Assembly (NCBI RefSeq): GCF_015712165.1
Contig: NZ_JADPZX010000001.1
Location: 7,645,501-7,709,500, forward strand
Length of the DNA stretch: 64,000 nucleotides
Source: Streptomyces spinoverrucosus
GTDB taxonomy: Bacteria; Actinomycetota; Actinomycetes; Streptomycetales; Streptomycetaceae
Reading direction: 5' to 3'
Under the pieces are notes generated by a model. The model did no database searches and was not told the DNA's origin. It saw nothing but the letters and a program-made list of their open reading frames with translations. The position numbers and the translations under genes are program-made. This document shows positions 1-64,000 of this stretch, piece by piece; within the stretch, counting starts at the first letter, position 1; the number at the start of each line of letters is the position of its first letter.

Positions 1-40
1 ATACGGCGGTGACGTACCCCGTCAGTCCTGGGCGTCGACC

Positions 41-1996
41 TCACCCCGTGTGCACCCGCGGCCGGCGGGTCACGTCAGGTTCGGCCGAGCGGAGCACCTC
101 TCGGGTGACCGGGGCGATCTCGCCCTGGCCGAAGAGGAAGAAGCGCAGGAAGTTGGCGAAGGGGTCGCCCTCGGTCCACTCGAAGTAGATGTGCGGAATG
201 CGGTCGGTGGTGTCGCGGACGTGCAGGAGCAGGGCGGCCAGGGCGTTGGGGATCGAGGAGGACTCCAGGGTCAGGACGCGGTAGCGGTTGTGCAGGACCT
301 CGCCGTGGACCGTCACGCCGGCCTCGAACTCGGACGGGTCGGTCACCGTCACCTCGACGAACACGAAGTCCTCCGAGCCGGCGACCTCATTGTCCTGGCG
401 GATCTGCTCGATCTTGTCGCGGTACTCGGCGATGTCGCGGCTGTCGGGCTCGTTCGCGATGAACCGGATCTTGCGGCTGGCGATGTCCCGGACGAACCGT
501 TCCGCCATGGGGTCCAGCGTCACGCTGGTGACCCGGAGTTCGAAGGCGCGCGCCAGCCGGGACGCCAGGGAGAGGATCATGATGCCCGCGATGAAGCAGG
601 CGCCGATCTTCACACCGTCGGGGCGCTCGATGACGTTCGCGACCGTGGTGTAGACGAAGACCGCCGAGATCACCCCGAAGGCGACGGTCCAGTTCCGCTG
701 TCCGGCCTTGCGCGCGGCGATGGTCACCGCGATCGCGGCGGAGCTGATCAGCACCAGCACACCGGTGGCGTACGCGCCGCCCTGCGCGTTGACGTCGGCG
801 TCGAAGATCCAGGTGACCAGGAAGGCGACCAGGGTGAAGACGACGACCATCGGGCGGACCGCCCGCGCCCAGTGCGGGGCCATGCCGTAGCGCGGCAGGT
901 ATCGGGGCATCAGGTTGAGCAGGCCCGCCATCGCGGAGGCGCCGGCGAACCACAGGATGGCGATGGTCGAGACGTCGTACACCGTGCCGAAGGCGTTGCC
1001 GAGGTACTCGTGCGCCAGATACGCCAGCGCGCGGCCGTTGGCCTGGCCGCCCTCCTCGAACTCGTCCGCCGGGATGAGCAGGGTGGTGATGAAGCTGGTG
1101 CTGATCAGGAAGCAGCTCATGATCAGGGCCGCGGTGGTGAGCAGCTTCTTGGCGCCGAGGATCCGGCCCTTGGGGTGCTCCTCGGTGTCACCGAGCTCTC
1201 CCTTGACGTGGGGCATCACGGCGACGCCGGTCTCGAAGCCGGAGAGGCCGAGGGCGAGTTTCGGAAACACGATCAGGGCCACGCCGATCATCACGAAGAT
1301 GTTGCCGTGGTCGGTGGTCAGGGCGTGGGACCAGTCGGTGACGACGTGGCCCTCGGTGGCGATGTGCCAGAGGCCGACCGCGACCACTACGGCGTTCAGG
1401 GCGAGGTAGCTCGCCACGAGGGCCACCGCGACGCCGATCGCCTCCAGGAAGCCCTTGAGGAACACCGCGCCGAGCAGGGCGATGAGCACCATGGTGATCA
1501 GCAGTTGCTGGTCGTGCAGGGCCTCGTTCAGGTGCGGGTTCTCGACCAGGTGGGTGGAGGCGTCCGCGGCCGAGAGCGTGATGGTGATGAGGAAGTCGGT
1601 GGCGGCGAAGCCGAGCAGGGTGAGGACGAACAGCTTGCCCTTCCAGAAGGTGAGCAAACGTTCCAGCATCGCGATCGAGCCCTGGCCGTGCGGGCTCTCC
1701 TCGGCGACTCTGCGGTAGACGGGCAGGGCGCCCGCCAGGGTGACGATCACGAGCACGACGGTCGCGACGGGCGAGAGCAGACCGGCGGCGAGGGCGGCGA
1801 TGCCGGGCTGGTAGCCGAGGGTGGAGAAGTAGTCGACGCCGGTCAGGCACATCACGCGGTACCAGGGCTGGCCCTGATGTGCGGGCGCCGGTGCGGCGTG
1901 CGGCCCAGGGAGGCCGCCGGCCTTGCCCATGTCGGACAGCCCCTCCAGCATCCAGGCGCGCAGGCGACTGGGCGCGGACTGTTCGGTCGGGGCCAT
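41..1996 (-). CDS. APC-superfamily permease with soluble C-terminal domain
   Basis: A 651-residue inner-membrane permease. The first roughly 45 residues are polar, then about 12 hydrophobic segments run to near residue 490 (starting around [20 protein letters not shown]), followed by a soluble tail of about 160 residues ending in a conserved-looking block ([15 protein letters not shown]). A membrane core plus cytosolic tail is the layout of K+ importers such as KimA, and a KimA-type gene and the kdp operon follow downstream, so a K+ or cation role is an inference from layout and context. An amino-acid substrate is equally allowed by the family. The ATG start is used because the protein begins with a plausible polar N-terminus. 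The upstream 240 bases hold GTCAA and TTAAG/GTAAG elements resembling those in front of kdp. Confidence 0.85.
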
Positions 1997-2236
1997 CGGC
2001 GTGCTCCTGATGTACGGATCGGCGTGCGTTTCCGGCCATCACGCGGACGGAGCCCTCAGCGTAAGCGGAGAGTGACGCTTGGGCCCGCGGTCGCGGGGGC
2101 GTGCGGCGTCAAGCTTGCGTTAAGAGTGGCCGGTGAAACGTGGGCCGCGCATCGAGAGCGCAGTTGCCGGATCGACTCCGACGCAGATGGGCTGTATGGG
2201 GATCAGGGAAGCGGAGCCGCCCGCTCCATGGTCTGC

Positions 2237-2776
2237 CTACTCCAGCCCCGACACCTTGAACACCGTCCGTGCCGTCTCGCAGTCGATCCGCTTCGACACG
2301 CGCCGTAGCGCGGTCGCCCCGCACAGCAGTGACCCGCACGCCTCCGAGCGGTGGGCGTCCTCGTCGAGACGGTGCCACAGTGCGGGGTTGTCGATGAGGA
2401 CCCGTGGGTCGATCTCGACGCGCTCGCCGAACGCGTCGCGCAACACCAGCCGTTGGGCGACGCCGTCCAGGCAGCGCACCGAGACGAGCAGGTCGGTGCG
2501 CACGGTCCGGGTGCGCAGCAGCGAGCGCGACTCCAGCCAGCCCGTGCCCGCCGAGACGCGGGGCGGGCTGAGCACCGCGAAGAGCAGCGCCGCGAGGGTG
2601 CACCAGAGGCCGGCCCGCCACGGCGCGAGCGTGCCGGCGGCCCAGTCGATGACGAGGAGCAGGGCGAGGAGTACGGCCGCGCAGCGGACCGCGCTGTACA
2701 GGTCCCGTGCCCAGCGGCGGTCGTACGCCTCGGTGTCGAAGTGCCGTTCGGGTGCGCGGGAGAGTCCGTGTCGCAC
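2237..2776 (-). CDS. small two-TM membrane protein, unknown function
   Basis: A 179-residue protein with two hydrophobic segments near residues 28-47 and 52-70 (CAAVLLALLLVIDWAAG, then WCTLAALLFAVLS), followed by a soluble C-terminal half. I do not recognise a named domain. The C-terminal half (LLVSVRCLDGVAQRLVLRD, then DPRVLIDNPALWHRL) reads like a short beta-rich domain, and several Cys residues occur late in the protein. It starts with GTG. It lies between two transporter genes of the potassium cluster, on the same strand as the first permease but 240 bases away from it, so it is probably transcribed separately. The region upstream of it is shared with the divergent KimA-type gene. Confidence 0.7.
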   Translation of the reverse strand: MRHGLSRAPERHFDTEAYDRRWARDLYSAVRCAAVLLALLLVIDWAAGTLAPWRAGLWCTLAALLFAVLSPPRVSAGTGWLESRSLLRTRTVRTDLLVSVRCLDGVAQRLVLRDAFGERVEIDPRVLIDNPALWHRLDEDAHRSEACGSLLCGATALRRVSKRIDCETARTVFKVSGLE

Positions 2777-3080
2777 GTCGTCGGGGGTTCCATGCCGTCG
2801 ACGCTAGGGACGGACCGAGGGGGGACGACCCCGCTTGACGGGACCCATACGAGCGCTCGGTTGTTTCTTGACGCACGCACAGCACGGCGGCCCGGAGGTG
2901 TCCTTCGCAACCCGCCTCAAAAGCGCCGTACCCGCCTCAAAACCGCGCCAGGACCGGCCGGTTCCGTGCGAAGAAGGCGCAAGGAACCGTCGAGGACGGC
3001 CGGATCCGGACACAACCAGGGTGCACCGCGTGGGCCCCGCCCCACGCGGCCTGTCACACCGTACGAAGGAGCGCCCACCC
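2777..3080. other. divergent intergenic region of the K+ cluster
   Basis: Gene-free stretch between the small membrane protein and the KimA-type gene. It contains a 13-bp direct repeat (ACCCGCCTCAAAA, at 2910-2922 and 2930-2942) whose copies start exactly 20 bp apart, a TTGACG element near 2868 and a Shine-Dalgarno (GAAGGA) just before the KimA ATG. I looked for a c-di-AMP (ydaO) riboswitch, which controls kimA in Bacillus, and did not find its conserved core. Confidence 0.5.
2910..2942. repeat. 13-bp direct repeat upstream of the KimA-type gene
   Basis: Two exact copies of ACCCGCCTCAAAA begin at 2910 and 2930, two helical turns apart, about 140 bases before the KimA-type start codon. Spacing and position suit a protein-binding site, but no regulator can be named from sequence alone. 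Confidence 0.6.
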
Positions 3081-4922
3081 ATGTCCGTACTGACCGCCGA
3101 ACCGGGTGCCGCACCCTCCGGTGAGGAGCCGCCCGATACCGGTGAGCGGCATCGCCTCACCGCCGTCACCGGCCTGGCCGCGCTGTCGCTGGACGCGATG
3201 GCGTCGGTGGCGTACGGGCCCGAGGCGATCGTGCTCGTCCTGGCCGCCGCCGGTGCGCACGACCTCGGCTTCACCCTGCCGGTCACGCTGGCCATCGCGG
3301 GTCTGCTGGCGGTGCTGGTCGCCTCGTACCGCCAGGTGATCGCGGCCTTCCCGGACGGCGGTGGTTCGTACGCCGTCGCCAAGCGGCACCTGGGCGCGCG
3401 CACCAGCCTGGTGGCCGCGGCCTCCCTCGTCCTGGACTACGTCCTCAACGTCGCCGTCGCCGTCACCGCCGGTGTCGCCGCCCTGACCTCCGCCTTCCCC
3501 GCGCTCTACGACGACCGGTTGTGGCTGTGTCTGGCCGTGCTCGTGCTGATCACGGCGGTGAACCTGCGCGGGATCGTGGAGTCGGCGAAGGCGTTCATCG
3601 TGCCGACCGTCGTGTTCGTCGGGTCGATCTTCGTGCTGATCGGCGTGGGCCTGTTCCGGTCCGAGCCGGTGAGCACGGTGACCGCGCAGGGCCACGTCTC
3701 GGTGCTGGCCGACAACGCCACCACCGTGGGCGCCCTACTGCTCCTCAAGGCCTTCGCCTCCGGATGCAGCGCGCTGACCGGTGTCGAGGCCATCGCCAAC
3801 GCCGTCCCCTCCTTCCGGGTCCCGCGCGTCAGGCGCGCCCAGCGCGCCGAGGTCGCCCTGGGCGCCGTGCTCGGTGTGATGCTGATCGGCCTGTCGGTGC
3901 TGATCTCCCGCTTCCACCTCCAGCCGGTCGACGGCGTCACCGTCCTCGCCCAGCTCGCGGACGCGTCCCTCGGCCACAACTGGGCGTTCTACGTCATCCA
4001 GTTCGCGACGATGATCCTGCTGGCCCTCTCCGCGAACACCTCCTTCGGCGGCCTTCCCGTCCTGCTGAAGCTGCTCGCCCGCGACGACTACCTGCCGCAC
4101 GTCTTCGCCCTCAAGGCCGACCGCCAGGTCCACCGGCACGGCGTCCTCGCCCTCGCCCTGGTCTCCGCCGCGCTGCTGGTCTTCTCCGGCGGTGAAACCA
4201 ACACGCTCGTGCCGCTGTTCGCGATCGGTGTCTGCGTCGGCTTCACCATCGCCCAGGTCGGCATGGTCAGGCACTGGCGGCTCTCAAAGGCTCCTCGCCG
4301 GCGGTCCAAGGCGGTGCTCAACGGCTTCGGCGGAGTGCTGACCGGCGTCTCGGCCGTCGTGGTCACCGCGACCAAGTTCGAAGAGGGCGCCTGGCTGATC
4401 GTGGTCGCCCTGCCGCTGCTGGTCGTGGCGTTCCGGACCGTGCACCGCGCCTACGTCCGGATCGGCGAGCGGCTCGGCCTCGGCCGCGTACCCGAGGCAC
4501 CGCACCGCGACCGCTCGGTCGTGATCGTGCCGGTCTCCTCCCTGTCCCGGCTCACCTCCCAGGCGCTGACGGCCGCAACCTCCCTCGGCGACGAGGTCCG
4601 CGCGGTCACCGTCTGCTACCCCGATCCCGAGGACCGGGCCCAGCTGCACGCCCTGGAGCGCGCCTGGGCCGAGTGGGACCCCGGGGTGCCGCTGGTCACG
4701 CTGACCTCCGAGCGCCGCACGCTGGGCCGTCCGATCGCCGCGTACGTCCGCCGGGTCACGGCCGCGGAGCCGGGCACGCAGATCACCGTGCTCATCCCGG
4801 AGGCCGAACCGGAGCGGCTCTGGCAGCGGCTGCTGCAGAACCAGCGGGGTGCCGTCGTCGCGCACGCCGTGCGGCGGCAGACCGACGCGGTGATCTGCCG
4901 CCTGCGGTTCCGACTGAGCTGA
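3081..4922 (+). CDS. kimA: KimA-type potassium importer (APC superfamily)
   Basis: A 613-residue permease that closely follows, from memory, the Bacillus subtilis KimA/YdaO pattern: LSLDAMASVAYGPE near the N-terminus, YRQVIAAFPDGGGSY, and LLLKAFASGCSALTGVEAI in the middle. About 12 membrane segments are followed from around residue 470 by a soluble domain starting RSVVIVPVSSLSRL, matching the KimA cytosolic domain. KimA is a proton-coupled high-affinity K+ importer inhibited by c-di-AMP. The ATG at 3081 was chosen because GAAGGA precedes it and because the upstream codons of the open frame are not conserved in character. It sits directly before the kdp operon on the same strand, with a 141-base gap that carries paired repeats. 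K+ transport is inferred from similarity and neighbours. Confidence 0.88.
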   Translation: MSVLTAEPGAAPSGEEPPDTGERHRLTAVTGLAALSLDAMASVAYGPEAIVLVLAAAGAHDLGFTLPVTLAIAGLLAVLVASYRQVIAAFPDGGGSYAVAKRHLGARTSLVAAASLVLDYVLNVAVAVTAGVAALTSAFPALYDDRLWLCLAVLVLITAVNLRGIVESAKAFIVPTVVFVGSIFVLIGVGLFRSEPVSTVTAQGHVSVLADNATTVGALLLLKAFASGCSALTGVEAIANAVPSFRVPRVRRAQRAEVALGAVLGVMLIGLSVLISRFHLQPVDGVTVLAQLADASLGHNWAFYVIQFATMILLALSANTSFGGLPVLLKLLARDDYLPHVFALKADRQVHRHGVLALALVSAALLVFSGGETNTLVPLFAIGVCVGFTIAQVGMVRHWRLSKAPRRRSKAVLNGFGGVLTGVSAVVVTATKFEEGAWLIVVALPLLVVAFRTVHRAYVRIGERLGLGRVPEAPHRDRSVVIVPVSSLSRLTSQALTAATSLGDEVRAVTVCYPDPEDRAQLHALERAWAEWDPGVPLVTLTSERRTLGRPIAAYVRRVTAAEPGTQITVLIPEAEPERLWQRLLQNQRGAVVAHAVRRQTDAVICRLRFRLS

Positions 4923-4936
4923 CGTCCGAGGGTCGC

Positions 4937-4985
4937 CGTAAGAGACCCGTCAAAGCCGCGCAGTGCCCCGTAAGGGAGCCGTCAA
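4937..4985. promoter_or_regulatory. paired 17-bp direct repeat upstream of kdp (candidate KdpE sites)
   Basis: CGTAAGAGACCCGTCAA (4937-4953) and CGTAAGGGAGCCGTCAA (4969-4985) match at 15 of 17 positions and start 32 bp apart, three helical turns. They lie 80-127 bases before the first small kdp reading frame, where a response-regulator site would be expected. OmpR-type regulators such as KdpE bind tandem direct repeats. Assignment to KdpE is inferred. Confidence 0.6.
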
Positions 4986-5063
4986 CGACGGTCGAATCCG
5001 GCCACAGACGCGGTTTCCTCTAACCGTCCTTGTCCAACCGAACCTCGACTCCAGGAGCTCACG

Positions 5064-5147
5064 ATGGCCGATCTGGCCTTCGTCGTCACCACGATCGCGC
5101 TCTTCGCGCTGGTGGCCCTCGTCGCCAAGGGGGTGACGAAGCTGTGA
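5064..5147 (+). CDS. 27-residue single-TM peptide ahead of kdpF
   Basis: A 27-residue frame starting with ATG after an AGGAG Shine-Dalgarno. It is almost wholly hydrophobic up to residue 19 (MADLAFVVTTIALFALVALV) and ends in a short basic tail (AKGVTKL). Its stop overlaps the kdpF start as GTGA, which implies translational coupling. It resembles KdpF in size and topology but not in sequence, so it could be a second accessory subunit of the Kdp pump or a coupling leader. Such tiny frames are usually missed by gene finders. Confidence 0.65.
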   Translation: MADLAFVVTTIALFALVALVAKGVTKL

Positions 5148-5233
5148 CCGCCGAAAACGTCGTCGGCCTGGTCGTGGCCGTCGCCCTGCTGGGCTATCTC
5201 GTCCTCGCCCTGATCTTCCCGGAGAGGTTCTGA
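5144..5233 (+). CDS. kdpF: KdpF, small subunit of the Kdp K+-ATPase
   Basis: A 29-residue peptide with one membrane helix ([20 protein letters not shown]) ending FPERF, the typical KdpF size and ending. KdpF is the lipid-like stabilising subunit of the KdpFABC K+-translocating P-type ATPase. The GTG start overlaps the stop of the 27-residue frame before it, and kdpA begins 7 bases after its stop, so it is embedded in the operon. A frame reaching back to 5030 exists but is not credible as the true start. Confidence 0.85.
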
Positions 5234-5240
5234 GCACAGC

Positions 5241-6905
5241 ATGGGTCCCGTACTGGCAGGCGTCCTCCAGCTGATCGCCCTCATGGGCGCGCTGGCGATC
5301 GCCTACGTCCCCCTTGGCAACTACATGGCCAAGGTCTACTCCTCCGAACGGCACTGGCGTGTCGAGCGGTGGATCTACAAGGGCATCGGCGCCAACCCCG
5401 ACACCGAGATGCGCTGGACCGCGTATCTGCGCGGCGTCCTCGCCTTCTCGGCGGTCGGCGTCCTCTTCCTCTACCTGCTCCAGCGGCTCCAGGGCGTGCT
5501 GCCCGGCTCGCTCGGCTTCGCCTCGATCGACCCGGACCAGGCGTTCAACACCGCCGTGTCCTTCGTCACCAACACCAACTGGCAGTCGTACTACGGCGAG
5601 CAGGCCATGGGCCACATCGTGCAGACGGCCGGTCTGGCGGTGCAGAACTTCGTCTCCGCCGCCGTCGGCATGGCGGTCGCGGTCGCGCTCGTACGGGGGT
5701 TCGCCCGGTCCCGCAGCGGCGAACTGGGCAACTTCTGGGCGGACATGGTCCGCGGTGTCACCCGTGTCCTGCTGCCCTTGGCGTTCGTCGCCGCGATCGT
5801 GCTGGTCTCCGCCGGCGCCATCCAGAACTTCTCCGGCATCCACGAGGTCGGTCAGTTCATGGGCGGTTCGCAGCAGTGGAACGGCGGTGCGGTCGCCTCG
5901 CAGGAGGCCATCAAGGAGCTGGGCACCAACGGTGGCGGCTACTTCAACGCCAACTCCTCCCACCCCTTCGAGAACCCGACGCCGTTCACCAACCTGTTCG
6001 AGATCTTCCTGCTTCTGGTGATTCCGTTCTCGCTGACCCGCACCTTCGGTGTGATGGTCGGCTCGGTGAAGCAGGGCTACGCGATCCTCGCGACCATGGC
6101 CACCATCTGGGTCGCCTTCATCGGCCTGATGTGGTGGACCGAGTTCGCGCACCGCGCCCCGGCCTATGAGATCGCCGGGGCCTCGATGGAGGGCAAGGAG
6201 GTCCGCTTCGGCATCGGCGCCTCGTCGATCTTCGCGGTGTCGACCACCCTGACCTCCACCGGAGCCGTGGACTCCTTCCACTCCTCCTACACCGGCCTCG
6301 GCGGCGGCATCACCATGCTCGGCATGATGCTGGGCGAGATCGCGCCCGGCGGTGTCGGCTCCGGCCTCTACGGCATCCTGATCATGGCGATCATCGCGGT
6401 GTTCATCGCCGGTCTGATGGTCGGCCGGACGCCCGAGTACCTGGGCAAGAAGATCGGCACCCGCGAGATCAAACTGGCGGCCTGCTACATCCTCGTCACC
6501 CCGGCCCTGGTCCTCGTCCTCACCGCCTTCGCGATGGCGCTGCCGACCCCGGCGAACTCCATGACCAACAGCGGGGCGCACGGGTTCTCCGAGATCCTTT
6601 ACGCCTACACCTCCGCCTCGAACAACAACGGCTCGGCCTTCGCCGGCCTGAACGCGGACACGCAGTGGTTCAACAGCACCCTCGGCATCGCGATGCTGCT
6701 CGGCCGGTTCGTGCCGATGGTGTTCGTGCTGGCGCTGGCCGGCTCGCTCGGCGAGCAGAAGCCGGTGCCGGTCACCGCGGGCACCCTGCGCACCGAGAAG
6801 CCGCTGTTCACCGGACTGCTGGTGGGCGCCATCCTGATCATCACCGGTCTGACGTACTTCCCGGCGCTCGCGCTCGGGCCGCTGGCCGAAGGGCTGGCGT
6901 CATGA
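5241..6905 (+). CDS. kdpA: KdpA, K+-binding channel subunit
   Basis: A 554-residue membrane protein, the usual KdpA length, with about 10 hydrophobic segments. The four pore-loop signatures that line the selectivity filter are visible: [12 protein letters not shown] near residue 110, [19 protein letters not shown] near 228, [19 protein letters not shown] around residue 335, and [11 protein letters not shown] around residue 458. KdpA selects K+ and passes it toward KdpB. It starts with ATG shortly after kdpF and its stop overlaps the kdpB start (ATGA), so translation is coupled. No defects are seen. Confidence 0.97.
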
Positions 6906-9025
6906 CCACTCGTACCGCGAACCAAGAGGACTCCATGTCCACAGCCACTCCGACCCGGGCGCCGCACAGCGACGTACCCACCGGGCACAAGACCCCCGAA
7001 AGCCGAGTCGGCGCGGGCCTGTTCGATCCCAAGCAGCTGGTCAGGTCGTTGCCGGACGCGTTTCGCAAGCTGGACCCGCGGGTGATGGTCAAGTCGCCCG
7101 TGATGTTCGTCGTGCTGGTCGGGTCCGTGCTGACCACCGTGTTCGCCTTCACGGACCCGACCGACTGGTTCGGCTGGACGATCAGCGCCTGGCTCTGGCT
7201 GACCGTGATCTTCGCCAATCTGGCGGAGGCGGTCGCCGAGGGCCGCGGCAAGGCGCAGGCGGACACCCTGCGCAAGGCCAAGACGGACTCCGTGGCGCGC
7301 AAGGTCGACGGGACCGTGGTGCCGGGCACCGAGCTGAAGATCGGCGACCTGGTCGTCTGCGAGGCCGGGGACGTCATCCCCGGTGACGGTGACGTCGTCG
7401 AGGGTGTCGCCTCGGTCGACGAGTCGGCCATCACCGGCGAGTCGGCGCCGGTCATCCGTGAGTCCGGCGGCGACCGCAGCGCGGTCACCGGCGGTACGAA
7501 GGTGCTCTCCGACCGGATCGTCATCAAGATCACGACGAAGCCGGGCGAGACCTTCATCGACCGGATGATCGGCCTGGTCGAGGGCGCGGCACGGCAGAAG
7601 ACGCCGAACGAGATCGCGCTGAACATCCTGCTCGCCTCGCTGACGATCGTCTTCCTGCTCGCGGTGGCGACCCTGCCGCCGTTCGCGGACTACGCGGGCA
7701 CCCACCTGACGATGGTCGTGCTGGTCGCCCTGCTGGTCTGCCTCATCCCGACCACCATCGGCGCCCTGCTCTCCGCGATCGGCATCGCCGGCATGGACCG
7801 GCTGGTGCAGCGCAACGTGCTCGCCATGTCGGGCCGCGCGGTCGAGGCCGCCGGTGACGTCTCCACGCTGCTGCTCGACAAGACCGGCACCATCACGCTG
7901 GGCAACCGGCAGGCGTCGGAGTTCGTGCCGGTGCGCGGCACCACCGAGGCCGAGGTCGCGGACGCCGCCCAGCTGTCGTCGCTGGCCGACGAGACGCCCG
8001 AGGGCCGCTCCGTCGTCGTACTGGCGAAGGAGAAGTACGGACTGCGCGAGCGGCACCAGGGCGAGCTCACGGGCGCCGAGTGGATCGAGTTCACCGCCCA
8101 GACCCGGATGTCGGGCGTGGACGTCGACGGACGACGGATCCGCAAGGGCGCGGCCGGTTCCGTGATCGCCTGGGTCGAGGAGCGCGGCGGCGAGATCGCC
8201 GAGGACGCGGACCGGCTCGCCAACCGGATCTCCGAGGCGGGCGGTACGCCGCTCCTGGTCGCCGTCGAGGACGGCGCCGGGGCCCGGATCCTGGGCGTCA
8301 TCCACCTGAAGGACGTCGTCAAGGACGGCATGCGCGAACGGTTCGACGAGCTGCGCCGCATGGGCATCAAGACCGTCATGATCACCGGCGACAACCCGCT
8401 CACCGCCAAGGCGATCGCCGAGGAGGCCGGCGTCGACGACTTCCTCGCGGAGGCGACTCCCGAGGACAAGATGGCGCTGATCAAGCGGGAGCAGGCCGGC
8501 GGCAAGCTGGTCGCGATGACCGGCGACGGCACGAACGACGCCCCCGCGCTGGCGCAGGCGGACGTCGGCGTGGCGATGAACACGGGCACGTCGGCCGCCA
8601 AGGAGGCCGGCAACATGGTCGACCTCGACTCCAACCCGACCAAGCTCATCGAGATCGTCGAGATCGGCAAGCAGTTGCTGATCACACGCGGTGCGCTGAC
8701 CACGTTCTCCATCGCCAACGACGTCGCGAAGTACTTCGCGATCATCCCGGCGCTGTTCGCGGCCGTCTACCCGGGCCTGGACAAGCTGAACATCATGCAG
8801 CTGTCCTCGCCGGACTCCGCGATCCTCTCGGCCGTCATCTTCAACGCGCTGATCATCGTGGCGCTGGTGCCGCTGGCCCTGAGGGGCGTGCAGTACCGGC
8901 CGGTCAGCGCCGACCGGATGCTCCGCCGCAATCTCGGGATCTACGGCCTGGGCGGGCTGATAGCCCCGTTCATCGGCATCAAGATCATCGACATGCTCAT
9001 CTCGCTGATTCCCGGGATCGGGTGA
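6902..9025 (+). CDS. kdpB: KdpB, catalytic P-type ATPase subunit
   Basis: A 707-residue P-type ATPase. The actuator motif TGES sits at residues 178-181, the phosphorylated aspartate is D326 in [10 protein letters not shown], and the hinge motif [10 protein letters not shown] starts near residue 541. Seven or so membrane segments flank these domains. KdpB hydrolyses ATP to drive K+ import through KdpA. The start at the ATGA overlap with kdpA is chosen; a second ATG 11 codons later (MSTATPT) follows an AGAGGA sequence and could be the true start. The low-complexity polar N-terminus is longer than in E. coli. kdpC follows 6 bases after the stop. Confidence 0.97.
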
Positions 9026-9031
9026 AGGACC

Positions 9032-9667
9032 ATGAACAACTCCTTTGTGAACACCGGCCGGTTGCTCGGGGCGGGTCTGCGGGCGCTGCTCGTGTTGACC
9101 GTGCTCACCGGCATCCTCTATCCGCTGGCCGTCACAGGCGTGGCCCAGGCGCTGTTCAACAACAAGGCGAACGGCTCGGAGGTCAGGGCGGACGGCCGGG
9201 TCGTCGGCTCCTCCCTGATCGGCCAACAGGGCTACAGCCTGGACTACTTCCAGTCCCGCCCCGCCAACGGACTGGGTGAGAACAGCGTCAACACCCAGTA
9301 CAAGCTGATCCTGTCGGGCGCGACGAACCGCTCCGGTGACAACGCCGAACTCATCCAGTGGGTCAAGGAGGCCAAGGCCAAGGTCATCAAGGACAACTCG
9401 ACGGCCGACTACAAGGTGAAGCCGTCCGACGTCCCCGCCGACGCGGTCCTTTCGTCCGCGTCCGGACTGGACCCGGACATCTCCCCGCAGTACGCCGACC
9501 TCCAGGTCCACCGGGTCGCGGAGCGCAACGGCCTCCCCGTCGCCGAGGTGCGGAAGCTGGTCGACGAGCACATCCAGGGCCGCACCCTCGGCTTCGTCGG
9601 CGAGCCCCGGGTGAACGTCCTCGAACTCAACATCGCGCTCAAGGAACTCGTGGCGAAGAGCGGCTGA
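9032..9667 (+). CDS. kdpC: KdpC, assembly subunit of the Kdp ATPase
   Basis: A 211-residue protein with one N-terminal membrane helix (LRALLVLTVLTGILYPLAVTG) and a periplasm-facing soluble domain with the family blocks VVGSSLIGQ, YFQSRPA, SSASGLDPDISP and GEPRVNVLELN. KdpC is needed for assembly and K+ affinity of the KdpFABC complex. It is 6 bases from kdpB in the same operon. The 46 bases to kdpE hold a GC-rich stretch but no clear terminator, so the regulators are likely co-transcribed. Confidence 0.96.
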   Translation: MNNSFVNTGRLLGAGLRALLVLTVLTGILYPLAVTGVAQALFNNKANGSEVRADGRVVGSSLIGQQGYSLDYFQSRPANGLGENSVNTQYKLILSGATNRSGDNAELIQWVKEAKAKVIKDNSTADYKVKPSDVPADAVLSSASGLDPDISPQYADLQVHRVAERNGLPVAEVRKLVDEHIQGRTLGFVGEPRVNVLELNIALKELVAKSG

Positions 9668-9713
9668 TGACGTTGTCCGGCTCCGGCGGCTCCTACGACT
9701 GGAAAGGCGCATT

Positions 9714-10397
9714 ATGACCCGGGTGCTCGTGGTGGAGGACGACCCGCAGCTCGTCCGGGCCCTCGTGATCAACATGCAGGCCCGCCGGTACGGAGTGGAT
9801 GCCGCCCCCGACGGCGCCACCGCCCTGCGGCTGGCGGCCGCCCGCCGGCCCGACGTCGTGATGCTCGACCTCGGGCTGCCCGACATGAACGGCGTCGACG
9901 TCATCAAGGCGCTACGGGGCTGGACCCGCGTGCCGATCCTGGTGCTGTCGGCCCGTCAGGGGTCCGACGAGAAGGTCGCCGCGCTGGACGCGGGCGCGGA
10001 CGACTACGTCACCAAACCGTTCAGCATGGACGAGTTGATGGCCCGTCTCCGGGCCGCCGTACGCCGCACCGAGGAGATCCCGCTCGCCCCCGAGACCACA
10101 CTGGTGGAGACGGACGAGTTCACCATCGACCTGCTCGCCAAGAAGGTCGTCCGGGACGGGCACGACGTACGGCTCACCCCGACCGAATGGCATCTGCTGG
10201 AGATCCTGGTCACCAACCCCGGCCGGCTGATCGCGCAGCAGCACCTGCTCCAGGAGGTCTGGGGAGTCTCCCGGAGCAACAAGACCAACTACCTGCGGGT
10301 CTACATGGCCCAACTGCGCCGCAAACTGGAAGCGGACCCCGCGCACCCCCGTTATCTCATCACCGAACCCGGCATGGGTTACCGCTTCGAAGGGTGA
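9714..10397 (+). CDS. kdpE: KdpE, OmpR-family response regulator
   Basis: A 227-residue response regulator. The receiver domain has the acidic pair E8/D9, the phosphoacceptor D52 (MLDLGLPDMNG) and TKPF near residue 100. The C-terminal winged helix (LTPTEWHLLEILVTNPGR, then LRVYMAQLRRKLE) binds DNA. KdpE activates kdp under K+ limitation or osmotic stress. It starts with ATG and is separated from kdpD by only two bases. Here the regulator gene precedes the sensor gene and both follow kdpFABC on the same strand. Confidence 0.95.
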   Translation: MTRVLVVEDDPQLVRALVINMQARRYGVDAAPDGATALRLAAARRPDVVMLDLGLPDMNGVDVIKALRGWTRVPILVLSARQGSDEKVAALDAGADDYVTKPFSMDELMARLRAAVRRTEEIPLAPETTLVETDEFTIDLLAKKVVRDGHDVRLTPTEWHLLEILVTNPGRLIAQQHLLQEVWGVSRSNKTNYLRVYMAQLRRKLEADPAHPRYLITEPGMGYRFEG

Positions 10398-10399
10398 AC

Positions 10400-12964
10400 A
10401 TGGCACGCGGCAAGCTGCGGATCTACCTCGGCGCGGCGCCGGGCGTGGGCAAGACGTACGCGATGTTGTCCGAGGCGCACCGGCGCATCGAGCGCGGCAC
10501 GGACTGCGTGGTGGCCTTCGTCGAACACCACGCACGGCCGCGCACCGAGGTGATGCTGCACGGCCTGGAACAGGTCCCGCGCCGGGAACTGCGCTACCGC
10601 GACACGGCGTTCACGGAGATGGACGTCGACGCGGTGCTCGCCCGCCGGCCGAAGGTCGCGCTCGTCGACGAACTCGCCCACACCAACGTCCCCGGCTCGC
10701 GCAACGCCAAGCGCTGGCAGGACGTCGAGGAACTGCTGGCGGCCGGGATCGACGTGATCTCCACCGTCAACATCCAGCACCTGGAGTCGCTGGGGGATGT
10801 CGTGGAGTCGATCACGGGGGTCCGGCAGCGGGAGACCGTGCCGGACGAAGTCGTCCGGCGGGCGGACCAGATCGAGCTTGTCGACATGTCGCCGGAGGCG
10901 CTGCGCCGTCGTATGGCGCACGGCAACATCTACAAGCCGGACAAGGTGGATGCCGCCCTGTCGAACTACTTCCGGCCGGGAAACCTGACCGCCCTGCGCG
11001 AGTTGGCGCTGCTGTGGGTGGCCGACCGGGTCGACGAGTATCTGAAGCAGTACCGCAGCGAGCACCGGGTGTCGAAGATCTGGGGCTCGCGGGAGCGGAT
11101 CGTGGTGGGTCTGACCGGCGGCCCGGAGGGCCGCACCCTGATCCGGCGTGCGGCCCGCCTGGCGGAGAAGGGCGCCGGTGGTGAGGTGCTCGCCGTCTAC
11201 ATAGCGCGCAGTGACGGACTGACCGCCGCCTCCCCGAAGGAACTCGCCGTCCAGCGCACCCTGGTCGAGGACCTCGGCGGCACCTTCCACCACGTCATCG
11301 GCGACGACATACCGGCCGCGCTGCTGGACTTCGCGCGCGGTGTGAACGCCACCCAGATAGTCCTCGGCGTCTCCCGCCGCAAGACCTGGCAGTACGTCTT
11401 CGGGCCCGGCGTCGGCGCGACGGTGGCCCGCGAGTCGGGACCCGACCTCGACGTCCACCTCATCACGCACGACGAGGCGGGCAAGGGGCGGGGCCTGCCC
11501 GTCGCCCGGGGCACGCGCCTCGGTGGACTGCGCCTGGTGTGGGGCTGGCTCGTCGGCGTGCTCGGCCCCGTCCTGTTCACCTTCCTGCTGACGAGCGTCG
11601 CTCCCGGCGTCGGCCTCGCCAACGACATGCTGCTGTTCCTGACGCTGACCGTGGCAGCCGCCCTGCTCGGCGGGCTGCTTCCGGCGCTGGCCTCGGCGGT
11701 CGTCGGCTCACTGCTGCTGAACTGGTACTTCACCCCGCCCGTGCACACCCTGACCATCGCCGACCCCAAGAACATCGTCGCCATCGCGATCTTCATCGGC
11801 GTCGCGGTGTCCGTGGCGTCGGTGGTCGACGTCGCCGCCCGGCGCACCCACCAGGCGGCCCGGCTGCGGGCCGAGGCCGAGATCCTGTCCTTCCTCGCGG
11901 GTAACGTGCTGCGCGGCGAGACCAGTCTGGAGGCCCTGCTGGAGCGGGTGCGCGAGACGTTCGGCATGGAGTCGGTGGCGCTGCTGGAGCGCGAGAGCGA
12001 CGTGGCGCCGTGGACGTGCGCGGGCAGCGTGGGCCCGCGTCCGGCCGGGTGCCCCGAGGACGCGGAGGTCGACATGCCGGTCAGCGACCGCATGACGCTG
12101 GCCCTGACGGGCCGGGTGCTGCCCGCCGAGGACCGCCGGGTGCTGGCCGCGTTCGCCGCCCAGGCCGCGGTCGTACTGGACCGCCGCCGCCTCCAGGAGG
12201 AGGCCGACCAGGCCCGCACTCTGGCCGAGGGCAACCGCATCCGTACGGCCCTGCTGGCCGCCGTCAGCCATGACCTCCGTACGCCGCTCGCCGGTATCAA
12301 GGCGTCGGTCACCTCGCTGCGTTCGGACGACGTCGAGTGGTCCGAGCAGGACCGGGCCGACCTCCTGGAGGCGATCGAGGAGGGCGCCGACCGGCTCGAC
12401 CATCTGGTCGGCAACCTGCTCGACATGTCCCGCCTGCAGACCGGCACGGTCACGCCGATCATCCGTGAGGTCGACCTCGACGAGGTCGTGCCCATGGCGC
12501 TCGGCGGGGTCCCCGAGGACAGCGTCGAGCTGGACATCCCCGAGACCCTGCCGATGGTCCATGTCGACAAGGGCCTGCTGGAGCGGGCGGTGGCCAACGT
12601 CGTGGAGAACGCGGTCAAGTACAGCCCGGACGGTACGCCCGTGCTGGTCGCCGCCAGCGCCATCGCCGACCGCGTCGAGGTGCGGGTCGTGGACCGGGGA
12701 CCGGGGGTGCCCGACGAGGCGAAGGAGCGGATCTTCGAGCCGTTCCAGCGGTACGGCGACGCCCCGCGCGGTGCCGGAGTCGGCCTCGGCCTGGCGGTCG
12801 CCCGCGGCTTCGCCGAGGCCATGGGCGGCACCCTCAACGCCGAGGACACCCCCGGCGGTGGGCTCACGATGGTGCTGAGTCTGCGGATGGCGCCCGGCCG
12901 GGGCGCGGCTGTGGTGGCCCAGGGGCGTACCGATGGCGTCAACGCGCCGTCAACGTCGGCCTGA
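10400..12964 (+). CDS. kdpD: KdpD, K+-sensing histidine kinase
   Basis: An 854-residue sensor kinase. The N-terminal KdpD domain has a Walker A at residues 11-19 (GAAPGVGKT) and VDELAHTN. A universal-stress-protein-like domain follows around residues 235-360 (ERIVVGLTGGPEG). Four membrane segments occupy about residues 375-480, then a GAF-like stretch. The kinase core has H624 in SHDLRTPLAGIKAS, an N box (VVENAVKYSPDG) and G boxes (DRGPGVP, GVGLGLAVARGF). It senses low K+ and phosphorylates KdpE. The ATG at 10400, two bases after kdpE, gives the family-typical start (ARGKLRIYLGAAPGVGK). Confidence 0.95.
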   Translation: MARGKLRIYLGAAPGVGKTYAMLSEAHRRIERGTDCVVAFVEHHARPRTEVMLHGLEQVPRRELRYRDTAFTEMDVDAVLARRPKVALVDELAHTNVPGSRNAKRWQDVEELLAAGIDVISTVNIQHLESLGDVVESITGVRQRETVPDEVVRRADQIELVDMSPEALRRRMAHGNIYKPDKVDAALSNYFRPGNLTALRELALLWVADRVDEYLKQYRSEHRVSKIWGSRERIVVGLTGGPEGRTLIRRAARLAEKGAGGEVLAVYIARSDGLTAASPKELAVQRTLVEDLGGTFHHVIGDDIPAALLDFARGVNATQIVLGVSRRKTWQYVFGPGVGATVARESGPDLDVHLITHDEAGKGRGLPVARGTRLGGLRLVWGWLVGVLGPVLFTFLLTSVAPGVGLANDMLLFLTLTVAAALLGGLLPALASAVVGSLLLNWYFTPPVHTLTIADPKNIVAIAIFIGVAVSVASVVDVAARRTHQAARLRAEAEILSFLAGNVLRGETSLEALLERVRETFGMESVALLERESDVAPWTCAGSVGPRPAGCPEDAEVDMPVSDRMTLALTGRVLPAEDRRVLAAFAAQAAVVLDRRRLQEEADQARTLAEGNRIRTALLAAVSHDLRTPLAGIKASVTSLRSDDVEWSEQDRADLLEAIEEGADRLDHLVGNLLDMSRLQTGTVTPIIREVDLDEVVPMALGGVPEDSVELDIPETLPMVHVDKGLLERAVANVVENAVKYSPDGTPVLVAASAIADRVEVRVVDRGPGVPDEAKERIFEPFQRYGDAPRGAGVGLGLAVARGFAEAMGGTLNAEDTPGGGLTMVLSLRMAPGRGAAVVAQGRTDGVNAPSTSA

Positions 12965-13088
12965 CCGGCGTCAGCATCACGTATCAAAGTGGCCCGGTGC
13001 CCCACTTGCCGGGCACAGCGTCGAAGACGAGCCCCGGCCCGCCTCCCCGCGTCCGGGGCCATCACGCCCCGGCAGCAGGGACCGCGCG

Positions 13089-14059
13089 ATGACGACCCTG
13101 TACGAACCCGCCGACCTGTCGGTGTGGCCCGCCTCCACCACCGAGCCACGGCAACGCCAAGTCGCCGCACGACCTTTCGACCGCGCTGCGCCTCGGCGTC
13201 GGCCGGATCGTCATCGACAGCCCTTTCGGAGATCGCCCGGCCGGCGGCGGTGGGACCGACGGCCACCAGAAGGTCATGGTCCGTGTGGCGCCCGGCATCG
13301 GCGCCGGCGGCCACGACAAGATCCGAACCGGCACCGGCGACCAGAAGGTCGGCCTCTCCCTCTGCGACGGCTACGCCCAGCACGCCATCGCCCGCTTCGT
13401 GGGCCAGCCGCAGCTCGAACTGACCGGCCTGCACTGCCACCTGGGCTCGCAGATCACCAGCGTCAAGCCGTACCTGGCCGCCGTACGCCGCATGGTCGGC
13501 CTGATGGCTCGCCTGCACGACCAGCACGGTCTGATCCCGTCCGAGCTCGACCTCGGCGGCGGCCACGCCATCGCCTACCGACGGGGCGAACCGGCCCTGG
13601 ATCTCGCGGCTTTGGCCCGCCGGATCCGCGCGGTGCCGGCCGAGGCGTGCACGGCGGCGGGGCTTTCCGTGCCGCGCCTGCTCGTCGATCCGGGCCGGGC
13701 GATCGCGGGCCCCGCGGGCATCGCCCTGCACCACGTCCTGGCCGTCAAGCGCACCGGCCCGCACCTGTTCGTCGCCGTCGACGGCGGTATGAGCGACAAC
13801 TCCCGGCCCGCCCTGTACGGCGTGCTGTAAGCCCCGCGGCTCGTCGGCCGCCCCAGCACGGCACCCACGGCCCGGATGACCGTCGTCGGCCGGCACTGCG
13901 AGGCGGGCGACCTCCTGGCCGCCGACGTCGAAGTCCCCGCCGACACACCCCCCGGAGATCTGCTCGCCGTCCCACGTGGCCGGCGCCTACCCCCTGTCCA
14001 TGGCCTCCGGCTACAACCTCGGGTCTCCCTCGCCGGATGCGGGCGACCACGGGGAGTGA
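13089..14059 (+). pseudogene. lysA: decayed lysA-type PLP-dependent decarboxylase
   Basis: Remnant of a diaminopimelate-decarboxylase-like gene. An N-terminal piece begins at ATG 13089 (MTTLYEPADLSVWPAS), then the frame changes and an internal deletion removes about 100 residues, including the segment that carries the PLP-binding lysine. The second frame runs HGNAKSPHDLSTAL, QKVMVRVAPG, ELTGLHCHLGSQI, ELDLGGGH and VDGGMSDN. It then meets an in-frame TAA at 13828, continues in the same frame (APRLVGRPSTAP, VVGRHCEAGD) and finally shifts by one base near 13975 to VAGAYPLSMASGYNL. Several independent lesions mark it as dead. The 124 bases after kdpD show no gene. Confidence 0.85.
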
Positions 14060-14154
14060 CGGGATCCGGACACGCGTCGGGGCCGGTGCGCGGTGGAGTT
14101 CGCGTCCGGCCCCAGATGGTCCGGGCGGTGCGCTGGGCGCCGCCCTGGTGGTGC

Positions 14155-14361
14155 TCAGGCGGCGGTCATCACCTGGCTGCCGGCCGGCAGCCGGTGCGGG
14201 GCGATGATCTGGCCGTCCGGCAGGAGCTCACCGGTGTCCTCGAAGAGCACGACGCCGTTGCACAGCAGGCTCCAACCCTGCTCCGGGTGGTGCGCCACGA
14301 GTCGGGCGGATTCCCGGTCGGCGGAGTCGGCGGTCGGGCACGGTGGCTGGTGCTGGCACAT
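14155..14361 (-). CDS. DUF5999 family small protein
   Basis: A 68-residue protein matching a conserved actinomycete family that begins MCQHQPPCP and contains HHPEQGWSLLCNGVVLFEDTGELLPDG. The start at this Met is chosen because the conserved pattern begins there; an ATG 11 codons upstream (MNDTTEREIPS) is the alternative. The early Cys/His cluster (CQHQPPC) could bind metal. Function is unknown. It stands alone, next to the decayed lysA. Confidence 0.8.
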   Translation of the reverse strand: MCQHQPPCPTADSADRESARLVAHHPEQGWSLLCNGVVLFEDTGELLPDGQIIAPHRLPAGSQVMTAA

Positions 14362-14598
14362 GGAAGGGATCTCTCGCTCTGTTGTGTCGTTCATGGCCGC
14401 CCCCGTTGCGATAAGTCGGTCGAACCCAGTGTTGCCCCACGGACGACATTCCGCAGGGATTTCGCTGCACCGCTTCTTCACAGGTTGATGACGCATCACC
14501 CGCGCGGACGGTTCATCCCAACTCCACTGTCCCTTCGGGTGGTTCGGGGTGGCCGGATGGGGCTAGTCCGGACGGGGCGGAACGCGTTTTCCGGCTCC

Positions 14599-14627
14599 TA
14601 CGAGCGAATAGGTACTCGTACGAGCGA
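14599..14627. repeat. 9-bp direct repeat, 20-bp spacing
   Basis: TACGAGCGA occurs at 14599-14607 and 14619-14627, two helical turns apart, in a gene-free stretch. It could be a regulator site for a transcript reading toward the DUF5999 gene. The distance to that gene, about 240 bases, makes this tentative. Confidence 0.4.
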
Positions 14628-14656
14628 GTGTCTTTGCTCGTGAGTCAATCAACAAC

Positions 14657-14691
14657 GCACCCCGCCACCGGGGAATCCGGCGGCGGGGTGC
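14657..14691 (-). terminator. 10-bp stem hairpin after the gene ending at 14726
   Basis: GCACCCCGCC (14657-14666) pairs perfectly with GGCGGGGTGC (14682-14691) around a 15-base loop. It lies 35 bases past the stop of the minus-strand gene at 14726. There is no long U run, as is common for actinomycete terminators. Confidence 0.65.
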
Positions 14692-14725
14692 GGGAGACGT
14701 TCGCTGCGTGATGTCCGGTCGGCTG

Positions 14726-15319
14726 TCAGGCCGGTGAGCCGAGCAGTGGGGTGGGCGGGGCCGGCGGCACCCGGAGGGTCAGCACCGGGAGCAGTTCGGC
14801 GACCCGGTGCGGGCGGTTGGCCGCGATTCCGGGCGGGGCGGGAGCCAGCGGGACGAGCAGATCGGTCGCCGCGGGGTGGCCGGCTACGCCGTCGGAGGCG
14901 CAGTCGCCGTGCAGCCAGAGCGTGAGCATGTACAGGCCCGGCACGGACAGCAGGCGCGGTTGGTACGACTGGGTGAGCGTCTCAGCCTGGCGCAGCGCGC
15001 GCTCGGTGGAGACGACGTACGGCCCCTCGAAGAAGTGCGAGAACGCCCAGCCGTCCGGCGTCAGCATCGTCTCCGCCGCGGCGACCGCGTGGTCGCCGGA
15101 GCGGATCAGGAAGCGCCAGCCGGCCAGTCGGGTGACGGGCTCGCCCTTGGCCGTGATCCGGTCCAGTACGTGGACCGGCAGAGGCAGCTCGGGCGTGACG
15201 GGGCCCTGGGCGCTGCGCAGGGCGGGGGTTCGGGCCTCGCGGACCGCGGTGGGGGAACCGAGGGCCGTGAGGACGGAGCGAAGTGCGGGCGCGGGAGCCG
15301 GCGGGACATGCAGCGGCAT
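14726..15319 (-). CDS. conserved-looking protein of unknown function
   Basis: A 197-residue soluble protein beginning MPLHVPPAPAPALRSVLTAL. A proline-rich start and end flank a middle part that looks folded (LAGWRFLIRSGDHAVAAAET, FSHFFEGPYVVSTERAL, VPGLYMLTLWLHGDCASDG). I do not recognise the family. No signal peptide or membrane helix is evident. Codon use is typical of the window, and a terminator hairpin follows it. It appears to be a single-gene unit with its promoter in the long gap upstream. Confidence 0.65.
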   Translation of the reverse strand: MPLHVPPAPAPALRSVLTALGSPTAVREARTPALRSAQGPVTPELPLPVHVLDRITAKGEPVTRLAGWRFLIRSGDHAVAAAETMLTPDGWAFSHFFEGPYVVSTERALRQAETLTQSYQPRLLSVPGLYMLTLWLHGDCASDGVAGHPAATDLLVPLAPAPPGIAANRPHRVAELLPVLTLRVPPAPPTPLLGSPA

Positions 15320-15881
15320 GGTGGGTCGCCTCTCATTCGACAGGCAGGGTGGCGCGAGGGGGCGGGGCGGACGGCGCTGTCAGCTCACGGGGACAGAGAG
15401 GCGGGGGCCGGGTCTGCGAACGATGGCGTGGGTGTGAGGCCTGCCGGGCGTGAGCGCGACGACAGTTTCCTCCGACCATGGGCGCCAGCCTTCTGCCCTG
15501 TCGACCGAGTTTATACGACATTTGTTCAGCCGGTGTTTCGTCTAACCGCTTCCGGGCACTCGCACAAGAGTTCATTCGGTCGGTGATACGTGGAAATCAT
15601 CCCGATTCCGGAGGGGGTACACCGCGATGACCTCGGAGAATGCCCGCGCCGCGGTCGGCCAATTCCCGTCGGCGTTTTTCACGAGGCCCTCGACGGCGAA
15701 AAGTGCACGCTGCGCCATGCCCGGTGAATGTGCCGCTGATCTTCTTTGGCCGAAGTGACCAGAGTAGCTGTTGGAGGCGTTCACCGGGGGCGTTATGGAT
15801 CGCTCGGGCTGGGCATCATCCACCCTGACCCGGACACCGGCGGCCGGATCATCGGCCCGCCCACCGAGGAGGGACGCTTCG
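15320..15881. other. 562-base divergent intergenic region
   Basis: Gap between the unrecognised gene at 15319 and the ligase gene at 15882. It is AT-richer than average near 15500-15600. The only candidate gene in it is a 43-codon frame listed separately. A good Shine-Dalgarno (GAGGAGGGA, 15866-15874) belongs to the downstream ligase. Confidence 0.45.
15627..15758 (+). CDS. possible 43-residue small ORF
   Basis: An ATG frame of 43 residues beginning MTSENARAAVGQF, with a strong Shine-Dalgarno (GGAGGGGG, 15610-15617) 9 bases before the start. Its residue composition, with late Cys pairs and no clear domain, is not convincing, and third-position GC is only moderate. It may be a leader or a chance frame. 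Confidence 0.2.
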   Translation: MTSENARAAVGQFPSAFFTRPSTAKSARCAMPGECAADLLWPK

Positions 15882-17399
15882 ATGGGGGAGAAGGTCGTGG
15901 CGGGCGCGTTCGACCTGTCCGATCGCCAGCGCTACCGCACGAAGCTCCGCCAGTGCCTGCGGGGACTGGAGCGGCTGCTGGAGGAGAAGCGGTTCGATCG
16001 ACCGAAGAACCTCATGGGGCTGGAGATCGAACTCAATCTCGCCGGCGCCGACGGCATGCCGAGAATGCTCAACGGCGAGGTCCTGGAAAGGATCGCCAGT
16101 CGAGACTTCCAAACAGAACTCGCCATGTTCAACCTGGAAGTCAACATAGCCCCCCACCGGCTGGGTGGGCGGGTATTCGACCGGCTCGCGGAGGAACTCC
16201 GTACGTCCCTGGCATATGCCCACCGGAAAGCCGGCGAGGTGGACGCCGGAATCGTGATGATCGGCATTCTGCCGACCCTCGAACGGGATGATCTGGTCTC
16301 CTCGAACCTGTCCGACGTGGATCGCTACGTCCTGCTCAACGACCAGATCGTGGCCGCCCGGGGCGAGGACTTCACGCTCGACATCGACGGTGTGGAGCAT
16401 CTGACCTGCACGTCGAAGTCGATCGCGCCGGAGGCTGCCTGCACGTCCGTGCAACTGCACCTGCAGGTCACGCCGGCGCGGTTCGCGGACGTGTGGAACG
16501 CCGCGCAGGCGGCGGCCGCCGCGCAGATAGCCATGGGCGCGAACTCGCCGTTCCTGTTCGGCCGGGAACTGTGGCGCGAGTCCCGGCCGCCGCTGTTCCA
16601 GCAGTCCACCGACACCCGCCCGCCGGAACTTCAGGCGCAGGGGGTCCGGCCGCGCACCTGGTTCGGGGAGCGGTGGATCGGCTCGGCGTACGACCTGTTC
16701 GAGGAGAACCTGCGCTACTACCCCGCGCTGCTGCCGATCTGCGACGACGAGGACCCGCTGGCCGTGCTCGACGCGGGCGGCGTGCCGAAGCTCGCCGAGC
16801 TGGTGCTGCACAACGGCACGGTGTACCGCTGGAACCGGCCCGTGTACGGCATCGCCGACGGCGTCCCCCACCTGCGCGTCGAGAACCGCGTCCTGCCCGC
16901 CGGGCCCACCATCACCGACGTCATCGCCAACGCGGCCTTCTACTACGGCGTCATCCGCGCGCTCGCGGAGGACTCCCGGCCGGTGTGGACCCGGCTGCCC
17001 TTCGAGGCGGCCGCCGCCAACTTCGACGCCGCGTGCCGGTACGGCATCGAGGCGCGCTTCACCTGGCCGCGGCGGGGGCGGTACGGCGGTACCACCGAGG
17101 TCGACGCGGTCAGCCTCGTACGTGACGAACTGCTGCCGCTTGCCGAGGCCGGACTGGACGCGTGGGGTGTCGAACCGGCCGACCGGGACCTGTACCTCGG
17201 CGTGATCGACGAGCGCTGCCGGCGCCGGGTGAACGGGGCGTCCTGGCAGGTCGCGACCTTCCACCGGGCCCTGGAGGGCGGCATGTCCCGGGACGCCGCC
17301 CTGGCCGCTACGACGCGGCGCTATGCCGAGCTGATGCATCAAGGGGAGCCGGTGCACACATGGCCGGTGGGATTGCCGGAGGCTGCGCGGCTGGGGTGA
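15882..17399 (+). CDS. glutamate-cysteine ligase family protein (GCS2)
   Basis: A 505-residue enzyme of the GCS2-type carboxylate-amine ligase family, which joins glutamate, or a related carboxylate, to an amine using ATP. Typical blocks are NLMGLEIELNLAG near residue 45, FQTELAMFNLEVNIAP near 73, and later NSPFLFGRELWRESR and RVENRVLPAGPT. These carry the acidic and Arg residues that bind Mg-ATP and glutamate. The ATG at 15882 follows GAGGAGGGA and the conserved-looking protein starts there (MGEKVVAGAFDLSD); 37 upstream codons of the open frame are excluded. The substrate is unknown; this subfamily is not the mycothiol ligase MshC. Confidence 0.85.
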   Translation: MGEKVVAGAFDLSDRQRYRTKLRQCLRGLERLLEEKRFDRPKNLMGLEIELNLAGADGMPRMLNGEVLERIASRDFQTELAMFNLEVNIAPHRLGGRVFDRLAEELRTSLAYAHRKAGEVDAGIVMIGILPTLERDDLVSSNLSDVDRYVLLNDQIVAARGEDFTLDIDGVEHLTCTSKSIAPEAACTSVQLHLQVTPARFADVWNAAQAAAAAQIAMGANSPFLFGRELWRESRPPLFQQSTDTRPPELQAQGVRPRTWFGERWIGSAYDLFEENLRYYPALLPICDDEDPLAVLDAGGVPKLAELVLHNGTVYRWNRPVYGIADGVPHLRVENRVLPAGPTITDVIANAAFYYGVIRALAEDSRPVWTRLPFEAAAANFDAACRYGIEARFTWPRRGRYGGTTEVDAVSLVRDELLPLAEAGLDAWGVEPADRDLYLGVIDERCRRRVNGASWQVATFHRALEGGMSRDAALAATTRRYAELMHQGEPVHTWPVGLPEAARLG

Positions 17400-17504
17400 G
17401 TGCCGACCCAGGGCACTGAAGCACAGGTGCGTCTGCGAGGCTGTCGGGTGGGATCTTCGTGGCTCGGCGAAGATGTGCGCTGGACTACTCGACTGGAGGC
17501 GGGC

Positions 17505-18305
17505 GTGCAGGGTGAGGTGGGGACCGGGGACGGGGCCGCGTCGGGCGAGGTGCCGTCGCGGCGGGTGCTGCGGGACGAGACCTTGCTCGTGCTCGGTGTC
17601 TCGCTGGGCGCCAGCGCCGTGTCCGCGCTCATCAGTTTCGTCGGGTCCGTCACCAAACCGGGTGGGCTGAAGGACCAGGCCGCCACCCTCAACGCCTCGG
17701 CCGCGCCCGGCCGCCCCTGGCTCGATCTGGCCTGGCAGCTGTTCGGGATCACCACCGCCCTCATCCCCGTCGCCCTCGTCGCGCACTTCCTGCTGCGTGA
17801 GGGGCAGAGCCTCAGAACCCTCGGCTTCGACCGCACCCGGCCCTGGCCGGACCTCGGGCGTGGAGCCGCCATCGCCGCCGTGATCGGCAGTACCGGCATC
17901 GCCTTCTACCTCGCCGCACGCGGCCTCGGCTTCAACCTCACGGTCGTCCCCGAGGCCCTGCCCGACGTGTGGTGGAAGTTCCCGGTGCTGATCCTGTCGG
18001 CCCTGCAGAACTCGATCGTCGAAGAGGTCATCGTCGTCGGCTATCTGCTGCGCCGTCTCGACCAGTTGGGCTGGACGCCCGGCGCCGCGCTGCTGGCCAG
18101 CTCCGTGCTGCGCGGCTCGTACCACCTCTACCAGGGCATTGGCGGCTTCATCGGCAACATGGTGATGGGCGTCGTCTTCGTCTACCTCTACCGCCGCTGG
18201 GGCCGTGTCGGCCCCCTGGTGGTCGCGCACTCGCTGCTCGACATCGGGGCGTTCGTGGGGTACGCCCTGCTCGCCGGCAAGGTGGACTGGCTGCCCACGG
18301 CCTGA
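17505..18305 (+). CDS. CPBP-family intramembrane metalloprotease
   Basis: A 266-residue membrane protein of the CPBP (CAAX protease and bacteriocin-processing) family. Motif 1 is EEVIVVGYLLRRL, with the Glu-Glu and Arg pattern. Motif 2 has His in RGSYHLYQG, and motif 3 is VVAHSLLDIG. Together these give the predicted metal and catalytic residues. About eight hydrophobic segments are present. The GTG at 17505 is chosen because GGAGG lies 5 bases before it; the frame is open back to the end of the previous gene but those codons are not conserved in character. Members cleave membrane proteins or confer bacteriocin immunity; the substrate here is unknown. It follows the ligase gene on the same strand. 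Confidence 0.88.
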   Translation: MQGEVGTGDGAASGEVPSRRVLRDETLLVLGVSLGASAVSALISFVGSVTKPGGLKDQAATLNASAAPGRPWLDLAWQLFGITTALIPVALVAHFLLREGQSLRTLGFDRTRPWPDLGRGAAIAAVIGSTGIAFYLAARGLGFNLTVVPEALPDVWWKFPVLILSALQNSIVEEVIVVGYLLRRLDQLGWTPGAALLASSVLRGSYHLYQGIGGFIGNMVMGVVFVYLYRRWGRVGPLVVAHSLLDIGAFVGYALLAGKVDWLPTA

Positions 18306-18312
18306 GCAGGTC

Positions 18313-19128
18313 CTAGGTGAGCAGCTCGCCCTCGATCACTGTCACCGCCCGGCCGCTCAGCAGGGTGCGGTCGCCGCGCAGTTCCGTGCGGACACGGCCG
18401 GAGCGCGGCGATGCCTGCAGGCCGGTCAGTTCGGCGCTGCCCAGCCGCTCGGACCAGAACGGGGCCAGCGCGGTGTGGGCGCTGCCGGTGACAGGGTCCT
18501 CGTCGATGCCGACGTTCGGGAAGAAGCACCGCGAGACGTAGTCGTACCCGAGGGCCGGGTCCTCGGCGCGGGCGGTGGCGATGATGCCGCGCGTCGAGTG
18601 GGTGCCGATGGCCTTGTGGTCGGGGCGCAGGGCGTGCACGGTCTTCTCGTCGGCGAGCTCCACCAGCAGGTCACCGACGTTGGGGCCGGTGTCGAAGGCC
18701 GCCAGCGGCCGCGCGCCCAGGGCCTGCGCGAGCCCCTCGGGGACATCGACCGGCGTGAGCGGAGCGGTGGGGAAGTCCAGGGTGATCGAGCCGTCGTCCC
18801 GGGGCGACGCCACGAGGACGCCGCTGCGTGTGGCGAACCGTACCGGGCCCTGGTGGACGCCCGTGGTGTGCAGGACGTGGGCCGTGGCGAGCGTGGCGTG
18901 ACCGCACATCGCCACCTCGGCAGCCGGGGTGAACCAGCGCAGCGCCCAGTCGGCCTCGCCGCCCTCGGGCAGCGGGTGGGCGAAGGCCGTCTCGGCGTGG
19001 TTGACCTCCAGGGCCACCTTCTGGAGCCAGTCGTCCTCGGGGAAGGCGTCGAGGAGCAGGACCCCGGCCGGGTTGCCGGCGAAGGGACGGTCGGTGAAGG
19101 CGTCGACGATTCGGATCCGCATGGCCAT
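18313..19128 (-). CDS. PhzF-family isomerase/epimerase
   Basis: A 271-residue protein with the diaminopimelate-epimerase-like fold of PhzF. The N-terminal block DAFTDRPFAGNPAGV, the predicted catalytic Glu46 in VNHAETAF, TPAAEVAMCGHATLA, and the late block DPVTGSAHTAL are all present. The family isomerises small metabolites by proton transfer; the substrate here is unknown. Alternative Met starts lie at 19128 and 19122. It converges on the CPBP gene with only 7 bases between the stops. It is divergent from a PadR regulator across a region holding a palindromic operator, so PadR may control it. Confidence 0.9.
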   Translation of the reverse strand: MAMRIRIVDAFTDRPFAGNPAGVLLLDAFPEDDWLQKVALEVNHAETAFAHPLPEGGEADWALRWFTPAAEVAMCGHATLATAHVLHTTGVHQGPVRFATRSGVLVASPRDDGSITLDFPTAPLTPVDVPEGLAQALGARPLAAFDTGPNVGDLLVELADEKTVHALRPDHKAIGTHSTRGIIATARAEDPALGYDYVSRCFFPNVGIDEDPVTGSAHTALAPFWSERLGSAELTGLQASPRSGRVRTELRGDRTLLSGRAVTVIEGELLT

Positions 19129-19245
19129 GACGGTAGGGGCCAGGCAAAGCCGCAGACCAAGGCCAATTTGCGATCACTGGACCGTTCTTGGATGCGCTTC
19201 CTCTGTGTGAGGTCGTCGGCGAGGCTCTTGCCAGCCGAACTATTG

Positions 19246-19255
19246 CGATATATCG
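19246..19255. promoter_or_regulatory. palindromic operator candidate for PadR
   Basis: CGATATATCG, a perfect 10-bp palindrome, lies 73 bases before the padR start and 118 bases before phzF. ATAT-centred palindromes of this kind are typical PadR-family sites in actinomycetes, and it is an AT-rich island in GC-rich DNA. It may serve autoregulation and control of the divergent gene. Confidence 0.6.
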
Positions 19256-19327
19256 TTGAGGCATCGCGACAGATCAACGGTAGGTCTGCGCTAGATCAAC
19301 AAACACGCAAAAGATGGAGTGATGGCA

Positions 19328-19963
19328 ATGCGTAACCACGGATACGAGCGTGGACACGGACACGGTGACCCCCGGCGCGGCCGGGGCGACTTCGACGCGC
19401 GGCGTGCGGCCTTCGGCCCCTTCGGTCCGGGCGGGCACGGCTTCGGTCCCGGCGGCCCGGGCGGTTTCGGCGGCTTCGGTCCCGGCCCCTGGGGCGGACG
19501 AGGGCGTGGCGGACCGAGGGGAAGGGCGCGGCGCGGTGACGTACGCGCCTCGATCCTGGCCCTGCTGAAGGACCGGCCGATGCACGGCTACGAGATGATC
19601 CAGGAGATCGCCGAGCGCAGCGGCGGGGCGTGGAAACCCAGCCCCGGCTCGGTGTACCCCACGCTCCAACTGCTGGAGGACGAAGGGCTGATCGCCAGCG
19701 AGACCGAGGGCGGCAAGAAGCTGTTCTCGCTCACCGAGGCAGGCCGCGCGGCGGCCGAGGAAGGCCCGGACGCCCCCTGGGAAGAGGCCTCGCGCGGCGT
19801 CGACTGGGAGGCTCTCAGTGAGATCCGCCAGGCCGGCTTCGGACTGATGGAGGCCTTCAGTCAGGTCTGGAAGACCGGCGACAAGGAGCAGCGCGAGAAG
19901 GCGCTGACGGTCATCAACGAGGCCCGCAAGAAGCTGTACCTGATCCTCGCCGACGAGGACTGA
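19328..19963 (+). CDS. PadR-family transcriptional regulator
   Basis: A 211-residue regulator. The first 75 residues are Gly/His/Arg/Phe-rich low complexity (repeated GPGG, FGPGG). The PadR winged helix follows (VRASILALLKDRPMHGYEMIQEI, then SPGSVYPTLQLLEDEGLI, with a beta wing ETEGGKKLFSLT), then a C-terminal helical dimerisation region. The ATG at 19328 lies 8 bases after GGAG and is preferred over ATG 19322 and GTG 19319. A hairpin terminator follows the stop. The His/Gly-rich extension is common in actinomycete PadR proteins and could bind metal. Confidence 0.92.
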   Translation: MRNHGYERGHGHGDPRRGRGDFDARRAAFGPFGPGGHGFGPGGPGGFGGFGPGPWGGRGRGGPRGRARRGDVRASILALLKDRPMHGYEMIQEIAERSGGAWKPSPGSVYPTLQLLEDEGLIASETEGGKKLFSLTEAGRAAAEEGPDAPWEEASRGVDWEALSEIRQAGFGLMEAFSQVWKTGDKEQREKALTVINEARKKLYLILADED

Positions 19964-19986
19964 CAGCAGCCGTACGGCACCAAAGG

Positions 19987-20012
19987 CGCCCCGTGGAGCG
20001 ATCCACGGGGCG
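19987..20012. terminator. bidirectional hairpin terminator
   Basis: CGCCCCGTGGA pairs perfectly with TCCACGGGGCG over 11 bp with a GCGA tetraloop, between the convergent padR and SRPBCC genes. Position and symmetry suggest it ends both transcripts. Confidence 0.85.
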
Positions 20013-20030
20013 TTCCCCTGTGGCGTGCGT

Positions 20031-20459
20031 TCAGGCCACCAACCCCGCCAGCTTCCGCAGCGACTCGTTCAGCGCGGCCGTCGCCGAGTCCTTGAGTTTG
20101 CCCGCCATCAGGGACACCGCCGCGCCGGTGAACTCCCCGTCGATGCGCACCGTCGTGGCGTCGCCGTCGGGGGTCAGGGTGTAGCGCGTGGCGACGGTCA
20201 CGGACATCGGGCCCTTGCCGCGGATGGCCAGTACCCGGGCCGGTGTCAGTTCCTCCACGGTCCACTCGACCTCGGCCGGGAAGCCCATCAGCTTCATGTT
20301 CTCCTGGAAGGTCGCGCCGACCTCCAGGGTCGTGGGGCCGCCCTTGGGGAAGCTGGTGTGGGTCGCGTTCCACTCCCCGTACGCGGACCAGTCCGTGAGT
20401 TGCGCCCACACCTTCTCGGCCGGCGCCCCGATGCGTGCCTCCGCGCTGACTTCGGCCAT
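20031..20459 (-). CDS. SRPBCC (START-like) family protein
   Basis: A 142-residue protein of the polyketide-cyclase/dehydrase-like SRPBCC superfamily, whose helix-grip fold makes a hydrophobic ligand pocket. It has the usual opening (ISAPAEKVW-like, here IGAPAEKVWAQLTDWSAYGEWN), strands through FQENMKLMGFPAEVEWTV, and a long C-terminal helix (TAALNESLRKLAGLVA). The ligand is unknown. It is convergent with padR and shares its terminator. The ATG start gives the standard family beginning (MAEVSAEARIGAP). Confidence 0.88.
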   Translation of the reverse strand: MAEVSAEARIGAPAEKVWAQLTDWSAYGEWNATHTSFPKGGPTTLEVGATFQENMKLMGFPAEVEWTVEELTPARVLAIRGKGPMSVTVATRYTLTPDGDATTVRIDGEFTGAAVSLMAGKLKDSATAALNESLRKLAGLVA

Positions 20460-20695
20460 GCGACCACCTCTTCGTGTCGGGCTTCGGTGTCGCGGAACGT
20501 AGCCGCAGGGTCTGCAACATTCAATACTGATGAGTCGTCAGAAAAAGTGGACGCGTTCGGGCGCTCCACCGTCGATACGGCCTGATCTCATCCGTAAGGA
20601 GGAGATTCCCGCTCGGGATGTCCGCTCTGTGTGGGACGCGAAAATGGTTCTGGCCGAGGATGACCTGTTCCCGGGGGACTGATGGGGTAGGGGGT

Positions 20696-21241
20696 GTGCA
20701 ATACCCCATCCCCCGGCAGCAGGCCGACGAACACTCCGGTGTGGACGACGATGCCAGGCTCAGCGCCGAGCTGGCAGCGGTGGTCGCGGCTGCCCGCAGG
20801 CGGGCCGTACGGGACGGGGACCGGCAGATCGACACCGCCCATCTGCTGCACTCGCTCCTGGAGTACGACCCCGACGTGCGCGCCACCTTCGACGGCGAAC
20901 CCCAGATCGCCCGGCTGCTCGGCTATCTCGTGCAGCGCAGCATCGGCTACGGCCTGCGCTGGCAGAGCACCGTCGAGGACTCCGGCGCGATCCCGGTCGT
21001 GACCGGAGTCGCGGGCCACTCGCCGCTGGCCGCCACGGCGATGTCGTACGCCGCGGAGCGCGCCGCCCGCCGTGGCGACGGCCCGGCCCATGGGGTCGAT
21101 CTGCTCGTGGGGATCGTGGTGGACCCGCGGTCGCGGGCCGTGGAGGTACTGGAGCGTGCCGGGGTGGACGTGCCCGAACTGTTCATGCGGATCGAACACG
21201 GCTCGCAGGAGTACGTCGGTGGCGCCGAAGCCGGTGGCTGA
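20696..21241 (+). CDS. Clp N-terminal domain protein without ATPase
   Basis: A 181-residue protein with two Clp-N-like helical repeats (LAAVVAAARRRAVRDGDRQI, DTAHLLHSLLEYDP, then PLAATAMSYAAERAARRG, GVDLLVGIVVD). It lacks the AAA+ modules of ClpA/ClpC. Stand-alone Clp-N proteins can act as adaptors or as decoys for Clp substrates; this is inference. The GTG at 20696 starts the folded part (QYPIPRQQADEHSGVDDDARL) and follows a G-rich Shine-Dalgarno-like stretch. The frame extends to 20618 but that part looks non-coding. Confidence 0.8.
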   Translation: MQYPIPRQQADEHSGVDDDARLSAELAAVVAAARRRAVRDGDRQIDTAHLLHSLLEYDPDVRATFDGEPQIARLLGYLVQRSIGYGLRWQSTVEDSGAIPVVTGVAGHSPLAATAMSYAAERAARRGDGPAHGVDLLVGIVVDPRSRAVEVLERAGVDVPELFMRIEHGSQEYVGGAEAGG

Positions 21242-21319
21242 CCGGGGTCGGGACGTCCAGCCGATGAGACAGGAGTCATCAGGGGTGACGGTCATGTCGT
21301 CGCCTGCCATCATGTCCGG

Positions 21320-22318
21320 GTGCATACGTCAGTCAGCAGTCGGGGCAGCCATGGCAAGGGCGCCGGGCTCGCGCTCGCCCTCGGGTCGGCGGTCGCCTTC
21401 GGCGGATCGGGAGTCGCGGCCAAGCCGCTGATCGAGGCGGGTCTCGACCCGCTGCACGTGGTGTGGCTGCGGGTGGCCGGCGCGGCCCTGGTGATGCTGC
21501 CGCTCGCCGTGCGCCACCGCGCGCTGCTGCGCCGCCGCCCCGCGCTGCTCGCCGGGTTCGGACTGCTGGCCGTCGCCGGTGTGCAGGCCTGCTACTTCGC
21601 CGCGATCTCGCGCATCCCGGTCGGTGTCGCACTCCTCGTCGAGTACCTCGCGCCCGCCCTGGTGCTCGGCTGGGTGCGGTTCGTGCAGCGGCGGCCGGTG
21701 ACGCGGGCGGCGGCGCTCGGCGTGGTCCTCGCGGTCGGCGGCCTCGCCTGTGTGGTCGAGGTGTGGGCCGGTCTCGGCTTCGACGCCATCGGGCTGCTGC
21801 TCGCCCTCGGCGCCGCCTGCTGCCAGGTCGGCTACTTCGTGCTGTCCGACCAGGGCAGCGACTCCGGCGCCGACGCCCCCGACCCGCTCGGCGTGATCGC
21901 GTACGGCCTCCTGATCGGCGCCGCCGTGCTGACCGTCGTGGCCCGCCCCTGGGGCATGGACTGGTCGGTGCTCGCGAACTCGGCGCACATGGACGGCACC
22001 GCCGTCCCGGCCACCCTGCTGCTGGCCTGGATCGTGCTGATCGCGACCGTCGTCGCGTACGTCACCGGCGTGCTCTCCGTACGCCGGCTCTCCCCGCAGG
22101 TCGCGGGCGTGGTGGCGTGCCTGGAGGCGGTCATCGCGACCGTCCTGGCCTGGGTGCTGCTCGGCGAGCACCTCTCGGCGCCGCAGATCGTGGGCGGTGT
22201 GGTCGTTCTCGTCGGGGCGTTCATCGCGCAGTCGTCGACGCCCGCGAAGGGATCCGCGGAGCCGGTGGCGGGCGGCGGGCCCGAGCGCGAGTTGTCCGCC
22301 CGGGGTACGGCCGCTTAA
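21320..22318 (+). CDS. EamA/DMT-family transporter
   Basis: A 332-residue inner-membrane protein with ten hydrophobic segments arranged as two EamA repeats (GSAVAFGGSGVAAKPLI at the start of the first; VACLEAVIATVLAWVLLGE ending the second). This family exports metabolites such as amino acids or purines. It starts with GTG. It lies 78 bases after the Clp-N gene. A second EamA gene follows on the same strand after a 188-base gap holding a leader-like structure, so the two may not be one simple operon. Confidence 0.9.
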   Translation: MHTSVSSRGSHGKGAGLALALGSAVAFGGSGVAAKPLIEAGLDPLHVVWLRVAGAALVMLPLAVRHRALLRRRPALLAGFGLLAVAGVQACYFAAISRIPVGVALLVEYLAPALVLGWVRFVQRRPVTRAAALGVVLAVGGLACVVEVWAGLGFDAIGLLLALGAACCQVGYFVLSDQGSDSGADAPDPLGVIAYGLLIGAAVLTVVARPWGMDWSVLANSAHMDGTAVPATLLLAWIVLIATVVAYVTGVLSVRRLSPQVAGVVACLEAVIATVLAWVLLGEHLSAPQIVGGVVVLVGAFIAQSSTPAKGSAEPVAGGGPERELSARGTAA

Positions 22319-22506
22319 GCTGCCGATCATGCATTCGGACGCACGCGTTCTTCCGCCTCCGGCCGCCTGAGGCGGGCCCTCCGGACCTCCATGCCCCGCG
22401 GTAACCCGCCGGGCGGAACGGTGCTGCCCGCGGAAGACGTCCGCGGACCCCGCTGAGCGGCGGTCCTTCCGATCTTCTGCGCTCTTGCGCAACTGCGGAG
22501 AAACGC
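22316..22506 (+). promoter_or_regulatory. leader-peptide and attenuator-like region before EamA gene
   Basis: A TAAGCT -10-like box at 22316-22321 is followed 7 bases later by the ATG of a 13-codon frame. A hairpin (CCGCCTC at 22353 with GAGGCGG at 22369) overlaps the stop of that frame, and GGCGGG (22371) could instead pair with CCCGCC (22405). A second hairpin at 22445-22466 precedes the transporter start. This layout resembles transcription or translation attenuation. It matches no riboswitch class I know. Confidence 0.4.
22329..22370 (+). CDS. 13-residue putative leader peptide
   Basis: A 13-residue frame, MHSDARVLPPPAA, probably translated from a leaderless RNA because the -10-like box ends 7 bases before its ATG. 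It contains three consecutive prolines, a known ribosome-slowing motif, and its stop codon lies in the stem of a hairpin. It sits 136 bases before the second EamA gene. The role in sensing is inferred. Confidence 0.35.
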   Translation: MHSDARVLPPPAA

Positions 22507-23475
22507 GTGTCCACTGTTGCTTCCGGCCTGCCCGTCGGGCGAGGCCTCCTTTATCTGATCGTCGCCGGTGCCGCCTGGGGCACCGCGGGCGCCGCCGCCT
22601 CACTGGTCTACCGCGCCAGTGACATGGGCTCCGTCGCCCTGTCCTTCTGGCGCTGCGCGGTCGGGCTGCTCCTGCTGCTCGCGGCCCGTCACCTGCGCCC
22701 GCGTCCCGGCGCGACCCCCGCCCCGCGCCCGCGAGCCACCGCCGCCCCCGAACCGCTCACCCGCAAGGCCCTCCGGGTCGGCGCCACCGGCCTGGGGCTC
22801 GCGGTGTTCCAGACGGCCTACTTCGCCGCCGTGTCCGCCACCGGCCTTGCCGTCGCCACCGTCATCACCCTTGGCGCCGGCCCCGTGCTCATCGCGCTCG
22901 GCGCGCGCCTGACCATGGGGGAGCGGCTCGGCCGCGCCGGCGTCCTGGCCGTCACCGGGGCGCTCACCGGACTCGGGGTGCTCGTACTCGGCGGCGGAGA
23001 CACCGCTGTCCGCCCGTGGGGAGTCGCACTCGCCCTGCTGTCCGCCGCCGGATACTCCGCGATGACCCTGCTCACCCGCTACTGGGGCCGCGACGGCGGC
23101 GCCGACGCCTCCGGCACCACCGTCTGGGCGTTCGGGGTCACGACCCTGTGCCTGCTGCCGTTCGCGCTGACGGAGGGTCTGGTGCCGCACACCGCCGAAC
23201 CCGTCCTGCTGCTCTGGCTGCTGGTCTACATCGCGGCGATCCCCACGGCCCTCGCCTACGCCCTCTACTTCGCGGGCGCGGCCGTCGTCCGGTCGGCCAC
23301 CGTGTCCGTGATCATGCTGCTGGAGCCGGTCAGCGCGGCGGTCCTGGCCGTCACCCTGCTCGGCGAACAGCTCACCACCGCCACCCTGATGGGCACCCTG
23401 CTGATGCTGGGTTCGGTCGCCGGGCTGGCGGTGGCGGAGGCGCGCGCGGCGCGGGCCGAGCCGGCCCTCGGCTGA
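22507..23475 (+). CDS. EamA/DMT-family transporter
   Basis: A 322-residue protein with ten membrane segments in two EamA repeats ([21 protein letters not shown] opens the first, and a later [16 protein letters not shown] closes the second). A proline/alanine-rich loop around residues 68-83 is cytosolic in prediction. The likely role is export of a small metabolite. It starts with GTG. It is preceded by a leader-like region and followed by a 15-bp terminator stem, which defines the end of the unit. Confidence 0.9.
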
Positions 23476-23478
23476 CCG

Positions 23479-23513
23479 CCCACGGGCCGGCCCCACGAGG
23501 GCCGGCCCGTGGG
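23479..23513. terminator. 15-bp perfect-stem bidirectional terminator
   Basis: CCCACGGGCCGGCCC (23479-23493) and GGGCCGGCCCGTGGG (23499-23513) form a perfect 15-bp stem with a 5-base loop, between convergent genes. It ends one base before the stop codon of the minus-strand gene. Confidence 0.9.
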
Positions 23514-23514
23514 G

Positions 23515-24210
23515 TCACCGCCCGGTGAGGTAGTCGGGCACCTCGGTGCCCGGCGCCAGCTCGGGGTCCGGGACCGGCGTCCCGTACCCCTTGCGCAGCG
23601 GGACCACGCCCGCCCAGTGCGGGAGGGCGAGGTCCTCGGGCTCGTCGTTGACGCCGCCCGTGCGCAGCTTGGCGGAGACCTCGTCGAGGTCCAGGCGGAT
23701 GACGGCGGTGGCGGCGAACTCCTTCTTGTTGGCGGGCCGGGAGTCGCGCGACCGGCCCGGCACGACATGGTCGACCAGCGCGTCCAGCGCCAGCCGCTTC
23801 TCCTCGGGGTCCGCGACGTCGTGGGCGATGCCGTGCACCACCACGGAGCGGTAGTTGATCGAGTGGTGGAAGGCCGAGCGGGCCAGGATCAGGGCGTCGA
23901 CATGCGTGACCGTCAGGCACACCGGGAGGCCCGGGTCGGCCTGGCCGGTCATCCGCAGCGGGCGCGAGCCGGTCGAGCCGTGCACGTAGAGCCGCTCACC
24001 GACCCGGCCGTACAGCGTCGGCAGGACCACCGGAGCGCCGTCGCGGACGAAGCCGAGGTGGCAGACGTAGCCCTCGTCGAGTATCGCGTGCACCAGCTCC
24101 TTGTCGTACGCCGCGCGCTCCGCGGAGCGGGTGGGGACGGTCCGGTCGGTCGGGGTGTAGGCGGCGGGTCGCGACGTCGTCTCCTGGGTCCCCTGCATGG
24201 CGCTCTCCAT
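23515..24210 (-). CDS. PNPOx-like FMN-binding split-barrel protein
   Basis: A 231-residue protein of the pyridoxamine 5-phosphate oxidase-like family (CHLGFVRDGAPVVLPTLYGRVG, LYVHGSTGSRPLRM, NYRSVVVHG, then a C-terminal VPLRKGYGTPVPDPEL block). Members bind flavin or, in some lines, heme or F420. It is divergent from a MocR-type regulator and a 12-bp palindrome abuts its start codon, so it is probably controlled by that regulator. The pairing of a PLP-binding regulator with a PNPOx-like gene suggests a link to vitamin B6 metabolism (inference). The ATG is at 24210. Confidence 0.88.
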   Translation of the reverse strand: MESAMQGTQETTSRPAAYTPTDRTVPTRSAERAAYDKELVHAILDEGYVCHLGFVRDGAPVVLPTLYGRVGERLYVHGSTGSRPLRMTGQADPGLPVCLTVTHVDALILARSAFHHSINYRSVVVHGIAHDVADPEEKRLALDALVDHVVPGRSRDSRPANKKEFAATAVIRLDLDEVSAKLRTGGVNDEPEDLALPHWAGVVPLRKGYGTPVPDPELAPGTEVPDYLTGR

Positions 24211-24222
24211 TGCACTAGTGCA
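24211..24222. promoter_or_regulatory. 12-bp palindromic operator of the MocR regulator
   Basis: TGCACTAGTGCA is a perfect palindrome placed between the divergent start codons at 24210 and 24234. A related half-site (TGTGCTAG, from 24233) overlaps the regulator start. Position fits dual control of both genes. Confidence 0.65.
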
Positions 24223-24233
24223 TACTTGGTTTT

Positions 24234-25556
24234 GTGCTAGGAGAGTATCCGATCAGAGGCCGGGGCGCAGCGGAGATTTCGGCGAGCGTGGAGCGCGCGG
24301 TGGCTGCGGGCGAGCTGGGACCTGGGCAACTGCTGCCGCCGTTGCGCGAGTTGGCGTCCCGGCTCGGTGTGAACCCGAACACCGTGGCTGCCGCGTACCG
24401 GATCCTGCGTGAGCGCGGGGTCATCGAGACCGACGGGCGGCGGGGCAGCCGGGTCCGGCACAAACCGGCCACCACCGGGCGCGAGGAGATCGGGGTGGAC
24501 GTACCGGAAGGCGTGCGGGACATGGCCGCCGGGAACCCGGACCCGGCGCTGCTGCCGTCGCTGGCGGCGGTCTTCGCGCATGCGGCGGACCGGGAGCCGG
24601 TGCTGTACGGGGACGTGCCCGTGGAGCCCGAACTGGCCCGCCTCGCCCTGGCAGAGCTGGGCGCCGGGGGAGTGCCCGCGGGCCCGATCGCGGTGACCTC
24701 GGGATCACTGGACGCCATCGAGCGGGTCCTGGCCGCCCACCTCAAGCCGGGCGACGCCGTCGCCGTGGAGGATCCCGGGTGGGGCGGCCTGCTGGACCTT
24801 GTGCCGGCGCTCGGCCTGCGCACCCTCTCCGTCGCCCTCGACGACGACGGACCGCTTCCCGACCAGGTGGATCGCGCCCTCGGTGCGGGCGCCCGGGCAC
24901 TCGTCGTCACGGACCGCGCGCAGAACCCCACCGGCGCCGCGCTGAGCTCCGCACGCGCGCGTGCCCTGCGTTCAGTGATCCGTCGGCATCCGGCGACCCT
25001 GCTGATCGAGGACGACCACGGCCACGGCATCGTCGACCTGCCCCTGCATCCCCTGGCCGGTGTCACCCGGCACTGGGCCTTCGTCCGCTCGGCGGCCAAG
25101 GCCTACGGTCCCGACCTGCGGCTCGCCGTGCTCACCGGTGACGAGGTCACGCTGGACCGGGTGCGTGGCCGGCAGCGGCTCGGCCCCGGCTGGGTCAGCC
25201 GGATCACCCAGCGGGCGGTGGCACGGCTGTGGGCCGACGGCGCGGTGGACCCGACGGCAGTGGCGGCGGCGTACGGGCGGCGCCGTGGTGCGCTGATCGA
25301 GGCGCTCGCCCGGCGCGGGGTGACGGCGTACGGGCGCAGTGGACTGAACGTCTGGATCCCGGTGCCGGACGAGACCGCGGCCGTCGCCCGCCTGCTGCAT
25401 GCCGGGTGGGCCGTCGCCCCCGGCGCCCGCTTCCGGATGAGCGCCCCGCCCGGCATCCGGGTCACCGTCTCGACGCTCACCGAGGCGGAGACGGAACCGC
25501 TGGCCGACGCGATCGCCACCGCCGTCCGCCCGGCGCCGGTGCGCAGCTACGTGTAG
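24234..25556 (+). CDS. MocR/GabR-type GntR regulator with aminotransferase domain
   Basis: A 440-residue fusion regulator. Residues 1-75 form a GntR winged helix (AAEISASVERAVAAGELGPG, PPLRELASRLGVNPNTVAAAYR, LRERGVIETDGRRGSRV). A fold-type-I aminotransferase-like domain follows, with VTDRAQNPTGAAL, LLIEDDHGHG and the probable PLP lysine in FVRSAAKAYGPDLRLA. Such proteins are transcription factors that sense PLP or amino compounds. The GTG start gives a beginning close to the wHTH. It is divergent from a PNPOx-like gene with a shared palindrome, and the short spacing suggests a leaderless or very short leader mRNA. Confidence 0.93.
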   Translation: MLGEYPIRGRGAAEISASVERAVAAGELGPGQLLPPLRELASRLGVNPNTVAAAYRILRERGVIETDGRRGSRVRHKPATTGREEIGVDVPEGVRDMAAGNPDPALLPSLAAVFAHAADREPVLYGDVPVEPELARLALAELGAGGVPAGPIAVTSGSLDAIERVLAAHLKPGDAVAVEDPGWGGLLDLVPALGLRTLSVALDDDGPLPDQVDRALGAGARALVVTDRAQNPTGAALSSARARALRSVIRRHPATLLIEDDHGHGIVDLPLHPLAGVTRHWAFVRSAAKAYGPDLRLAVLTGDEVTLDRVRGRQRLGPGWVSRITQRAVARLWADGAVDPTAVAAAYGRRRGALIEALARRGVTAYGRSGLNVWIPVPDETAAVARLLHAGWAVAPGARFRMSAPPGIRVTVSTLTEAETEPLADAIATAVRPAPVRSYV

Positions 25557-25580
25557 GGCGGCGTCTGGAACGATGGGGTC

Positions 25581-25913
25581 ATGGACGAGGACGTCATCCC
25601 GATCCTGCGCGTGGCCGACGCCGCCGCGGCGGTCCGCTGGTACGAGCGCCTGGGCTTCGCCCAGCAGTGGGAGCACCGCTTCGAGCCGGGGCTCCCGGCG
25701 TTCGTGGAGGTGGCCCGGGGGCCGGTGAGCCTCTTCCTGTCGGAGCACACTGGCGACGCCCGCCCCGACACGCTGGTCTATCTGCGGCTCGCCGACGTCG
25801 ACGAGGTCGCCGCCGAGTTCGGCGTGCCGGTGCGGCAGGCCCCGTGGGCCCGCGAGATCGAGCTGCGCGACCCCGACGGCAACCGGCTGCGGATCGGCAC
25901 GCCGAAGGACTGA
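25581..25913 (+). CDS. VOC superfamily (glyoxalase/bleomycin-resistance-like) protein
   Basis: A 110-residue single-domain VOC protein. It has VIPILRVADAAAAVRWYERLGF at the N-terminus, a SLFLSEHTGD strand and the C-terminal EIELRDPDGNRLRIG signature. Glu at the end strand is typical of metal-binding members, while the bleomycin-resistance subfamily binds drugs without metal. Substrate unknown. It begins 24 bases after the MocR gene on the same strand and converges on the EamA gene, with 8 bases between stops. Confidence 0.88.
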   Translation: MDEDVIPILRVADAAAAVRWYERLGFAQQWEHRFEPGLPAFVEVARGPVSLFLSEHTGDARPDTLVYLRLADVDEVAAEFGVPVRQAPWAREIELRDPDGNRLRIGTPKD

Positions 25914-25921
25914 CCGCCGGC

Positions 25922-26875
25922 TCAGCTCCGGGGCCTGACCTGCGTCAGGGCCGCCCCCACGAGGACGATCAGCGCGCCGACCGGCGTCGACCACGTCAGG
26001 GACTCGCCGAGGATGGCGACGCCTGCGGCGGTGGCGATGACCGGGATGAAGTAGGTGACCATCTGGGCGGTGGTCGGGCCGACCTCGGCGACCAGGCCGT
26101 ACTGGATCAGCAGCGCCAGGCCCGTGCCCAGGGCGCCCAGGGCCGCGACGGCGAGCAGCGGCACCACCGGGAAGGCGGTCGGCATGCTGGTGAACAGCGG
26201 TGTGACGACCGCCAGTTGGAGCGTGGCCAGCAGCAGCTGGGCCCCGGTCAGGGACAGATGCGAGTCACTGGACCCGGCCAGTGTGCGCCGGACGTAGATC
26301 CAGCCGATCGGGTAGCTGAGCGAGGCGAGCAGTGCCAGGGCGGTGCCCGTGGGGTCGACGCCGGTGAAGCCCTGCCAGGCGCCGAGCACCGTCAGCACGC
26401 CGAGGAAGCCCAGGCCCAGGCCGGCGACCCGGACCCGGGTGGGCCGGTCCTCGGAGAGGGCGACCATGGACAGGGCCATGCCCCACAGCGGTGAGGTGGC
26501 GTTGCAGATGCCGGCGAGCGTGGACGGAATCGTCAGCTCGGCGTAGGCGAACAGGGAGAACGGCAGCGCGTTGAGCAGGAGCGCGGCGACCGTCAGATGG
26601 GCCCAGGTGCGCGCCCCGCGCGGGAGTCGCTCGCGCTTCATGGCCATCGCCGCCGCGAGCACCGTCGTACCGAACACCAGGCGGCCGAGTGTCACCTGGA
26701 AGGGGACGTAGCCGTCGGTGCCCACCTTGATGAGCAGGAAACTGAAACCCCAGACCAGCGACACGGCGGCGAAGCGGATTCGCCAGTCGATCGTGCGGCG
26801 GGCGCGTGCTTGTACAGGACTGTCGGTGGCTTTGGTCGTGGCGGTGCTCACGGAAGCAACCATGCGGGACGTCAT
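25922..26875 (-). CDS. EamA/DMT-family transporter
   Basis: A 317-residue ten-TM transporter with EamA repeats (FAAVSLVWGFSFLLIKVG, then later VTYFIPVIATAAGVAILGE). Members export amino acids or drugs. The polar N-terminus of about 35 residues allows Met starts at 26887, 26875 or 26863; the middle one follows CTACGAG directly, which would make the mRNA leaderless. It is divergent from a LysR regulator whose gene starts 50 bases away, the classical arrangement for LysR control of an exporter. Confidence 0.9.
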   Translation of the reverse strand: MTSRMVASVSTATTKATDSPVQARARRTIDWRIRFAAVSLVWGFSFLLIKVGTDGYVPFQVTLGRLVFGTTVLAAAMAMKRERLPRGARTWAHLTVAALLLNALPFSLFAYAELTIPSTLAGICNATSPLWGMALSMVALSEDRPTRVRVAGLGLGFLGVLTVLGAWQGFTGVDPTGTALALLASLSYPIGWIYVRRTLAGSSDSHLSLTGAQLLLATLQLAVVTPLFTSMPTAFPVVPLLAVAALGALGTGLALLIQYGLVAEVGPTTAQMVTYFIPVIATAAGVAILGESLTWSTPVGALIVLVGAALTQVRPRS

Positions 26876-26917
26876 CTCGTAGCACAAGCGAGATTTCGCA
26901 CGCCGTACCTCGTAGCA
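26876..26917. promoter_or_regulatory. 9-bp direct repeat in the LysR-EamA intergenic region
   Basis: CTCGTAGCA occurs at 26876-26884 and 26909-26917, starting 33 bp apart (three helical turns), filling the short divergent region between the exporter and its presumed LysR regulator. It is a plausible site for the regulator, though LysR sites are more often inverted repeats. Confidence 0.45.
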
Positions 26918-26925
26918 TTGCTTAT

Positions 26926-27828
26926 ATGTTGAGCCTGGACCGTCTCCGCACCCTCGACGCTCTCGCCCGGCACGGCTCGGTGAGCGGCGCCGCCGAGGGG
27001 CTGCACATCACGACCTCGGCCGTGTCCCAGCAGCTGGCCAAGCTGGAGCGCGAGGTCGGCCAGCAACTGCTCGCCAAGCACGGGCGGGGTGTCCGGCTCA
27101 CCGACGCCGGACGGCTGCTCGCCGAGCACGCGGCGCGCATCCTGTCGCAGGTCGCCCTCGCCCAGTCCGACCTGGAGGCGCAGCGCGGACAGGTCGCCGG
27201 TGAGCTGCGGCTGTCGGCGTTCCCGACCGCCGCGCGCGGGCTGTTCCCCACCGCGCTCGCCACGCTGCGCGCCGCCCATCCCGGGCTGCGGCTGCGCACC
27301 TGCGAGCTGGAGCCGGAGCCCGGCATCCGGGGTGTGGTGCGCGGCGACCTCGATCTCGCCGTGGTCCTGGACTGGTACAACAAGCCGATGGCGCTGCCCG
27401 ACGGCCTGGTCAAGGCGTCGATCCTGGACGATCCGGCCGACGTGGCGATGCCCGCCGGGCATCCGCTCGCCGGCCGGGACGAGGTGGACCTCGGGGAGTT
27501 CGCCGAGGACGAGTGGATCACCTGGGGTCAGGGCGAGTTCTGCCACGAGTGGCTGATGTTCACGCTGCGCTCCCGTGGCGTCGAGCCGATCCTCGGCCAC
27601 CGCGCCGCCGAGACGCACACCCAGCTCGCGCTGGTCGCCGCCGGGCTGGGCGTGTGCATCGCCCCACTACTGGGCCGCCATCCGATGCCCGCCGGGGTCG
27701 TCACCGTGCCGCTGAAGCAGGGGGTGCGGCGGCATGTGTACGTCGTCTGGCGCGCGGACGCCGACCGCCGCCCGTCCATCCGAGCGGCGGTGTCGGCCCT
27801 GCGGGCGGCGGGAGAGAGCGTCGGCTGA
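26926..27828 (+). CDS. LysR-family transcriptional regulator
   Basis: A 300-residue LysR regulator. The N-terminal wHTH (LDRLRTLDALARHGSVSGAAEGLHITTSAVSQQLAKLEREVGQ, given in part) is followed by a linker helix and a two-lobed effector domain (GELRLSAFPTAARGLFP, DLAVVLDWYN, LVAAGLGVCIAPLL). The ATG at 26926 has no Shine-Dalgarno and follows TAGCATTGCTTAT, so a leaderless mRNA is likely. It presumably controls the divergent EamA transporter. The repeat array begins shortly after its stop. Confidence 0.92.
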   Translation: MLSLDRLRTLDALARHGSVSGAAEGLHITTSAVSQQLAKLEREVGQQLLAKHGRGVRLTDAGRLLAEHAARILSQVALAQSDLEAQRGQVAGELRLSAFPTAARGLFPTALATLRAAHPGLRLRTCELEPEPGIRGVVRGDLDLAVVLDWYNKPMALPDGLVKASILDDPADVAMPAGHPLAGRDEVDLGEFAEDEWITWGQGEFCHEWLMFTLRSRGVEPILGHRAAETHTQLALVAAGLGVCIAPLLGRHPMPAGVVTVPLKQGVRRHVYVVWRADADRRPSIRAAVSALRAAGESVG

Positions 27829-27889
27829 GCGCCTGCCGGCGGGCCGAGCGGCGCGGGGCTTCGACCGGCTGGGGCATGCCCGTGACCCC

Positions 27890-28420
27890 AGGCGCTGGTT
27901 GGCCGGGGCGGGGCAGCAGTCCGAGGGCGCTGAGGAAGTCGGCCCACCTGGGCGGGCCAAGGGGCCGAGGGCGTTGGCGGAGTCGGTCGGCCTCGGGTGG
28001 GCCAGGGGGCCGAGGGGGCTGAAGGAGTCCGTCGGTCTGGGCGGGTCGGGGGCCGAGGGGGCTGAAGGAGTCGGTTGGCCTGGGCGGGTCGGGGGGCGAG
28101 TGGTGTGGACGGAGTCGGGGGGCGATGCGGGGCGGCGGTCCCGGCGTGCTGGAGGAGTCGGTCGGCCGGGGCGGGCAGGGGTCCGACGGCGCTGAAGGAG
28201 TCGGCGGGTCCTCGGCGCGCGACGGGGCGAGTGGTGTGGACGGAGTCGGGGGGCGATGCGGGGCGGCGGTCCCGGCGTGCTGGAGGAGTCGGTCGGCCGG
28301 GGCGGGCAGGGGTCCGACGGCGCTGAGGGAGTCGGTCGGCCCGGGTGGGCAGGCGTCCGTGGGTGCTGAGGCAGCCGGTCGGCCCCCCGCGGCGGCGGTT
28401 CGAGTCGCGCTGAGGGTGTT
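27890..28420. repeat. G-rich tandem array, about 44-bp units
   Basis: Roughly 12 degenerate units of 43-45 bp, each containing a version of GGAGTCGGTCGGCC and a G-rich run, fill the 600 bases between the LysR gene and the next gene. A block of three units (131 bp period) is duplicated: 28093-28195 is identical to 28224-28326 over 103 bp. The plus strand is strongly G-over-C skewed. Frames through it are open on several strands only because stops are rare. It is not a CRISPR, because the units abut without unique spacers. Confidence 0.85.
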
Positions 28421-28431
28421 CGTCGGGTGTG

Positions 28432-28899
28432 TTACAGCGACCCCAGCTTGCGGAAGTCCCAGGACACCGTCTTCGACGGCGTGAGCCGCATCCAGGCGTG
28501 TCGGCCGTCGTGCGGCATGTCCTCCAGGCCGAAGTTCTTGCGGGCGAACAGCATCTCCGGCACGTCGAGTTCGGCGCACAGCTCCCCGGTGCGCGGGCTC
28601 TCGCCCACGAACTCGACGGTCCCGGACAGCTCGACGCCGCGCAGCTCGTCGTACTCCTCACCGGTGTCGACCACGATCGCCACCCGCGGATCACGGCGTA
28701 GATCCGCCCACCGCTTGCTGCGCACCACGGAGTACAGCCACATCGACGTGCCGTCCCAGACGAACCAGAGCGTGCTCACGTGCGGCGCCCCGTCGGCCGA
28801 CACCGTGGCGACCCGGCAGGTGCGCTGGCTGGTGAGGAACTCGTCCAGCTCACCGGGCGTCATCATGATCTTCCGGCCCCGGCGCTGAGTGGCTGTCAT
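28432..28899 (-). CDS. PNPOx-like family protein
   Basis: A 155-residue FMN/F420-type split-barrel protein: DEFLTSQRTCRVATVSADGAP, HVSTLWFVWDGTSMWLYSV, RSKRWADLRRDPRVAIVVDTG. Mycobacterial and streptomycete relatives include F420-dependent reductases; the cofactor here cannot be told from the sequence. The ATG at 28899 follows GAGGGA; an upstream extension of 27 codons is excluded. Its 3-prime end lies just inside the edge of the G-rich repeat array, which therefore acts as its downstream region. Confidence 0.87.
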   Translation of the reverse strand: MTATQRRGRKIMMTPGELDEFLTSQRTCRVATVSADGAPHVSTLWFVWDGTSMWLYSVVRSKRWADLRRDPRVAIVVDTGEEYDELRGVELSGTVEFVGESPRTGELCAELDVPEMLFARKNFGLEDMPHDGRHAWMRLTPSKTVSWDFRKLGSL

Positions 28900-29029
28900 G
28901 TGTTTCCCTCGGCTTCCCCTCGAAAGAACGGCACCTGACGATACGTCAGAAAGAATGGGCCGTCTTCCATCCCCGTGCAATGGTGGTTAATCTCACCCGC
29001 TCCCACACCGCCGGCCACCAGGGGGCGCC

Positions 29030-29671
29030 ATGCCGTCGTTCGAACAGCTCAGCGAACTGCTCGACCCCGCGACCACGGTGCTCCTCACCGTCGAGTGCCA
29101 GCAGGGCGTCGTCGGCCCGGACAGCGCGCTGCCGGAGCTGGCGAAGGAGTTCCGCTCCTCGGGCGCCCTCGGCAATGTCGCCCGGCTGGTGGCCGCCGCC
29201 CACGAGAGCGGCATCCAGGTGATCCACGCCATCGCCGAACGCCGCCCCGACGGCCGCGGCGCGAGCCACAACGCCCGCCTGTTCCGCGCCGCCGAACGGC
29301 TGCCCGTCCAACAACTGGCCGGCACCGCGGCGGTGCGCGTCGCCGCGCCGATCGAGGTCACCGAGGAGGACATCGTCGTACGACGGCTGCACGGTCTGTC
29401 ACCGATCCAGGGCACCGACGTCGACGCGCTGCTGCGCAACCTCGGCTGCCGCACCCTGATCGTCACCGGCGTCTCCGCCAACGTGGCCGTGCCCAACGCC
29501 GTCTTCGACGCCGTGAACCGCGGCTACACGGCCGTGGTTCCGGCCGACGCCATCGCGGGGGTGCCCGCCGACTACACCCCCGCGATGATCCGCAACACCC
29601 TCGCATTGGTCGCCACGGTCGCGACCACGGACGAGGTGCTGGCGTGCCTCAGGCCCACGCGCCGGCGCTGA
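29030..29671 (+). CDS. isochorismatase-fold protein lacking the catalytic triad
   Basis: A 213-residue protein of the isochorismatase-like cysteine-hydrolase fold. The opening strand reads TTVLLTVECQQG, where family enzymes have an Asp; here Glu22. The lysine region reads EEDIVVRRLHGLSPIQGTD, with Arg in place of Lys. The nucleophile loop reads TGVSANVAVPNAVFDAVNRGY, with Ala153 where the catalytic Cys belongs. All three triad positions deviate, so it is probably a binding protein or uses other chemistry. The rest of the fold is intact and codon use is normal, so it is not a decaying gene. It converges on the Rieske gene. Confidence 0.85.
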   Translation: MPSFEQLSELLDPATTVLLTVECQQGVVGPDSALPELAKEFRSSGALGNVARLVAAAHESGIQVIHAIAERRPDGRGASHNARLFRAAERLPVQQLAGTAAVRVAAPIEVTEEDIVVRRLHGLSPIQGTDVDALLRNLGCRTLIVTGVSANVAVPNAVFDAVNRGYTAVVPADAIAGVPADYTPAMIRNTLALVATVATTDEVLACLRPTRRR

Positions 29672-29674
29672 CGG

Positions 29675-30157
29675 TCAGGCCAGGGTGATCGAGTCGCCAC
29701 TGACGTTGATCTGCACCTCGGGCAGCGGCTTGGTCGCGGGCCCGCTCTGCACGCTGCCGTCGGTGATCGAGAAGTTGCTGTTGTGGCAGGGGCAGTTGAT
29801 GATGCCGTTCTCGATGCTCTTCACCGCACACCCCTGGTGCGTGCAGGTGGCCGAGAAGGCCTTGAACTGGCCGGCCGACGGCTGGGTGACCACGACCTTC
29901 TCGGCCTCGAACACCTTTCCGCCACCCTCGGGGATGTCGGCGACGGTCGCGAGCGCGGCACCGGCCGCGGCGTTGCCGCCGTCCTCCGGAGTGCTGCCGC
30001 TGTCCTGGGAGCTGCCGCTGTCCTGGGAGCTGCTGGACGAGTCGCCGTCCGAGCCCCCGCACGCGGTCAGCGCGACGGCGAGCCCCGCCGCTCCGGCCGC
30101 CGCCACGACGGTACGACGGTTCGGTCCTGCCGTGGGCCTGGGCGATGCGCTGGTCAT
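29675..30157 (-). CDS. Rieske [2Fe-2S] lipoprotein
   Basis: A 160-residue secreted protein. A twin-arginine signal (R14-R15, NRRTVVAAAGAAGLAVALTAC) ends in a lipobox with Cys33. A Ser/Gln/Gly/Asp linker with repeated QDSGS follows. The Rieske domain has both cluster-binding boxes, CTHQGC (C105, H107) and CPCHNS (C122, H125). Tat export fits folding of the cluster before secretion. It would carry electrons on the outer face of the membrane; its partner is not evident nearby. It converges on the isochorismatase-like gene with 3 bases between them. Confidence 0.93.
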   Translation of the reverse strand: MTSASPRPTAGPNRRTVVAAAGAAGLAVALTACGGSDGDSSSSSQDSGSSQDSGSTPEDGGNAAAGAALATVADIPEGGGKVFEAEKVVVTQPSAGQFKAFSATCTHQGCAVKSIENGIINCPCHNSNFSITDGSVQSGPATKPLPEVQINVSGDSITLA

Positions 30158-30357
30158 GCTGGCGTTCCCTTCGGGAGGTGTCTCGTGATCCGCCGTGAGG
30201 TACGGCCCCGGCGGACTGCCTGTTCAGACGATGTCGAAATCCTCGCCCGCCCAGCACGAGAGGTGGGTAAAACACGCCTGTCGGTTCCCTGTCGATCTCG
30301 GCGCGTTCCCGAGCGCCCTGCCGCGGGATCCCGACCCGCGCCCCCGTCACACGACAG

Positions 30358-30363
30358 TAACCT
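30358..30363 (+). promoter_or_regulatory. -10 box for a leaderless mRNA
   Basis: TAACCT ends 6 bases before the ATG at 30370, the spacing expected when transcription starts at the start codon itself. No Shine-Dalgarno precedes this gene. Confidence 0.5.
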
Positions 30364-30369
30364 GGGGCG

Positions 30370-31122
30370 ATGCTCAAGGAAGTCATCGCAACCCGCTACA
30401 TCACGCCGCTGCGTGAGGGCGGCTCGCTGCCGGGACTCGTCGAGGCCGACGACTTCGGGACGTACGTGATCAAGTTCACCGGCGCGGGGCAGGGCCGCAA
30501 GACACTCGTCGCGGAGGTCGTCTGCGGTGAACTCGCCCGTCGGCTCGGTTTCCGCGTGCCCCGCCTGGTGACCCTCGACCTGGACCCGGTCCTCGGGCTC
30601 GGTGAACCCGACCAGCAGGTCCAGGAGCTGCTCAGGTCCAGCGGCGGCACCAACCTCGGCATGGACTTCCTCTCCGGCGCGCTCGGCTTCGACCCGCTCG
30701 CTTTCGCGGTGAGCCCCGAGGAAGCCGGGCGCATCGTCTGGTTCGACGCGCTGGTCAACAACGTCGACCGCTCCTGGCGCAACCCCAACCTGCTGATGTG
30801 GCAGGGCGAGCTGTGGCTCATCGACCATGGCGCCACCATGATCTGGCACCACAACTGGCCCGGCGCCGAGGCCTCCGCCGCCCGCCCGTACGACGCGTCC
30901 GACCACGCCCTGCGGCCGTTCGCGCCGGACGTCACCGCGGCCGCCGCGCTCGCGCCGCTGGTCACCGAGGAACTGCTGGCCGAGGTCACCGCCGAGATCC
31001 CCGACGCCTGGCTGACCGGCGAGCCCGGCTTCGACACCCCGGACGACCTGCGCCGGGCCTACGCGCGAGCGCTGCTCGCGCGCGCCGCAGTCGTCCACGA
31101 ACGCATCGAGGGGATCAAGTGA
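30370..31122 (+). CDS. HipA-like kinase-fold protein
   Basis: A 250-residue protein resembling the HipA kinase C-lobe. It has LVEADDFGTYVIKFTGAGQG near the N-terminus (ATP-grip-like, with a Lys), the catalytic-loop-like NNVDRSWRNPNLL (D133, N138) and LWLIDHGATM (D152), equivalent to the metal-binding Asp. HipA kinases phosphorylate translation factors such as GltX in toxin-antitoxin systems; this compact form lacks the HipA N-terminal domain and has no HipB antitoxin beside it. Its stop overlaps the start of a DUF3037 gene (GTGA), so the two are made together. The target is unknown. Confidence 0.85.
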   Translation: MLKEVIATRYITPLREGGSLPGLVEADDFGTYVIKFTGAGQGRKTLVAEVVCGELARRLGFRVPRLVTLDLDPVLGLGEPDQQVQELLRSSGGTNLGMDFLSGALGFDPLAFAVSPEEAGRIVWFDALVNNVDRSWRNPNLLMWQGELWLIDHGATMIWHHNWPGAEASAARPYDASDHALRPFAPDVTAAAALAPLVTEELLAEVTAEIPDAWLTGEPGFDTPDDLRRAYARALLARAAVVHERIEGIK

Positions 31123-31535
31123 GCGAGCGTCACATCACCCGGGCCGGCCAGGGCGGCGGCCGGGACGTCTTCGAGTACGCGCTGCTGCGGGTCGTACCAC
31201 GCGTCGAGCGCGGCGAGTGCATCAACGCGGGCGTGCTCGTGTACTGCCGGGCCAAGGCCTACGTCGGCGCCCGCACCCATCTGGACGAGGCGCGGCTGCT
31301 GGCCCTCGACCCGGACGCGGACGTGGCCGGCGTGCGTGCCGCGCTGCGCGCGGTGGAGGGCGTGTGCGAGGGAGGGGAAGCGGCCGGGCAGGCGGCGGGC
31401 GACGACGCCGGGCGGCGTTTCCGCTGGCTGATCGCGCCGCGCTCCACGGTCGTGCAGCCCGGGCCCGTGCACACCGGACTGACCGTCGATCCGGTGGCCG
31501 AGACCGAACGGCTGCTCGACCTGCTGGTGAGGTGA
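31119..31535 (+). CDS. DUF3037 protein, coupled to the HipA-like kinase
   Basis: A 138-residue protein of the DUF3037 family (FEYALLRVVPRVERGECINAG, VLVYCRAKAYVGARTHLDEARLLAL, FRWLIAPRSTVVQPGPVHTG). Function unknown. The GTG start overlaps the kinase stop, which implies translational coupling and a fixed ratio of the two proteins. DUF3037 proteins recurrently sit beside HipA-like kinases (recalled, not checked), so it may be a partner, substrate or antidote. It has no DNA-binding motif that would make it a classical antitoxin. Confidence 0.82.
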   Translation: MSERHITRAGQGGGRDVFEYALLRVVPRVERGECINAGVLVYCRAKAYVGARTHLDEARLLALDPDADVAGVRAALRAVEGVCEGGEAAGQAAGDDAGRRFRWLIAPRSTVVQPGPVHTGLTVDPVAETERLLDLLVR

Positions 31536-31561
31536 GGGATCACATGCACCCCGATGGGCCG

Positions 31562-31590
31562 TTGACACGGGGTGCCAGGGCTTCTAGCGT
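31562..31590 (+). promoter_or_regulatory. strong sigma-HrdB-type promoter of the SDR pair
   Basis: TTGACA (31562-31567) and TAGCGT (31585-31590) are separated by 17 bp, near-consensus for the housekeeping sigma factor. Transcription would start near 31597, 75 bases before the first gene. Confidence 0.8.
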
Positions 31591-31608
31591 CACGTCTGCT
31601 GAAGGTAC

Positions 31609-31622
31609 TAAGCGGTCGCTCA
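31609..31622. promoter_or_regulatory. TetR-type operator candidate
   Basis: TAAGCGGTCGCTCA is an imperfect palindrome (AGCG-GT-CGCT core) placed about 12-25 bases after the predicted transcription start. It resembles sites of TetR-family lipid-metabolism regulators in actinomycetes. No such regulator lies next to it. Confidence 0.5.
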
Positions 31623-31671
31623 TCGGGGAGCGTGCCGCTGAGCCGCATCCCAAGGGCGAGGAGAAGCAGCA

Positions 31672-32433
31672 ATGTCCACCACTGAGCAGCGGGTCGCAGT
31701 CGTCACCGGTGCCGCGCGCGGCATCGGCGCCGCCACCGCCGTACGCCTGGCGGCCGAGGGCCGCGCGGTCGCCGTGCTCGACCTCGACGAGGCCGCCTGC
31801 AAGGACACCGTGGAGAAGATCACCGCGGCCGGTGGCAAGGCCATCGCGGTCGGCTGCGACGTCTCCGACGAGGCGCAGGTCGAGGCGGCCGTCGCCCGGA
31901 TCGCCGAGGAGCTCGGCGCGCCGACGATTCTCGTGAACAACGCGGGCGTGCTCCGCGACAACCTGCTGTTCAAGATGAGCGTCGCCGACTGGGACACCGT
32001 CATGAACGTGCACCTGCGCGGCGCCTTCCTGATGTCGAAGGCCTGCCAGAAGCACATGGTGGACGCGGGCTTCGGCCGGATCGTCAACCTCTCCTCGTCC
32101 TCCGCGCTCGGCAACCGGGGCCAGGTCAACTACTCGGCCGCCAAGGCCGGTCTGCAGGGCTTCACCAAGACGCTCGCCAAGGAGCTCGGCAAGTTCGGCG
32201 TCACCGCCAACGCCGTCGCCCCCGGCTTCATCGCCACCGACATGACCGCCGCCACCGCCGAGCGCGTCGGCATGGGCTTCGAGGACTTCAAGGCCGCCGC
32301 CGCCTCCATGATCCCCGTCCAGCGTGTCGGCGAGCCCGAGGACATCGCCAACGCCATCGCCTTCTTCACGGGCGACGCGGCCGGCTTCGTCTCCGGCCAG
32401 GTGCTGTACGTCGCCGGCGGACCGCTCGACTAG
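31672..32433 (+). CDS. fabG: FabG-like 3-oxoacyl-ACP reductase (SDR)
   Basis: A 253-residue classical SDR. It has the NAD(P)-binding TGAARGIGAATAVRLA, the NNAG block (VNNAGVLRD), and the catalytic Ser in NLSSSSALGNRG with YSAAK about 13 residues later. The C-terminal ending (SGQVLYVAGGPLD) is typical of FabG-like enzymes that reduce 3-oxoacyl thioesters. The ATG follows GGCGAGGAGA. A strong promoter and an operator-like palindrome precede it, and a second SDR follows 11 bases later, so the two form an operon, probably in fatty-acid metabolism. Specificity for ACP or CoA is not certain. Confidence 0.88.
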   Translation: MSTTEQRVAVVTGAARGIGAATAVRLAAEGRAVAVLDLDEAACKDTVEKITAAGGKAIAVGCDVSDEAQVEAAVARIAEELGAPTILVNNAGVLRDNLLFKMSVADWDTVMNVHLRGAFLMSKACQKHMVDAGFGRIVNLSSSSALGNRGQVNYSAAKAGLQGFTKTLAKELGKFGVTANAVAPGFIATDMTAATAERVGMGFEDFKAAAASMIPVQRVGEPEDIANAIAFFTGDAAGFVSGQVLYVAGGPLD

Positions 32434-32444
32434 GGAGCACGGAC

Positions 32445-33206
32445 ATGACTGAACTTCCTGAACTCTCCGGCAAGGTCGCGCTCGTCACGGGCGGCAGCCG
32501 CGGCATCGGCTACGGCGCCGCCGAGGCGCTGGTGGCACGCGGTGACCGTGTCTGCATCACCGGCCGCAACGAGGACGCCCTGAAGGAGGCCGTCGAGCAG
32601 CTCGGCGCCGACCGCGTCATCGGCGTCGCCGGCAAGGCGCACGACGTCGACCACCAGGCCGTCGCCGTCGAGCGCACGATGGAGGCCTTCGGCCGGGTCG
32701 ACTACCTGGTCAACAACGCCGGGACGAACCCGGTGTTCGGGCCGATCGCCGACCTCGACCTCGACGTGGCGCGCAAGGTCTTCGAGACCAACGTCGTCTC
32801 CGCGCTCGGGTTCGCCCAGAAGACCTGGCACGCCTGGCAGAAGGACAACGGCGGCGCCATCGTCAACATCGCGTCCGTGGCCGGCCTGTCCCCCTCGCCC
32901 TTCATCGGCGCGTACGGCATCAGCAAGGCCGCGATGATCAACCTGACCCTGCAGCTGGCGCACGAGTTCGCGCCCAAGGTGCGGGTCAACGCGATCGCCC
33001 CGGCCGTGGTGAAGACCAAGTTCGCGCAGGCCCTGTACGAGGGCCGGGAGGCGGAGGCGGCCGCCGCCTACCCGCTGGGTCGGCTCGGTGTGCCCTCCGA
33101 CATCGGCGGCGCCGCCGCGTTCCTCACCTCGGCGCAGGCCGACTGGATCACCGGCCAGACGCTCGTCGTCGACGGCGGCATCTTCCTCAACGCCGGGACC
33201 GGCTGA
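32445..33206 (+). CDS. SDR-family oxidoreductase
   Basis: A 253-residue SDR with TGGSRGIGYGAAEALV at the cofactor site, NNAGTNP, NIASVAGLSPS with the catalytic Ser, and YGISKAAMI with the Tyr-Lys pair. It is the second gene of a pair with the FabG-like gene, 11 bases away, preceded by GGGAGCACGG, and ends at a 19-bp terminator stem. The glycine-rich motif followed by GRNE after the second strand suggests NADPH preference. The substrate is probably an acyl thioester or related hydroxy compound (inference). Confidence 0.9.
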   Translation: MTELPELSGKVALVTGGSRGIGYGAAEALVARGDRVCITGRNEDALKEAVEQLGADRVIGVAGKAHDVDHQAVAVERTMEAFGRVDYLVNNAGTNPVFGPIADLDLDVARKVFETNVVSALGFAQKTWHAWQKDNGGAIVNIASVAGLSPSPFIGAYGISKAAMINLTLQLAHEFAPKVRVNAIAPAVVKTKFAQALYEGREAEAAAAYPLGRLGVPSDIGGAAAFLTSAQADWITGQTLVVDGGIFLNAGTG

Positions 33207-33226
33207 CCGGATCGGGTGCCTTTTCG

Positions 33227-33268
33227 GACAGGGGCACCGTTTCCGTTGACGGAAACGGTGCCCCTGTC
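33227..33268 (+). terminator. 19-bp perfect-stem terminator of the SDR operon
   Basis: The arms 33227-33245 and 33250-33268 are perfectly complementary over 19 bp around a TTGA tetraloop. It lies 21 bases after the second SDR stop. Confidence 0.93.
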
Positions 33269-33408
33269 GACATATCGGCGGCCTACGGGCCGATGACAAC
33301 GTCGTCATGCGGAAGCTGATCACCGACCTCGCGCAAGCACGGTTCAGGCCGTCAACGGCTGCGATAGGGTCTGCCGACCCTTGGTATGGCAGATCGAGGA
33401 GCGTGCGC

Positions 33409-34989
33409 GTGTTCAACCGGAATCGAGGCCTGCGGCAAGTGGCCGCGATCGCTTCCATATCCCTGCTGGCCGGGTGCAGCCTGTTTTCGGACGGCGACCC
33501 CGCCGAGGGGGGTCCGATCGTCGTGGGGACCACCAGCGCCCCCAGCACGCTGGATCCGGCCGCCTCCTGGGACGGCTCCTGGGAGCTGTTCCGCAACATC
33601 TACCAGACGCTGCTGAGCTACCCCAACGGCGCCACCACGCCCCAGCCCGACGCCGCCCAGAGCTGCGAGTTCACCGACTCGACGAACCGGGCGTACCGCT
33701 GCGAGCTGCGTGAGGGGCTGACCTTCTCCGACGGTGACGCGCTCGACGCGCAGGCCGTCAAGCACTCCATCGACCGGATCCTGGCCATCAACGCGCCGGG
33801 CGGCCCCGCCGGGCTGCTGGGCAGCCTGGACCGGGTGCAGGCGCTCGGCGACCGCGAGGTCGTCTTCCACCTCAAGACGGCCGACGCCACCTTCCCGTTC
33901 GTGCTCGCCACCCCCGCCATGTCCGTCGTAGACCCGGACGACTATCCGGCCGACGCCCTCCGCGAGGACGGCGGCGTCACCGGCTCCGGGCCGTACCTCC
34001 TCGACTCCTACGACGAGGGGGCGCGGGCCGAACTCGTCCGCAACGACGGCTACAAGGGCTTCGCCGAGCGAAGAAACGATGCGGTCACGATCCGTTACTT
34101 CCAGGACTCCGGCGCCATGGTCAAGGCCCTGCGCGACCAGGACATCGACGTGACCTACCGCGGCCTCGCCGCCGACGACATCGTCGCGCTCCAGGGCAAG
34201 GACGCCGACGAGACCCTGCAACTCGTCGAGGGAGCGGGCGCCGACATCAGCTACCTGGTGTTCAACCCCAGGGACGAGTGGGCCGGGAAGACGGCCGTGC
34301 GCCGGGCCGTCGCCCAGGTCGTGGACCGGGCGACCATCGCCCACCGGATCTACAAGGACACCGTCGACCCGCTGTACTCGATGGTCCCCAAGGGCCTGAC
34401 CGGCCACACCACCGGCTTCTTCGACGACTACGGCGACCCCGACCCGGACAAGGCCCGCGCGATCCTCACCGAGGCCGGCATCACCGACCCGGTCCCGCTC
34501 ACCCTCTGGTACACCACCGACCGCTACGGCTCCGAGACCGCCGTCCTGTTCAAGGAGCTCGAGCGGCAGCTGGAGGCCTCCGGCCTGTTCGAGATCACCC
34601 TGAAGAGCAGGCCCTGGAAGACCTACGTCGAGGGCTACCAGAAGGGGGAGTACCCGGTGTTCGGGCGCGGCTGGTTCCCCGACTTCCCGGACGCCGACAA
34701 CTACATCGCCCCCTTCGTCGGCGAGCAGAACGCCCTGGGTACGCCCTACCCCGCGCCCAAGATCACCGGGGAGCTGCTGCCGCGCTCCCGCCGCGAGAGC
34801 GACCGCGCCCAGGTGGAGGCCGACTTCGAGGAGGCCCAGCAGATCCTCGTCCGGGACGTACGGCTGCTGCCGCTGTGGCAGGGCAAGCAGTACGTCGCCG
34901 CGAACGAGGAGATCTCCGGCGCCGAGCGCGCGCTGGACCCGTCGACGATCATGATGGTGTGGGAGCTGTACCGGAAGACGAGCTGGTGA
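33409..34989 (+). CDS. ABC transporter substrate-binding lipoprotein (peptide family)
   Basis: A 526-residue extracellular solute-binding protein of family 5 (oligopeptide/nickel type). A lipoprotein signal (VAAIASISLLAGCSLF) gives Cys23 as the lipid site. The domain shows IVVGTTSAPSTLDPAASWDGSWE, YRCELREGLTFSDGDALDA and KTAVRRAVAQVVDRATIAHRIY, all typical. The GTG at 33409 lies 7 bases after GAGGAG; an upstream ATG at 33307 would place the signal peptide internally and is rejected. No permease or ATPase genes are adjacent, so it is an orphan binding protein that may serve a transporter elsewhere. Confidence 0.9.
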   Translation: MFNRNRGLRQVAAIASISLLAGCSLFSDGDPAEGGPIVVGTTSAPSTLDPAASWDGSWELFRNIYQTLLSYPNGATTPQPDAAQSCEFTDSTNRAYRCELREGLTFSDGDALDAQAVKHSIDRILAINAPGGPAGLLGSLDRVQALGDREVVFHLKTADATFPFVLATPAMSVVDPDDYPADALREDGGVTGSGPYLLDSYDEGARAELVRNDGYKGFAERRNDAVTIRYFQDSGAMVKALRDQDIDVTYRGLAADDIVALQGKDADETLQLVEGAGADISYLVFNPRDEWAGKTAVRRAVAQVVDRATIAHRIYKDTVDPLYSMVPKGLTGHTTGFFDDYGDPDPDKARAILTEAGITDPVPLTLWYTTDRYGSETAVLFKELERQLEASGLFEITLKSRPWKTYVEGYQKGEYPVFGRGWFPDFPDADNYIAPFVGEQNALGTPYPAPKITGELLPRSRRESDRAQVEADFEEAQQILVRDVRLLPLWQGKQYVAANEEISGAERALDPSTIMMVWELYRKTSW

Positions 34990-35070
34990 CAGCGCCCGTG
35001 GCGGCCGTTGTCAGTGGTCGCCGGTAGGTTCTGTGGTCTGGAACCGACCGCACACCGTAAGGAAGTTGAC

Positions 35071-35763
35071 GTGACCGACATCGCCATGCTGCCCGAGTCC
35101 TGGCGCGGGGTCCTGGGCGACGAACTGCACAAGCCCTACTTCAAGGAGCTGACGGAGTTCGTGGAGGAGGAGCGGGCGAAGGGTCCCGTCCACCCCCCGC
35201 GTGAGGAGGTCTTCGCGGCACTCGACGCCACGCCGTACGAGCAGGTGAAGGTCCTGATCCTCGGCCAGGACCCGTACCACGGCGAGGGCCAGGGCCACGG
35301 CCTGTGCTTCTCGGTCCGCCCCGGGGTGAAGACCCCGCCCTCGCTGCGCAACATCTACAAGGAGATGCAGCAGGAGCTCGGCCTGCCGATCCCGGACAAC
35401 GGCTATCTGATGCCGTGGGCCCGGCAGGGCGTGCTGCTGCTCAACGCGGTGCTGACGGTCCGGGGCGGCGAGGCCAACTCGCACAAGGGCAGGGGCTGGG
35501 AGAAGTTCACCGACGCGGTGATCCGCGCGGTGGCCGAGCGGCCCGACCCGGCGGTGTTCGTGCTGTGGGGGAACTATGCGCAGAAGAAGCTGCCGCTGAT
35601 CGACGAGACCCGCCATGCGGTGGTGAAGGGCGCGCACCCCTCGCCGCTGTCGGCGAAGAAGTTCTTCGGCTCCCAACCGTTCACGCAGATCAACGAGGCG
35701 ATCGCGCGGCAGGGGCACGAGCCGGTGGACTGGCGCATCCCGAACCTGGCCGACCTGGCCTGA
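35071..35763 (+). CDS. ung: uracil-DNA glycosylase
   Basis: A 230-residue family-1 uracil-DNA glycosylase that removes uracil from DNA in base-excision repair. Motif A is VLILGQDPYHGEGQ, with the water-activating Asp, and motif B is HPSPLSAKKFFGS, with the transition-state His. LLLNAVLTVRGGEANSHKGRGW is also typical. The GTG at 35071 follows AAGGAAG and gives the normal length. It lies 81 bases after the peptide-binding lipoprotein gene. A hairpin with a one-base bulge (35780-35807) follows. Confidence 0.96.
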   Translation: MTDIAMLPESWRGVLGDELHKPYFKELTEFVEEERAKGPVHPPREEVFAALDATPYEQVKVLILGQDPYHGEGQGHGLCFSVRPGVKTPPSLRNIYKEMQQELGLPIPDNGYLMPWARQGVLLLNAVLTVRGGEANSHKGRGWEKFTDAVIRAVAERPDPAVFVLWGNYAQKKLPLIDETRHAVVKGAHPSPLSAKKFFGSQPFTQINEAIARQGHEPVDWRIPNLADLA

Positions 35764-35779
35764 CCTGCGCTGCTCGGGG

Positions 35780-35807
35780 GCGGGCCGACGTCGCGGGTCG
35801 GCCCCGC
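35780..35807 (+). terminator. hairpin terminator after ung
   Basis: GCGGGCCGAC (35780-35789) pairs with GTCGGCCCCGC (35797-35807) with a one-base bulge and 7-base loop, 17 bases after the ung stop. Confidence 0.7.
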
Positions 35808-35879
35808 CTCGCCGGGATTGCGGGTGGCTGCCGTTAGCGTCGGGACCGACGGGACGTCGGCGAGTGCGCGGAGGGCGCG

Positions 35880-36401
35880 GTGGCGGAGCGACAGGAGCAG
35901 GCGGCGCCGGATGCCGTGCTGACGCGGATCGGGCAGGTCGTCATGCTGCATCACGCGGGGGACCGCGAGGAGGCTCGGCATCGCTTCCAGAAGCTCTGGG
36001 CGGAGATCGGCGAGGACGGCGAGCCTCTGCACCGCTGCACGCTGGCCCACTACATGGCCGACACCCAGGACGACCCCTCCGACGAACTGGCCTGGGATCT
36101 GCGGGCCCTGGGCGCGGCCGAGGAGCTGACCGGCGACCGTCTCGCGGCCGACGAGGGCGCCCTTGCGGTACGCGCCCTGTATCCCTCCCTGCACCTGAAC
36201 CTCGCCGCCGACTACGTCAAACTCGGCCACGCGGACGCCGCCCGCACGCACCTGCGCCAGGCACGTGGGGCGGCGGACGCCCTGGGCGACGACACGTACG
36301 GGGACGGGGTGCGGGCAGCCATCGGACGACTGGAGCTACGGCTCGGGGAAGAGGGTTCGCCGGACGGGGGAGGCTGGGGGCCGCCTCGGCAGCGGCCGTG
36401 A
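35880..36401 (+). CDS. TPR-like helical protein, unknown function
   Basis: A 173-residue helical protein. Repeated helix pairs rich in Ala and Leu (HHAGDREEARHRFQKLWAEIG, LHLNLAADYVKLGHADAART, HLRQARGAADALGDDTYGDG) resemble tetratricopeptide units. It has no signal peptide. The GTG start follows a G-rich stretch (GGAGGGCG). Its function is unknown; TPR proteins usually act as scaffolds. It stands alone between ung and a convergent lipoprotein gene. Confidence 0.75.
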   Translation: MAERQEQAAPDAVLTRIGQVVMLHHAGDREEARHRFQKLWAEIGEDGEPLHRCTLAHYMADTQDDPSDELAWDLRALGAAEELTGDRLAADEGALAVRALYPSLHLNLAADYVKLGHADAARTHLRQARGAADALGDDTYGDGVRAAIGRLELRLGEEGSPDGGGWGPPRQRP

Positions 36402-36475
36402 AGCGGCGCCGTGTGCCCGGCGGCCGTGCAGCGGTGCCCCGGCGTCGGCCGCCGTGATCCGCGGCCCGCGGCCCC

Positions 36476-36952
36476 TCACCGTCCGTACGTCTGCTCGCAG
36501 ATCACCGCCTCCGGGCTGTCCGGGCGCCAGCCGCCGTACTTTCTGCCCAGGGCGCACACGTCGGTGTTCTCGCCGATCGTGCCGGAGACGTCCGGGATCC
36601 GGGCGGGCGGTGGCTGGTACGAGCGGCGGGGCTCGGGAGTGGGTGGGGCGGGGCGCGGACGGGACTCCGTGCGCGAGGCCGGGGGTTGCCCGGTCGGTGA
36701 CGGGGCCTCCGTGGTGGGGCGGCGCGGCTCCGGCGTGGTCGGATCGGGTCGGCGGGACGGGCCGATCATCTCCAGGGCCTCGCGGGCCGGCGCCTGCACG
36801 ATCTGCGGTTCGGTGCGGCCGTCCGGGCCCGGCGCCGTCGGCTGGACCGGCACCGGCGGCACGGCGGTGGGCCCCCGCTGGACGGTCACACAGCCGGAGA
36901 CGGCCGAGAGGGCCACGGTGACGAGCAGCGCGGTGGTCGTCGTTCGATGCAC
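36476..36952 (-). CDS. proline-rich small lipoprotein
   Basis: A 158-residue protein with a lipoprotein signal (TTTTALLVTVALSAVSGCVTV, Cys21 as lipid site), a long Pro/Arg/Thr/Glu-rich linker from about residue 30 to 115, and a small C-terminal block with two Cys (TDVCALGRKYGGWRPDS, VICEQTYGR) that probably form a disulfide. The GTG start is uncertain because no good Shine-Dalgarno is near; the frame is open 15 codons further upstream. The linker suggests that the terminal block is displayed through the cell wall. Function unknown. Confidence 0.72.
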   Translation of the reverse strand: MHRTTTTALLVTVALSAVSGCVTVQRGPTAVPPVPVQPTAPGPDGRTEPQIVQAPAREALEMIGPSRRPDPTTPEPRRPTTEAPSPTGQPPASRTESRPRPAPPTPEPRRSYQPPPARIPDVSGTIGENTDVCALGRKYGGWRPDSPEAVICEQTYGR

Positions 36953-37087
36953 CCGCGCAACTCTGGTGGCTCCGGCCCCGCAGGACCCGGCGGACAAGCA
37001 CAGGTTGCTCCGGACGGGTGAACTACGCCCCCGCAGGGAGGGCGCGCACCCGGCCGGGCTGACGGACAGGGGCGTACCGCCGAGGGC

Positions 37088-37609
37088 TCATTCGCCCGTG
37101 GCGCCGTCGACCCGCTCGCGGATCAGATCCGCGTGCCCGTTGTGGCGGGCGTACTCCTCGATCATGTGGGTGTAGATCCAGCGCAGGTTGAACGGCTCGT
37201 CGGTGAAGCGGCTGCGGCCCTTGGACAGGTCGTCCAGTCCGAAGCCGGCCGCGTTGCGCCGGGCGATCTCGATCTCAGCCTGCCAGGTACCGTACGCCTC
37301 CGCCCAGGTGTCCGCCTCGGTGAGGTGGAACTCTCCGTCGGGGTCCTCCTCGGAGTAGTAGATCGGCCCCGGATCGTCGCCGGCCAGCGTCTCGCGGAAC
37401 CAGCCCCGCTCCACCTCCGCCATGTGCCGCACCAGCCCCATCAGGGACAGCTCGGACGGCTCCACGGCCATGGTCCGCAGCTGCGCGTCGCTCAACCCCT
37501 CGCATTTCCAGGCGAGGGTCTGCCGGTGATACTCCAACCAGCCCTCCAGCATGCTCCGTTCGTCGGCGTTCTGTGCGGGTTCGCTGCGCTCCGTCGTCAT
37601 GGGCGGCAT
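37088..37609 (-). CDS. DinB/DUF664 family protein
   Basis: A 173-residue DinB-like four-helix-bundle protein. DUF664 features are MLEGWLEYHRQTLAWKCEGL, LMGLVRHMAEVERGWF with the first metal His, and IYTHMIEEYARHNGHADLIRE with the others. Three His residues thus form a plausible metal site. Relatives include mycothiol- and bacillithiol-dependent S-transferases, so a thiol-transfer role is possible. The start may be Met1 or Met4. Confidence 0.88.
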   Translation of the reverse strand: MPPMTTERSEPAQNADERSMLEGWLEYHRQTLAWKCEGLSDAQLRTMAVEPSELSLMGLVRHMAEVERGWFRETLAGDDPGPIYYSEEDPDGEFHLTEADTWAEAYGTWQAEIEIARRNAAGFGLDDLSKGRSRFTDEPFNLRWIYTHMIEEYARHNGHADLIRERVDGATGE

Positions 37610-37669
37610 CCTCGCCCACCGCCGAGGAATCCACCAGCAGTTTTACGACCTCCCAGGCCGCCCAGCAGG

Positions 37670-38030
37670 CCCTCCGCCCCGGCCGAGCTGCTGCGGCTGT
37701 TCGGTGACTGGCACGACCCGATCCCCGCCGCTGCCCGCCCACCACGGTGGGGAAGCCGCCGAACCTCGGTCAGGGCGGCAACCAGGCCGTCGAGGACGCG
37801 ATCGTCCTCGCCCACCACGCCCTCGACCTCGCCGCGTACACCGCCGCCCGGCTGCCCCCTACGACGGCCGTCGCCCGCCAGGCCGTGAAGGTCACGCGGC
37901 TGAACATGATGACCACCCGCGCGCGCACGGCCGTGCGCGATGCCATGATCGCCGGCCCGTTCGAGGGCCGGACCGGCACTGTTCCTGCGCGGCTTCGACG
38001 GTATCGCCGACCGGCGGGCCGCCGGGGCCG
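37670..38030 (+). pseudogene. relic of an FAD-dependent monooxygenase C-terminus
   Basis: Three pieces of the C-terminal half of a flavin monooxygenase survive in two frames. AELLRLFGDWHDPIPA is followed by a deletion that removes the GDAAH motif start, then the frame changes to PNLGQGGNQAVEDAIVLAHHA and ARQAVKVTRLNM, and it changes again at 37979 to LFLRGFDGIADRR. The N-terminal FAD-binding domain is gone. The relic frame runs open into the next gene, which has made the following protein look 111 residues too long. Confidence 0.85.
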
Positions 38031-38079
38031 CCGTATGCTTCCGAGCAGACCCCAGCAGGCAAGCAGTGAAGGAGCCCCC

Positions 38080-38994
38080 GTGAAGGTCGGCTGCATCGGA
38101 CTCGGTGACATCGCGCAGAAGGCGTATCTGCCGGTGCTCGGAGTCCAGCCCGGGGTCGAGCTGCACCTGCAGACCCGCACGCCCGCCACGCTGAACCGCG
38201 TCGCCGACAGCCTGCACCTGCCCGGCGCGCAGCGCCACGGCTCCCTGGACGAGCTCCTCGCCCAGAACCTCGACGCCGCCTTCGTGCACGCACCCACCGC
38301 CGTGCACCCCGAGATCGTCACCCGGCTCCTTCAGGCGGGCGTCCCGACGTACGTCGACAAGCCGCTGGCGTACGAACTCGCCGACTCCGAGCGGCTGGTG
38401 GCGCTCGCCGAGGAGCGGGGCGTGAGTCTCGCCGTCGGCTTCAACCGGCGGCACGCGCCCGCGTACGCGCAGTGCGCCGACCATCCGCGCGAGCTGATCC
38501 TCATGCAGAAGAACCGGGTCGGACTGCCCGAGGATCCGCGCACGATGATCCTGGACGACTTCATCCACGTCGTGGACACGCTGCGCTTCCTGGTGCCGGG
38601 CCGCATCGACGACGTGATCGTGCGCGCCCGCACCGTGGAAGGGCTGCTGCACCATGTCGTGCTCCAGCTCGCCGGGGACGGGTTCACCGCGCTCGGTGTG
38701 ATGAACCGGCTCAGCGGGTCGGCCGAGGAGATCCTCGAGGTCTCCGGGCAGGACACCAAGCGGCAGGTGGTCAACCTCGCCGAGGTGATCGACCACAAGG
38801 GCCAGCCGACGCTGCGGCGGCGCGGCGACTGGGTGCCGGTGGCCCGGCAGCGTGGCATCGAACAGGCGGTGCTGGCCTTCCTCGACGCCGTGCGCGCCGG
38901 CAAGCTGCTCAGCGCCCGGGACGCGCTGGCGACTCACGAACTGTGCGAGCGGGTGGTACTGGCGGTTCTGGAGCGCTCCGGCGCGGTCGCCTGA
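38080..38994 (+). CDS. Gfo/Idh/MocA-family oxidoreductase
   Basis: A 304-residue NAD(P)-dependent oxidoreductase. The Rossmann start VGCIGLGDIAQKAYLPVLG and the EKP-like lysine in YVDKPLAYELAD are visible. The mid-domain reads VGFNRRHAPAY and the catalytic-region His is in LDDFIHVVDTLRFL. Family members oxidise sugars or cyclitols. The GTG at 38080 follows GAAGGAG and the protein starts correctly with the Rossmann strand; the open frame upstream belongs to a monooxygenase relic. The 3-prime end overlaps the convergent lnt gene by 86 bases. Confidence 0.9.
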   Translation: MKVGCIGLGDIAQKAYLPVLGVQPGVELHLQTRTPATLNRVADSLHLPGAQRHGSLDELLAQNLDAAFVHAPTAVHPEIVTRLLQAGVPTYVDKPLAYELADSERLVALAEERGVSLAVGFNRRHAPAYAQCADHPRELILMQKNRVGLPEDPRTMILDDFIHVVDTLRFLVPGRIDDVIVRARTVEGLLHHVVLQLAGDGFTALGVMNRLSGSAEEILEVSGQDTKRQVVNLAEVIDHKGQPTLRRRGDWVPVARQRGIEQAVLAFLDAVRAGKLLSARDALATHELCERVVLAVLERSGAVA

Positions 38995-40483
38995 CCGCCC
39001 GCCCGCCCTCCACCAGGCCCAGTGCGAGCAGCACCAGCACGGCGGGGTACACGGGCCAGGCGCCCAGGCGGACGTACGGCGTGACCCCGTCGGCCAGCGG
39101 CACCTCGTACACCTGCGTGGTGCTGGCGTCCGTTCCGAGCGGCGGGCCGATCCGCTGCCCCTCGGGCCCGTACACGGCGGAGACGCCGGTCAGCGTCGCG
39201 TGCACCATGGGGCGGCCGGTCTCCGCGGCGCGCAGCGCGGCCAGCGAGGCGTGCTGCGCGGGCGCCCAGCTCTGCTGGAACGTCGAGGTCGCCGACTGGG
39301 CGACCAGTACGTCGGCGCCGTTCCGGGTGAGGCTGCGGCTCATGTCGGGGAATGCCGACTCGAAGCAGACCATCGGGCCGACGCGCAGCCCGCCGCCGAC
39401 GTCCATCACGACCTGCTCGGTGCCGCGCCTGCGGTCCTCAGCCGCGGCCTCCCCGACGGAGGTGGCCCAGCCGAGCAGTGAGCGGAACGGGACGTACTCG
39501 CCGAACGGGACCAGCCGCATCTTGTCGTAGCGGTCGCCGGTCGGGCCGTCCGGGCCGATCAGCACCGAGCTCTTGTAGATGCCGGGCCGGTCCGAGCGCC
39601 GGGCGTCCACGTTGACCAGGATCGGGGCCCCGACGTCGCGGGACAGCGCCGCGATGCGCCGCGCGAGGTCGGGACGGCGGCCGAGGTCGTAGCCGACGCT
39701 GCTCTCGCCCCAGACGACCAGGTCCACGTCCTGGCCGGTGAGCCGGCGGGTGAGCTGTTCCTCGCGCTCGATGCGGCGCTCCGGGCTGCTGACGCCGTTG
39801 ACCACCCCGGGCTGCACCAGAGCGACCCGGGCCCCGCCCTCGACGTCGGGCCGCGGTGACCACATCCAGGCCGCCGAGGTGACCGCGGCCGTGGCGAGCA
39901 GCGCGACGGCCGGCACCCGGGACCGCCGTACCGCGATCAGGACGGTTACGGCGACATTGACGGCGACCAGCAGGAAGCTCAGCAGCCACACCCCGCCCAC
40001 CGAGGCCAGCCGCAGTGCCGGCTCCACCTGCCACTGGCTGGCGCCCAGCATGCCCCAGGGGCCGCCGAGCCCCTGCCAGGAGCGCACCAGCTCCACCGCC
40101 AGCCAGCCCGACGGCAGCACCAGCAGCGCGGCCGCGATCCGGCCCGGCGAGGGCGCTCCGGCGAGGAACCGGCGCACCAGCAGGCCCCACGGGGCCCACA
40201 GCACGCCGAGCAGGGCCGCGAGGACGAACGTGAACACGTGCAGGTTGGGCAGCAGCCAGTGGTGCACGGCCAGCACGAAGCCGAAGCCGCCGCACCAGCC
40301 GTCGTACAGCGCGCGTCGCCCGGTCGCCGCGGTGCGGACGAGCAGGATCCACGGGACCAGGGCGACGCAGGCGAACCACCACAGGGACGGGGCCGGGAAG
40401 GCGAGCATGGGCAGGGCGCCCGCCACCGCGGCGATCGCGGAGCGTCGCCACGGGGAGTCGAGCCAGCGGCCCAGCGTCTTCAT
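38909..40483 (-). CDS. lnt: apolipoprotein N-acyltransferase
   Basis: A 524-residue membrane enzyme that N-acylates lipoproteins after signal cleavage. About seven N-terminal membrane segments precede a nitrilase domain with the catalytic triad: Glu in VVWGESSV, Lys in YDKMRLVPFGEYVPF and Cys in MVCFESAFPD. A final membrane helix ends the core. The ATG at 40483 (MKTLGRWL) is chosen over the longer open frame. The last 86 bases lie antisense inside the neighbouring oxidoreductase gene. Several lipoprotein genes in this window would supply substrates. Confidence 0.93.
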   Translation of the reverse strand: MKTLGRWLDSPWRRSAIAAVAGALPMLAFPAPSLWWFACVALVPWILLVRTAATGRRALYDGWCGGFGFVLAVHHWLLPNLHVFTFVLAALLGVLWAPWGLLVRRFLAGAPSPGRIAAALLVLPSGWLAVELVRSWQGLGGPWGMLGASQWQVEPALRLASVGGVWLLSFLLVAVNVAVTVLIAVRRSRVPAVALLATAAVTSAAWMWSPRPDVEGGARVALVQPGVVNGVSSPERRIEREEQLTRRLTGQDVDLVVWGESSVGYDLGRRPDLARRIAALSRDVGAPILVNVDARRSDRPGIYKSSVLIGPDGPTGDRYDKMRLVPFGEYVPFRSLLGWATSVGEAAAEDRRRGTEQVVMDVGGGLRVGPMVCFESAFPDMSRSLTRNGADVLVAQSATSTFQQSWAPAQHASLAALRAAETGRPMVHATLTGVSAVYGPEGQRIGPPLGTDASTTQVYEVPLADGVTPYVRLGAWPVYPAVLVLLALGLVEGGRAVRRPRRSAPEPPVPPARTVRESPARPGR

Positions 40484-40549
40484 ACGGCGCCTCCTACCCG
40501 TGGATCCAGTGTGCGCGTGGCCGGCGATCTCGGTACAGAGGGCGCCCAC

Positions 40550-41029
40550 TCAGTCGGTCACAGGTACCCCGGGCTCCTGGGACACACGCCGCCACTTCTC
40601 GCGCACGACCACCTCGCGCAGCCGCCAGCCGTCGTCCGTCCGCCGCAGCCCGAACGCGTACCGGCCGCCGCACACGAAGTCGGGCGCCGCCGAGCCGTCA
40701 CCGGCGAGGCGCATCGGGTTGACGTAGTCGGCCTGGACCTGGGCCGTGTCCCCGGTGTCCCGCTCCAGGACCCCGAACCGGACCCGGCGGTTGACGATGA
40801 GGTGCTGGCGCATGGCGAACGCCCGCATGCTCTCGGCCAGCCATGCGGCGACGCTCCCGGCATCGCCCTCGATCCCGCCGGCCGAGCGGTAGTCCGCCCG
40901 CCCGTCCGGGGTGAACAGCTTCCGGTACGCCTCCCAGTCGCCGTCGTCCACCGCCACGGCATAGTCGGTGACCAGGCCGTCGACGGCCAGCCGGTCCATC
41001 ACGGTCGCGAGCTCCACACGCTGCGTCAT
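40550..41029 (-). CDS. SnoaL/NTF2-like protein
   Basis: A protein of about 159 residues with the NTF2-like cone fold: an N-terminal helix (VMDRLAVDGLVTDYAVAVDDGDWEAY), LFTPDGRADYRSAGGIEG, an RQHLIVNRRVRF strand, and the C-terminal WRLREVVVREKWRR strand. This fold includes hydroxysteroid isomerases, polyketide cyclases and dehydratases. The Met start at 41029 gives the normal length; GTG 41047 is the alternative. It lies 66 bases upstream of lnt on the same strand. Substrate unknown. Confidence 0.86.
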   Translation of the reverse strand: MTQRVELATVMDRLAVDGLVTDYAVAVDDGDWEAYRKLFTPDGRADYRSAGGIEGDAGSVAAWLAESMRAFAMRQHLIVNRRVRFGVLERDTGDTAQVQADYVNPMRLAGDGSAAPDFVCGGRYAFGLRRTDDGWRLREVVVREKWRRVSQEPGVPVTD

Positions 41030-41168
41030 CGGCTCAGTGTTGGGCACGGGGCGGGCCGCGCCAAGAGGGCGTGCCGCTTTGATCGGTGGTCGTGACCCCG
41101 CCGTTCGGTGGCCGTGACCGGCGTTATTCGGTGGTCGTGACCGGCCGAGGCGCGCGAGGCTGTCCCGC

Positions 41169-41792
41169 GTGAACGATCAGACCGACCGGCCCGAGCCGAA
41201 GTTCCGCATACGGGCCCGCCACACGGACTCCACCCTCACCGTCTACCAGGCCTACCACCCCGGCATCGGACGACCGGCGGCCCGCGCCGGCCGCTTCCCG
41301 GCCACCTGGAAGCGCGAGCGCATGACCTGGGTCAAGCCGTCCTTCCTGTGGATGATGTACCGCTGCGGCTGGGGCACGAAGGAGAACCAGGAGACCGTCC
41401 TCGCCGTCGAGATCACCCGCGAGGGCTTCCTGTGGGCCCTGCGTCACGCCTGCCTCTCGCACTACGTCCCCGGGCTGCACGCCGACCAGGCCGCGTGGAA
41501 GGACCAGCTGAGGACGGCACCCGCGCGCGTGCAGTGGGACCCGGAACGCGACCTGCGCCTCACCCCGCTGCCGCACCGGTCGCTGCAGCTGGGCCTCGCG
41601 GGGGAGGCGGCGGCCCGGTACGCCGACGAGTGGATCGTGGGCATCGAGGACGTGACGCCGCTCGCCAGGGAGATCCACGGGCTGGTGCGCGCCGGTGAAC
41701 TCGCGCGTGCGGGGGAGCTGTTGCCCGAGGAGCGGCCGTATCCGTTGGACGATGACGCGCTGGCACATCTGCTTCCAGGAGGTTCGGAATGA
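41169..41792 (+). CDS. DUF4291 family protein
   Basis: A 207-residue protein matching DUF4291 throughout: RHTDSTLTVYQAYHPGIGRPAARAG near the start, RMTWVKPSFLWMMYRCGWG around residue 50, then VQWDPERDLRLTPLPHRSLQLGL and the late block WIVGIEDVT. Function is unknown; the conserved Arg, Trp and Lys-Pro-Ser-Phe-Leu-Trp motif suggests a nucleic-acid or nucleotide pocket (inference). It starts with GTG and overlaps the following SDR gene by 4 bases (ATGA). Confidence 0.88.
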   Translation: MNDQTDRPEPKFRIRARHTDSTLTVYQAYHPGIGRPAARAGRFPATWKRERMTWVKPSFLWMMYRCGWGTKENQETVLAVEITREGFLWALRHACLSHYVPGLHADQAAWKDQLRTAPARVQWDPERDLRLTPLPHRSLQLGLAGEAAARYADEWIVGIEDVTPLAREIHGLVRAGELARAGELLPEERPYPLDDDALAHLLPGGSE

Positions 41793-42529
41793 CACGTCCC
41801 GTCACTGTGGTCACGGGCGGCAGCCGGGGGATCGGTGCCGCGACCTGCCTGCGGCTGGCGGCCGACGGGCACGACGTGGCGGTCGGATACGTCCGTGACG
41901 CCGACGCGGCCGAGGCGGTGGCCGACGGGGTACGGGCAGCGGGCGGCCGCTCGGTCGTCGTGCGGGTCGACACGTCGGTCGAGGCGGACGTGGAGCGGCT
42001 CTTCGACACCGCCGAGCAGCGGCTCGGGCCGGTGACGGGGCTGGTGAACAACGCCGGGGTGACCGGCCCGCTGGGGCGGCTGGCCGACGCGGACCCGGCC
42101 GATCTGCGCCGGGTCGTGGACGTCAACCTTCTGGGCACGCTGCTGTGTTCACGCCGGGCCGCGCAGCTGATGACCGGGCGGGGCGGTGGCGTGATCGTGA
42201 ACGTGTCGTCGGCCGCCGCGACGCTGGGCAGCCCCGACGAGTACGTCCACTACGCGGCGACCAAGGCCGCGATCGACGCCCTGACCCTGGGCCTGGCCAA
42301 GGAGCTCGGACCGGACGGCGTCCGCGTCAACGCCGTCGCCCCCGGAGCGATCGACACCGAGATCCACGCCACGATGGGCGACCCGGACCGCGCCCACCGG
42401 GCGGCGGCCACGACTCCGCTGCGCCGGCCGGGCCGGGCCGAGGAGATCGCGGCGGCGGTGGCGTGGCTGATGTCGCCGGACGCGTCCTATACGACGGGGG
42501 CAGTGCTACGGGTGTCGGGCGGGCGGTGA
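41789..42529 (+). CDS. SDR-family oxidoreductase
   Basis: A 246-residue classical SDR with TGGSRGIGAATCLRLAADG at the cofactor site, NNAGVTGP, NVSSAAATLGSPDEYVHYAATKAA with the catalytic Ser, Tyr and Lys, and the C-terminal SYTTGAVLRVSGGR. It is FabG-like but of unknown substrate. An ATGA overlap couples it to the DUF4291 gene. A short tandem repeat begins 11 bases after its stop. Confidence 0.9.
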   Translation: MTRPVTVVTGGSRGIGAATCLRLAADGHDVAVGYVRDADAAEAVADGVRAAGGRSVVVRVDTSVEADVERLFDTAEQRLGPVTGLVNNAGVTGPLGRLADADPADLRRVVDVNLLGTLLCSRRAAQLMTGRGGGVIVNVSSAAATLGSPDEYVHYAATKAAIDALTLGLAKELGPDGVRVNAVAPGAIDTEIHATMGDPDRAHRAAATTPLRRPGRAEEIAAAVAWLMSPDASYTTGAVLRVSGGR

Positions 42530-42540
42530 GCGCCCTTCTG

Positions 42541-42606
42541 TTCAGATGGCTGCCCGTACGTTCAGATGGCTGCCCGTAGGTTCAGATGCGTGCCCGTACG
42601 TTCAGG
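42541..42606. repeat. 20-bp tandem repeat, 3.3 copies
   Basis: Three abutting 20-bp units of the form TTCAGATGGCTGCCCGTACG (42541, 42561, 42581), with 1-3 differences, are followed by a partial copy. It is a recent-looking short tandem expansion after the SDR gene. Confidence 0.85.
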
Positions 42607-42637
42607 TGCCCTCGTCGGTCCTGACCGGCTCCCGTCC

Positions 42638-42817
42638 TCAGGCCGCCTCGATGACCTCGCCGCGGATCGCCGCGGCCCACTCGACCACCAACAGCTCGTA
42701 CTCCGCCCGCTCCTGTACCGACAGCGAGCCGCCCGCGCGCATCCACAGGGCACGGATCTCCTCGTTCACCTCGGCAGCAGAGCGCACGGAACCAGGGGTC
42801 ACGGAATCGGGGGACAT
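42638..42817 (-). CDS. 59-residue conserved-looking small protein
   Basis: A 59-residue protein, MSPDSVTPGSVRSAAEVNEE then IRALWMRAGGSLSVQERAEY, EMLL-type helix and IRGEVIEAA. It is predicted to be two or three helices. Codon third positions are strongly G/C. No Shine-Dalgarno precedes the ATG at 42817, but TACGCT lies about 12 bases before it, suggesting a leaderless mRNA. An ATG 10 codons upstream is the alternative start. I do not recognise the family. Confidence 0.65.
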   Translation of the reverse strand: MSPDSVTPGSVRSAAEVNEEIRALWMRAGGSLSVQERAEYELLVVEWAAAIRGEVIEAA

Positions 42818-42942
42818 GCGAGCAAGCGTAGGCGCAAGCACTGACACTGCGCTACCGGGCGGCTACTCATCCCGTATGGGCTTGGTCACGGCCGCCGGAA
42901 TCCGGACGCGTTTACTGACCGCACGCTCAGTCACAAAGCAAC

Positions 42943-42969
42943 GGCCCCCGAGGACGAGCCTCGGGGGCC
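42943..42969 (-). terminator. 11-bp stem terminator after uppP
   Basis: GGCCCCCGAGG pairs perfectly with CCTCGGGGGCC around a 5-base loop, 25 bases past the uppP stop. A partial second copy of the right arm (CCTCGGGGGCC at 42978) follows and could form an alternative stem with the left arm. Confidence 0.85.
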
Positions 42970-42993
42970 ATACGTTCCTCGGGGGCCGTACGC

Positions 42994-43872
42994 TCAGCCG
43001 CCCGCCGACTCCGCCGCGTGCGGGCTCAGGACGCCGAACGTCACCAGGGCGACGATCACGATGCCGAGCGCGACCCGGTACCAGACGAACGGCATGAAGC
43101 TCTTGGTCGAGATGAACTTCATGAACCACGCGATCACCGCGTAGCCGCTGACGAAGGCGATCACCGTGGCGAAGATCGTCGGCCCCCACGACACATGGCC
43201 GGTATCCATCGCGTCGTTGAGCTCGAACAGGCCCGAGGCGAGCACCGCCGGGATGGCGAGCAGGAAGGAGTAGCGGGCCGCGGCCTCACGGCTGTAGCCC
43301 ATGAAGAGGCCGCCGGTGATGGTGGCGCCGGAGCGGGAGACGCCCGGGACCAGCGCCATGGCCTGGCAGATGCCGAAGATCAGGCCGTCCCGCACACCCA
43401 GTTCCTTCAGCGTCTTGCGCTCCTTGGCCGCCCGGTGGCGTCCGCCGGTCTCGTCGCGCGCCGCTATCCGGTCGGCGATGCCCATGATCACGCCGACCAC
43501 GATCAGCATGGTGGCGGTGATGCGCAGATCACGGAACGGCCCGACGATCTGGTCCTTGAGCGTCACACCGAGCACGCCGATCGGGATCGAGCCGACGATC
43601 ACCAGCCAGCCCATCCGGGCGTCGTGGTCCTTGCGCCACGCCTTGTCGTAGAGCGAGCGGGTCCACGCCGAGAGGATGCGCCCGATGTCCTTGCGGAAGT
43701 AGATCAGCACGGCGGCCTCCGTGCCGATCTGGGTGATCGCCGTGAAGGCGGCACCGGGGTCCTCCCAGCCGGAGAAGGCCGCGGTCAGGCGCAGGTGCGC
43801 GCTGGAGGACACGGGAAGGAACTCGGTCAGCCCCTGGACGAGTCCGAGGATGAGTGATTCGAACCAAGACAT
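42994..43872 (-). CDS. uppP: undecaprenyl-diphosphatase
   Basis: A 292-residue membrane enzyme (UppP/BacA) that recycles undecaprenyl pyrophosphate for cell-wall synthesis. The signature blocks are LGLVQGLTEFLPVSSSAHL (Glu-rich motif) and ALVPGVSRSGATITGGLFMGYSR (PGxSRSxxT motif). About eight membrane segments are present. The ATG at 43872 (MSWFESLILG) is the standard start; 16 upstream codons are excluded. Raised expression gives bacitracin resistance in this family. It is a single-gene unit with its own terminator. Confidence 0.95.
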   Translation of the reverse strand: MSWFESLILGLVQGLTEFLPVSSSAHLRLTAAFSGWEDPGAAFTAITQIGTEAAVLIYFRKDIGRILSAWTRSLYDKAWRKDHDARMGWLVIVGSIPIGVLGVTLKDQIVGPFRDLRITATMLIVVGVIMGIADRIAARDETGGRHRAAKERKTLKELGVRDGLIFGICQAMALVPGVSRSGATITGGLFMGYSREAAARYSFLLAIPAVLASGLFELNDAMDTGHVSWGPTIFATVIAFVSGYAVIAWFMKFISTKSFMPFVWYRVALGIVIVALVTFGVLSPHAAESAGG

Positions 43873-44055
43873 GAAGTTACGAAGTCCAAGTGCCGATCGC
43901 GGAACGGACGAAGGACACACCGAGCCCCCGCGTGCGGCGATCGGGTGTTGAGGGGCAGCGTAGCGTCCCGTGCCGACACGCCCGACACAGGGGTTTCCCA
44001 GGCGGCCGGCGGTGATCGGTCCGGGGTGTTGACCGGTGGTCGTGCCGGGCCTACG

Positions 44056-44085
44056 TTGCAGTCCGGGGAAAGCGCTTGCTATACG
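44056..44085 (+). promoter_or_regulatory. promoter with LacI-family-like operator
   Basis: TTGCAG (44056-44061) and TATACG (44080-44085) are 18 bp apart. The spacer ends with GAAAGCGCTTGC (44068-44079), which contains the AAGCGCTT palindrome typical of LacI-family sugar repressors. A repressor bound here would block the polymerase. Confidence 0.65.
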
Positions 44086-44117
44086 CCCAGGACCCCGGAG
44101 GAGTGCTGATCAGGTTC

Positions 44118-45368
44118 ATGCCCACATCCGCGACATCGGTGCCATCAGCGGCTGACGCGCCATCCATGACGACCACGGCAGTCGACAACCCCGATCCCGA
44201 GAATTCGCGAACCCCCTCCACCCCCCTCTCCGACCGCCCCGTCAGAACCGCTGTCATCGGCACCGGCGGCATCGCCCGCGGATGTCACCTCCCCGCCCTC
44301 ACCCGCCTCGCCGAGGAGGGCCAGGCGGAGGTCGTCGCGGCCGTCGACATCGACCGGGCCGCCGTCGAGGCGTTCTGTGCGGAGGGCGGGATTCCGCACG
44401 CGTACACCGACATGGAGCGGATGCTGCGGGAGCAGCGGCCCGACCTGGTGACGATCTGCACACCGCCGACCCTGCACCGCGAGCAGACCGTCGCGGCCCT
44501 GCGCGCCGGCGCCTGGGTGTGGTGCGAGAAGCCGCCCGTGCCGACGCTCGCCGACTTCGACGCCGTCGAGGCGGCGGAGGGCGGGACCGGTGGGCCGTAC
44601 GCCTCGATCGTCTTCCAGCACCGGTTCGGCTCGGGCGCCGCGCATGTGCGTCGGCTGCTCGCCGACCAGGCCATGGGCCGGCCGCTGGTGGCGCACTGCC
44701 AGACCACCTGGTACCGCAACGCCGCCTACTACGCCGTGCCCTGGCGCGGCCGCTGGCACACCGAGGGCGGCGGGCCCGCCATGGGCCACGGCATCCACCA
44801 GATGGACCTGCTGCTCGATCTGCTCGGGCCGTGGAGCGAGGTGCGCGCGATGGCCGGCCGACTGGTGCACGACGTGGAGACCGAGGACGTCTCGACCGCG
44901 CTGGTCCGCTTCGAGAACGGCACCATGGCGACGGTCGTCAACAGCGTCCTCAGCCCGGACGAGGTGAGCCGCATCCGCGTCGACTGCGAGCGCGCCACCG
45001 TCGAACTCACCCACCTGTACGGGCACGCCAACGCGGACTGGCGGATCACCCCGGCACCCGACGTGCCGGCGGAGGAGGCCGTGCTCTGGCAGGACTTCGG
45101 GCACGACGTGCCCAGCTCGCATCTCGCCCAGCTGCGCGAACTGGTCGCCAGCATGCGCGCGGGCCAGCGGCCGCGCAGCAGCGGGCCGGACGGGCGCAAG
45201 AGCCTGGAGCTGATCACCGCGCTGTACAAGTCCGCGTTCACCGACACGACCGTCCGCCGGGGCGAGATCGGTCCTGGTGACCCGTACTACACGGCCCTGC
45301 ACGGAGGTGCGCCCGGCTGGGCACCCGTCGTCCCCGAGGCCGCCGCGAACCAGGAGGTGCCCGCATGA
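44118..45368 (+). CDS. Gfo/Idh/MocA-family oxidoreductase of a sugar operon
   Basis: A 416-residue NAD(P)-dependent oxidoreductase. After a Ser/Thr/Pro-rich start it has the Rossmann strand RTAVIGTGGIARGCHLPALT, the EKP motif in VWCEKPPVPTLADFD, and GGGPAMGHGIHQMDLLLDLLG with the catalytic-region His. Substrates of the family are sugars and inositols. Start candidates are ATG 44118 and ATG 44166; the former follows the GGAGGAG tract. It is the first gene of a three-gene operon whose members overlap by 4 to 7 bases, and a LacI-like operator lies in its promoter. Confidence 0.9.
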   Translation: MPTSATSVPSAADAPSMTTTAVDNPDPENSRTPSTPLSDRPVRTAVIGTGGIARGCHLPALTRLAEEGQAEVVAAVDIDRAAVEAFCAEGGIPHAYTDMERMLREQRPDLVTICTPPTLHREQTVAALRAGAWVWCEKPPVPTLADFDAVEAAEGGTGGPYASIVFQHRFGSGAAHVRRLLADQAMGRPLVAHCQTTWYRNAAYYAVPWRGRWHTEGGGPAMGHGIHQMDLLLDLLGPWSEVRAMAGRLVHDVETEDVSTALVRFENGTMATVVNSVLSPDEVSRIRVDCERATVELTHLYGHANADWRITPAPDVPAEEAVLWQDFGHDVPSSHLAQLRELVASMRAGQRPRSSGPDGRKSLELITALYKSAFTDTTVRRGEIGPGDPYYTALHGGAPGWAPVVPEAAANQEVPA

Positions 45369-46291
45369 CCGGTCCGCACATCGTCCACGCGCACGGCGAC
45401 CGGATCACGGTCACCGAACCCACCACCGGCGTCGACCTGTTCTCCTACGTCTACCGGCCCGAGGCGGCCTGGGAGGCGCCGAAGCCCTATCTGCACCCGA
45501 TCCGCACCCTGGGGAACGCGGTCGTCACGGACTACCGGCCCAACGACCACCGCTGGCACAAGGGCCTGCAGATGACGGCCTCCCACCTGTCCGGCCAGAA
45601 CCTGTGGGGCGGCAACACATACGTGCACGGGGAGGGCTACGTCGCCCTCCCGGAGCGCGTCGGGTCCATGGCGCACGTCGGCTTCGACGAGGTCGCCGCC
45701 GACGGCTCCCGGGTCGTGATCGCCGAACGGCTCACCTGGCACCCGTACGGCGGCGAGCTGTGGGCCGACGAGCGGCGCCGGATCGAGGTGCACGACGTCG
45801 ACCCGGCGGCGGGTTCGTGGGCGCTGACCTGGACCAGCGCCATCACCAACCGGCGCGACGAGCCGCTGCTCTTCGGCAGCCCGACCACCGCCGGGCGCGA
45901 GATGGCCGGTTACACGGGCCTGTTCTGGCGCGGACCGCGTGCCTTCCGGGACGGCCGTGTCCTCGGGCCGGACAGCGAGGGTCCCGGCCTGATGGGCCGG
46001 CAGGCGCCCTGGCTGGCGTACTCCGGCGAGCACGACGGCGTCGACGGCCACGCCACCCTCGTGTTCGCGCACGCCCCCGAGAACGACCACACCGGCGCCG
46101 GCGGCGCCCACCCGGCCCACTGGTTCGTCCGCAACGAGCCGTTCGCCGCCGTAGCCCCCTCCTGGGCCTTCCACGACGAACTGGAGCTCGCCCCGGGCGA
46201 CACCCTCACCCGCCGCTACCGGGTCGTCGTCGCCGACGGCGTCTGGGAGCGCGACGAGATCGCCAAGTACCTGGAGGCGCACCCATGGTGA
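45365..46291 (+). CDS. PmoA/DUF6807 family protein
   Basis: A 308-residue protein of the PmoA-like (DUF6807) family: FSYVYRPEAAWEAPKPYLHP, TDYRPNDHRWHKGLQMTASHL, and FRNEPFAAVAPSWAFHDELEL near the end (WFVRNEPF). The His-rich DHRWHKG motif may bind metal or sugar. The family often accompanies oxidoreductases in carbohydrate clusters; the reaction is not established. Its ATGA overlap with the gene before and 7-base overlap with the cupin gene after indicate tight coupling. Confidence 0.88.
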   Translation: MTGPHIVHAHGDRITVTEPTTGVDLFSYVYRPEAAWEAPKPYLHPIRTLGNAVVTDYRPNDHRWHKGLQMTASHLSGQNLWGGNTYVHGEGYVALPERVGSMAHVGFDEVAADGSRVVIAERLTWHPYGGELWADERRRIEVHDVDPAAGSWALTWTSAITNRRDEPLLFGSPTTAGREMAGYTGLFWRGPRAFRDGRVLGPDSEGPGLMGRQAPWLAYSGEHDGVDGHATLVFAHAPENDHTGAGGAHPAHWFVRNEPFAAVAPSWAFHDELELAPGDTLTRRYRVVVADGVWERDEIAKYLEAHPW

Positions 46292-47013
46292 ACGCCGAGG
46301 AGCTGACCGGCGTGTTCACCGGGCTGCCGGGCGGGGTCGCCGTGTCGCACCTGTCCGTCTACGACTGGCCGGCCGCGGACGGCGTGTGCGGCGGAACCCC
46401 GCACCTGCACCTGACCTGTTCGGAGGCGTACGTCGTCACGGGCGGGCACGGCGCGGTGCAGACGCTCACGACGTCCGGGTACGAGGTGACGCCGCTCGCG
46501 GCCGGCACGGTCGCCTGGTTCACGCCGGGCACGATCCACCGGCTGGTCAACGACGACGACCTGCGCATCACCGTCCTGATGCAGAACAGCGGGCTGCCGG
46601 AGGCCGGGGACGCGGTGCTCACCCTGCCGCCGGAGTATCTGACCGACCCGGAGACCTACGCCGCCGCCACCACGATCCCGGCGGACGCGCCCGTCGCCGA
46701 GCAGGAGCGTGTGGCCCGGGCCCGGCGCGACCTCGCCCTGGAGGGCTACCGCGCGCTGCGCGCGTCCGGCCCCGAAGCGCTGGCCGAGTTCCACCGGGCC
46801 GCGGGCGCGCTGGTACGGCCCCGGCTCGCCGAGTGGCGTGACCGCTGGCGCCGGGGCGCCGAGGCGGCGGCCGCGGCGACGGGGGAGCAGCTCGACCGGC
46901 TGGAGCGGGGGGATGTGTCCCACCTCGCGGGGGCGGTCGTACGCAGTGAACAGCCCTCGGCGCGCGGCAAGTTCGGGATGTGCGGGCGGCTCGACGTGTA
47001 TCCGGGCGGCTAG
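46285..47013 (+). CDS. cupin-domain protein
   Basis: A 242-residue protein with an N-terminal cupin barrel (HLHLTCSEAYVVTGGHGAVQ as motif 1 with His and Glu; VAWFTPGTIHRLVNDDDLRI as motif 2 with His) and an Ala/Arg-rich helical C-terminal half. The metal-binding His/Glu set is complete, so an isomerase or dioxygenase role on a sugar is possible. It starts inside the PmoA gene end and is the last member of the operon. Its stop overlaps the convergent hxlR gene by 4 bases. Confidence 0.86.
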   Translation: MVNAEELTGVFTGLPGGVAVSHLSVYDWPAADGVCGGTPHLHLTCSEAYVVTGGHGAVQTLTTSGYEVTPLAAGTVAWFTPGTIHRLVNDDDLRITVLMQNSGLPEAGDAVLTLPPEYLTDPETYAAATTIPADAPVAEQERVARARRDLALEGYRALRASGPEALAEFHRAAGALVRPRLAEWRDRWRRGAEAAAAATGEQLDRLERGDVSHLAGAVVRSEQPSARGKFGMCGRLDVYPGG

Positions 47014-47477
47014 GCCGCCGTCGGGCCGGTGACGGTCCAGCCCGGGGACTGGGGGTGGGGAGTCAGGTCCTCGTGCTGGACCGGGTCGCCGCAGGCCTGG
47101 CAGGTGACGAGCGGGACCAGTTCGTGGCCGCAGATGTGCTCGACGACCATGGGGCGGTCGTCCTTGCGGAGATGGCGGTTGCCCCACTCCATGAGGGTGA
47201 GCAGGACCGGCTCCAGTTCGAGGCCCGCCTGGGTGGGCCGGTACTCGAAGCGCTGCGGGCGCTCGCTGTAGGTCCGCTTGGTGAGGATCCCGGCGTCGAC
47301 CAGGCGGCGCAGGCGGGTGGCCAGGATGTCGCGCGGGGCGCCGATGTTGCGCACGAGCTGGTCGAAACGGCCGTTGCCGAGGCACACCTCCCGCAGGACG
47401 AGCAGGGAGTACTTCTCGCCGACGAGCGCCAGGGCATCGGCGATCGAGCAGGGGCGCGGGTCTTTGGTGGCGGCCAT
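47010..47477 (-). CDS. HxlR-family transcriptional regulator
   Basis: A 155-residue HxlR winged-helix regulator: CSIADALALVGEKYSLLVLREV, FDQLVRNIGAPRDILATRLRRL, and the wing TYSERPQRFEYRPTQAG. A C-terminal extension has HICGHELVPLVTCQACGDPV, whose Cys and His residues could form a zinc site. The N-terminal Cys10 is typical of redox-sensing members. It is divergent from a thiolase gene. A weak dyad (TAC-N6-GTA, 47542-47553) lies between them. Confidence 0.9.
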   Translation of the reverse strand: MAATKDPRPCSIADALALVGEKYSLLVLREVCLGNGRFDQLVRNIGAPRDILATRLRRLVDAGILTKRTYSERPQRFEYRPTQAGLELEPVLLTLMEWGNRHLRKDDRPMVVEHICGHELVPLVTCQACGDPVQHEDLTPHPQSPGWTVTGPTAA

Positions 47478-47583
47478 GCAGCCCAGTCTAGGTGGGGGTT
47501 TGATTTTCCAACTGACGGAGCTATGGTGGATCCAGATTTCCTACTCACTGGTAATCGCTCCGGCGGCCAAGGAGGCCCGCAGC

Positions 47584-48753
47584 ATGCGTGACGCAGTCAT
47601 CGTCGAAGCCGTACGCACGCCCATAGGCAAGGGCAAGCCGAACGGCTCGCTCGCGCACGTCCACCCCGTAGAACTCCTCGCCCACACCCTGCGCACCCTC
47701 GTGGAGCGCTCCGGTGTCGACCCGGCGCTGATCGACGACGTCGTCGGCGGCACCGTCGACCAGGTCGGCGAGCAGGCCATGAACACCACCCGGTACGCCG
47801 TGCTGTCGGCGGGCTTCCCCGAGACCGTCCCCGCGACCACCGTGGACCGTCAGTGCGGCTCCTCCCAGCAGGCCGTGCACTTCGCCGCCCAGGGCGTCAT
47901 GTCCGGCGCGTACGACATCGTGGTCGCCTGTGGCGTCGAGTCCATGAGCCGCGTGCCGATGTGGTCCAACGTCCCGCCCGGCAAGGACCCCTTCGGCCCC
48001 GGCGTCGCCGAGCGCTACCCGGAGGGCCTGGTCCCGCAGGGCATCAGCGCCGAACTCATCGCCGCCAAGTGGTCCATCACGCGCGAGCAGATGGACGCCT
48101 TCGCCGTCTCCTCGCACCGGAAGGCGGCCGCGGCCTGGGACGGCGGCCTCTTCGACGCCGAGGTCGCGCCCCTGGACGGGGTCGCGCGCGACGAGTGCGT
48201 ACGACCGGGCACCACCACCGAGATCCTGGCCGGCCTCAAGTCCGCCTACCACGACCCCGCATTCGCCGAGCGCTTCCCGCAGATCGACTGGAACGTCACC
48301 GCGGGCAACGCCAGCCCCATCAACGACGGCGCCTCCGCCGTGCTCATCATGTCGAGCGAGACCGCGGCCCGCCTCGGCCTGCGCCCGCTGGCCCGGCTGC
48401 ACAGCTTCGCCGTCACCGGATCCGACCCGCTGCTGATGCTCACCGGCGTCATCCCGGCGACCGAGAAGGTGCTGCGCAGGGCGTCCCTGACCCTGGACGA
48501 CATCGACCTCTTCGAGGTCAACGAGGCGTTCTCCAGTGTCGTTCTCGCCTGGCAGCAGGAGACCGGCGCCGATCTCGCGAAGGTCAACGTGCACGGCGGC
48601 GCGATCGCCATCGGCCATCCGCTCGGCGCGAGCGGCACCCGTCTGACGACCACGCTCGTGCACGCCATGCGGGACCGCGGCGCCCGCTACGCCCTGCAGA
48701 CGATGTGCGAGGCGGGCGGACTGGCCAACGCGATGATCCTGGAAGCCGCGTAA
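47584..48753 (+). CDS. thiolase (acetyl-CoA C-acyltransferase)
   Basis: A 389-residue thiolase. The nucleophile Cys is in TTVDRQCGSSQQAVHFAAQG, the active-site GNAS block is TAGNASPINDGASA, NEAF is in LFEVNEAFSSV, and the C-terminal His and Cys are in GGAIAIGHPLGASGTR and MCEAGGLANAM. It makes or cleaves acetoacetyl-CoA or longer 3-oxoacyl-CoA. The ATG at 47584 gives the standard start (MRDAVIVEAVRTPIGKG); an upstream in-frame extension over the intergenic region is rejected. It is divergent from the HxlR regulator. Confidence 0.94.
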   Translation: MRDAVIVEAVRTPIGKGKPNGSLAHVHPVELLAHTLRTLVERSGVDPALIDDVVGGTVDQVGEQAMNTTRYAVLSAGFPETVPATTVDRQCGSSQQAVHFAAQGVMSGAYDIVVACGVESMSRVPMWSNVPPGKDPFGPGVAERYPEGLVPQGISAELIAAKWSITREQMDAFAVSSHRKAAAAWDGGLFDAEVAPLDGVARDECVRPGTTTEILAGLKSAYHDPAFAERFPQIDWNVTAGNASPINDGASAVLIMSSETAARLGLRPLARLHSFAVTGSDPLLMLTGVIPATEKVLRRASLTLDDIDLFEVNEAFSSVVLAWQQETGADLAKVNVHGGAIAIGHPLGASGTRLTTTLVHAMRDRGARYALQTMCEAGGLANAMILEAA

Positions 48754-48769
48754 GCCCTCTGACCGGGCG

Positions 48770-49555
48770 TCAGCCGCGCAGGTGGTGGCGTTTGCGCCAG
48801 GCCACCACCGCGCCGGCCAGCCCCGGAATGGCGATCGCGGCCATCGCGATCAGGAACACCGGCGACGTCGGCGTCGAGGCGCGGGCGCCGGCCACGACGT
48901 AGGCGGCGGTGTTCGGCAGCGAGCCGAGCGCCGTCGCGAGGAGGAACGGGAACCACCCCATGCGGGAGACGGCGGCGCAGTAGTTCGCGGCCCAGAACGG
49001 CACGCCCGGGAACAGCCGCACCGCCAGCATGGAACGGAAGCCGTGCCGGCTGAACTGCCGGTCGACGCTCTTCAGGAACTTGCCGCGCAGCAGCGGGCGC
49101 AGCGCGTCCTGGCCGAGGAACCGGCCGAGTCCGAAGGCGATCCCGGCGCCGATCACCGAGCCCCCGATCGCCGCGGCGATGCCCAGCTCGGAGCCGAACA
49201 GCGCGCCCGCCGCCAGATTGAGCAGCGGTCGCGGCACGAACGCGACGGTGATCAGACCGTACGCGACCGCGAAGATCAGGGCGGCCACGACTCCGCCGAG
49301 CTGCGGCGGCCAGCCGTGCGCGAGCAGCCGCTGCGGCTCGAAGAGCAGCACCGCCGCGGCGGCCCCGACCAGCAGGGCGACGAGCACGGAGAAGCGGGCC
49401 CAGGGCGAGAACAGAAGTCTCGCGCAGCGGGCGGCGAAGCCGAGGCGGACGGCCGCGGCGCCGGCGGGACCGGGGACGGCGGCCGCGAGTTCGGTGGCAG
49501 TGGCCCGGGGAGAGGCCGGTGCGGTGCCCCCAGAGCGGGTGTGGGCATCGAGCAT
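48770..49555 (-). CDS. TVP38/TMEM64 (DedA-superfamily) membrane protein
   Basis: A 261-residue membrane protein. The SNARE-associated/VTT domain shows AAGALFGSELGIAAAIGGSVIG, AFGLGRFLGQDALR, VRLFPGVPFWAANYCAAVSRM and the late LGSLPNTAAYVVAG. These proteins are thought to act in lipid scrambling or transport. A polar Ala/Pro-rich N-terminus precedes the first membrane helix. It converges on the thiolase gene and is divergent from the AlkD-like gene. Confidence 0.9.
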   Translation of the reverse strand: MLDAHTRSGGTAPASPRATATELAAAVPGPAGAAAVRLGFAARCARLLFSPWARFSVLVALLVGAAAAVLLFEPQRLLAHGWPPQLGGVVAALIFAVAYGLITVAFVPRPLLNLAAGALFGSELGIAAAIGGSVIGAGIAFGLGRFLGQDALRPLLRGKFLKSVDRQFSRHGFRSMLAVRLFPGVPFWAANYCAAVSRMGWFPFLLATALGSLPNTAAYVVAGARASTPTSPVFLIAMAAIAIPGLAGAVVAWRKRHHLRG

Positions 49556-49604
49556 TCGGTGACACTAACCGACAGATATGTGTGATCGCCGTATGGTTCG
49601 TCTC

Positions 49605-50339
49605 ATGAGCGTCACAGGTGCGGGAACGGTGGGTGTCCCGCACAGCACCCTCGCCGACACGCTGCTGGCACGGCTCACCGCCACATACGGCGCCGCGGCC
49701 GACCCGGCGCGCGCGGCGCCCATGCGGGCGTACATGAAGGACGTCGCGCCCTTCCTCGGCCTGACCACGCCCGTGCGCCGCACCCTGTCCCGTACGGTCG
49801 TCGAGGGCATGCCCCGCCCGGACGAGACCGACTGCACCGCCGTCGCCCTGCGCTGCTGGCAACTGCCGGAGCGCGAGTACCACTACTTCGCCGTCGACTA
49901 TCTGCGCCGCCATGTGAGCCGCTGCTCGTCCGGTTTCCTGCCGGTGGCCCGGCAACTCGTCACGACCGTGTCGTGGTGGGACACCGTCGACCTGATCGCC
50001 GCTCACGTGGTCGGCCCACTGGTGGCCGCCGATCCCGGACTGAAGGCCGGGATGGACGCCTGGATCGTGGACGACGACCTGTGGGTCGCCCGGGCGGCCC
50101 TGCTCCACCAACTGCGCTACAAGGAGCGCACCGACGTCGAACGCCTGTTCACTTACTGTCTGCGCCAGTCCGGCCACCCGGACTTCTTCATCCGCAAGGC
50201 CATCGGCTGGTGTCTGCGGGAGTACGCCAAGACCGATCCCGACGCCGTACGCGCCTTCCTCGCGCGGGAGCGGGGCCGGTTCGCGCCGCTGTCGGTGCGG
50301 GAGGCGCTGAAAAACATCGGGCCCGCCGCGACGGCCTGA
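49605..50339 (+). CDS. DNA alkylation repair protein (AlkD-like)
   Basis: A 244-residue all-helical HEAT-like repeat protein of the AlkD family: MRAYMKDVAPFLGLTTPVRR near residue 35, then LPEREYHYFAVDYLRRHV, VSWWDTVDLIAAHVVGPLV and DDDLWVARAALLHQLRYKERTD. AlkD enzymes excise bulky or positively charged alkyl bases. The Trp/Asp set in VSWWDTVD matches the active site. Starts at 49605 and 49593 are both possible; the gap to the divergent gene is only about 40-50 bases. Confidence 0.9.
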   Translation: MSVTGAGTVGVPHSTLADTLLARLTATYGAAADPARAAPMRAYMKDVAPFLGLTTPVRRTLSRTVVEGMPRPDETDCTAVALRCWQLPEREYHYFAVDYLRRHVSRCSSGFLPVARQLVTTVSWWDTVDLIAAHVVGPLVAADPGLKAGMDAWIVDDDLWVARAALLHQLRYKERTDVERLFTYCLRQSGHPDFFIRKAIGWCLREYAKTDPDAVRAFLARERGRFAPLSVREALKNIGPAATA

Positions 50340-50387
50340 ACTCCCCTGCCTGGAAAAACCATTCGACGCGCGACCCGGCGTCGGCGA

Positions 50388-50500
50388 TGATCGACGTCAT
50401 GTTCCGGCACGCCTTCCTCCTCGCAGCATCCGCGGTCGCGGATGCCCCGAAGGCTGCCGTCGAGATCTTCCTGGCCGCTGTCGACGGCGCCCGAAGCTGA
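50388..50500 (+). CDS. possible 37-residue peptide upstream of tuf3
   Basis: A 37-codon frame ([20 protein letters not shown] then [17 protein letters not shown]) in the 252-base gap before tuf3. It is Ala-rich and amphipathic, with no good Shine-Dalgarno. The tuf3 promoter probably lies in or near this stretch. It may be a chance frame. Confidence 0.2.
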
Positions 50501-50591
50501 CCCTCCCCGGATCGTCCGGCGGACCCCGCAGGGGGAGGGTCGGCCAGTCCCCGGGGTCCCAGCCACCATCGAGACGCTTCGAGGTATCGCC

Positions 50592-51764
50592 ATGTCCAAG
50601 ACGGCATACGTGCGCACCAAACCGCATCTGAACATCGGCACGATGGGTCACGTCGACCACGGCAAGACCACCCTGACGGCCGCCATCACCAAGGTCCTCG
50701 CCGAGCGCGGCAGCGGCACCTTCGTGCCGTTCGACCGCATCGACCGCGCCCCCGAGGAGGCGGCGCGCGGCATCACCATCAACATCGCGCACGTCGAGTA
50801 CGAGACCGACACCCGGCACTACGCGCACGTCGACATGCCGGGCCACGCCGACTACGTCAAGAACATGGTCACCGGCGCGGCCCAGCTCGACGGGGCGATC
50901 CTCGTCGTCTCCGCGCTCGACGGGATCATGCCGCAGACCGCCGAGCACGTGCTGCTCGCCCGGCAGGTGGGCGTCGACCACATCGTCGTGGCGCTCAACA
51001 AGGCGGACGGCGCGGGCGACGAGGAGCTCATCGACCTCGTCGAACTGGAGGTGCGTGACCTGCTCACCCAGCACGGCTACGGGGGTGACTCAGTGCCGGT
51101 CGTACGGGTGTCCGGTTTGCGGGCGCTGGAGGGCGACCCCCGGTGGACGGCGTCCATCGAGGCGCTGCTCGACGCCGTGGACACGTATGTGCCCATGCCC
51201 GAGCGGTACCTGGACGCGCCGTTCCTGCTGCCGGTGGAGAACGTGCTGACCATCACCGGGCGCGGCACGGTCGTCACCGGTGCGGTGGAGCGGGGGACCG
51301 TTCGGATCGGGGACCGGGTCGAGGTGCTCGGGGCGGACCTGGAGTCCGTCGTCACCGGGCTCGAGACCTTCGGCAAGCCGATGGAGGAGGCGCAGGCCGG
51401 GGACAACGTGGCACTGCTGCTGCGGGGGGTCGCGCGGGACGCGGTCCGTCGTGGGCATGTTGTGGCCGCGCCGGGGAGTGTGGTGCCGAGGCGTCGGTTC
51501 TCCGCGCAGGTGTATGTGCTGTCGGCTCGTGAGGGCGGGCGTACGACGCCGGTCGCCACCGGGTATCGGCCGCAGTTCTACATCCGTACGGCGGATGTGG
51601 TCGGGGACATCGACCTCGGTGTGGTGGGGGTCGCTCGGCCCGGCGAGACCGTCACGGTGAACGTGGAGCTGGGGCGTGAGGTGCCCTTGGAGCCGGGGCT
51701 CGGGTTTGCCATCCGTGAGGGTGGGCGGACCGTGGGGGCCGGGACCGTGACCGCCGTTTCGTAG
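50592..51764 (+). CDS. tuf3: divergent elongation factor EF-Tu3
   Basis: A 390-residue EF-Tu. GTP-binding motifs are GHVDHGKT (residues 19-26), DMPGH (81-85) and NKAD (136-139); switch I reads [13 protein letters not shown]. Canonical EF-Tu has DCPGH and NKCD, and the region [16 protein letters not shown] also departs from the usual GSALKALEGD. It therefore matches the stringent-response-associated EF-Tu3 class known in Streptomyces rather than tuf1, and it stands alone without rpsL/rpsG/fusA. EF-Tu3 of an elfamycin producer is reported to be resistant to EF-Tu inhibitors. The ATG at 50592 gives the standard start. Confidence 0.95.
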
Positions 51765-51802
51765 GGGTGTGTGCTGTGTGTGGGGGACTGCGGGCCGTGT
51801 GT

Positions 51803-51830
51803 GGCTGGTCGCGCAGTTCCCCGCGCCCCT
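51803..51830. repeat. Streptomyces-type interspersed intergenic repeat, copy 1
   Basis: The core CGCGCAGTTCCCCGCGCC lies between tuf3 and the next gene. The same core occurs inverted at 62198-62217. I recall this element as widespread in Streptomyces intergenic DNA. It is partly self-complementary (GGCGCGGGGAACTGCGCG). Confidence 0.75.
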
Positions 51831-51863
51831 CAAGCTGCGTTGCACCAGCCGCACAATGGAGGG

Positions 51864-52709
51864 GTGAACGAGGCCATTCCCGTCAGTCGTACCGTCGATC
51901 ATGGGTTCGCCAAGCTGATGCCCGATGTCGATCGGGAGCGGGCCTGGCTGTTGACCGTCGACGGGGCGCCGCAGTCGTATGTCGATCTGGATGAGCCGAC
52001 GCATCTGGAGTTCGAGTACGCGCGGCGGCTCGGACATGTGCTGGACACCGTCGCGGAGGCGGGGCGGCCGCTGGATGTGGTGCATCTCGGAGGGGGTGCG
52101 CTCACCCTGCCGCGGTATGTGGCGGCGACGAGAGCCGGTTCGCGGCAGGACGTCGTCGAGGCCGATCGGGGGCTGGTGGCGCTGGTCGGCGAGTATCTGC
52201 CGGTCGGCGCGGGGTCGGGGATCGCGTTGCATGTCGCGGACGCGCGCGGCTGGCTGGCAGGCGCCCCGGCGGACTCGGCGGACGTCGTCGTCGGTGACGT
52301 CTTCGGCGGCTCACGGGTTCCGGCCGGGTTCACGTCCGTCGGCTATGCCCGTGCGGCCGAGCGGGTGCTGCGCGCCGACGGGGTCTACGTGGCCAATCTG
52401 GCGGACGCCACGCCGTTCGCCTTCCTGCGCTCCCAGCTGGCCACGTTCGCCACGGTGTTCCAGGAGCTCGCCCTGATCGCCGAACCGGCCGTGCTGCGGG
52501 GGCGCCGGTTCGGCAACGCGGTGCTGCTCGCCGCGCACCGTCCGCTCGACACGGCCGCCCTGGCCCGGCGCACCGCCGCCGACGCCTTCCCGGCCCGCGT
52601 CGAACACGGGCCCGCGTTGCGGGAGTTCATCGGCGGTGCGCGGCCGGTGCGGGACGAGGACGCCCTGCCCTCACCCGAGCCCCCCGACGGGGCGTTCGGC
52701 ATCGGCTGA
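51864..52709 (+). CDS. spermidine-synthase-like methyltransferase-fold protein
   Basis: A 281-residue protein of the spermidine synthase-like class. The nucleotide motif reads LDVVHLGGGALTLPRYVAATR and the following acidic residue is in QDVVEADRGLVAL. ADSADVVVGDVFGGSRVPAGF corresponds to the catalytic Asp loop. The true aminopropyltransferase residues are only partly conserved, so polyamine synthesis is not assured. The GTG at 51864 follows GGAGGGG. The 3-prime end overlaps the convergent MFS gene by 39 bases. Confidence 0.85.
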   Translation: MNEAIPVSRTVDHGFAKLMPDVDRERAWLLTVDGAPQSYVDLDEPTHLEFEYARRLGHVLDTVAEAGRPLDVVHLGGGALTLPRYVAATRAGSRQDVVEADRGLVALVGEYLPVGAGSGIALHVADARGWLAGAPADSADVVVGDVFGGSRVPAGFTSVGYARAAERVLRADGVYVANLADATPFAFLRSQLATFATVFQELALIAEPAVLRGRRFGNAVLLAAHRPLDTAALARRTAADAFPARVEHGPALREFIGGARPVRDEDALPSPEPPDGAFGIG

Positions 52710-53969
52710 GTCGGCCGGCACGCCCTTGGCCACGTGGTGGGTACGGCGCCGCAGGTTCCGTACGTCCGGGACGCACAGCACCGCCGCCGTGACCACCACG
52801 ACGAGCGCCGCGCATCCCCACAGCGCCGCCGTCCGCCCGAACGCCACCTCGGCGGGCCCCGCCAGCGCCGTCGCCAGCGGGACGAGCGCGACCGAGCCGA
52901 ACCAGTCGTACGCCGAGACGCGCGAGAGCTTGTTCTCGGGGATCTCCTGATGCAGGGCGGTCATCCAGGAGACGCCGAAGACCTCCACCGTCACGCCGGT
53001 CACGAACATCACCGCCCACAGGCCGCCGACCGGCAACGGCACCGCCAGCGCGGCCGACGGCAGGGCCAGGGGGAAGACACCGAGGGTGCCCGCGAGGAGC
53101 AGCCGACGTGGCTTCCAGCGGGTCATCAGCAGCGCGCCGACGACCGTGCCCGCGCCGAAGAAGCCCAGCGCCAGTCCCCATGGCGCCGCTCCGCCCAGAT
53201 GGTCCCGGGCGACCAGTGGGCCGTAGACCGCGTCGGCGGCCGCGACGACCGCGTTGGCGATCGAGAACTGCACGACGATGCCCCACAGCCACGGCCGGCC
53301 GGCGAACTCCCGCCAGCCCTCCCGGAGATCCGCCAGCAGCCCGCCGCCCGGCTCGCGCGGCGGGATGTGGCTCACGTCGAGGAAGGCGCGCAACGCTCCG
53401 GCGACGGCGAACGCGGCCGCGTCCGCGGCGAGCACCCAGCCCGGGCCGATCGCGGCGACCAGCGCACCGCCGAGGGCGGCGCCGCCCAGGGACGCGCCCT
53501 GCATCGCCATCCGGAACACCGCGAACGCGCGGCTCACCTGCTCGCCCCGCACGGAGGACAACAGCATGCCCTCGGCGGCCGGACCGAAGAACGCCTGGCC
53601 GGTGCCGCCCAGCGCGCTCAGCAGCATCATCTGCCACAGCCGCGGCTCGCCGGTGAGGACGAGCAGGGCGAACAGACCCTGCGAGACACAGTTGAGGGCG
53701 TTGGCCGCGACCATCACGCGGTGCCGGGGCAGCCGATCCGCGATCGCGCCGCCGATCAGCAGGAAGAGCACCAGCGGCAGCGTGCGGGCGGCCGCCACGA
53801 GGCCCACGTCGCCACCGTCGCCGCCCGCCTCAAGCACCGCGAACGCGGCCGCGACGAGTGCGCCGTTGCTGCCGAGGTGGGTGACGACCGCGGCGGCGGT
53901 CAGCAGGCTGTAGTTGCGGCCCGCCCAGGCGGGCCGGCCGGGGCGAGAGGCTTCGGCGACGGTGTTCAC
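52671..53969 (-). CDS. MFS transporter (drug-export type)
   Basis: A 432-residue major-facilitator protein with about 12 membrane segments. Landmarks are LFLLIGGAIADRLPRHRVMV (loop 2-3 motif A), GTGQAFFGPAAEGML, GASLGGAALGGALVA and a long central cytosolic loop around residue 205-225 (REPGGGLLADLREGWREFAG). The pattern is that of enterobactin-exporter and macrolide-efflux-like MFS proteins. The GTG start at 53969 is chosen over an upstream ATG. It ends inside the neighbouring gene (39-base tail overlap). Confidence 0.9.
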   Translation of the reverse strand: MNTVAEASRPGRPAWAGRNYSLLTAAAVVTHLGSNGALVAAAFAVLEAGGDGGDVGLVAAARTLPLVLFLLIGGAIADRLPRHRVMVAANALNCVSQGLFALLVLTGEPRLWQMMLLSALGGTGQAFFGPAAEGMLLSSVRGEQVSRAFAVFRMAMQGASLGGAALGGALVAAIGPGWVLAADAAAFAVAGALRAFLDVSHIPPREPGGGLLADLREGWREFAGRPWLWGIVVQFSIANAVVAAADAVYGPLVARDHLGGAAPWGLALGFFGAGTVVGALLMTRWKPRRLLLAGTLGVFPLALPSAALAVPLPVGGLWAVMFVTGVTVEVFGVSWMTALHQEIPENKLSRVSAYDWFGSVALVPLATALAGPAEVAFGRTAALWGCAALVVVVTAAVLCVPDVRNLRRRTHHVAKGVPADSADAERPVGGLG

Positions 53970-54017
53970 CGGCCGACTATCACCGCCCGACCCCCGACTT
54001 GCCAAACCGGTTGTCGG

Positions 54018-55034
54018 TCAGCCTCCGGTGGGCTCCCCGTGCAGCCGTACGGTGCTCAGGATCTGCATGATGGTCGCCTTGGGGACCTCGCCCTCGACGC
54101 CCTTGGCCCCGTAGAAGTTCCACGACACGAAGTCGCCGGCGGAGTTCTTGAAGCCGAACGTGACCGCCTTGCCGTCGCTGTCGCACTTGCCCTTCTGGGG
54201 CGTGTTCGACGACTCGGCCCAGGCGATGCTGCCCTCGATGCCCGACTTGGTGGTGTAGGGCTCGGCCTTCTCCTCGAACTTGATGCTCTTCTTGTCGGGC
54301 TGGGTGTAGCCGCCGAAGACCCACCAGGGGACCGTGTTGATGGCGACCTCGTCGGTGTCCTTGGCGCCGTCGGCTCCCTTGGTGCCCACGGCGGCCAGGT
54401 GGGTGTCCTCGGTCCGGCCGTCCTTGTTCTCGTCGGTCGTGCACCACTTCGACTTGTAGTACGCCGGTGCCGACATCACGATCAGTGGTTCGGCGCTGTC
54501 CGACTTCTGGTCCTCGAAGCCGATGGTCACGCCCGGAGACTCGACCTCCCAGTCCGCCGGCACGTCGAAGGCGACGCCGCGCTTGGGGTTGATGACGACC
54601 TTCCAGCCCTCGATCGTCGCCTTCTCGGTCTCGCCGTTGCGCGGGTTGTCGTCCGACCCGGACCCGGACGCGCTGGGTTCGGCGGAGTTCGACGGCGACT
54701 GGCTCGACTTCGTCTGTCCCCCGCCGTCGGCCTTGTCGTCCTTGTCGCCGCCGAGGACCAGGAAGCCCGTGACACCGGCGGTCACGACCACGGCGGTGGC
54801 CGCGATGATCGCGACCAGCTTCGTCCGGTTGTCGCCACCACTCCCGCCGGGCGGTGTCTGCGGCGGCCCCATCGGCGCGGGGGTACCCCACTGCGGCTGC
54901 TGCGCGTAGGGGTTGGGCTGCTGGAAGCCGGGTTGCTGGTACGGATTCGGCTGCTGGTACCCCGGCTGCTGATACGGGTTGTTCTGCCCTTGCGGGTTCT
55001 GCTCGCCCCCGGGCGGCTGCTGTCCTGGCCACAT
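54018..55034 (-). CDS. membrane-anchored protein with Gln/Pro-rich repeats
   Basis: A 338-residue protein. Residues 1-65 are Gln/Pro/Tyr/Asn-rich with repeats of the type NPYQQPGYQQP and NPYQQPGFQQP. One membrane helix follows (LVAIIAATAVVVTAGVTGFLVL), then a Ser/Gly/Asp linker and an extracellular domain of about 200 residues (GVAFDVPADWEVESPGV, WCTTDENKDGRTEDTHL, CDSDGKAVTFGFKNSAG) with two Cys. The topology is cytosolic N-terminus and outer C-terminus. I recognise no enzyme domain. The ATG (MWPGQQPP) follows GGTTACGGCTC, which is a weak ribosome site. Confidence 0.82.
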   Translation of the reverse strand: MWPGQQPPGGEQNPQGQNNPYQQPGYQQPNPYQQPGFQQPNPYAQQPQWGTPAPMGPPQTPPGGSGGDNRTKLVAIIAATAVVVTAGVTGFLVLGGDKDDKADGGGQTKSSQSPSNSAEPSASGSGSDDNPRNGETEKATIEGWKVVINPKRGVAFDVPADWEVESPGVTIGFEDQKSDSAEPLIVMSAPAYYKSKWCTTDENKDGRTEDTHLAAVGTKGADGAKDTDEVAINTVPWWVFGGYTQPDKKSIKFEEKAEPYTTKSGIEGSIAWAESSNTPQKGKCDSDGKAVTFGFKNSAGDFVSWNFYGAKGVEGEVPKATIMQILSTVRLHGEPTGG

Positions 55035-55160
55035 GAGCCGTAACCCTAGTGGGGCCAGGGACACGATTCGGTCACCGGGCTTTGTCAGGGACGTAGCAAA
55101 TCAGGCGGCCTCGATGGCGGACGCCGGATCCGGATCTGGTCAGCGCGAGCTACTCGTGGG

Positions 55161-55166
55161 TAACAT
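55161..55166 (+). promoter_or_regulatory. -10 box for a leaderless mRNA
   Basis: TAACAT ends 6 bases before the ATG of the thioesterase-like gene, with no Shine-Dalgarno. This is the same spacing as at 30358-30370. Confidence 0.5.
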
Positions 55167-55172
55167 GCGGTC

Positions 55173-55625
55173 ATGAGCGCAGATCAGATGTCGATCGGCG
55201 AGTTGCTCGCCGCCACGGTGCCGATGGTTCGGACGCTGAACCTGGAGTACCTGGAGACCACTCCGGAGAAGGCCGTGCTGGCGCTGCCGGATCAGAGCGA
55301 GTACCGCAACCACGTCGGCGGGCCGCATGCGGGGGCCATGTTCACGCTGGGTGAGTCGGCCAGCGGCGCGATCGTGCTGGCCGCGTTCGGTGACCAGCTC
55401 TCGCGTGCCGTGCCGCTGCCGGTGCACGCCGAGATCGCGTTCAAGAAGATCGCCCTGGGCCCCGTCACGGCCACGGCGACGCTCGGACGCCCGGCCGCCG
55501 AGGTCGTCGCCGAGCTCGACGAGGGCAAACGGCCGGAGTTCCCGGTGACCGTCGCCATCCAGCGCGAGGACGGGGCCGTGACCACGGAGATGACCGTCGT
55601 GTGGACGCTGCGTCCCAACAGCTGA
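55173..55625 (+). CDS. hotdog-fold thioesterase-like protein (DUF4442/PaaI type)
   Basis: A 150-residue hotdog protein: LALPDQSEYRNHVGGPHAGAMFTLGESASGA forms the central helix with the HxxG-like motif, then VPLPVHAEIAFKKIALGP, and a C-terminal FPVTVAIQREDGAVTTEMTVVW. Relatives hydrolyse acyl-CoA or bind acyl chains. The start is probably leaderless, with TAACAT upstream. A hairpin terminator (55642-55664) follows. Confidence 0.85.
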   Translation: MSADQMSIGELLAATVPMVRTLNLEYLETTPEKAVLALPDQSEYRNHVGGPHAGAMFTLGESASGAIVLAAFGDQLSRAVPLPVHAEIAFKKIALGPVTATATLGRPAAEVVAELDEGKRPEFPVTVAIQREDGAVTTEMTVVWTLRPNS

Positions 55626-55641
55626 GAGCCGCCGTGAGGAA

Positions 55642-55664
55642 GGCCCCGGCCGTGCGCCGGGGCC
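55642..55664 (+). terminator. 9-bp stem terminator after the thioesterase gene
   Basis: GGCCCCGGC (55642-55650) pairs with GCCGGGGCC (55656-55664) around a CGTGC loop, 16 bases past the stop codon. Confidence 0.75.
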
Positions 55665-55745
55665 CCTGCCCAACCGGCCTGATGCGACCGGCCGTTGCGG
55701 CTCCTGACAGGATGGCGCGCACCCAACAGAAAGAGGGCGAGCAGC

Positions 55746-55937
55746 ATGGCCATACTCGTCTTGTCCGTCGTTCTCCTGCTCGTCGTCGGCGGCTGCGTCT
55801 GCGTCGTGTGGGCGTCGCGGGGCGGCCCGCGCTGGGTGCGGGTGGTGGCCGCCGTGACCGTGGGGCTGGGCGAACTGGTGCGCGCGGCGGGGCGGTCGGG
55901 CGGGGGGTCGAGGTCGAGCTCGGGCTCGGATGATTAG
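55746..55937 (+). CDS. 63-residue single-TM small protein
   Basis: A 63-residue protein with one N-terminal hydrophobic helix (MAILVLSVVLLLVVGGCVCV), a short basic patch and a Gly/Ser/Arg tail (GRSGGGSRSSSGSDD). It starts with ATG after GAGGGCGAG. A lipobox-like GGC is present but not ideal. Unknown function. The hexanucleotide repeat starts shortly after its stop. Confidence 0.6.
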   Translation: MAILVLSVVLLLVVGGCVCVVWASRGGPRWVRVVAAVTVGLGELVRAAGRSGGGSRSSSGSDD

Positions 55938-55980
55938 GGGGTTGACGTCGGGCCCGCTCAGGCCGTAGTCCATCCGCCCG

Positions 55981-56034
55981 AAGCCGAAGCCGAAGCCGAA
56001 GCCGAAGCCGAAGCCGAAGCCGAAGCCGTCCCCG
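55981..56034. repeat. hexanucleotide microsatellite (AAGCCG) x9
   Basis: Nine perfect copies of AAGCCG. On the minus strand they would read as a Phe-Gly repeat in a long open frame, but that frame is a by-product of the repeat and has no other coding signal. Perfect copies suggest recent slippage. Confidence 0.95.
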
Positions 56035-56413
56035 GCTGAAGTCCTGCCACGAAACCCTGAGCCGTGCCGCGCCACCATCGTGCGGCACGGCCGAGCTGCG
56101 GCGACTGCCGGCTCCACCGCAGATCCATCAGGTCCACCTGTGACGGCCCAGTCCGCCTTGTCCCGTAGGCGCGAGCGCCGTCAGTGGCGCGGCATCACGC
56201 AGTGCGGTCAGCGCGTGCTTCCACTCCCGCACCGGATCTTCCTGCGCCCCGCAAGCGCGCAGCCGGTCCGGCGAGAGCGCTTGTGAGCTGACTCGTCGGC
56301 TCCCTCGTCAAGTCCCGACATGCAGTGCCATGACGCGCATCGGCAGCTGGGGCGCAATGGAGGCATGTGTTCCCACGGAGGCGTTGCGCCCGCTGAGGTT
56401 TGGAGTGAGTCGG

Positions 56414-56850
56414 ATGCTGAATCGTCCTGAGCGGACTTCGCCGGGCGTCGCGAAACCAGCCGCCCGATGGCAACCGAAGGGCTTCCGCGCCGCGCTGGCA
56501 GACCATCGCTCTCGTCGCCTTCGCGATCTGCTTCTGCGCTCTCGCGGTGGAGGGGTCGGCCACCGACCCCTCCGTTTCCCTCCAGCCTGCATCCGAAACC
56601 GACTCCGATTCATTCACCGATAGCACGGCAAGTCCTGACGGTGGCGCCGAGCCGGGTGCCGACGGTGGCGCCGAGCCCGCTCCTGACGGTCACAGCAGTG
56701 ATGACGGCGGACCGGCCCCGACCAGTCTCGTCAGCGTGTTGACCCTGGTGATCGCCGGAGTATCAGGCACCGGAGGATTCCTCAGCGGCGTCGCAGCGCT
56801 GATCACCGTGTGGAACGGCGCCCGCCGGGGGCGGAGGCGACAGGCCGTGC
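56414..56850 (+). pseudogene. broken small membrane protein
   Basis: One frame codes for a membrane helix (TIALVAFAICFCALAVEG), an acidic spacer with two DGGAEP units, and a second helix (SVLTLVIAGVSGTGGFLSG, ALITVW) ending in a basic tail. No ATG or GTG precedes the first helix in that frame; the ATG at 56414 is in another frame. Either a frameshift near 56475 has broken it, or it starts at GTG 56547 without the first helix. Confidence 0.35.
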
Positions 56851-57330
56851 ACTGCAGGCATGGGTGGCATGTCCCTGAACATCATCACCTGGGCCGACCC
56901 CGCCGTTATCGACGCCAGCCGCACTGCCCGTCGTCCGGGCCGGCACGGCGGTCTCCTGGACGACGCACTGGATGGCGGGCTTGTCGGCGACCGACTCCAC
57001 CGAGAGGTGGATGGGAGAACCCTCCGTACTCTGCCCGGAAGTTGGAGATTGTGTGCGTCAACCGGCCTTCCTCGTACACAAGTTGAGGACCGCGCCACTG
57101 TCGATATCGAATACGGGTGCGGATACCTGAGGTAACACCCGGGGATTTCAAGCCCATTGAATCCCGGTCACTCGAACTCCTTGTTTCCTGTGCGGCGCGT
57201 GTGCGAAGGTATGCCCCCCGCGGGATGGTAAAGGCACAGGTCAGGCTCATAAGTACGCACCAATCAGCACCTGCTTTCCGAAGGAAGCGCATTCCGTGCG
57301 CTGCCCTGCGGCTTGGAAGGAAATGGTTCA

Positions 57331-59217
57331 GTGCAGCCCCCCTACCCCCCACGTCCGCCCTACCCGCCCCGACCCGGATCGCGCCCGGGGGAGTCCGACC
57401 GCGATCTCCTCGCCCGGCTCGCCGACCCCGAACCGGACCTCAGGGCCGTCGCGCTGCTGCTGGCCCGGCACTGGCGCGCGGTGTACGAATACGCCGTCAT
57501 CTGTCTGGCCGCTTCCTCGGTTTCGGCGTCGATGGCGGCCAGTGCCGCCTTTCAGCAGGTGGTCGGCCGCCGGGCGGCCGTCGGCGCACTGCGCCCGCAG
57601 CTGCTGATGACCGTCCGGAACACGGTCCTGGAATGGGCCGCCGAGGACGATGTGACGGCCCTGCTGCCGGAACTCGCCAAACCCACCGGAGCTCGCGGAC
57701 TGCGCGCGGCGAGGTCCGTGACGCCCGAAAAGCGGCGCCTGGCGGAGCGCGCCTTCCATGCCCTTCCGTCGGCCTCCCAATGCCTCCTCTGGCACACCGA
57801 GGTCGAGACGGAAACGATAACCATACCGGCTGGTTTGCTGGGAATTGACGCCCTTACCGCGTCCGCCGCCCTGGAGCGGGCCCGCGAGGAATTCCGGGTC
57901 GGCTGCGTCCGCGCCCACCGAGAACTCGCGCCCACCAGGGAATGCCGTTTCTACAACCGGCTCCTGGACGTCCCCATGCGACGCGGCGGCTCCCTGCTGC
58001 CCGATGTGCAACGGCATCTGACGCAGTGCCGGTACTGCCGTCAAGCCGCTGAACAACTCAGCCATTTCGACGGCGCTCTGGACGTCCTGCTCGCCGAGAC
58101 CGTGCTCGGCTGGGGCGCCCACCGCTACCTCGATTCCCGTCCCGGCCGCACGGCGGCACCGCCACCCCCGCCGCGCTCCCTCCCCGCCGCTCGCCCGAGA
58201 TCCGGCGGCCGCCATCGGCCCACGACGCGGACCGGGTTCCTCACGATGCCCCGACGCCACGCCAGGACTGTGGCCGTCGGCGTCGGCCTGACCTCCCTCG
58301 CGCTGCTCGCGACCGTACTGGCGGCCAGGGGCTGGTCCGATGACAACGGTGCCCCCGACCCCGGCGCCACCTGGGGAGCCCCCAGCAGCAGGACCGTCCG
58401 CCCCGGCCCGGCGTCCGAGCACCCGTCCACCGCAGCCCCGTCCGCCGCCTCCGTGGAGCGCCCCGTCGAGGTCGCCCGGGGGCGCATGCGCAACCTCTCG
58501 ATCGGCCTGTGCCTTGACGGCCGTAACGCCGAGGCCACGCTGGCGGCGTGCACGACCGCCGACTCGCAGCAGTGGTCGTACCAGGACGACGGCCAACTGC
58601 GCAGCGTCGCCGACCCCTCGCTCTGCCTCGACGCCGACGCCCCGTCCGGAACGGTCACGCTCGCCGACTGCGGGGCCCCGTCCGGCCAGGTGCAGTACGA
58701 CCTGACCGTACGCGGCGAACTGCTCCTCCGCTGGAGCAAGGGCAGACTCGTCGCTCCCGGCGCGGGCGAGGAACTGGTCGTCACCGCGAGGGACGGCTCC
58801 GAGGAGCAGCGGTGGCGCTTGGAGGCGGTGGACGGCGAGGCGGGGGAGCCGGAGGAGTCCGAAGAGTCGGAGGGGACCTCGCCCAAGCGCGACGACGGCC
58901 GCGAGCGCGACTCCCGCGACGACCGGCCGGACAGGCGGCGTGACGACTCCGAACGGCGTGAGCGGGACGGTGGCCGACACGGTGGTGACGACGAGCGGCG
59001 TGGCCAGGACCGCGACGGGCGCGAGCAGGACGGCGGGGACGCGCCGGAGGAGTACGAGACACGGTTCGCCCAGGTCGGCTGCTGCGACGAGCGGGACGAG
59101 CCCGCCGAACCGGCAGCCCCGGCGGTGCTCGAAGCCGGCATGCACAACCTGACGGACGGAATCCGGGGCGCGGTCACAGCGCGCGGGGCGGCGCTGGCGC
59201 AGTCCTTGCTGGGCTGA
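57331..59217 (+). CDS. sigma-like/zinc-finger/TM/ricin-lectin fusion protein
   Basis: A 628-residue multidomain protein. Residues 1-20 are Pro/Tyr-rich. Residues 25-210 resemble an ECF sigma factor (SDRDLLARLADPEPDLRAVA, then a region-4-like LWHTEVETETITIPAGLLGI). An anti-sigma-type zinc motif follows with H229, C233 and C236 (HLTQCRYCRQ). A membrane helix lies at about 314-333. A ricin-B-like beta-trefoil occupies roughly 385-510 (GLCLDGRN, QQWSYQDDGQLRS, SLCLDADAP). A tail of about 65 Asp/Arg/Glu residues precedes the C-terminus. The lectin part is outside the cell, the sigma-like part inside. The GTG follows GGAAGG; a terminator follows. Confidence 0.85.
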   Translation: MQPPYPPRPPYPPRPGSRPGESDRDLLARLADPEPDLRAVALLLARHWRAVYEYAVICLAASSVSASMAASAAFQQVVGRRAAVGALRPQLLMTVRNTVLEWAAEDDVTALLPELAKPTGARGLRAARSVTPEKRRLAERAFHALPSASQCLLWHTEVETETITIPAGLLGIDALTASAALERAREEFRVGCVRAHRELAPTRECRFYNRLLDVPMRRGGSLLPDVQRHLTQCRYCRQAAEQLSHFDGALDVLLAETVLGWGAHRYLDSRPGRTAAPPPPPRSLPAARPRSGGRHRPTTRTGFLTMPRRHARTVAVGVGLTSLALLATVLAARGWSDDNGAPDPGATWGAPSSRTVRPGPASEHPSTAAPSAASVERPVEVARGRMRNLSIGLCLDGRNAEATLAACTTADSQQWSYQDDGQLRSVADPSLCLDADAPSGTVTLADCGAPSGQVQYDLTVRGELLLRWSKGRLVAPGAGEELVVTARDGSEEQRWRLEAVDGEAGEPEESEESEGTSPKRDDGRERDSRDDRPDRRRDDSERRERDGGRHGGDDERRGQDRDGREQDGGDAPEEYETRFAQVGCCDERDEPAEPAAPAVLEAGMHNLTDGIRGAVTARGAALAQSLLG

Positions 59218-59236
59218 ACCTCTCCCTCAGTTGATC

Positions 59237-59264
59237 CGGGGTCACCCCACCATGGGTGACCCCG
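59237..59264 (+). terminator. 11-bp stem terminator
   Basis: CGGGGTCACCC pairs with GGGTGACCCCG around a 6-base loop and is followed by a T-rich stretch (CGTTCGTTTCTTG). It lies 19 bases after the ricin-fusion gene. Confidence 0.88.
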
Positions 59265-59389
59265 CGTTCGTTTCTTGTCGACGCCAGGCCCATTCCTGTT
59301 CGCGTCATTGACACGAGTCACCCACAGTCGGACCGTCGAGTGTCTGCGGTTCACATCGTCGTGCCCGCACACCGAAGGAGTGACGGCCC

Positions 59390-59908
59390 ATGACCGACAC
59401 TGTCCCCCGGCGATCCGCCCTGCGCGTGCTCGGCGGCACGATCGCCGTCGCCGCCGCGACCGGCGGTCTCACCCCACCGATCCGCGCCCACGCGGCCGAC
59501 AGACCGGAGCCCGGCGCCGGTCCCCGCGTCGAAAGGCTCCCCCTGCTGCACGGCGCCACCGACCCCGACTCCCTCGGCCAGGCGGGCCACGTCCCCGGCG
59601 TCCCCCGCCTCGGTGTCCCGCCCCTGCGCCTCGCCGACGGCCCCGCCGGTGACCGCGTCACCAAGGACGGCACGCTCACCGTCTCCGACGCCGACGAGTC
59701 CACGCCCGACCTCCGGCTCGACCAGCTGGGCGGCTACCGGCGGCCGGGGGAGCGGCGGCGGGTCACGGTACGGGTCGACGCGCGCACCCTCTCCTCCTGG
59801 GACGCCGAGCGGCACGACTGGATGCCCGGCACCGGCAGACGATCGGTGTGGGTCGGCGCGTCGTCGCGGGACCTGCGGCTGCGGGCGAGCGTGGAGGTGG
59901 GCCGATGA
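59390..59908 (+). CDS. collapsed GH3 beta-glucosidase: N- and C-terminal ends only
   Basis: A 172-residue Tat-exported protein (RRSALRVLGGTIAVAAATGG, R7-R8). Residues 48-86 match the start of GH3 glycosidases (LPLLHGATDPD, then GVPRLGVPPLRLADGPAG). From about residue 88 the sequence jumps to the fibronectin-III-like end domain (YRRPGERRRVTVRVDARTL, SSWDAERHDWMPG). About 600 residues, including the nucleophile and acid-base domains, are missing in frame. It cannot be a glucosidase. Start and stop are intact, it is coupled by ATGA to the esterase gene, and it may persist as a small secreted binding protein or a dead remnant. Confidence 0.82.
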   Translation: MTDTVPRRSALRVLGGTIAVAAATGGLTPPIRAHAADRPEPGAGPRVERLPLLHGATDPDSLGQAGHVPGVPRLGVPPLRLADGPAGDRVTKDGTLTVSDADESTPDLRLDQLGGYRRPGERRRVTVRVDARTLSSWDAERHDWMPGTGRRSVWVGASSRDLRLRASVEVGR

Positions 59909-61455
59909 TCCGCCGCGCCGCCGTCGCCCTGACGGCTCTCGCCGCCGCGCTCCTGGCCCCCGTACCGGCCCAGGCGCACCAGACCGACCCGGTCGTGCGC
60001 ACGGACGCGGGCCTGGTCCGAGGGGAGACGACCCGCGAGGGACGGCAGTTCCTCGGCGTCCCCTACGCAGAACCGCCGGTCGGACGGCTCCGCTGGACGG
60101 AACCCCGGCCCGTGAAGCCCTGGCAGGGGGTGCGGACGGCCCAGGACTTCGGCAACACGTGCGTGCAGGCGTCCAGCTGGGACCCCGGCTACGAGCGGCC
60201 CAGCCACACCGAGGACTGCCTCAGCCTCAATGTGTACGTCCCCCAGGGCGCCGCCCGGCGGGCCGTCCTGGTCTGGTTCCACGGCGGCGGGCTGACCGCC
60301 GGGGCCGGTCAGGACATCGTCCCCGACACCTTCGCCCGGCAGACCGGCACGGTCGTCGTCACCGTCAACTACCGCCTCGGCGCCATGGGCTTCCTCGCCG
60401 CCGCCGGCCTGGACGGCGAGGTGCGCGACGGTGTCTCCGGCAACTTCGGCATGCTCGACCAGCAGGCCGCCCTGCGCTGGGTCCGGTCCAACATCGACCG
60501 CTTCGGCGGCGACCCGGCCCGCGTCACCATCGCGGGCGAGTCGGCCGGCGGCCGCTCGGTGTGCACCCAGCTGGCCTCCCCCACGGGGAAGGGCCTGTTC
60601 CGGGCGGGCATCATCCAGAGCGGGGCCTACGACGACTGCGCCGCCCGCACCCACGACGCCGCCGTCCACCAGGGAGCCGACTTCGCCGAGAAACTGGGCT
60701 GCGCGGACCTGGCGTGTCTGCGGGGCAAGCCGGCCGAGGAGATCCTCGCCGCGCAGGCCGGTTTCGACTGGGGTCCGGTGGCCGGTGGGGCCTTCCTGCC
60801 GCGCCAGCCGGAAGAGGCCTTCGCCCGGGGCGCCGCCAGGAACGTCCCGGTGATGAACGGGGCGAACCAGGACGAAGGACGTTTGTTCGCCTTCGCCGCC
60901 TTCGACCTCGACGGCACGCCGCTCTCCGTCGAGGAGTACCCGACCGTGATGCGCGAGAGCTTCGGCGAGCAGGCCCTGGCGCGCTACCCGCTCTCCGCGC
61001 ACCCCTCGCCGACCATCGCGTACGGCACCGCGCTCGGCGACACGATGTTCGCCTGCCCGGCGCTGCGGCTGGACCGCACCCTCGCCGGACGCGGGCCGGT
61101 GTACGCGTACGAGTTCGCCGACCGCACCTCACCCCCCTTCGCCTCGCTGCGCGACCTCGCCACCGACTTCGACTTCGGCGCGACCCACGTCAACGAGGTG
61201 CAGTACCTCTTCAAGCACTTCGGGCTCGACTCGCCGCTGAACGCCGAGCAGCGGGCGCTGTCCCGGCAGATGGTGCAGTACTGGGGGTCGTTCGTCCGGG
61301 GCGGGGTGCCGCGGGCGGAGGGGCAGCCCGCGATGCCGGGCCGTGCCGGGGTGGTGCTGTCCCTGCGCACCGGCTCCGCGGGCGGCAACGCGCTCAGCAG
61401 GAGCGTCGGCTCGGAGCACCAGTGCGATCTGTGGGACCCGGGAGTGTCATCGTGA
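59905..61455 (+). CDS. secreted type-B carboxylesterase
   Basis: A 516-residue alpha/beta-hydrolase of the carboxylesterase/lipase family. A Sec signal (AAVALTALAAALLAPVPAQA) is followed by GVPYAEPPVGRLRW, EDCLSLNVYVP, the oxyanion loop WFHGGGLTAG, the nucleophile S213 in AGESAGGRS, and the catalytic H428 in GATHVNEVQYLF. It hydrolyses ester bonds outside the cell. Its ATGA overlap with the collapsed GH3 gene suggests they once acted together on plant-derived esters and glucosides (inference). A 34-bp palindrome follows the stop. Confidence 0.93.
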   Translation: MIRRAAVALTALAAALLAPVPAQAHQTDPVVRTDAGLVRGETTREGRQFLGVPYAEPPVGRLRWTEPRPVKPWQGVRTAQDFGNTCVQASSWDPGYERPSHTEDCLSLNVYVPQGAARRAVLVWFHGGGLTAGAGQDIVPDTFARQTGTVVVTVNYRLGAMGFLAAAGLDGEVRDGVSGNFGMLDQQAALRWVRSNIDRFGGDPARVTIAGESAGGRSVCTQLASPTGKGLFRAGIIQSGAYDDCAARTHDAAVHQGADFAEKLGCADLACLRGKPAEEILAAQAGFDWGPVAGGAFLPRQPEEAFARGAARNVPVMNGANQDEGRLFAFAAFDLDGTPLSVEEYPTVMRESFGEQALARYPLSAHPSPTIAYGTALGDTMFACPALRLDRTLAGRGPVYAYEFADRTSPPFASLRDLATDFDFGATHVNEVQYLFKHFGLDSPLNAEQRALSRQMVQYWGSFVRGGVPRAEGQPAMPGRAGVVLSLRTGSAGGNALSRSVGSEHQCDLWDPGVSS

Positions 61456-61467
61456 CCCGGTAGGCTT

Positions 61468-61501
61468 CACGGCGTGCGCCCGGGCCCGGGCGCACGCCGT
61501 G
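61468..61501 (+). terminator. 34-bp perfect palindrome (terminator)
   Basis: The sequence from 61468 to 61501 is a perfect inverted repeat with halves CACGGCGTGCGCCCGGG and its complement, with no spacer, so RNA would form a stem of about 15 bp with a tight loop. It lies 12 bases after the esterase stop. Confidence 0.85.
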
Positions 61502-61540
61502 TGTATGCGTGTGTGCAGGGACGTTCGGGAGGAACCAGCG

Positions 61541-62188
61541 GTGCACGTCCAGGAGTGGCTCGAGACCGTACCCGCGGTCGCCATCTACGCGCTGGTGGGA
61601 GTGGTCATCGGCCTGGAGAGCCTGGGCATCCCGCTGCCGGGCGAGATCATCCTGGTCTCATCCGCGCTGCTCGCCTCCCAGCACGGCGACATCGACCCGT
61701 TCGTCCTCGGCGCGTGTGCCAGCGCCGGCGCGATCATCGGCGACTCCATCGGCTACGCGATCGGCCGCAAGGGCGGCCGGCCGCTGCTCGCCTGGCTCGG
61801 CAAGAAGTTCCCGAAGCACTTCAGCGAGGCGCACATCGCCACGGCCGAGCGCGCCTTCGAGAAGTGGGGCATGTGGGCCGTCTTCTTCGGCCGCTTCGTC
61901 GCCCTGCTCCGCATCTTCGCGGGCCCGCTCGCGGGCGTGCTCCGGATGCCGTACTGGAAGTTCCTGATCGCCAACGTCTTCGGCGGCATCCTGTGGGCGG
62001 GCGGCACGACGGCGGTCATCTACTACGTGGGTGTCGTCGCGGAGGCGTGGCTGAAGCGCTTCTCGTGGGTGGGCCTGATCCTGGCGGTGGCGATCGGCCT
62101 CACGTCGATGCTGATCCTTAAGAGGAAGGCGAAGAAGGTCGAGGCGGCCGTACAGCCGGAGCCTCAGCCGGTCGCCGCCGGGGACTGA
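61541..62188 (+). CDS. DedA-family membrane protein
   Basis: A 215-residue DedA protein. It has IGLESLGIPLPGEIILVSSALL near the N-terminus, IGDSIGYAIGRKGGRPL, FFGRFVALLRIFAGPLAGVLRM with the conserved Arg pair, and NVFGGILWAGGTTAVIYYVG. DedA proteins flip or scramble undecaprenyl phosphate or phospholipids and support membrane potential. The GTG at 61541 follows GGAGGAA. It has no operon partner; uppP elsewhere in the window acts on the same lipid carrier. Confidence 0.93.
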   Translation: MHVQEWLETVPAVAIYALVGVVIGLESLGIPLPGEIILVSSALLASQHGDIDPFVLGACASAGAIIGDSIGYAIGRKGGRPLLAWLGKKFPKHFSEAHIATAERAFEKWGMWAVFFGRFVALLRIFAGPLAGVLRMPYWKFLIANVFGGILWAGGTTAVIYYVGVVAEAWLKRFSWVGLILAVAIGLTSMLILKRKAKKVEAAVQPEPQPVAAGD

Positions 62189-62196
62189 AGGAACCC

Positions 62197-62224
62197 AGGG
62201 CGCGGGGAACTGCGCGAGCAACCC
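62197..62224. repeat. Streptomyces-type interspersed intergenic repeat, copy 2
   Basis: Inverted copy of the element at 51803-51830; the 20-bp core at 62198-62217 is identical. A downstream CCCGCAG also matches the flank of the first copy. It lies between convergent dedA and carbonic anhydrase genes. Confidence 0.75.
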
Positions 62225-62252
62225 ACGAGCACCCGCAGACCGCACACAACCC

Positions 62253-62783
62253 TCACGCCCCGTGCGCTTCCCGGTGCGCCTTCCCCAACTCCGCATACAT
62301 CGTCCCGTTCAGCGTGACCCCCTCCCGCTCCTCCGCGCTGAGCTCGCGCCGCACCTTCGCCGGCACCCCAGCCACCAGCGACCCCGGCGGCACCACCATG
62401 CCCTGCGGCACCAGCGCCTGAGCCGCGATGAGCGACCCCGCCCCGATCACCGCGCCGTTCAGCACGGTCGCCCCCATCCCGATCAGGCAGTCGTCCTCCA
62501 CGGTCGCCCCGTGCACCACGGCGTTGTGCCCGACGGACACGCGCGCGCCGATGCGCACGGGGAAACCCGGGTCGGCGTGCAGCGTGCAGTTGTCCTGGAT
62601 GTTGCTCTGAGCCCCCACGGAGATCCGCTCGACATCACCCCGCAGCACCGCGCCGTACCAGACGCTCGCCCCCGCCTCCAGCATCACGTCGCCGATCACC
62701 GAAGCCGTCGGCGCCACGAACGCATCGTCGTCCACCTTCGGCTCCCTGCCCCCGATCCCCATGACCAGCGCCCTCTGCGTCAT
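62253..62783 (-). CDS. gamma-class carbonic anhydrase family protein
   Basis: A 176-residue left-handed beta-helix protein. Hexapeptide repeats run from DAFVAPTASVIGDVML through GSLIAAQALVPQGMV, and a C-terminal helix follows. The metal-binding His set of the gamma-CA family is seen in NIQDNCTLHAD, VSVGHNAVVHGA. Many such proteins (YrdA/PaaY type) have weak or no anhydrase activity. The ATG at 62783 (MTQRALVMGIGG) is the standard start. It converges on dedA. Confidence 0.9.
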   Translation of the reverse strand: MTQRALVMGIGGREPKVDDDAFVAPTASVIGDVMLEAGASVWYGAVLRGDVERISVGAQSNIQDNCTLHADPGFPVRIGARVSVGHNAVVHGATVEDDCLIGMGATVLNGAVIGAGSLIAAQALVPQGMVVPPGSLVAGVPAKVRRELSAEEREGVTLNGTMYAELGKAHREAHGA

Positions 62784-62882
62784 CGCCCTCTCCTCGCCGC
62801 CAAACGTCGTAGACGAACCGTACGCCACCCCGTAGGGCGAAGATCACAGGCCCACGCCCTCATGGCAGTACCCCGCGCTGAG

Positions 62883-62888
62883 TAACGT
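62883..62888 (+). promoter_or_regulatory. -10 box for a leaderless mRNA
   Basis: TAACGT ends 6 bases before the GTG at 62895, with no Shine-Dalgarno, as in two other genes of this window. Confidence 0.5.
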
Positions 62889-62894
62889 GAGCGG

Positions 62895-63659
62895 GTGCCG
62901 AAGCGCAAGAACACGTTCTCATCCTGGCGCCACCGACAGGTGCAGCGCGCCGTCCACGCGGGCTGGGCCTGGGCGCAGCGCGTGGGTTCGGTGACGGCCG
63001 AGAACCCCGGCCGTTTCCACTTCGGTTCGATCGGCGAAGCCACCCGGCTCGCCTTCCCGCTCGGCACGGTCTTCGGCGAACCCTGGATCCACCTCGGCGC
63101 CCACTGCATCGTCGGTGAACAGGTCACCCTCACGGCCGGTCTGATGCCCGACCTCGACCTCGGCCCCGAGCCCATCCTGCGCGTCGGCGACGGTGTGGTC
63201 CTCGGTCGCGGCAGTCACGTCATCGCCGACACGACGGTCACCATCGGCAACGACTGCTATTTCGGCCCGTACGTGTACGTCACGTCCACCAACCACTCGT
63301 ACGACGACCCGCACCAGCCCATCGGCAAGCAGTGGCCCCGGATGGAACCGGTGGAGATCGGCCCGGGCTGCTGGATCGGCACCGGCGCGGTGATCCTGCC
63401 GGGTGCGCGGATCGGGCGGAACGTGGTGGTGGCCGCGGGCGCTGTGGTGCGCGGGGTGGTGCCCGACCATGCGGTGGTGGCGGGGGCGCCCGCCCGGGTC
63501 GTACGACGCTGGACTCCCGTCGAAGGCTGGCAGCCGCCGCTCAGGACGCCGGCGCCGGTGCCGATACCCGAGGGCGTCACTCCCGAGCAGTTGACGGCGC
63601 TCGCGGATCTCGACGAGGAGACGGCGGCACGACTGGCCGAGCTGGAGCCGGAGGCCTGA
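62895..63659 (+). CDS. left-handed beta-helix acyltransferase
   Basis: A 254-residue hexapeptide-repeat protein. Repeats include HLGAHCIVGEQVTLTAGLM, VGDGVVLGRGSHVIADTTVTIGNDCYFGPYVYVTSTNHSYDD (in part), and WIGTGAVILPGARIGRNVVVAAGAVVRG. The NHSYDDP segment with its His is typical of O-acetyltransferases of the NodL/maltose-acetyltransferase class. The C-terminal 45 residues are Pro/Glu-rich. It is the divergent neighbour of the gamma-CA gene and starts with GTG, probably on a leaderless mRNA. Confidence 0.88.
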   Translation: MPKRKNTFSSWRHRQVQRAVHAGWAWAQRVGSVTAENPGRFHFGSIGEATRLAFPLGTVFGEPWIHLGAHCIVGEQVTLTAGLMPDLDLGPEPILRVGDGVVLGRGSHVIADTTVTIGNDCYFGPYVYVTSTNHSYDDPHQPIGKQWPRMEPVEIGPGCWIGTGAVILPGARIGRNVVVAAGAVVRGVVPDHAVVAGAPARVVRRWTPVEGWQPPLRTPAPVPIPEGVTPEQLTALADLDEETAARLAELEPEA

Positions 63660-63660
63660 C

Positions 63661-64000
63661 TCAGCCGGTCGCCAGCAGCAGGGTGCCGGCGAGGGCCAGT
63701 CCCGCGCCCGCCGCCTGGACGGCTCGCAGCCGTTCGCTGAGGAAGCCGCGGGCGGCCAGTGCCGTCACCACCGGGTAGAGCGAGGCGAGTACGGCGGCGA
63801 CGGTGACCGGGCCGTGCTGGGCGGCGATCGAGTACGTGCCGTTGGCCGCCACGTCCGCCAGGCCGACGAAGGCGAGCGCCGGCAGCGAAGCCCACGGGAA
63901 ACCGTCCGCGGGCAGGGCGGGGGAGCCGCGCCGTACCGAGATGTACAGGGCGGTGCCGCCGGCGACGACATTGGTGACGCGCTGCACGAACAGGGCGAGG
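63661..64000 (-). CDS. EamA-family transporter, C-terminal part (cut by window edge)
   Basis: The last 112 or so codons of a membrane transporter; the frame remains open to the window end, so the start lies beyond it. At least three membrane segments are visible (ALAFVGLADVAANGTYSIAA, VTVAAVLASLYPVVTALAARG, AGAGLALAGTLLLATG). The pattern ASLYPVVTALAARGFLSERLRAVQAAGAGL is the usual end of the second EamA repeat. It converges on the acyltransferase gene with one base between stops. Confidence 0.85.
   Translation of the reverse strand, partial: LALFVQRVTNVVAGGTALYISVRRGSPALPADGFPWASLPALAFVGLADVAANGTYSIAAQHGPVTVAAVLASLYPVVTALAARGFLSERLRAVQAAGAGLALAGTLLLATG

Follow-up and report, generated by a model that had tools for sequence, protein, structure and literature searches.

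A HipA-like kinase gene overlapping a short DUF3037 gene as a putative core regulatory pair in Streptomyces

In Streptomyces spinoverrucosus, a small HipA-like kinase gene overlaps the gene of a short DUF3037 protein, and the two genes are kept together at one chromosomal place in the Streptomyces regions that we compared. Our preferred reading, held tentatively and at a little under even confidence, is that of a kinase/anti-kinase pair working like HipAD, in which DUF3037 would restrain an active Ser/Thr kinase with a core regulatory or stress role. A kinase associated with DUF3037 is a known kind of toxin and restrainer, represented by PDC-M66, DS-6/HipAD and Retron-Sda1. What is new here is a short partner devoid of extension, a fixed chromosomal place, slow evolution and an apparently leaderless, putatively coupled expression. 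The features are the following, numbered along the window, that is, the whole stretch of 64,000 nucleotides that was analysed.

30358..30363, plus strand: TAACCT, a -10-like hexamer located 6 nt before the ATG, read from the sequence as a leaderless promoter candidate
30370..31122, plus strand: HipA_2 kinase (PF20613) of 250 aa, without HipA N-domain, ATG start
31119..31122, plus strand: GTGA stop/start overlap of the kinase and DUF3037 genes, read from the sequence
31119..31535, plus strand: DUF3037 protein (PF11236) of 138 aa, short form without C-terminal extension, GTG start

The kinase ORF belongs to the Pfam HipA_2 family, with 56 bits for a cut-off of 27, and it gave 14.4 bits with the classical HipA_C family, short of the 30.5 cut-off. 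Its structure model aligned to HipA (4pu5) solely over HipA residues 145-429 and, because this alignment starts at residue 145, the kinase lacks the HipA N-subdomain. No HTH HipB gene was present among the neighbours of the window pair. The preliminary description of a HipA-like kinase deprived of both the N-domain and HipB was thus well founded. When the model was compared with known structures by VIA-align, both CtkA and PI4KII scored above HipA, and the fold is predicted to be that of a HipA/CtkA/PI4K-type protein kinase. CtkA, a kinase from Helicobacter pylori (PDB 3akk/3akl), shares 13% identity with the window kinase, and we know of no DUF3037 partner for it. The predicted active-site residues are K35, E49, D133, N138/N140, and D152. 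For the DUF3037 protein, the Pfam match reached 148.1 bits (cut-off 22.6), the domain covering residues 20-137, and residues R24, P27, E30, R31, E33, N36, and G38 were invariant. Its structure model had a pLDDT of 91.3, and no confident PDB fold match was found for it. Searches of the PDB with single sequences and with profiles of 75 and 79 sequences gave no sequence relative at E ≤ 0.1 for either protein.

The GTGA overlap with the DUF3037 gene had been noticed at the outset; its exact coordinates were confirmed and it turned out to be widely kept. Among 49 distinct Streptomyces loci, 47 have a 4-nt NTGA overlap, the two others having a 1-nt overlap and a 66-nt gap. In other actinobacteria and on plasmids, the genes overlap in 31 of 34 distinct loci (33 of 36 rows before two repeated loci were dropped), the rest comprising gaps of 1 and 33 nt and one ambiguous case. 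GTDB contigs were also scanned with a five-sequence DUF3037 profile, which gave at least 589 confirmed loci, and the best 80 were kept. Among these best loci, a same-strand kinase was found upstream at 79, the 80th match starting 70 bases from the contig end. In 78 of these 79 loci, the kinase frame ends 8-23 nt within the DUF3037 ORF (23 nt in 50 loci), and only a locus with an early stop in the kinase frame (L180) departs from this. In 61/79, the kinase stop coincides with or adjoins the [FY][EDQ]Y codons that open DUF3037. As the overlap is retained across the Streptomyces, the other actinobacterial and plasmid, and the GTDB loci, it does not result from chance, and we propose from its sequence that it couples the translation of the two genes.

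The leaderless look of the mRNA, also pointed out in the preliminary description, was supported by the upstream regions of 41 distinct Streptomyces paired loci. At exactly the same 6-nt spacing from the start codon, a TANNNT motif was found in 25/41 and a TRRCCT motif in 31/41, and none of the 41 contained any of the Shine-Dalgarno-like motifs tried. A hexamer conserved in spacing together with the absence of such motifs argues for a kinase promoter that looks leaderless. A TGCAAGG motif precedes the kinase start at exactly -32 in 14 of the 41 regions, and 13 of these regions have no close TANNNT box. This motif possibly defines a second promoter class, read by another sigma factor.

We then looked at how strictly the two genes occur together. 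The source genome (8.85 Mb) contains one DUF3037 gene and two HipA_2 genes. Among 61 genomes of the same genus, DUF3037 was detected in 57 and HipA_2 in 60, and HipA_2 was directly upstream on the same strand in 56 of the 57 DUF3037 matches, the contig of the 57th being cut within the kinase gene. As for the four genomes without a DUF3037 match, one has an N-run just after the syntenic kinase, one a chimeric contig in which the kinase of the paired locus is fused to the second kinase locus, in another the contig edge truncates the kinase, and the last has neither gene. Of 296 genomes drawn from the phylum, 40 contain DUF3037, nine of them from the genus of the window, and all of the 41 matches were paired. 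The best 80 GTDB loci belong, under their tree names, to Cyanobacteriota, Pseudomonadota, Myxococcota, Chloroflexota, Acidobacteriota, Bacteroidota, Rhodothermota, Ignavibacteriota, Thermomicrobiota, and Actinomycetota, with two doubtful names, a 'Bacillus subtilis' contig falling within Stenotrophomonas and an 'Enhygromyxa' contig within Pseudoxanthomonas. Over 70 of 74 usable loci (four loci from single-member phyla or unassigned were omitted), the distance matrices of the kinase and of DUF3037 correlated with r = 0.69. When partners were shuffled within phyla, the mean r was 0.39 (sd 0.04) with a maximum of 0.49, and 0/1000 shuffles reached 0.69. Within phyla, r was 0.88 in Myxococcota, 0.81 in Bacteroidota, 0.68 in Pseudomonadota, and only 0.42 in Chloroflexota. 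The two genes, whose co-conservation was at stake in the preliminary description, are therefore strict overlapping pairs, and the catalytic residues are kept in 75/75 of the short-form kinases aligned. On a Leptolyngbya plasmid (L140, 7739-8411), an intact DUF3037 ORF follows a kinase of which just the last part is annotated, and the upstream DNA resembles by eye an inserted element. On a contig of genome G017 (L259), the N-terminal half of a paired-locus kinase is joined to the C-terminal half of a solo kinase, possibly by misassembly or by recombination between two paralogues.

Such solo kinases form a second group. The other HipA_2 kinase of the source genome (C1:1343804-1344511; L001, L263) is a 304-aa protein with a C-terminal extension and is devoid of DUF3037; its neighbours, judged by eye only, are malate synthase-like and a SelT-like protein. 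In the 61 genus genomes, 25 of 81 HipA_2 matches were unpaired, or 21 once four broken or gapped loci were omitted. Nine solo kinases grouped together (100/100), apart from the paired Streptomyces copies, and the ten examined keep the catalytic residues. The existence of solo kinases implies that an adjacent DUF3037 is not required for every member, and DUF3037 could act in trans on them.

The genomic setting of the pair was studied in 12 Streptomyces regions of about 20 kb each. In the window, the neighbours are Rieske, isochorismatase, and two SDR genes, and in all of the 12 regions the pair lies upstream of the same two SDR genes. Comparison with five of these regions gave a dN/dS of 0.13-0.21 (kinase) and 0.12-0.20 (DUF3037); three neighbouring genes gave 0.12-0.34 once one misaligned value had been dropped, a range that includes both. 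The pair is under ordinary purifying selection, as judged from these sequences. In the best GTDB loci, no neighbour family was found in more than 7/79, and the 129 immediate neighbours in other phyla are mixed, with scattered PADLOC matches for which there is no background rate to compare. DUF3037 gave no tblastn match in 50,697 phage records and matched 6 of 72,556 plasmid records, one of them a record of 11.85 Mb. We infer that the short-form pair is a slowly evolving, mostly vertically kept core chromosomal module and not a mobile immune cassette.

The preliminary description had taken the pair for a candidate undescribed system. This has to be given up, since PADLOC PDC-M66, DS-6/HipAD, and the HipA/DUF3037 genes of Retron-Sda1 already exist. 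In the accessible text of PMC13092281, DS-6, renamed HipAD, is validated as a kinase together with a DUF3037-DUF1829 protein, and a catalytic mutation of the kinase abolishes defence, so that kinase activity is needed. AlphaFold3 predicts there binding between kinase and partner with an ipTM of 0.76-0.79, and a weaker contact of the partner with DNA. The window pair is alike in having two genes, a HipA-related kinase gene beside a DUF3037 gene, with a partner unlike HipB. In contrast, DS-6B joins DUF3037 to DUF1829 and is a predicted DNA binder according to the same paper, whereas the window DUF3037 has 138 aa and no extension. HipAD is usually found in the accessory genome or prophages, the same text citing Brenes and Laub 2025 for HipAD under a title on E. 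coli prophages, while the window pair belongs to the core chromosome, outside such a setting (57/61 genomes, 12/12 syntenic). In Retron-Sda1, PMC12548924 reports that the HipA-like/DUF3037 pair still protects against phage Bas51 when the retron parts are absent, that deletion of the kinase abolishes defence, and that deletion of DUF3037 is toxic; in that pair, the kinase is the toxin and DUF3037 the neutraliser, with a standalone defence. That pair differs by being embedded in a retron locus and by a DUF3037 protein whose C-terminal region resembles a retron DNA-binding protein, as described in the same paper. This paper also reports a strong association of DUF3037 with HipA-like genes and PADLOC PDC-M66. 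Both window proteins match the two models of this candidate system, judged without PADLOC's own cut-offs: PDC-M66A matched the kinase at 1.1e-18 (residues 1-163 to positions 9-179 of 270) and PDC-M66B matched DUF3037 at 5.2e-7, only over positions 4-128 of 281. Likeness to HipBA/HipBST is limited to the kinase fold and to the small size without N-subdomain 1, as HipT is described in the accessible portion of PMC10627512; in contrast, the window pair has no HipB, a DUF3037 partner that is not named HipS, and a weak HipA_C score. In the literature searched, which covers few subscription papers, no published experiment on a short-form pair was found.

Long-form relatives were met in viruses and prophages. 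Among 2.9 million viral contigs, a 13-sequence profile gave at least four DUF3037-like proteins, a search that depends on short exact patterns, so that further members may exist. All four genes overlap an upstream kinase-like ORF, and the partners are proteins of 271-307 aa made of DUF3037 and a C-terminal part. Each of the four pairs is recognised by PHROG 3162 (kinase) and 5137 (partner), as are the window kinase and DUF3037, at 3e-25 and 3.9e-7, respectively. A pattern scan of viral contigs returned 26 stretches, of which 20 have, by motif reading, an overlapping or adjacent upstream kinase-like ORF; several of these 20 are near-identical, four are on the contigs of L143-L146, and family models were run on some. 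Two of the 26 stretches were rejected as chance matches. In the last four, a DUF3037-like ORF has no kinase in view, and three of them (L233, L243, L245) carry the same protein, a 191-aa open frame, cut in L245, whose upstream kinase ORF is not in view; it could be a stray partner or a phage-carried inhibitor. In 5,426 E. coli genomes, a pair of this kind was found in one, with one of five DNA queries. In this prophage of strain ES2 (L265, 5709-7348), a kinase annotated as a hypothetical protein and a 272-aa DUF3037 protein overlap by 4 nt, with an XRE repressor gene on one side and gam/bet/exo genes on the other. Pairwise, the window kinase and the prophage kinase share 20% identity over 202 columns (E 0.01), and the sequence likeness of the two DUF3037 proteins is small as well. 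As Pfam gave no DUF1829 call in the seven long-form partners scanned (limits 0.1, 1e-4, and 0.5), this label rests on PMC13092281. A kinase tree was built from 113 rows, namely 88 paired short forms, 10 solo paralogues, and 15 viral kinases. One branch (100/96, length 2.59) has all 98 short-form and solo rows on one side. The short forms have short branches and group mostly by phylum, and the 15 viral kinases are long-branched, the joins among them being unsure because long branches meet there, as the tree program warned. The window copy belongs to the short-form group, without the C-terminal extension of the phage-borne form.

The restrainer reading starts from what was observed, namely the pairing, the overlap, the synteny of 12 regions, the catalytic residues, the predicted kinase fold, and the lack of a C-terminal extension. 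By analogy with the relatives, in which the kinase is needed for defence and loss of DUF3037 is toxic, DUF3037 is proposed to restrain the kinase. The short DUF3037 would bind the kinase directly and hold it in check, and coupled translation would make restrainer and kinase appear together. Once restraint is lifted, the kinase would phosphorylate Ser or Thr residues of a protein of the cell that most likely belongs to the translation machinery, and growth would slow down; any name given to this substrate is a guess. In Streptomyces and the other short-form lineages, the pair would belong to the core genome, be inherited mostly vertically, and serve in regulation or stress. The likeness to HipAD is limited by the extra C-terminal part of the published partners and by the great distance of the long forms. 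Since the DNA-touching extension predicted in HipAD is missing, the short form probably does without autoregulation and relies on coupled translation.

Another explanation, unlikely but deserving real weight, is that DUF3037 is not an antitoxin but an activating or substrate-presenting subunit, the pair being an ordinary constitutive protein-modification enzyme. It would agree with a pair that evolves slowly, belongs to the core genome, and is under ordinary purifying selection, the invariant DUF3037 residues from R24 to G38 would suit a ligand or substrate site, and the higher scores of CtkA and PI4KII over HipA point the same way. Against this, in the Retron-Sda1 relative loss of DUF3037 is toxic while toxicity upon loss of the kinase is not reported in the accessible text of PMC12548924, and the kinase gene comes first and overlaps its partner almost throughout.

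A toxin-antidote or defence function had been put forward for the pair. Published work on distant relatives speaks for it, and for this particular copy it was weakened. We consider it rather improbable that the pair is an active anti-phage (abortive infection) toxin-antitoxin of the source strain, a chromosomally fixed HipAD, although PDC-M66A and PDC-M66B both match, HipAD and Retron-Sda1 defend against phage in the texts cited, and the long-form pair of the E. coli prophage adjoins a repressor gene. The near-universal presence in the genus, at one syntenic place, argues against it, as do the ordinary dN/dS and the slow evolution compared with the long-branched viral forms. Furthermore, the PDC-M66B match is partial, and PADLOC at 1e-10 matched none of the 54 other gene-like ORFs of the window, chosen by base composition.

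Divergent copies of the pair were observed in three elfamycin-type biosynthetic clusters (L141, 7225-8366; L257; L258), with ccrA adjoining and a facT-like pump close by. In a plasmid of Streptomyces globosus, the divergent pair adjoins a crotonyl-CoA carboxylase/reductase gene, and the plasmid collection scores a nearby efflux gene as 97.5% identical to facT, an elfamycin pump. A 70%-identical DUF3037 was found in 2 of 392 genus genomes, both of which share the surroundings of the plasmid (ccrA 78%, pump 66%, methyltransferase 75-76%, panD 78-80%). Elfamycins act on EF-Tu. The retention of a kinase in the cluster of an EF-Tu inhibitor hints at EF-Tu as its possible substrate, and the cluster-borne copy is possibly linked to self-resistance or to EF-Tu. 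In PMC9361827, a table of the kirromycin and aurodox clusters lists KirHVI and KirHIV without a role next to kirN; these two may be a kinase/DUF3037 pair. A bolder scenario, which we regard as a long shot, would make the pair an ancient core regulator of translation, with a kinase acting on EF-Tu or another translation factor under the control of DUF3037. Prophage HipAD would be derived from it, and elfamycin producers would have recruited a divergent copy so that phospho-EF-Tu withstands their own drug.

Finally, a lipid or small-molecule substrate is very improbable: the PI4KII-like fold (PI4KII next after CtkA with VIA-align Z of 13-14, and among the best Foldseek matches) and the downstream SDRs, FabG-like in 12/12 Streptomyces regions and of the commonest Pfam family among immediate neighbours elsewhere (just 4/129), speak for it, but CtkA, Fam20C, actin-fragmin kinase, and HipA, all in the same VIA-align list, are protein kinases, SDR is a very large family, and neighbour families recur little among the best GTDB loci.

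If the chromosomal branch is a core regulator, as in the restrainer reading that we prefer, the label PDC-M66 may be wrong where it has been given in Streptomyces and other genomes, and since these models match a pair that is near-universal in the genus, counts of defence systems that use them may run too high. One could also ask by which route a housekeeping kinase with its restrainer turned into an immune toxin of prophages, or the reverse. Streptomyces, with a near-universal pair and tractable genetics, would be the place to find the natural substrate of the kinase, for which the copies in elfamycin clusters suggest EF-Tu as a concrete first candidate.
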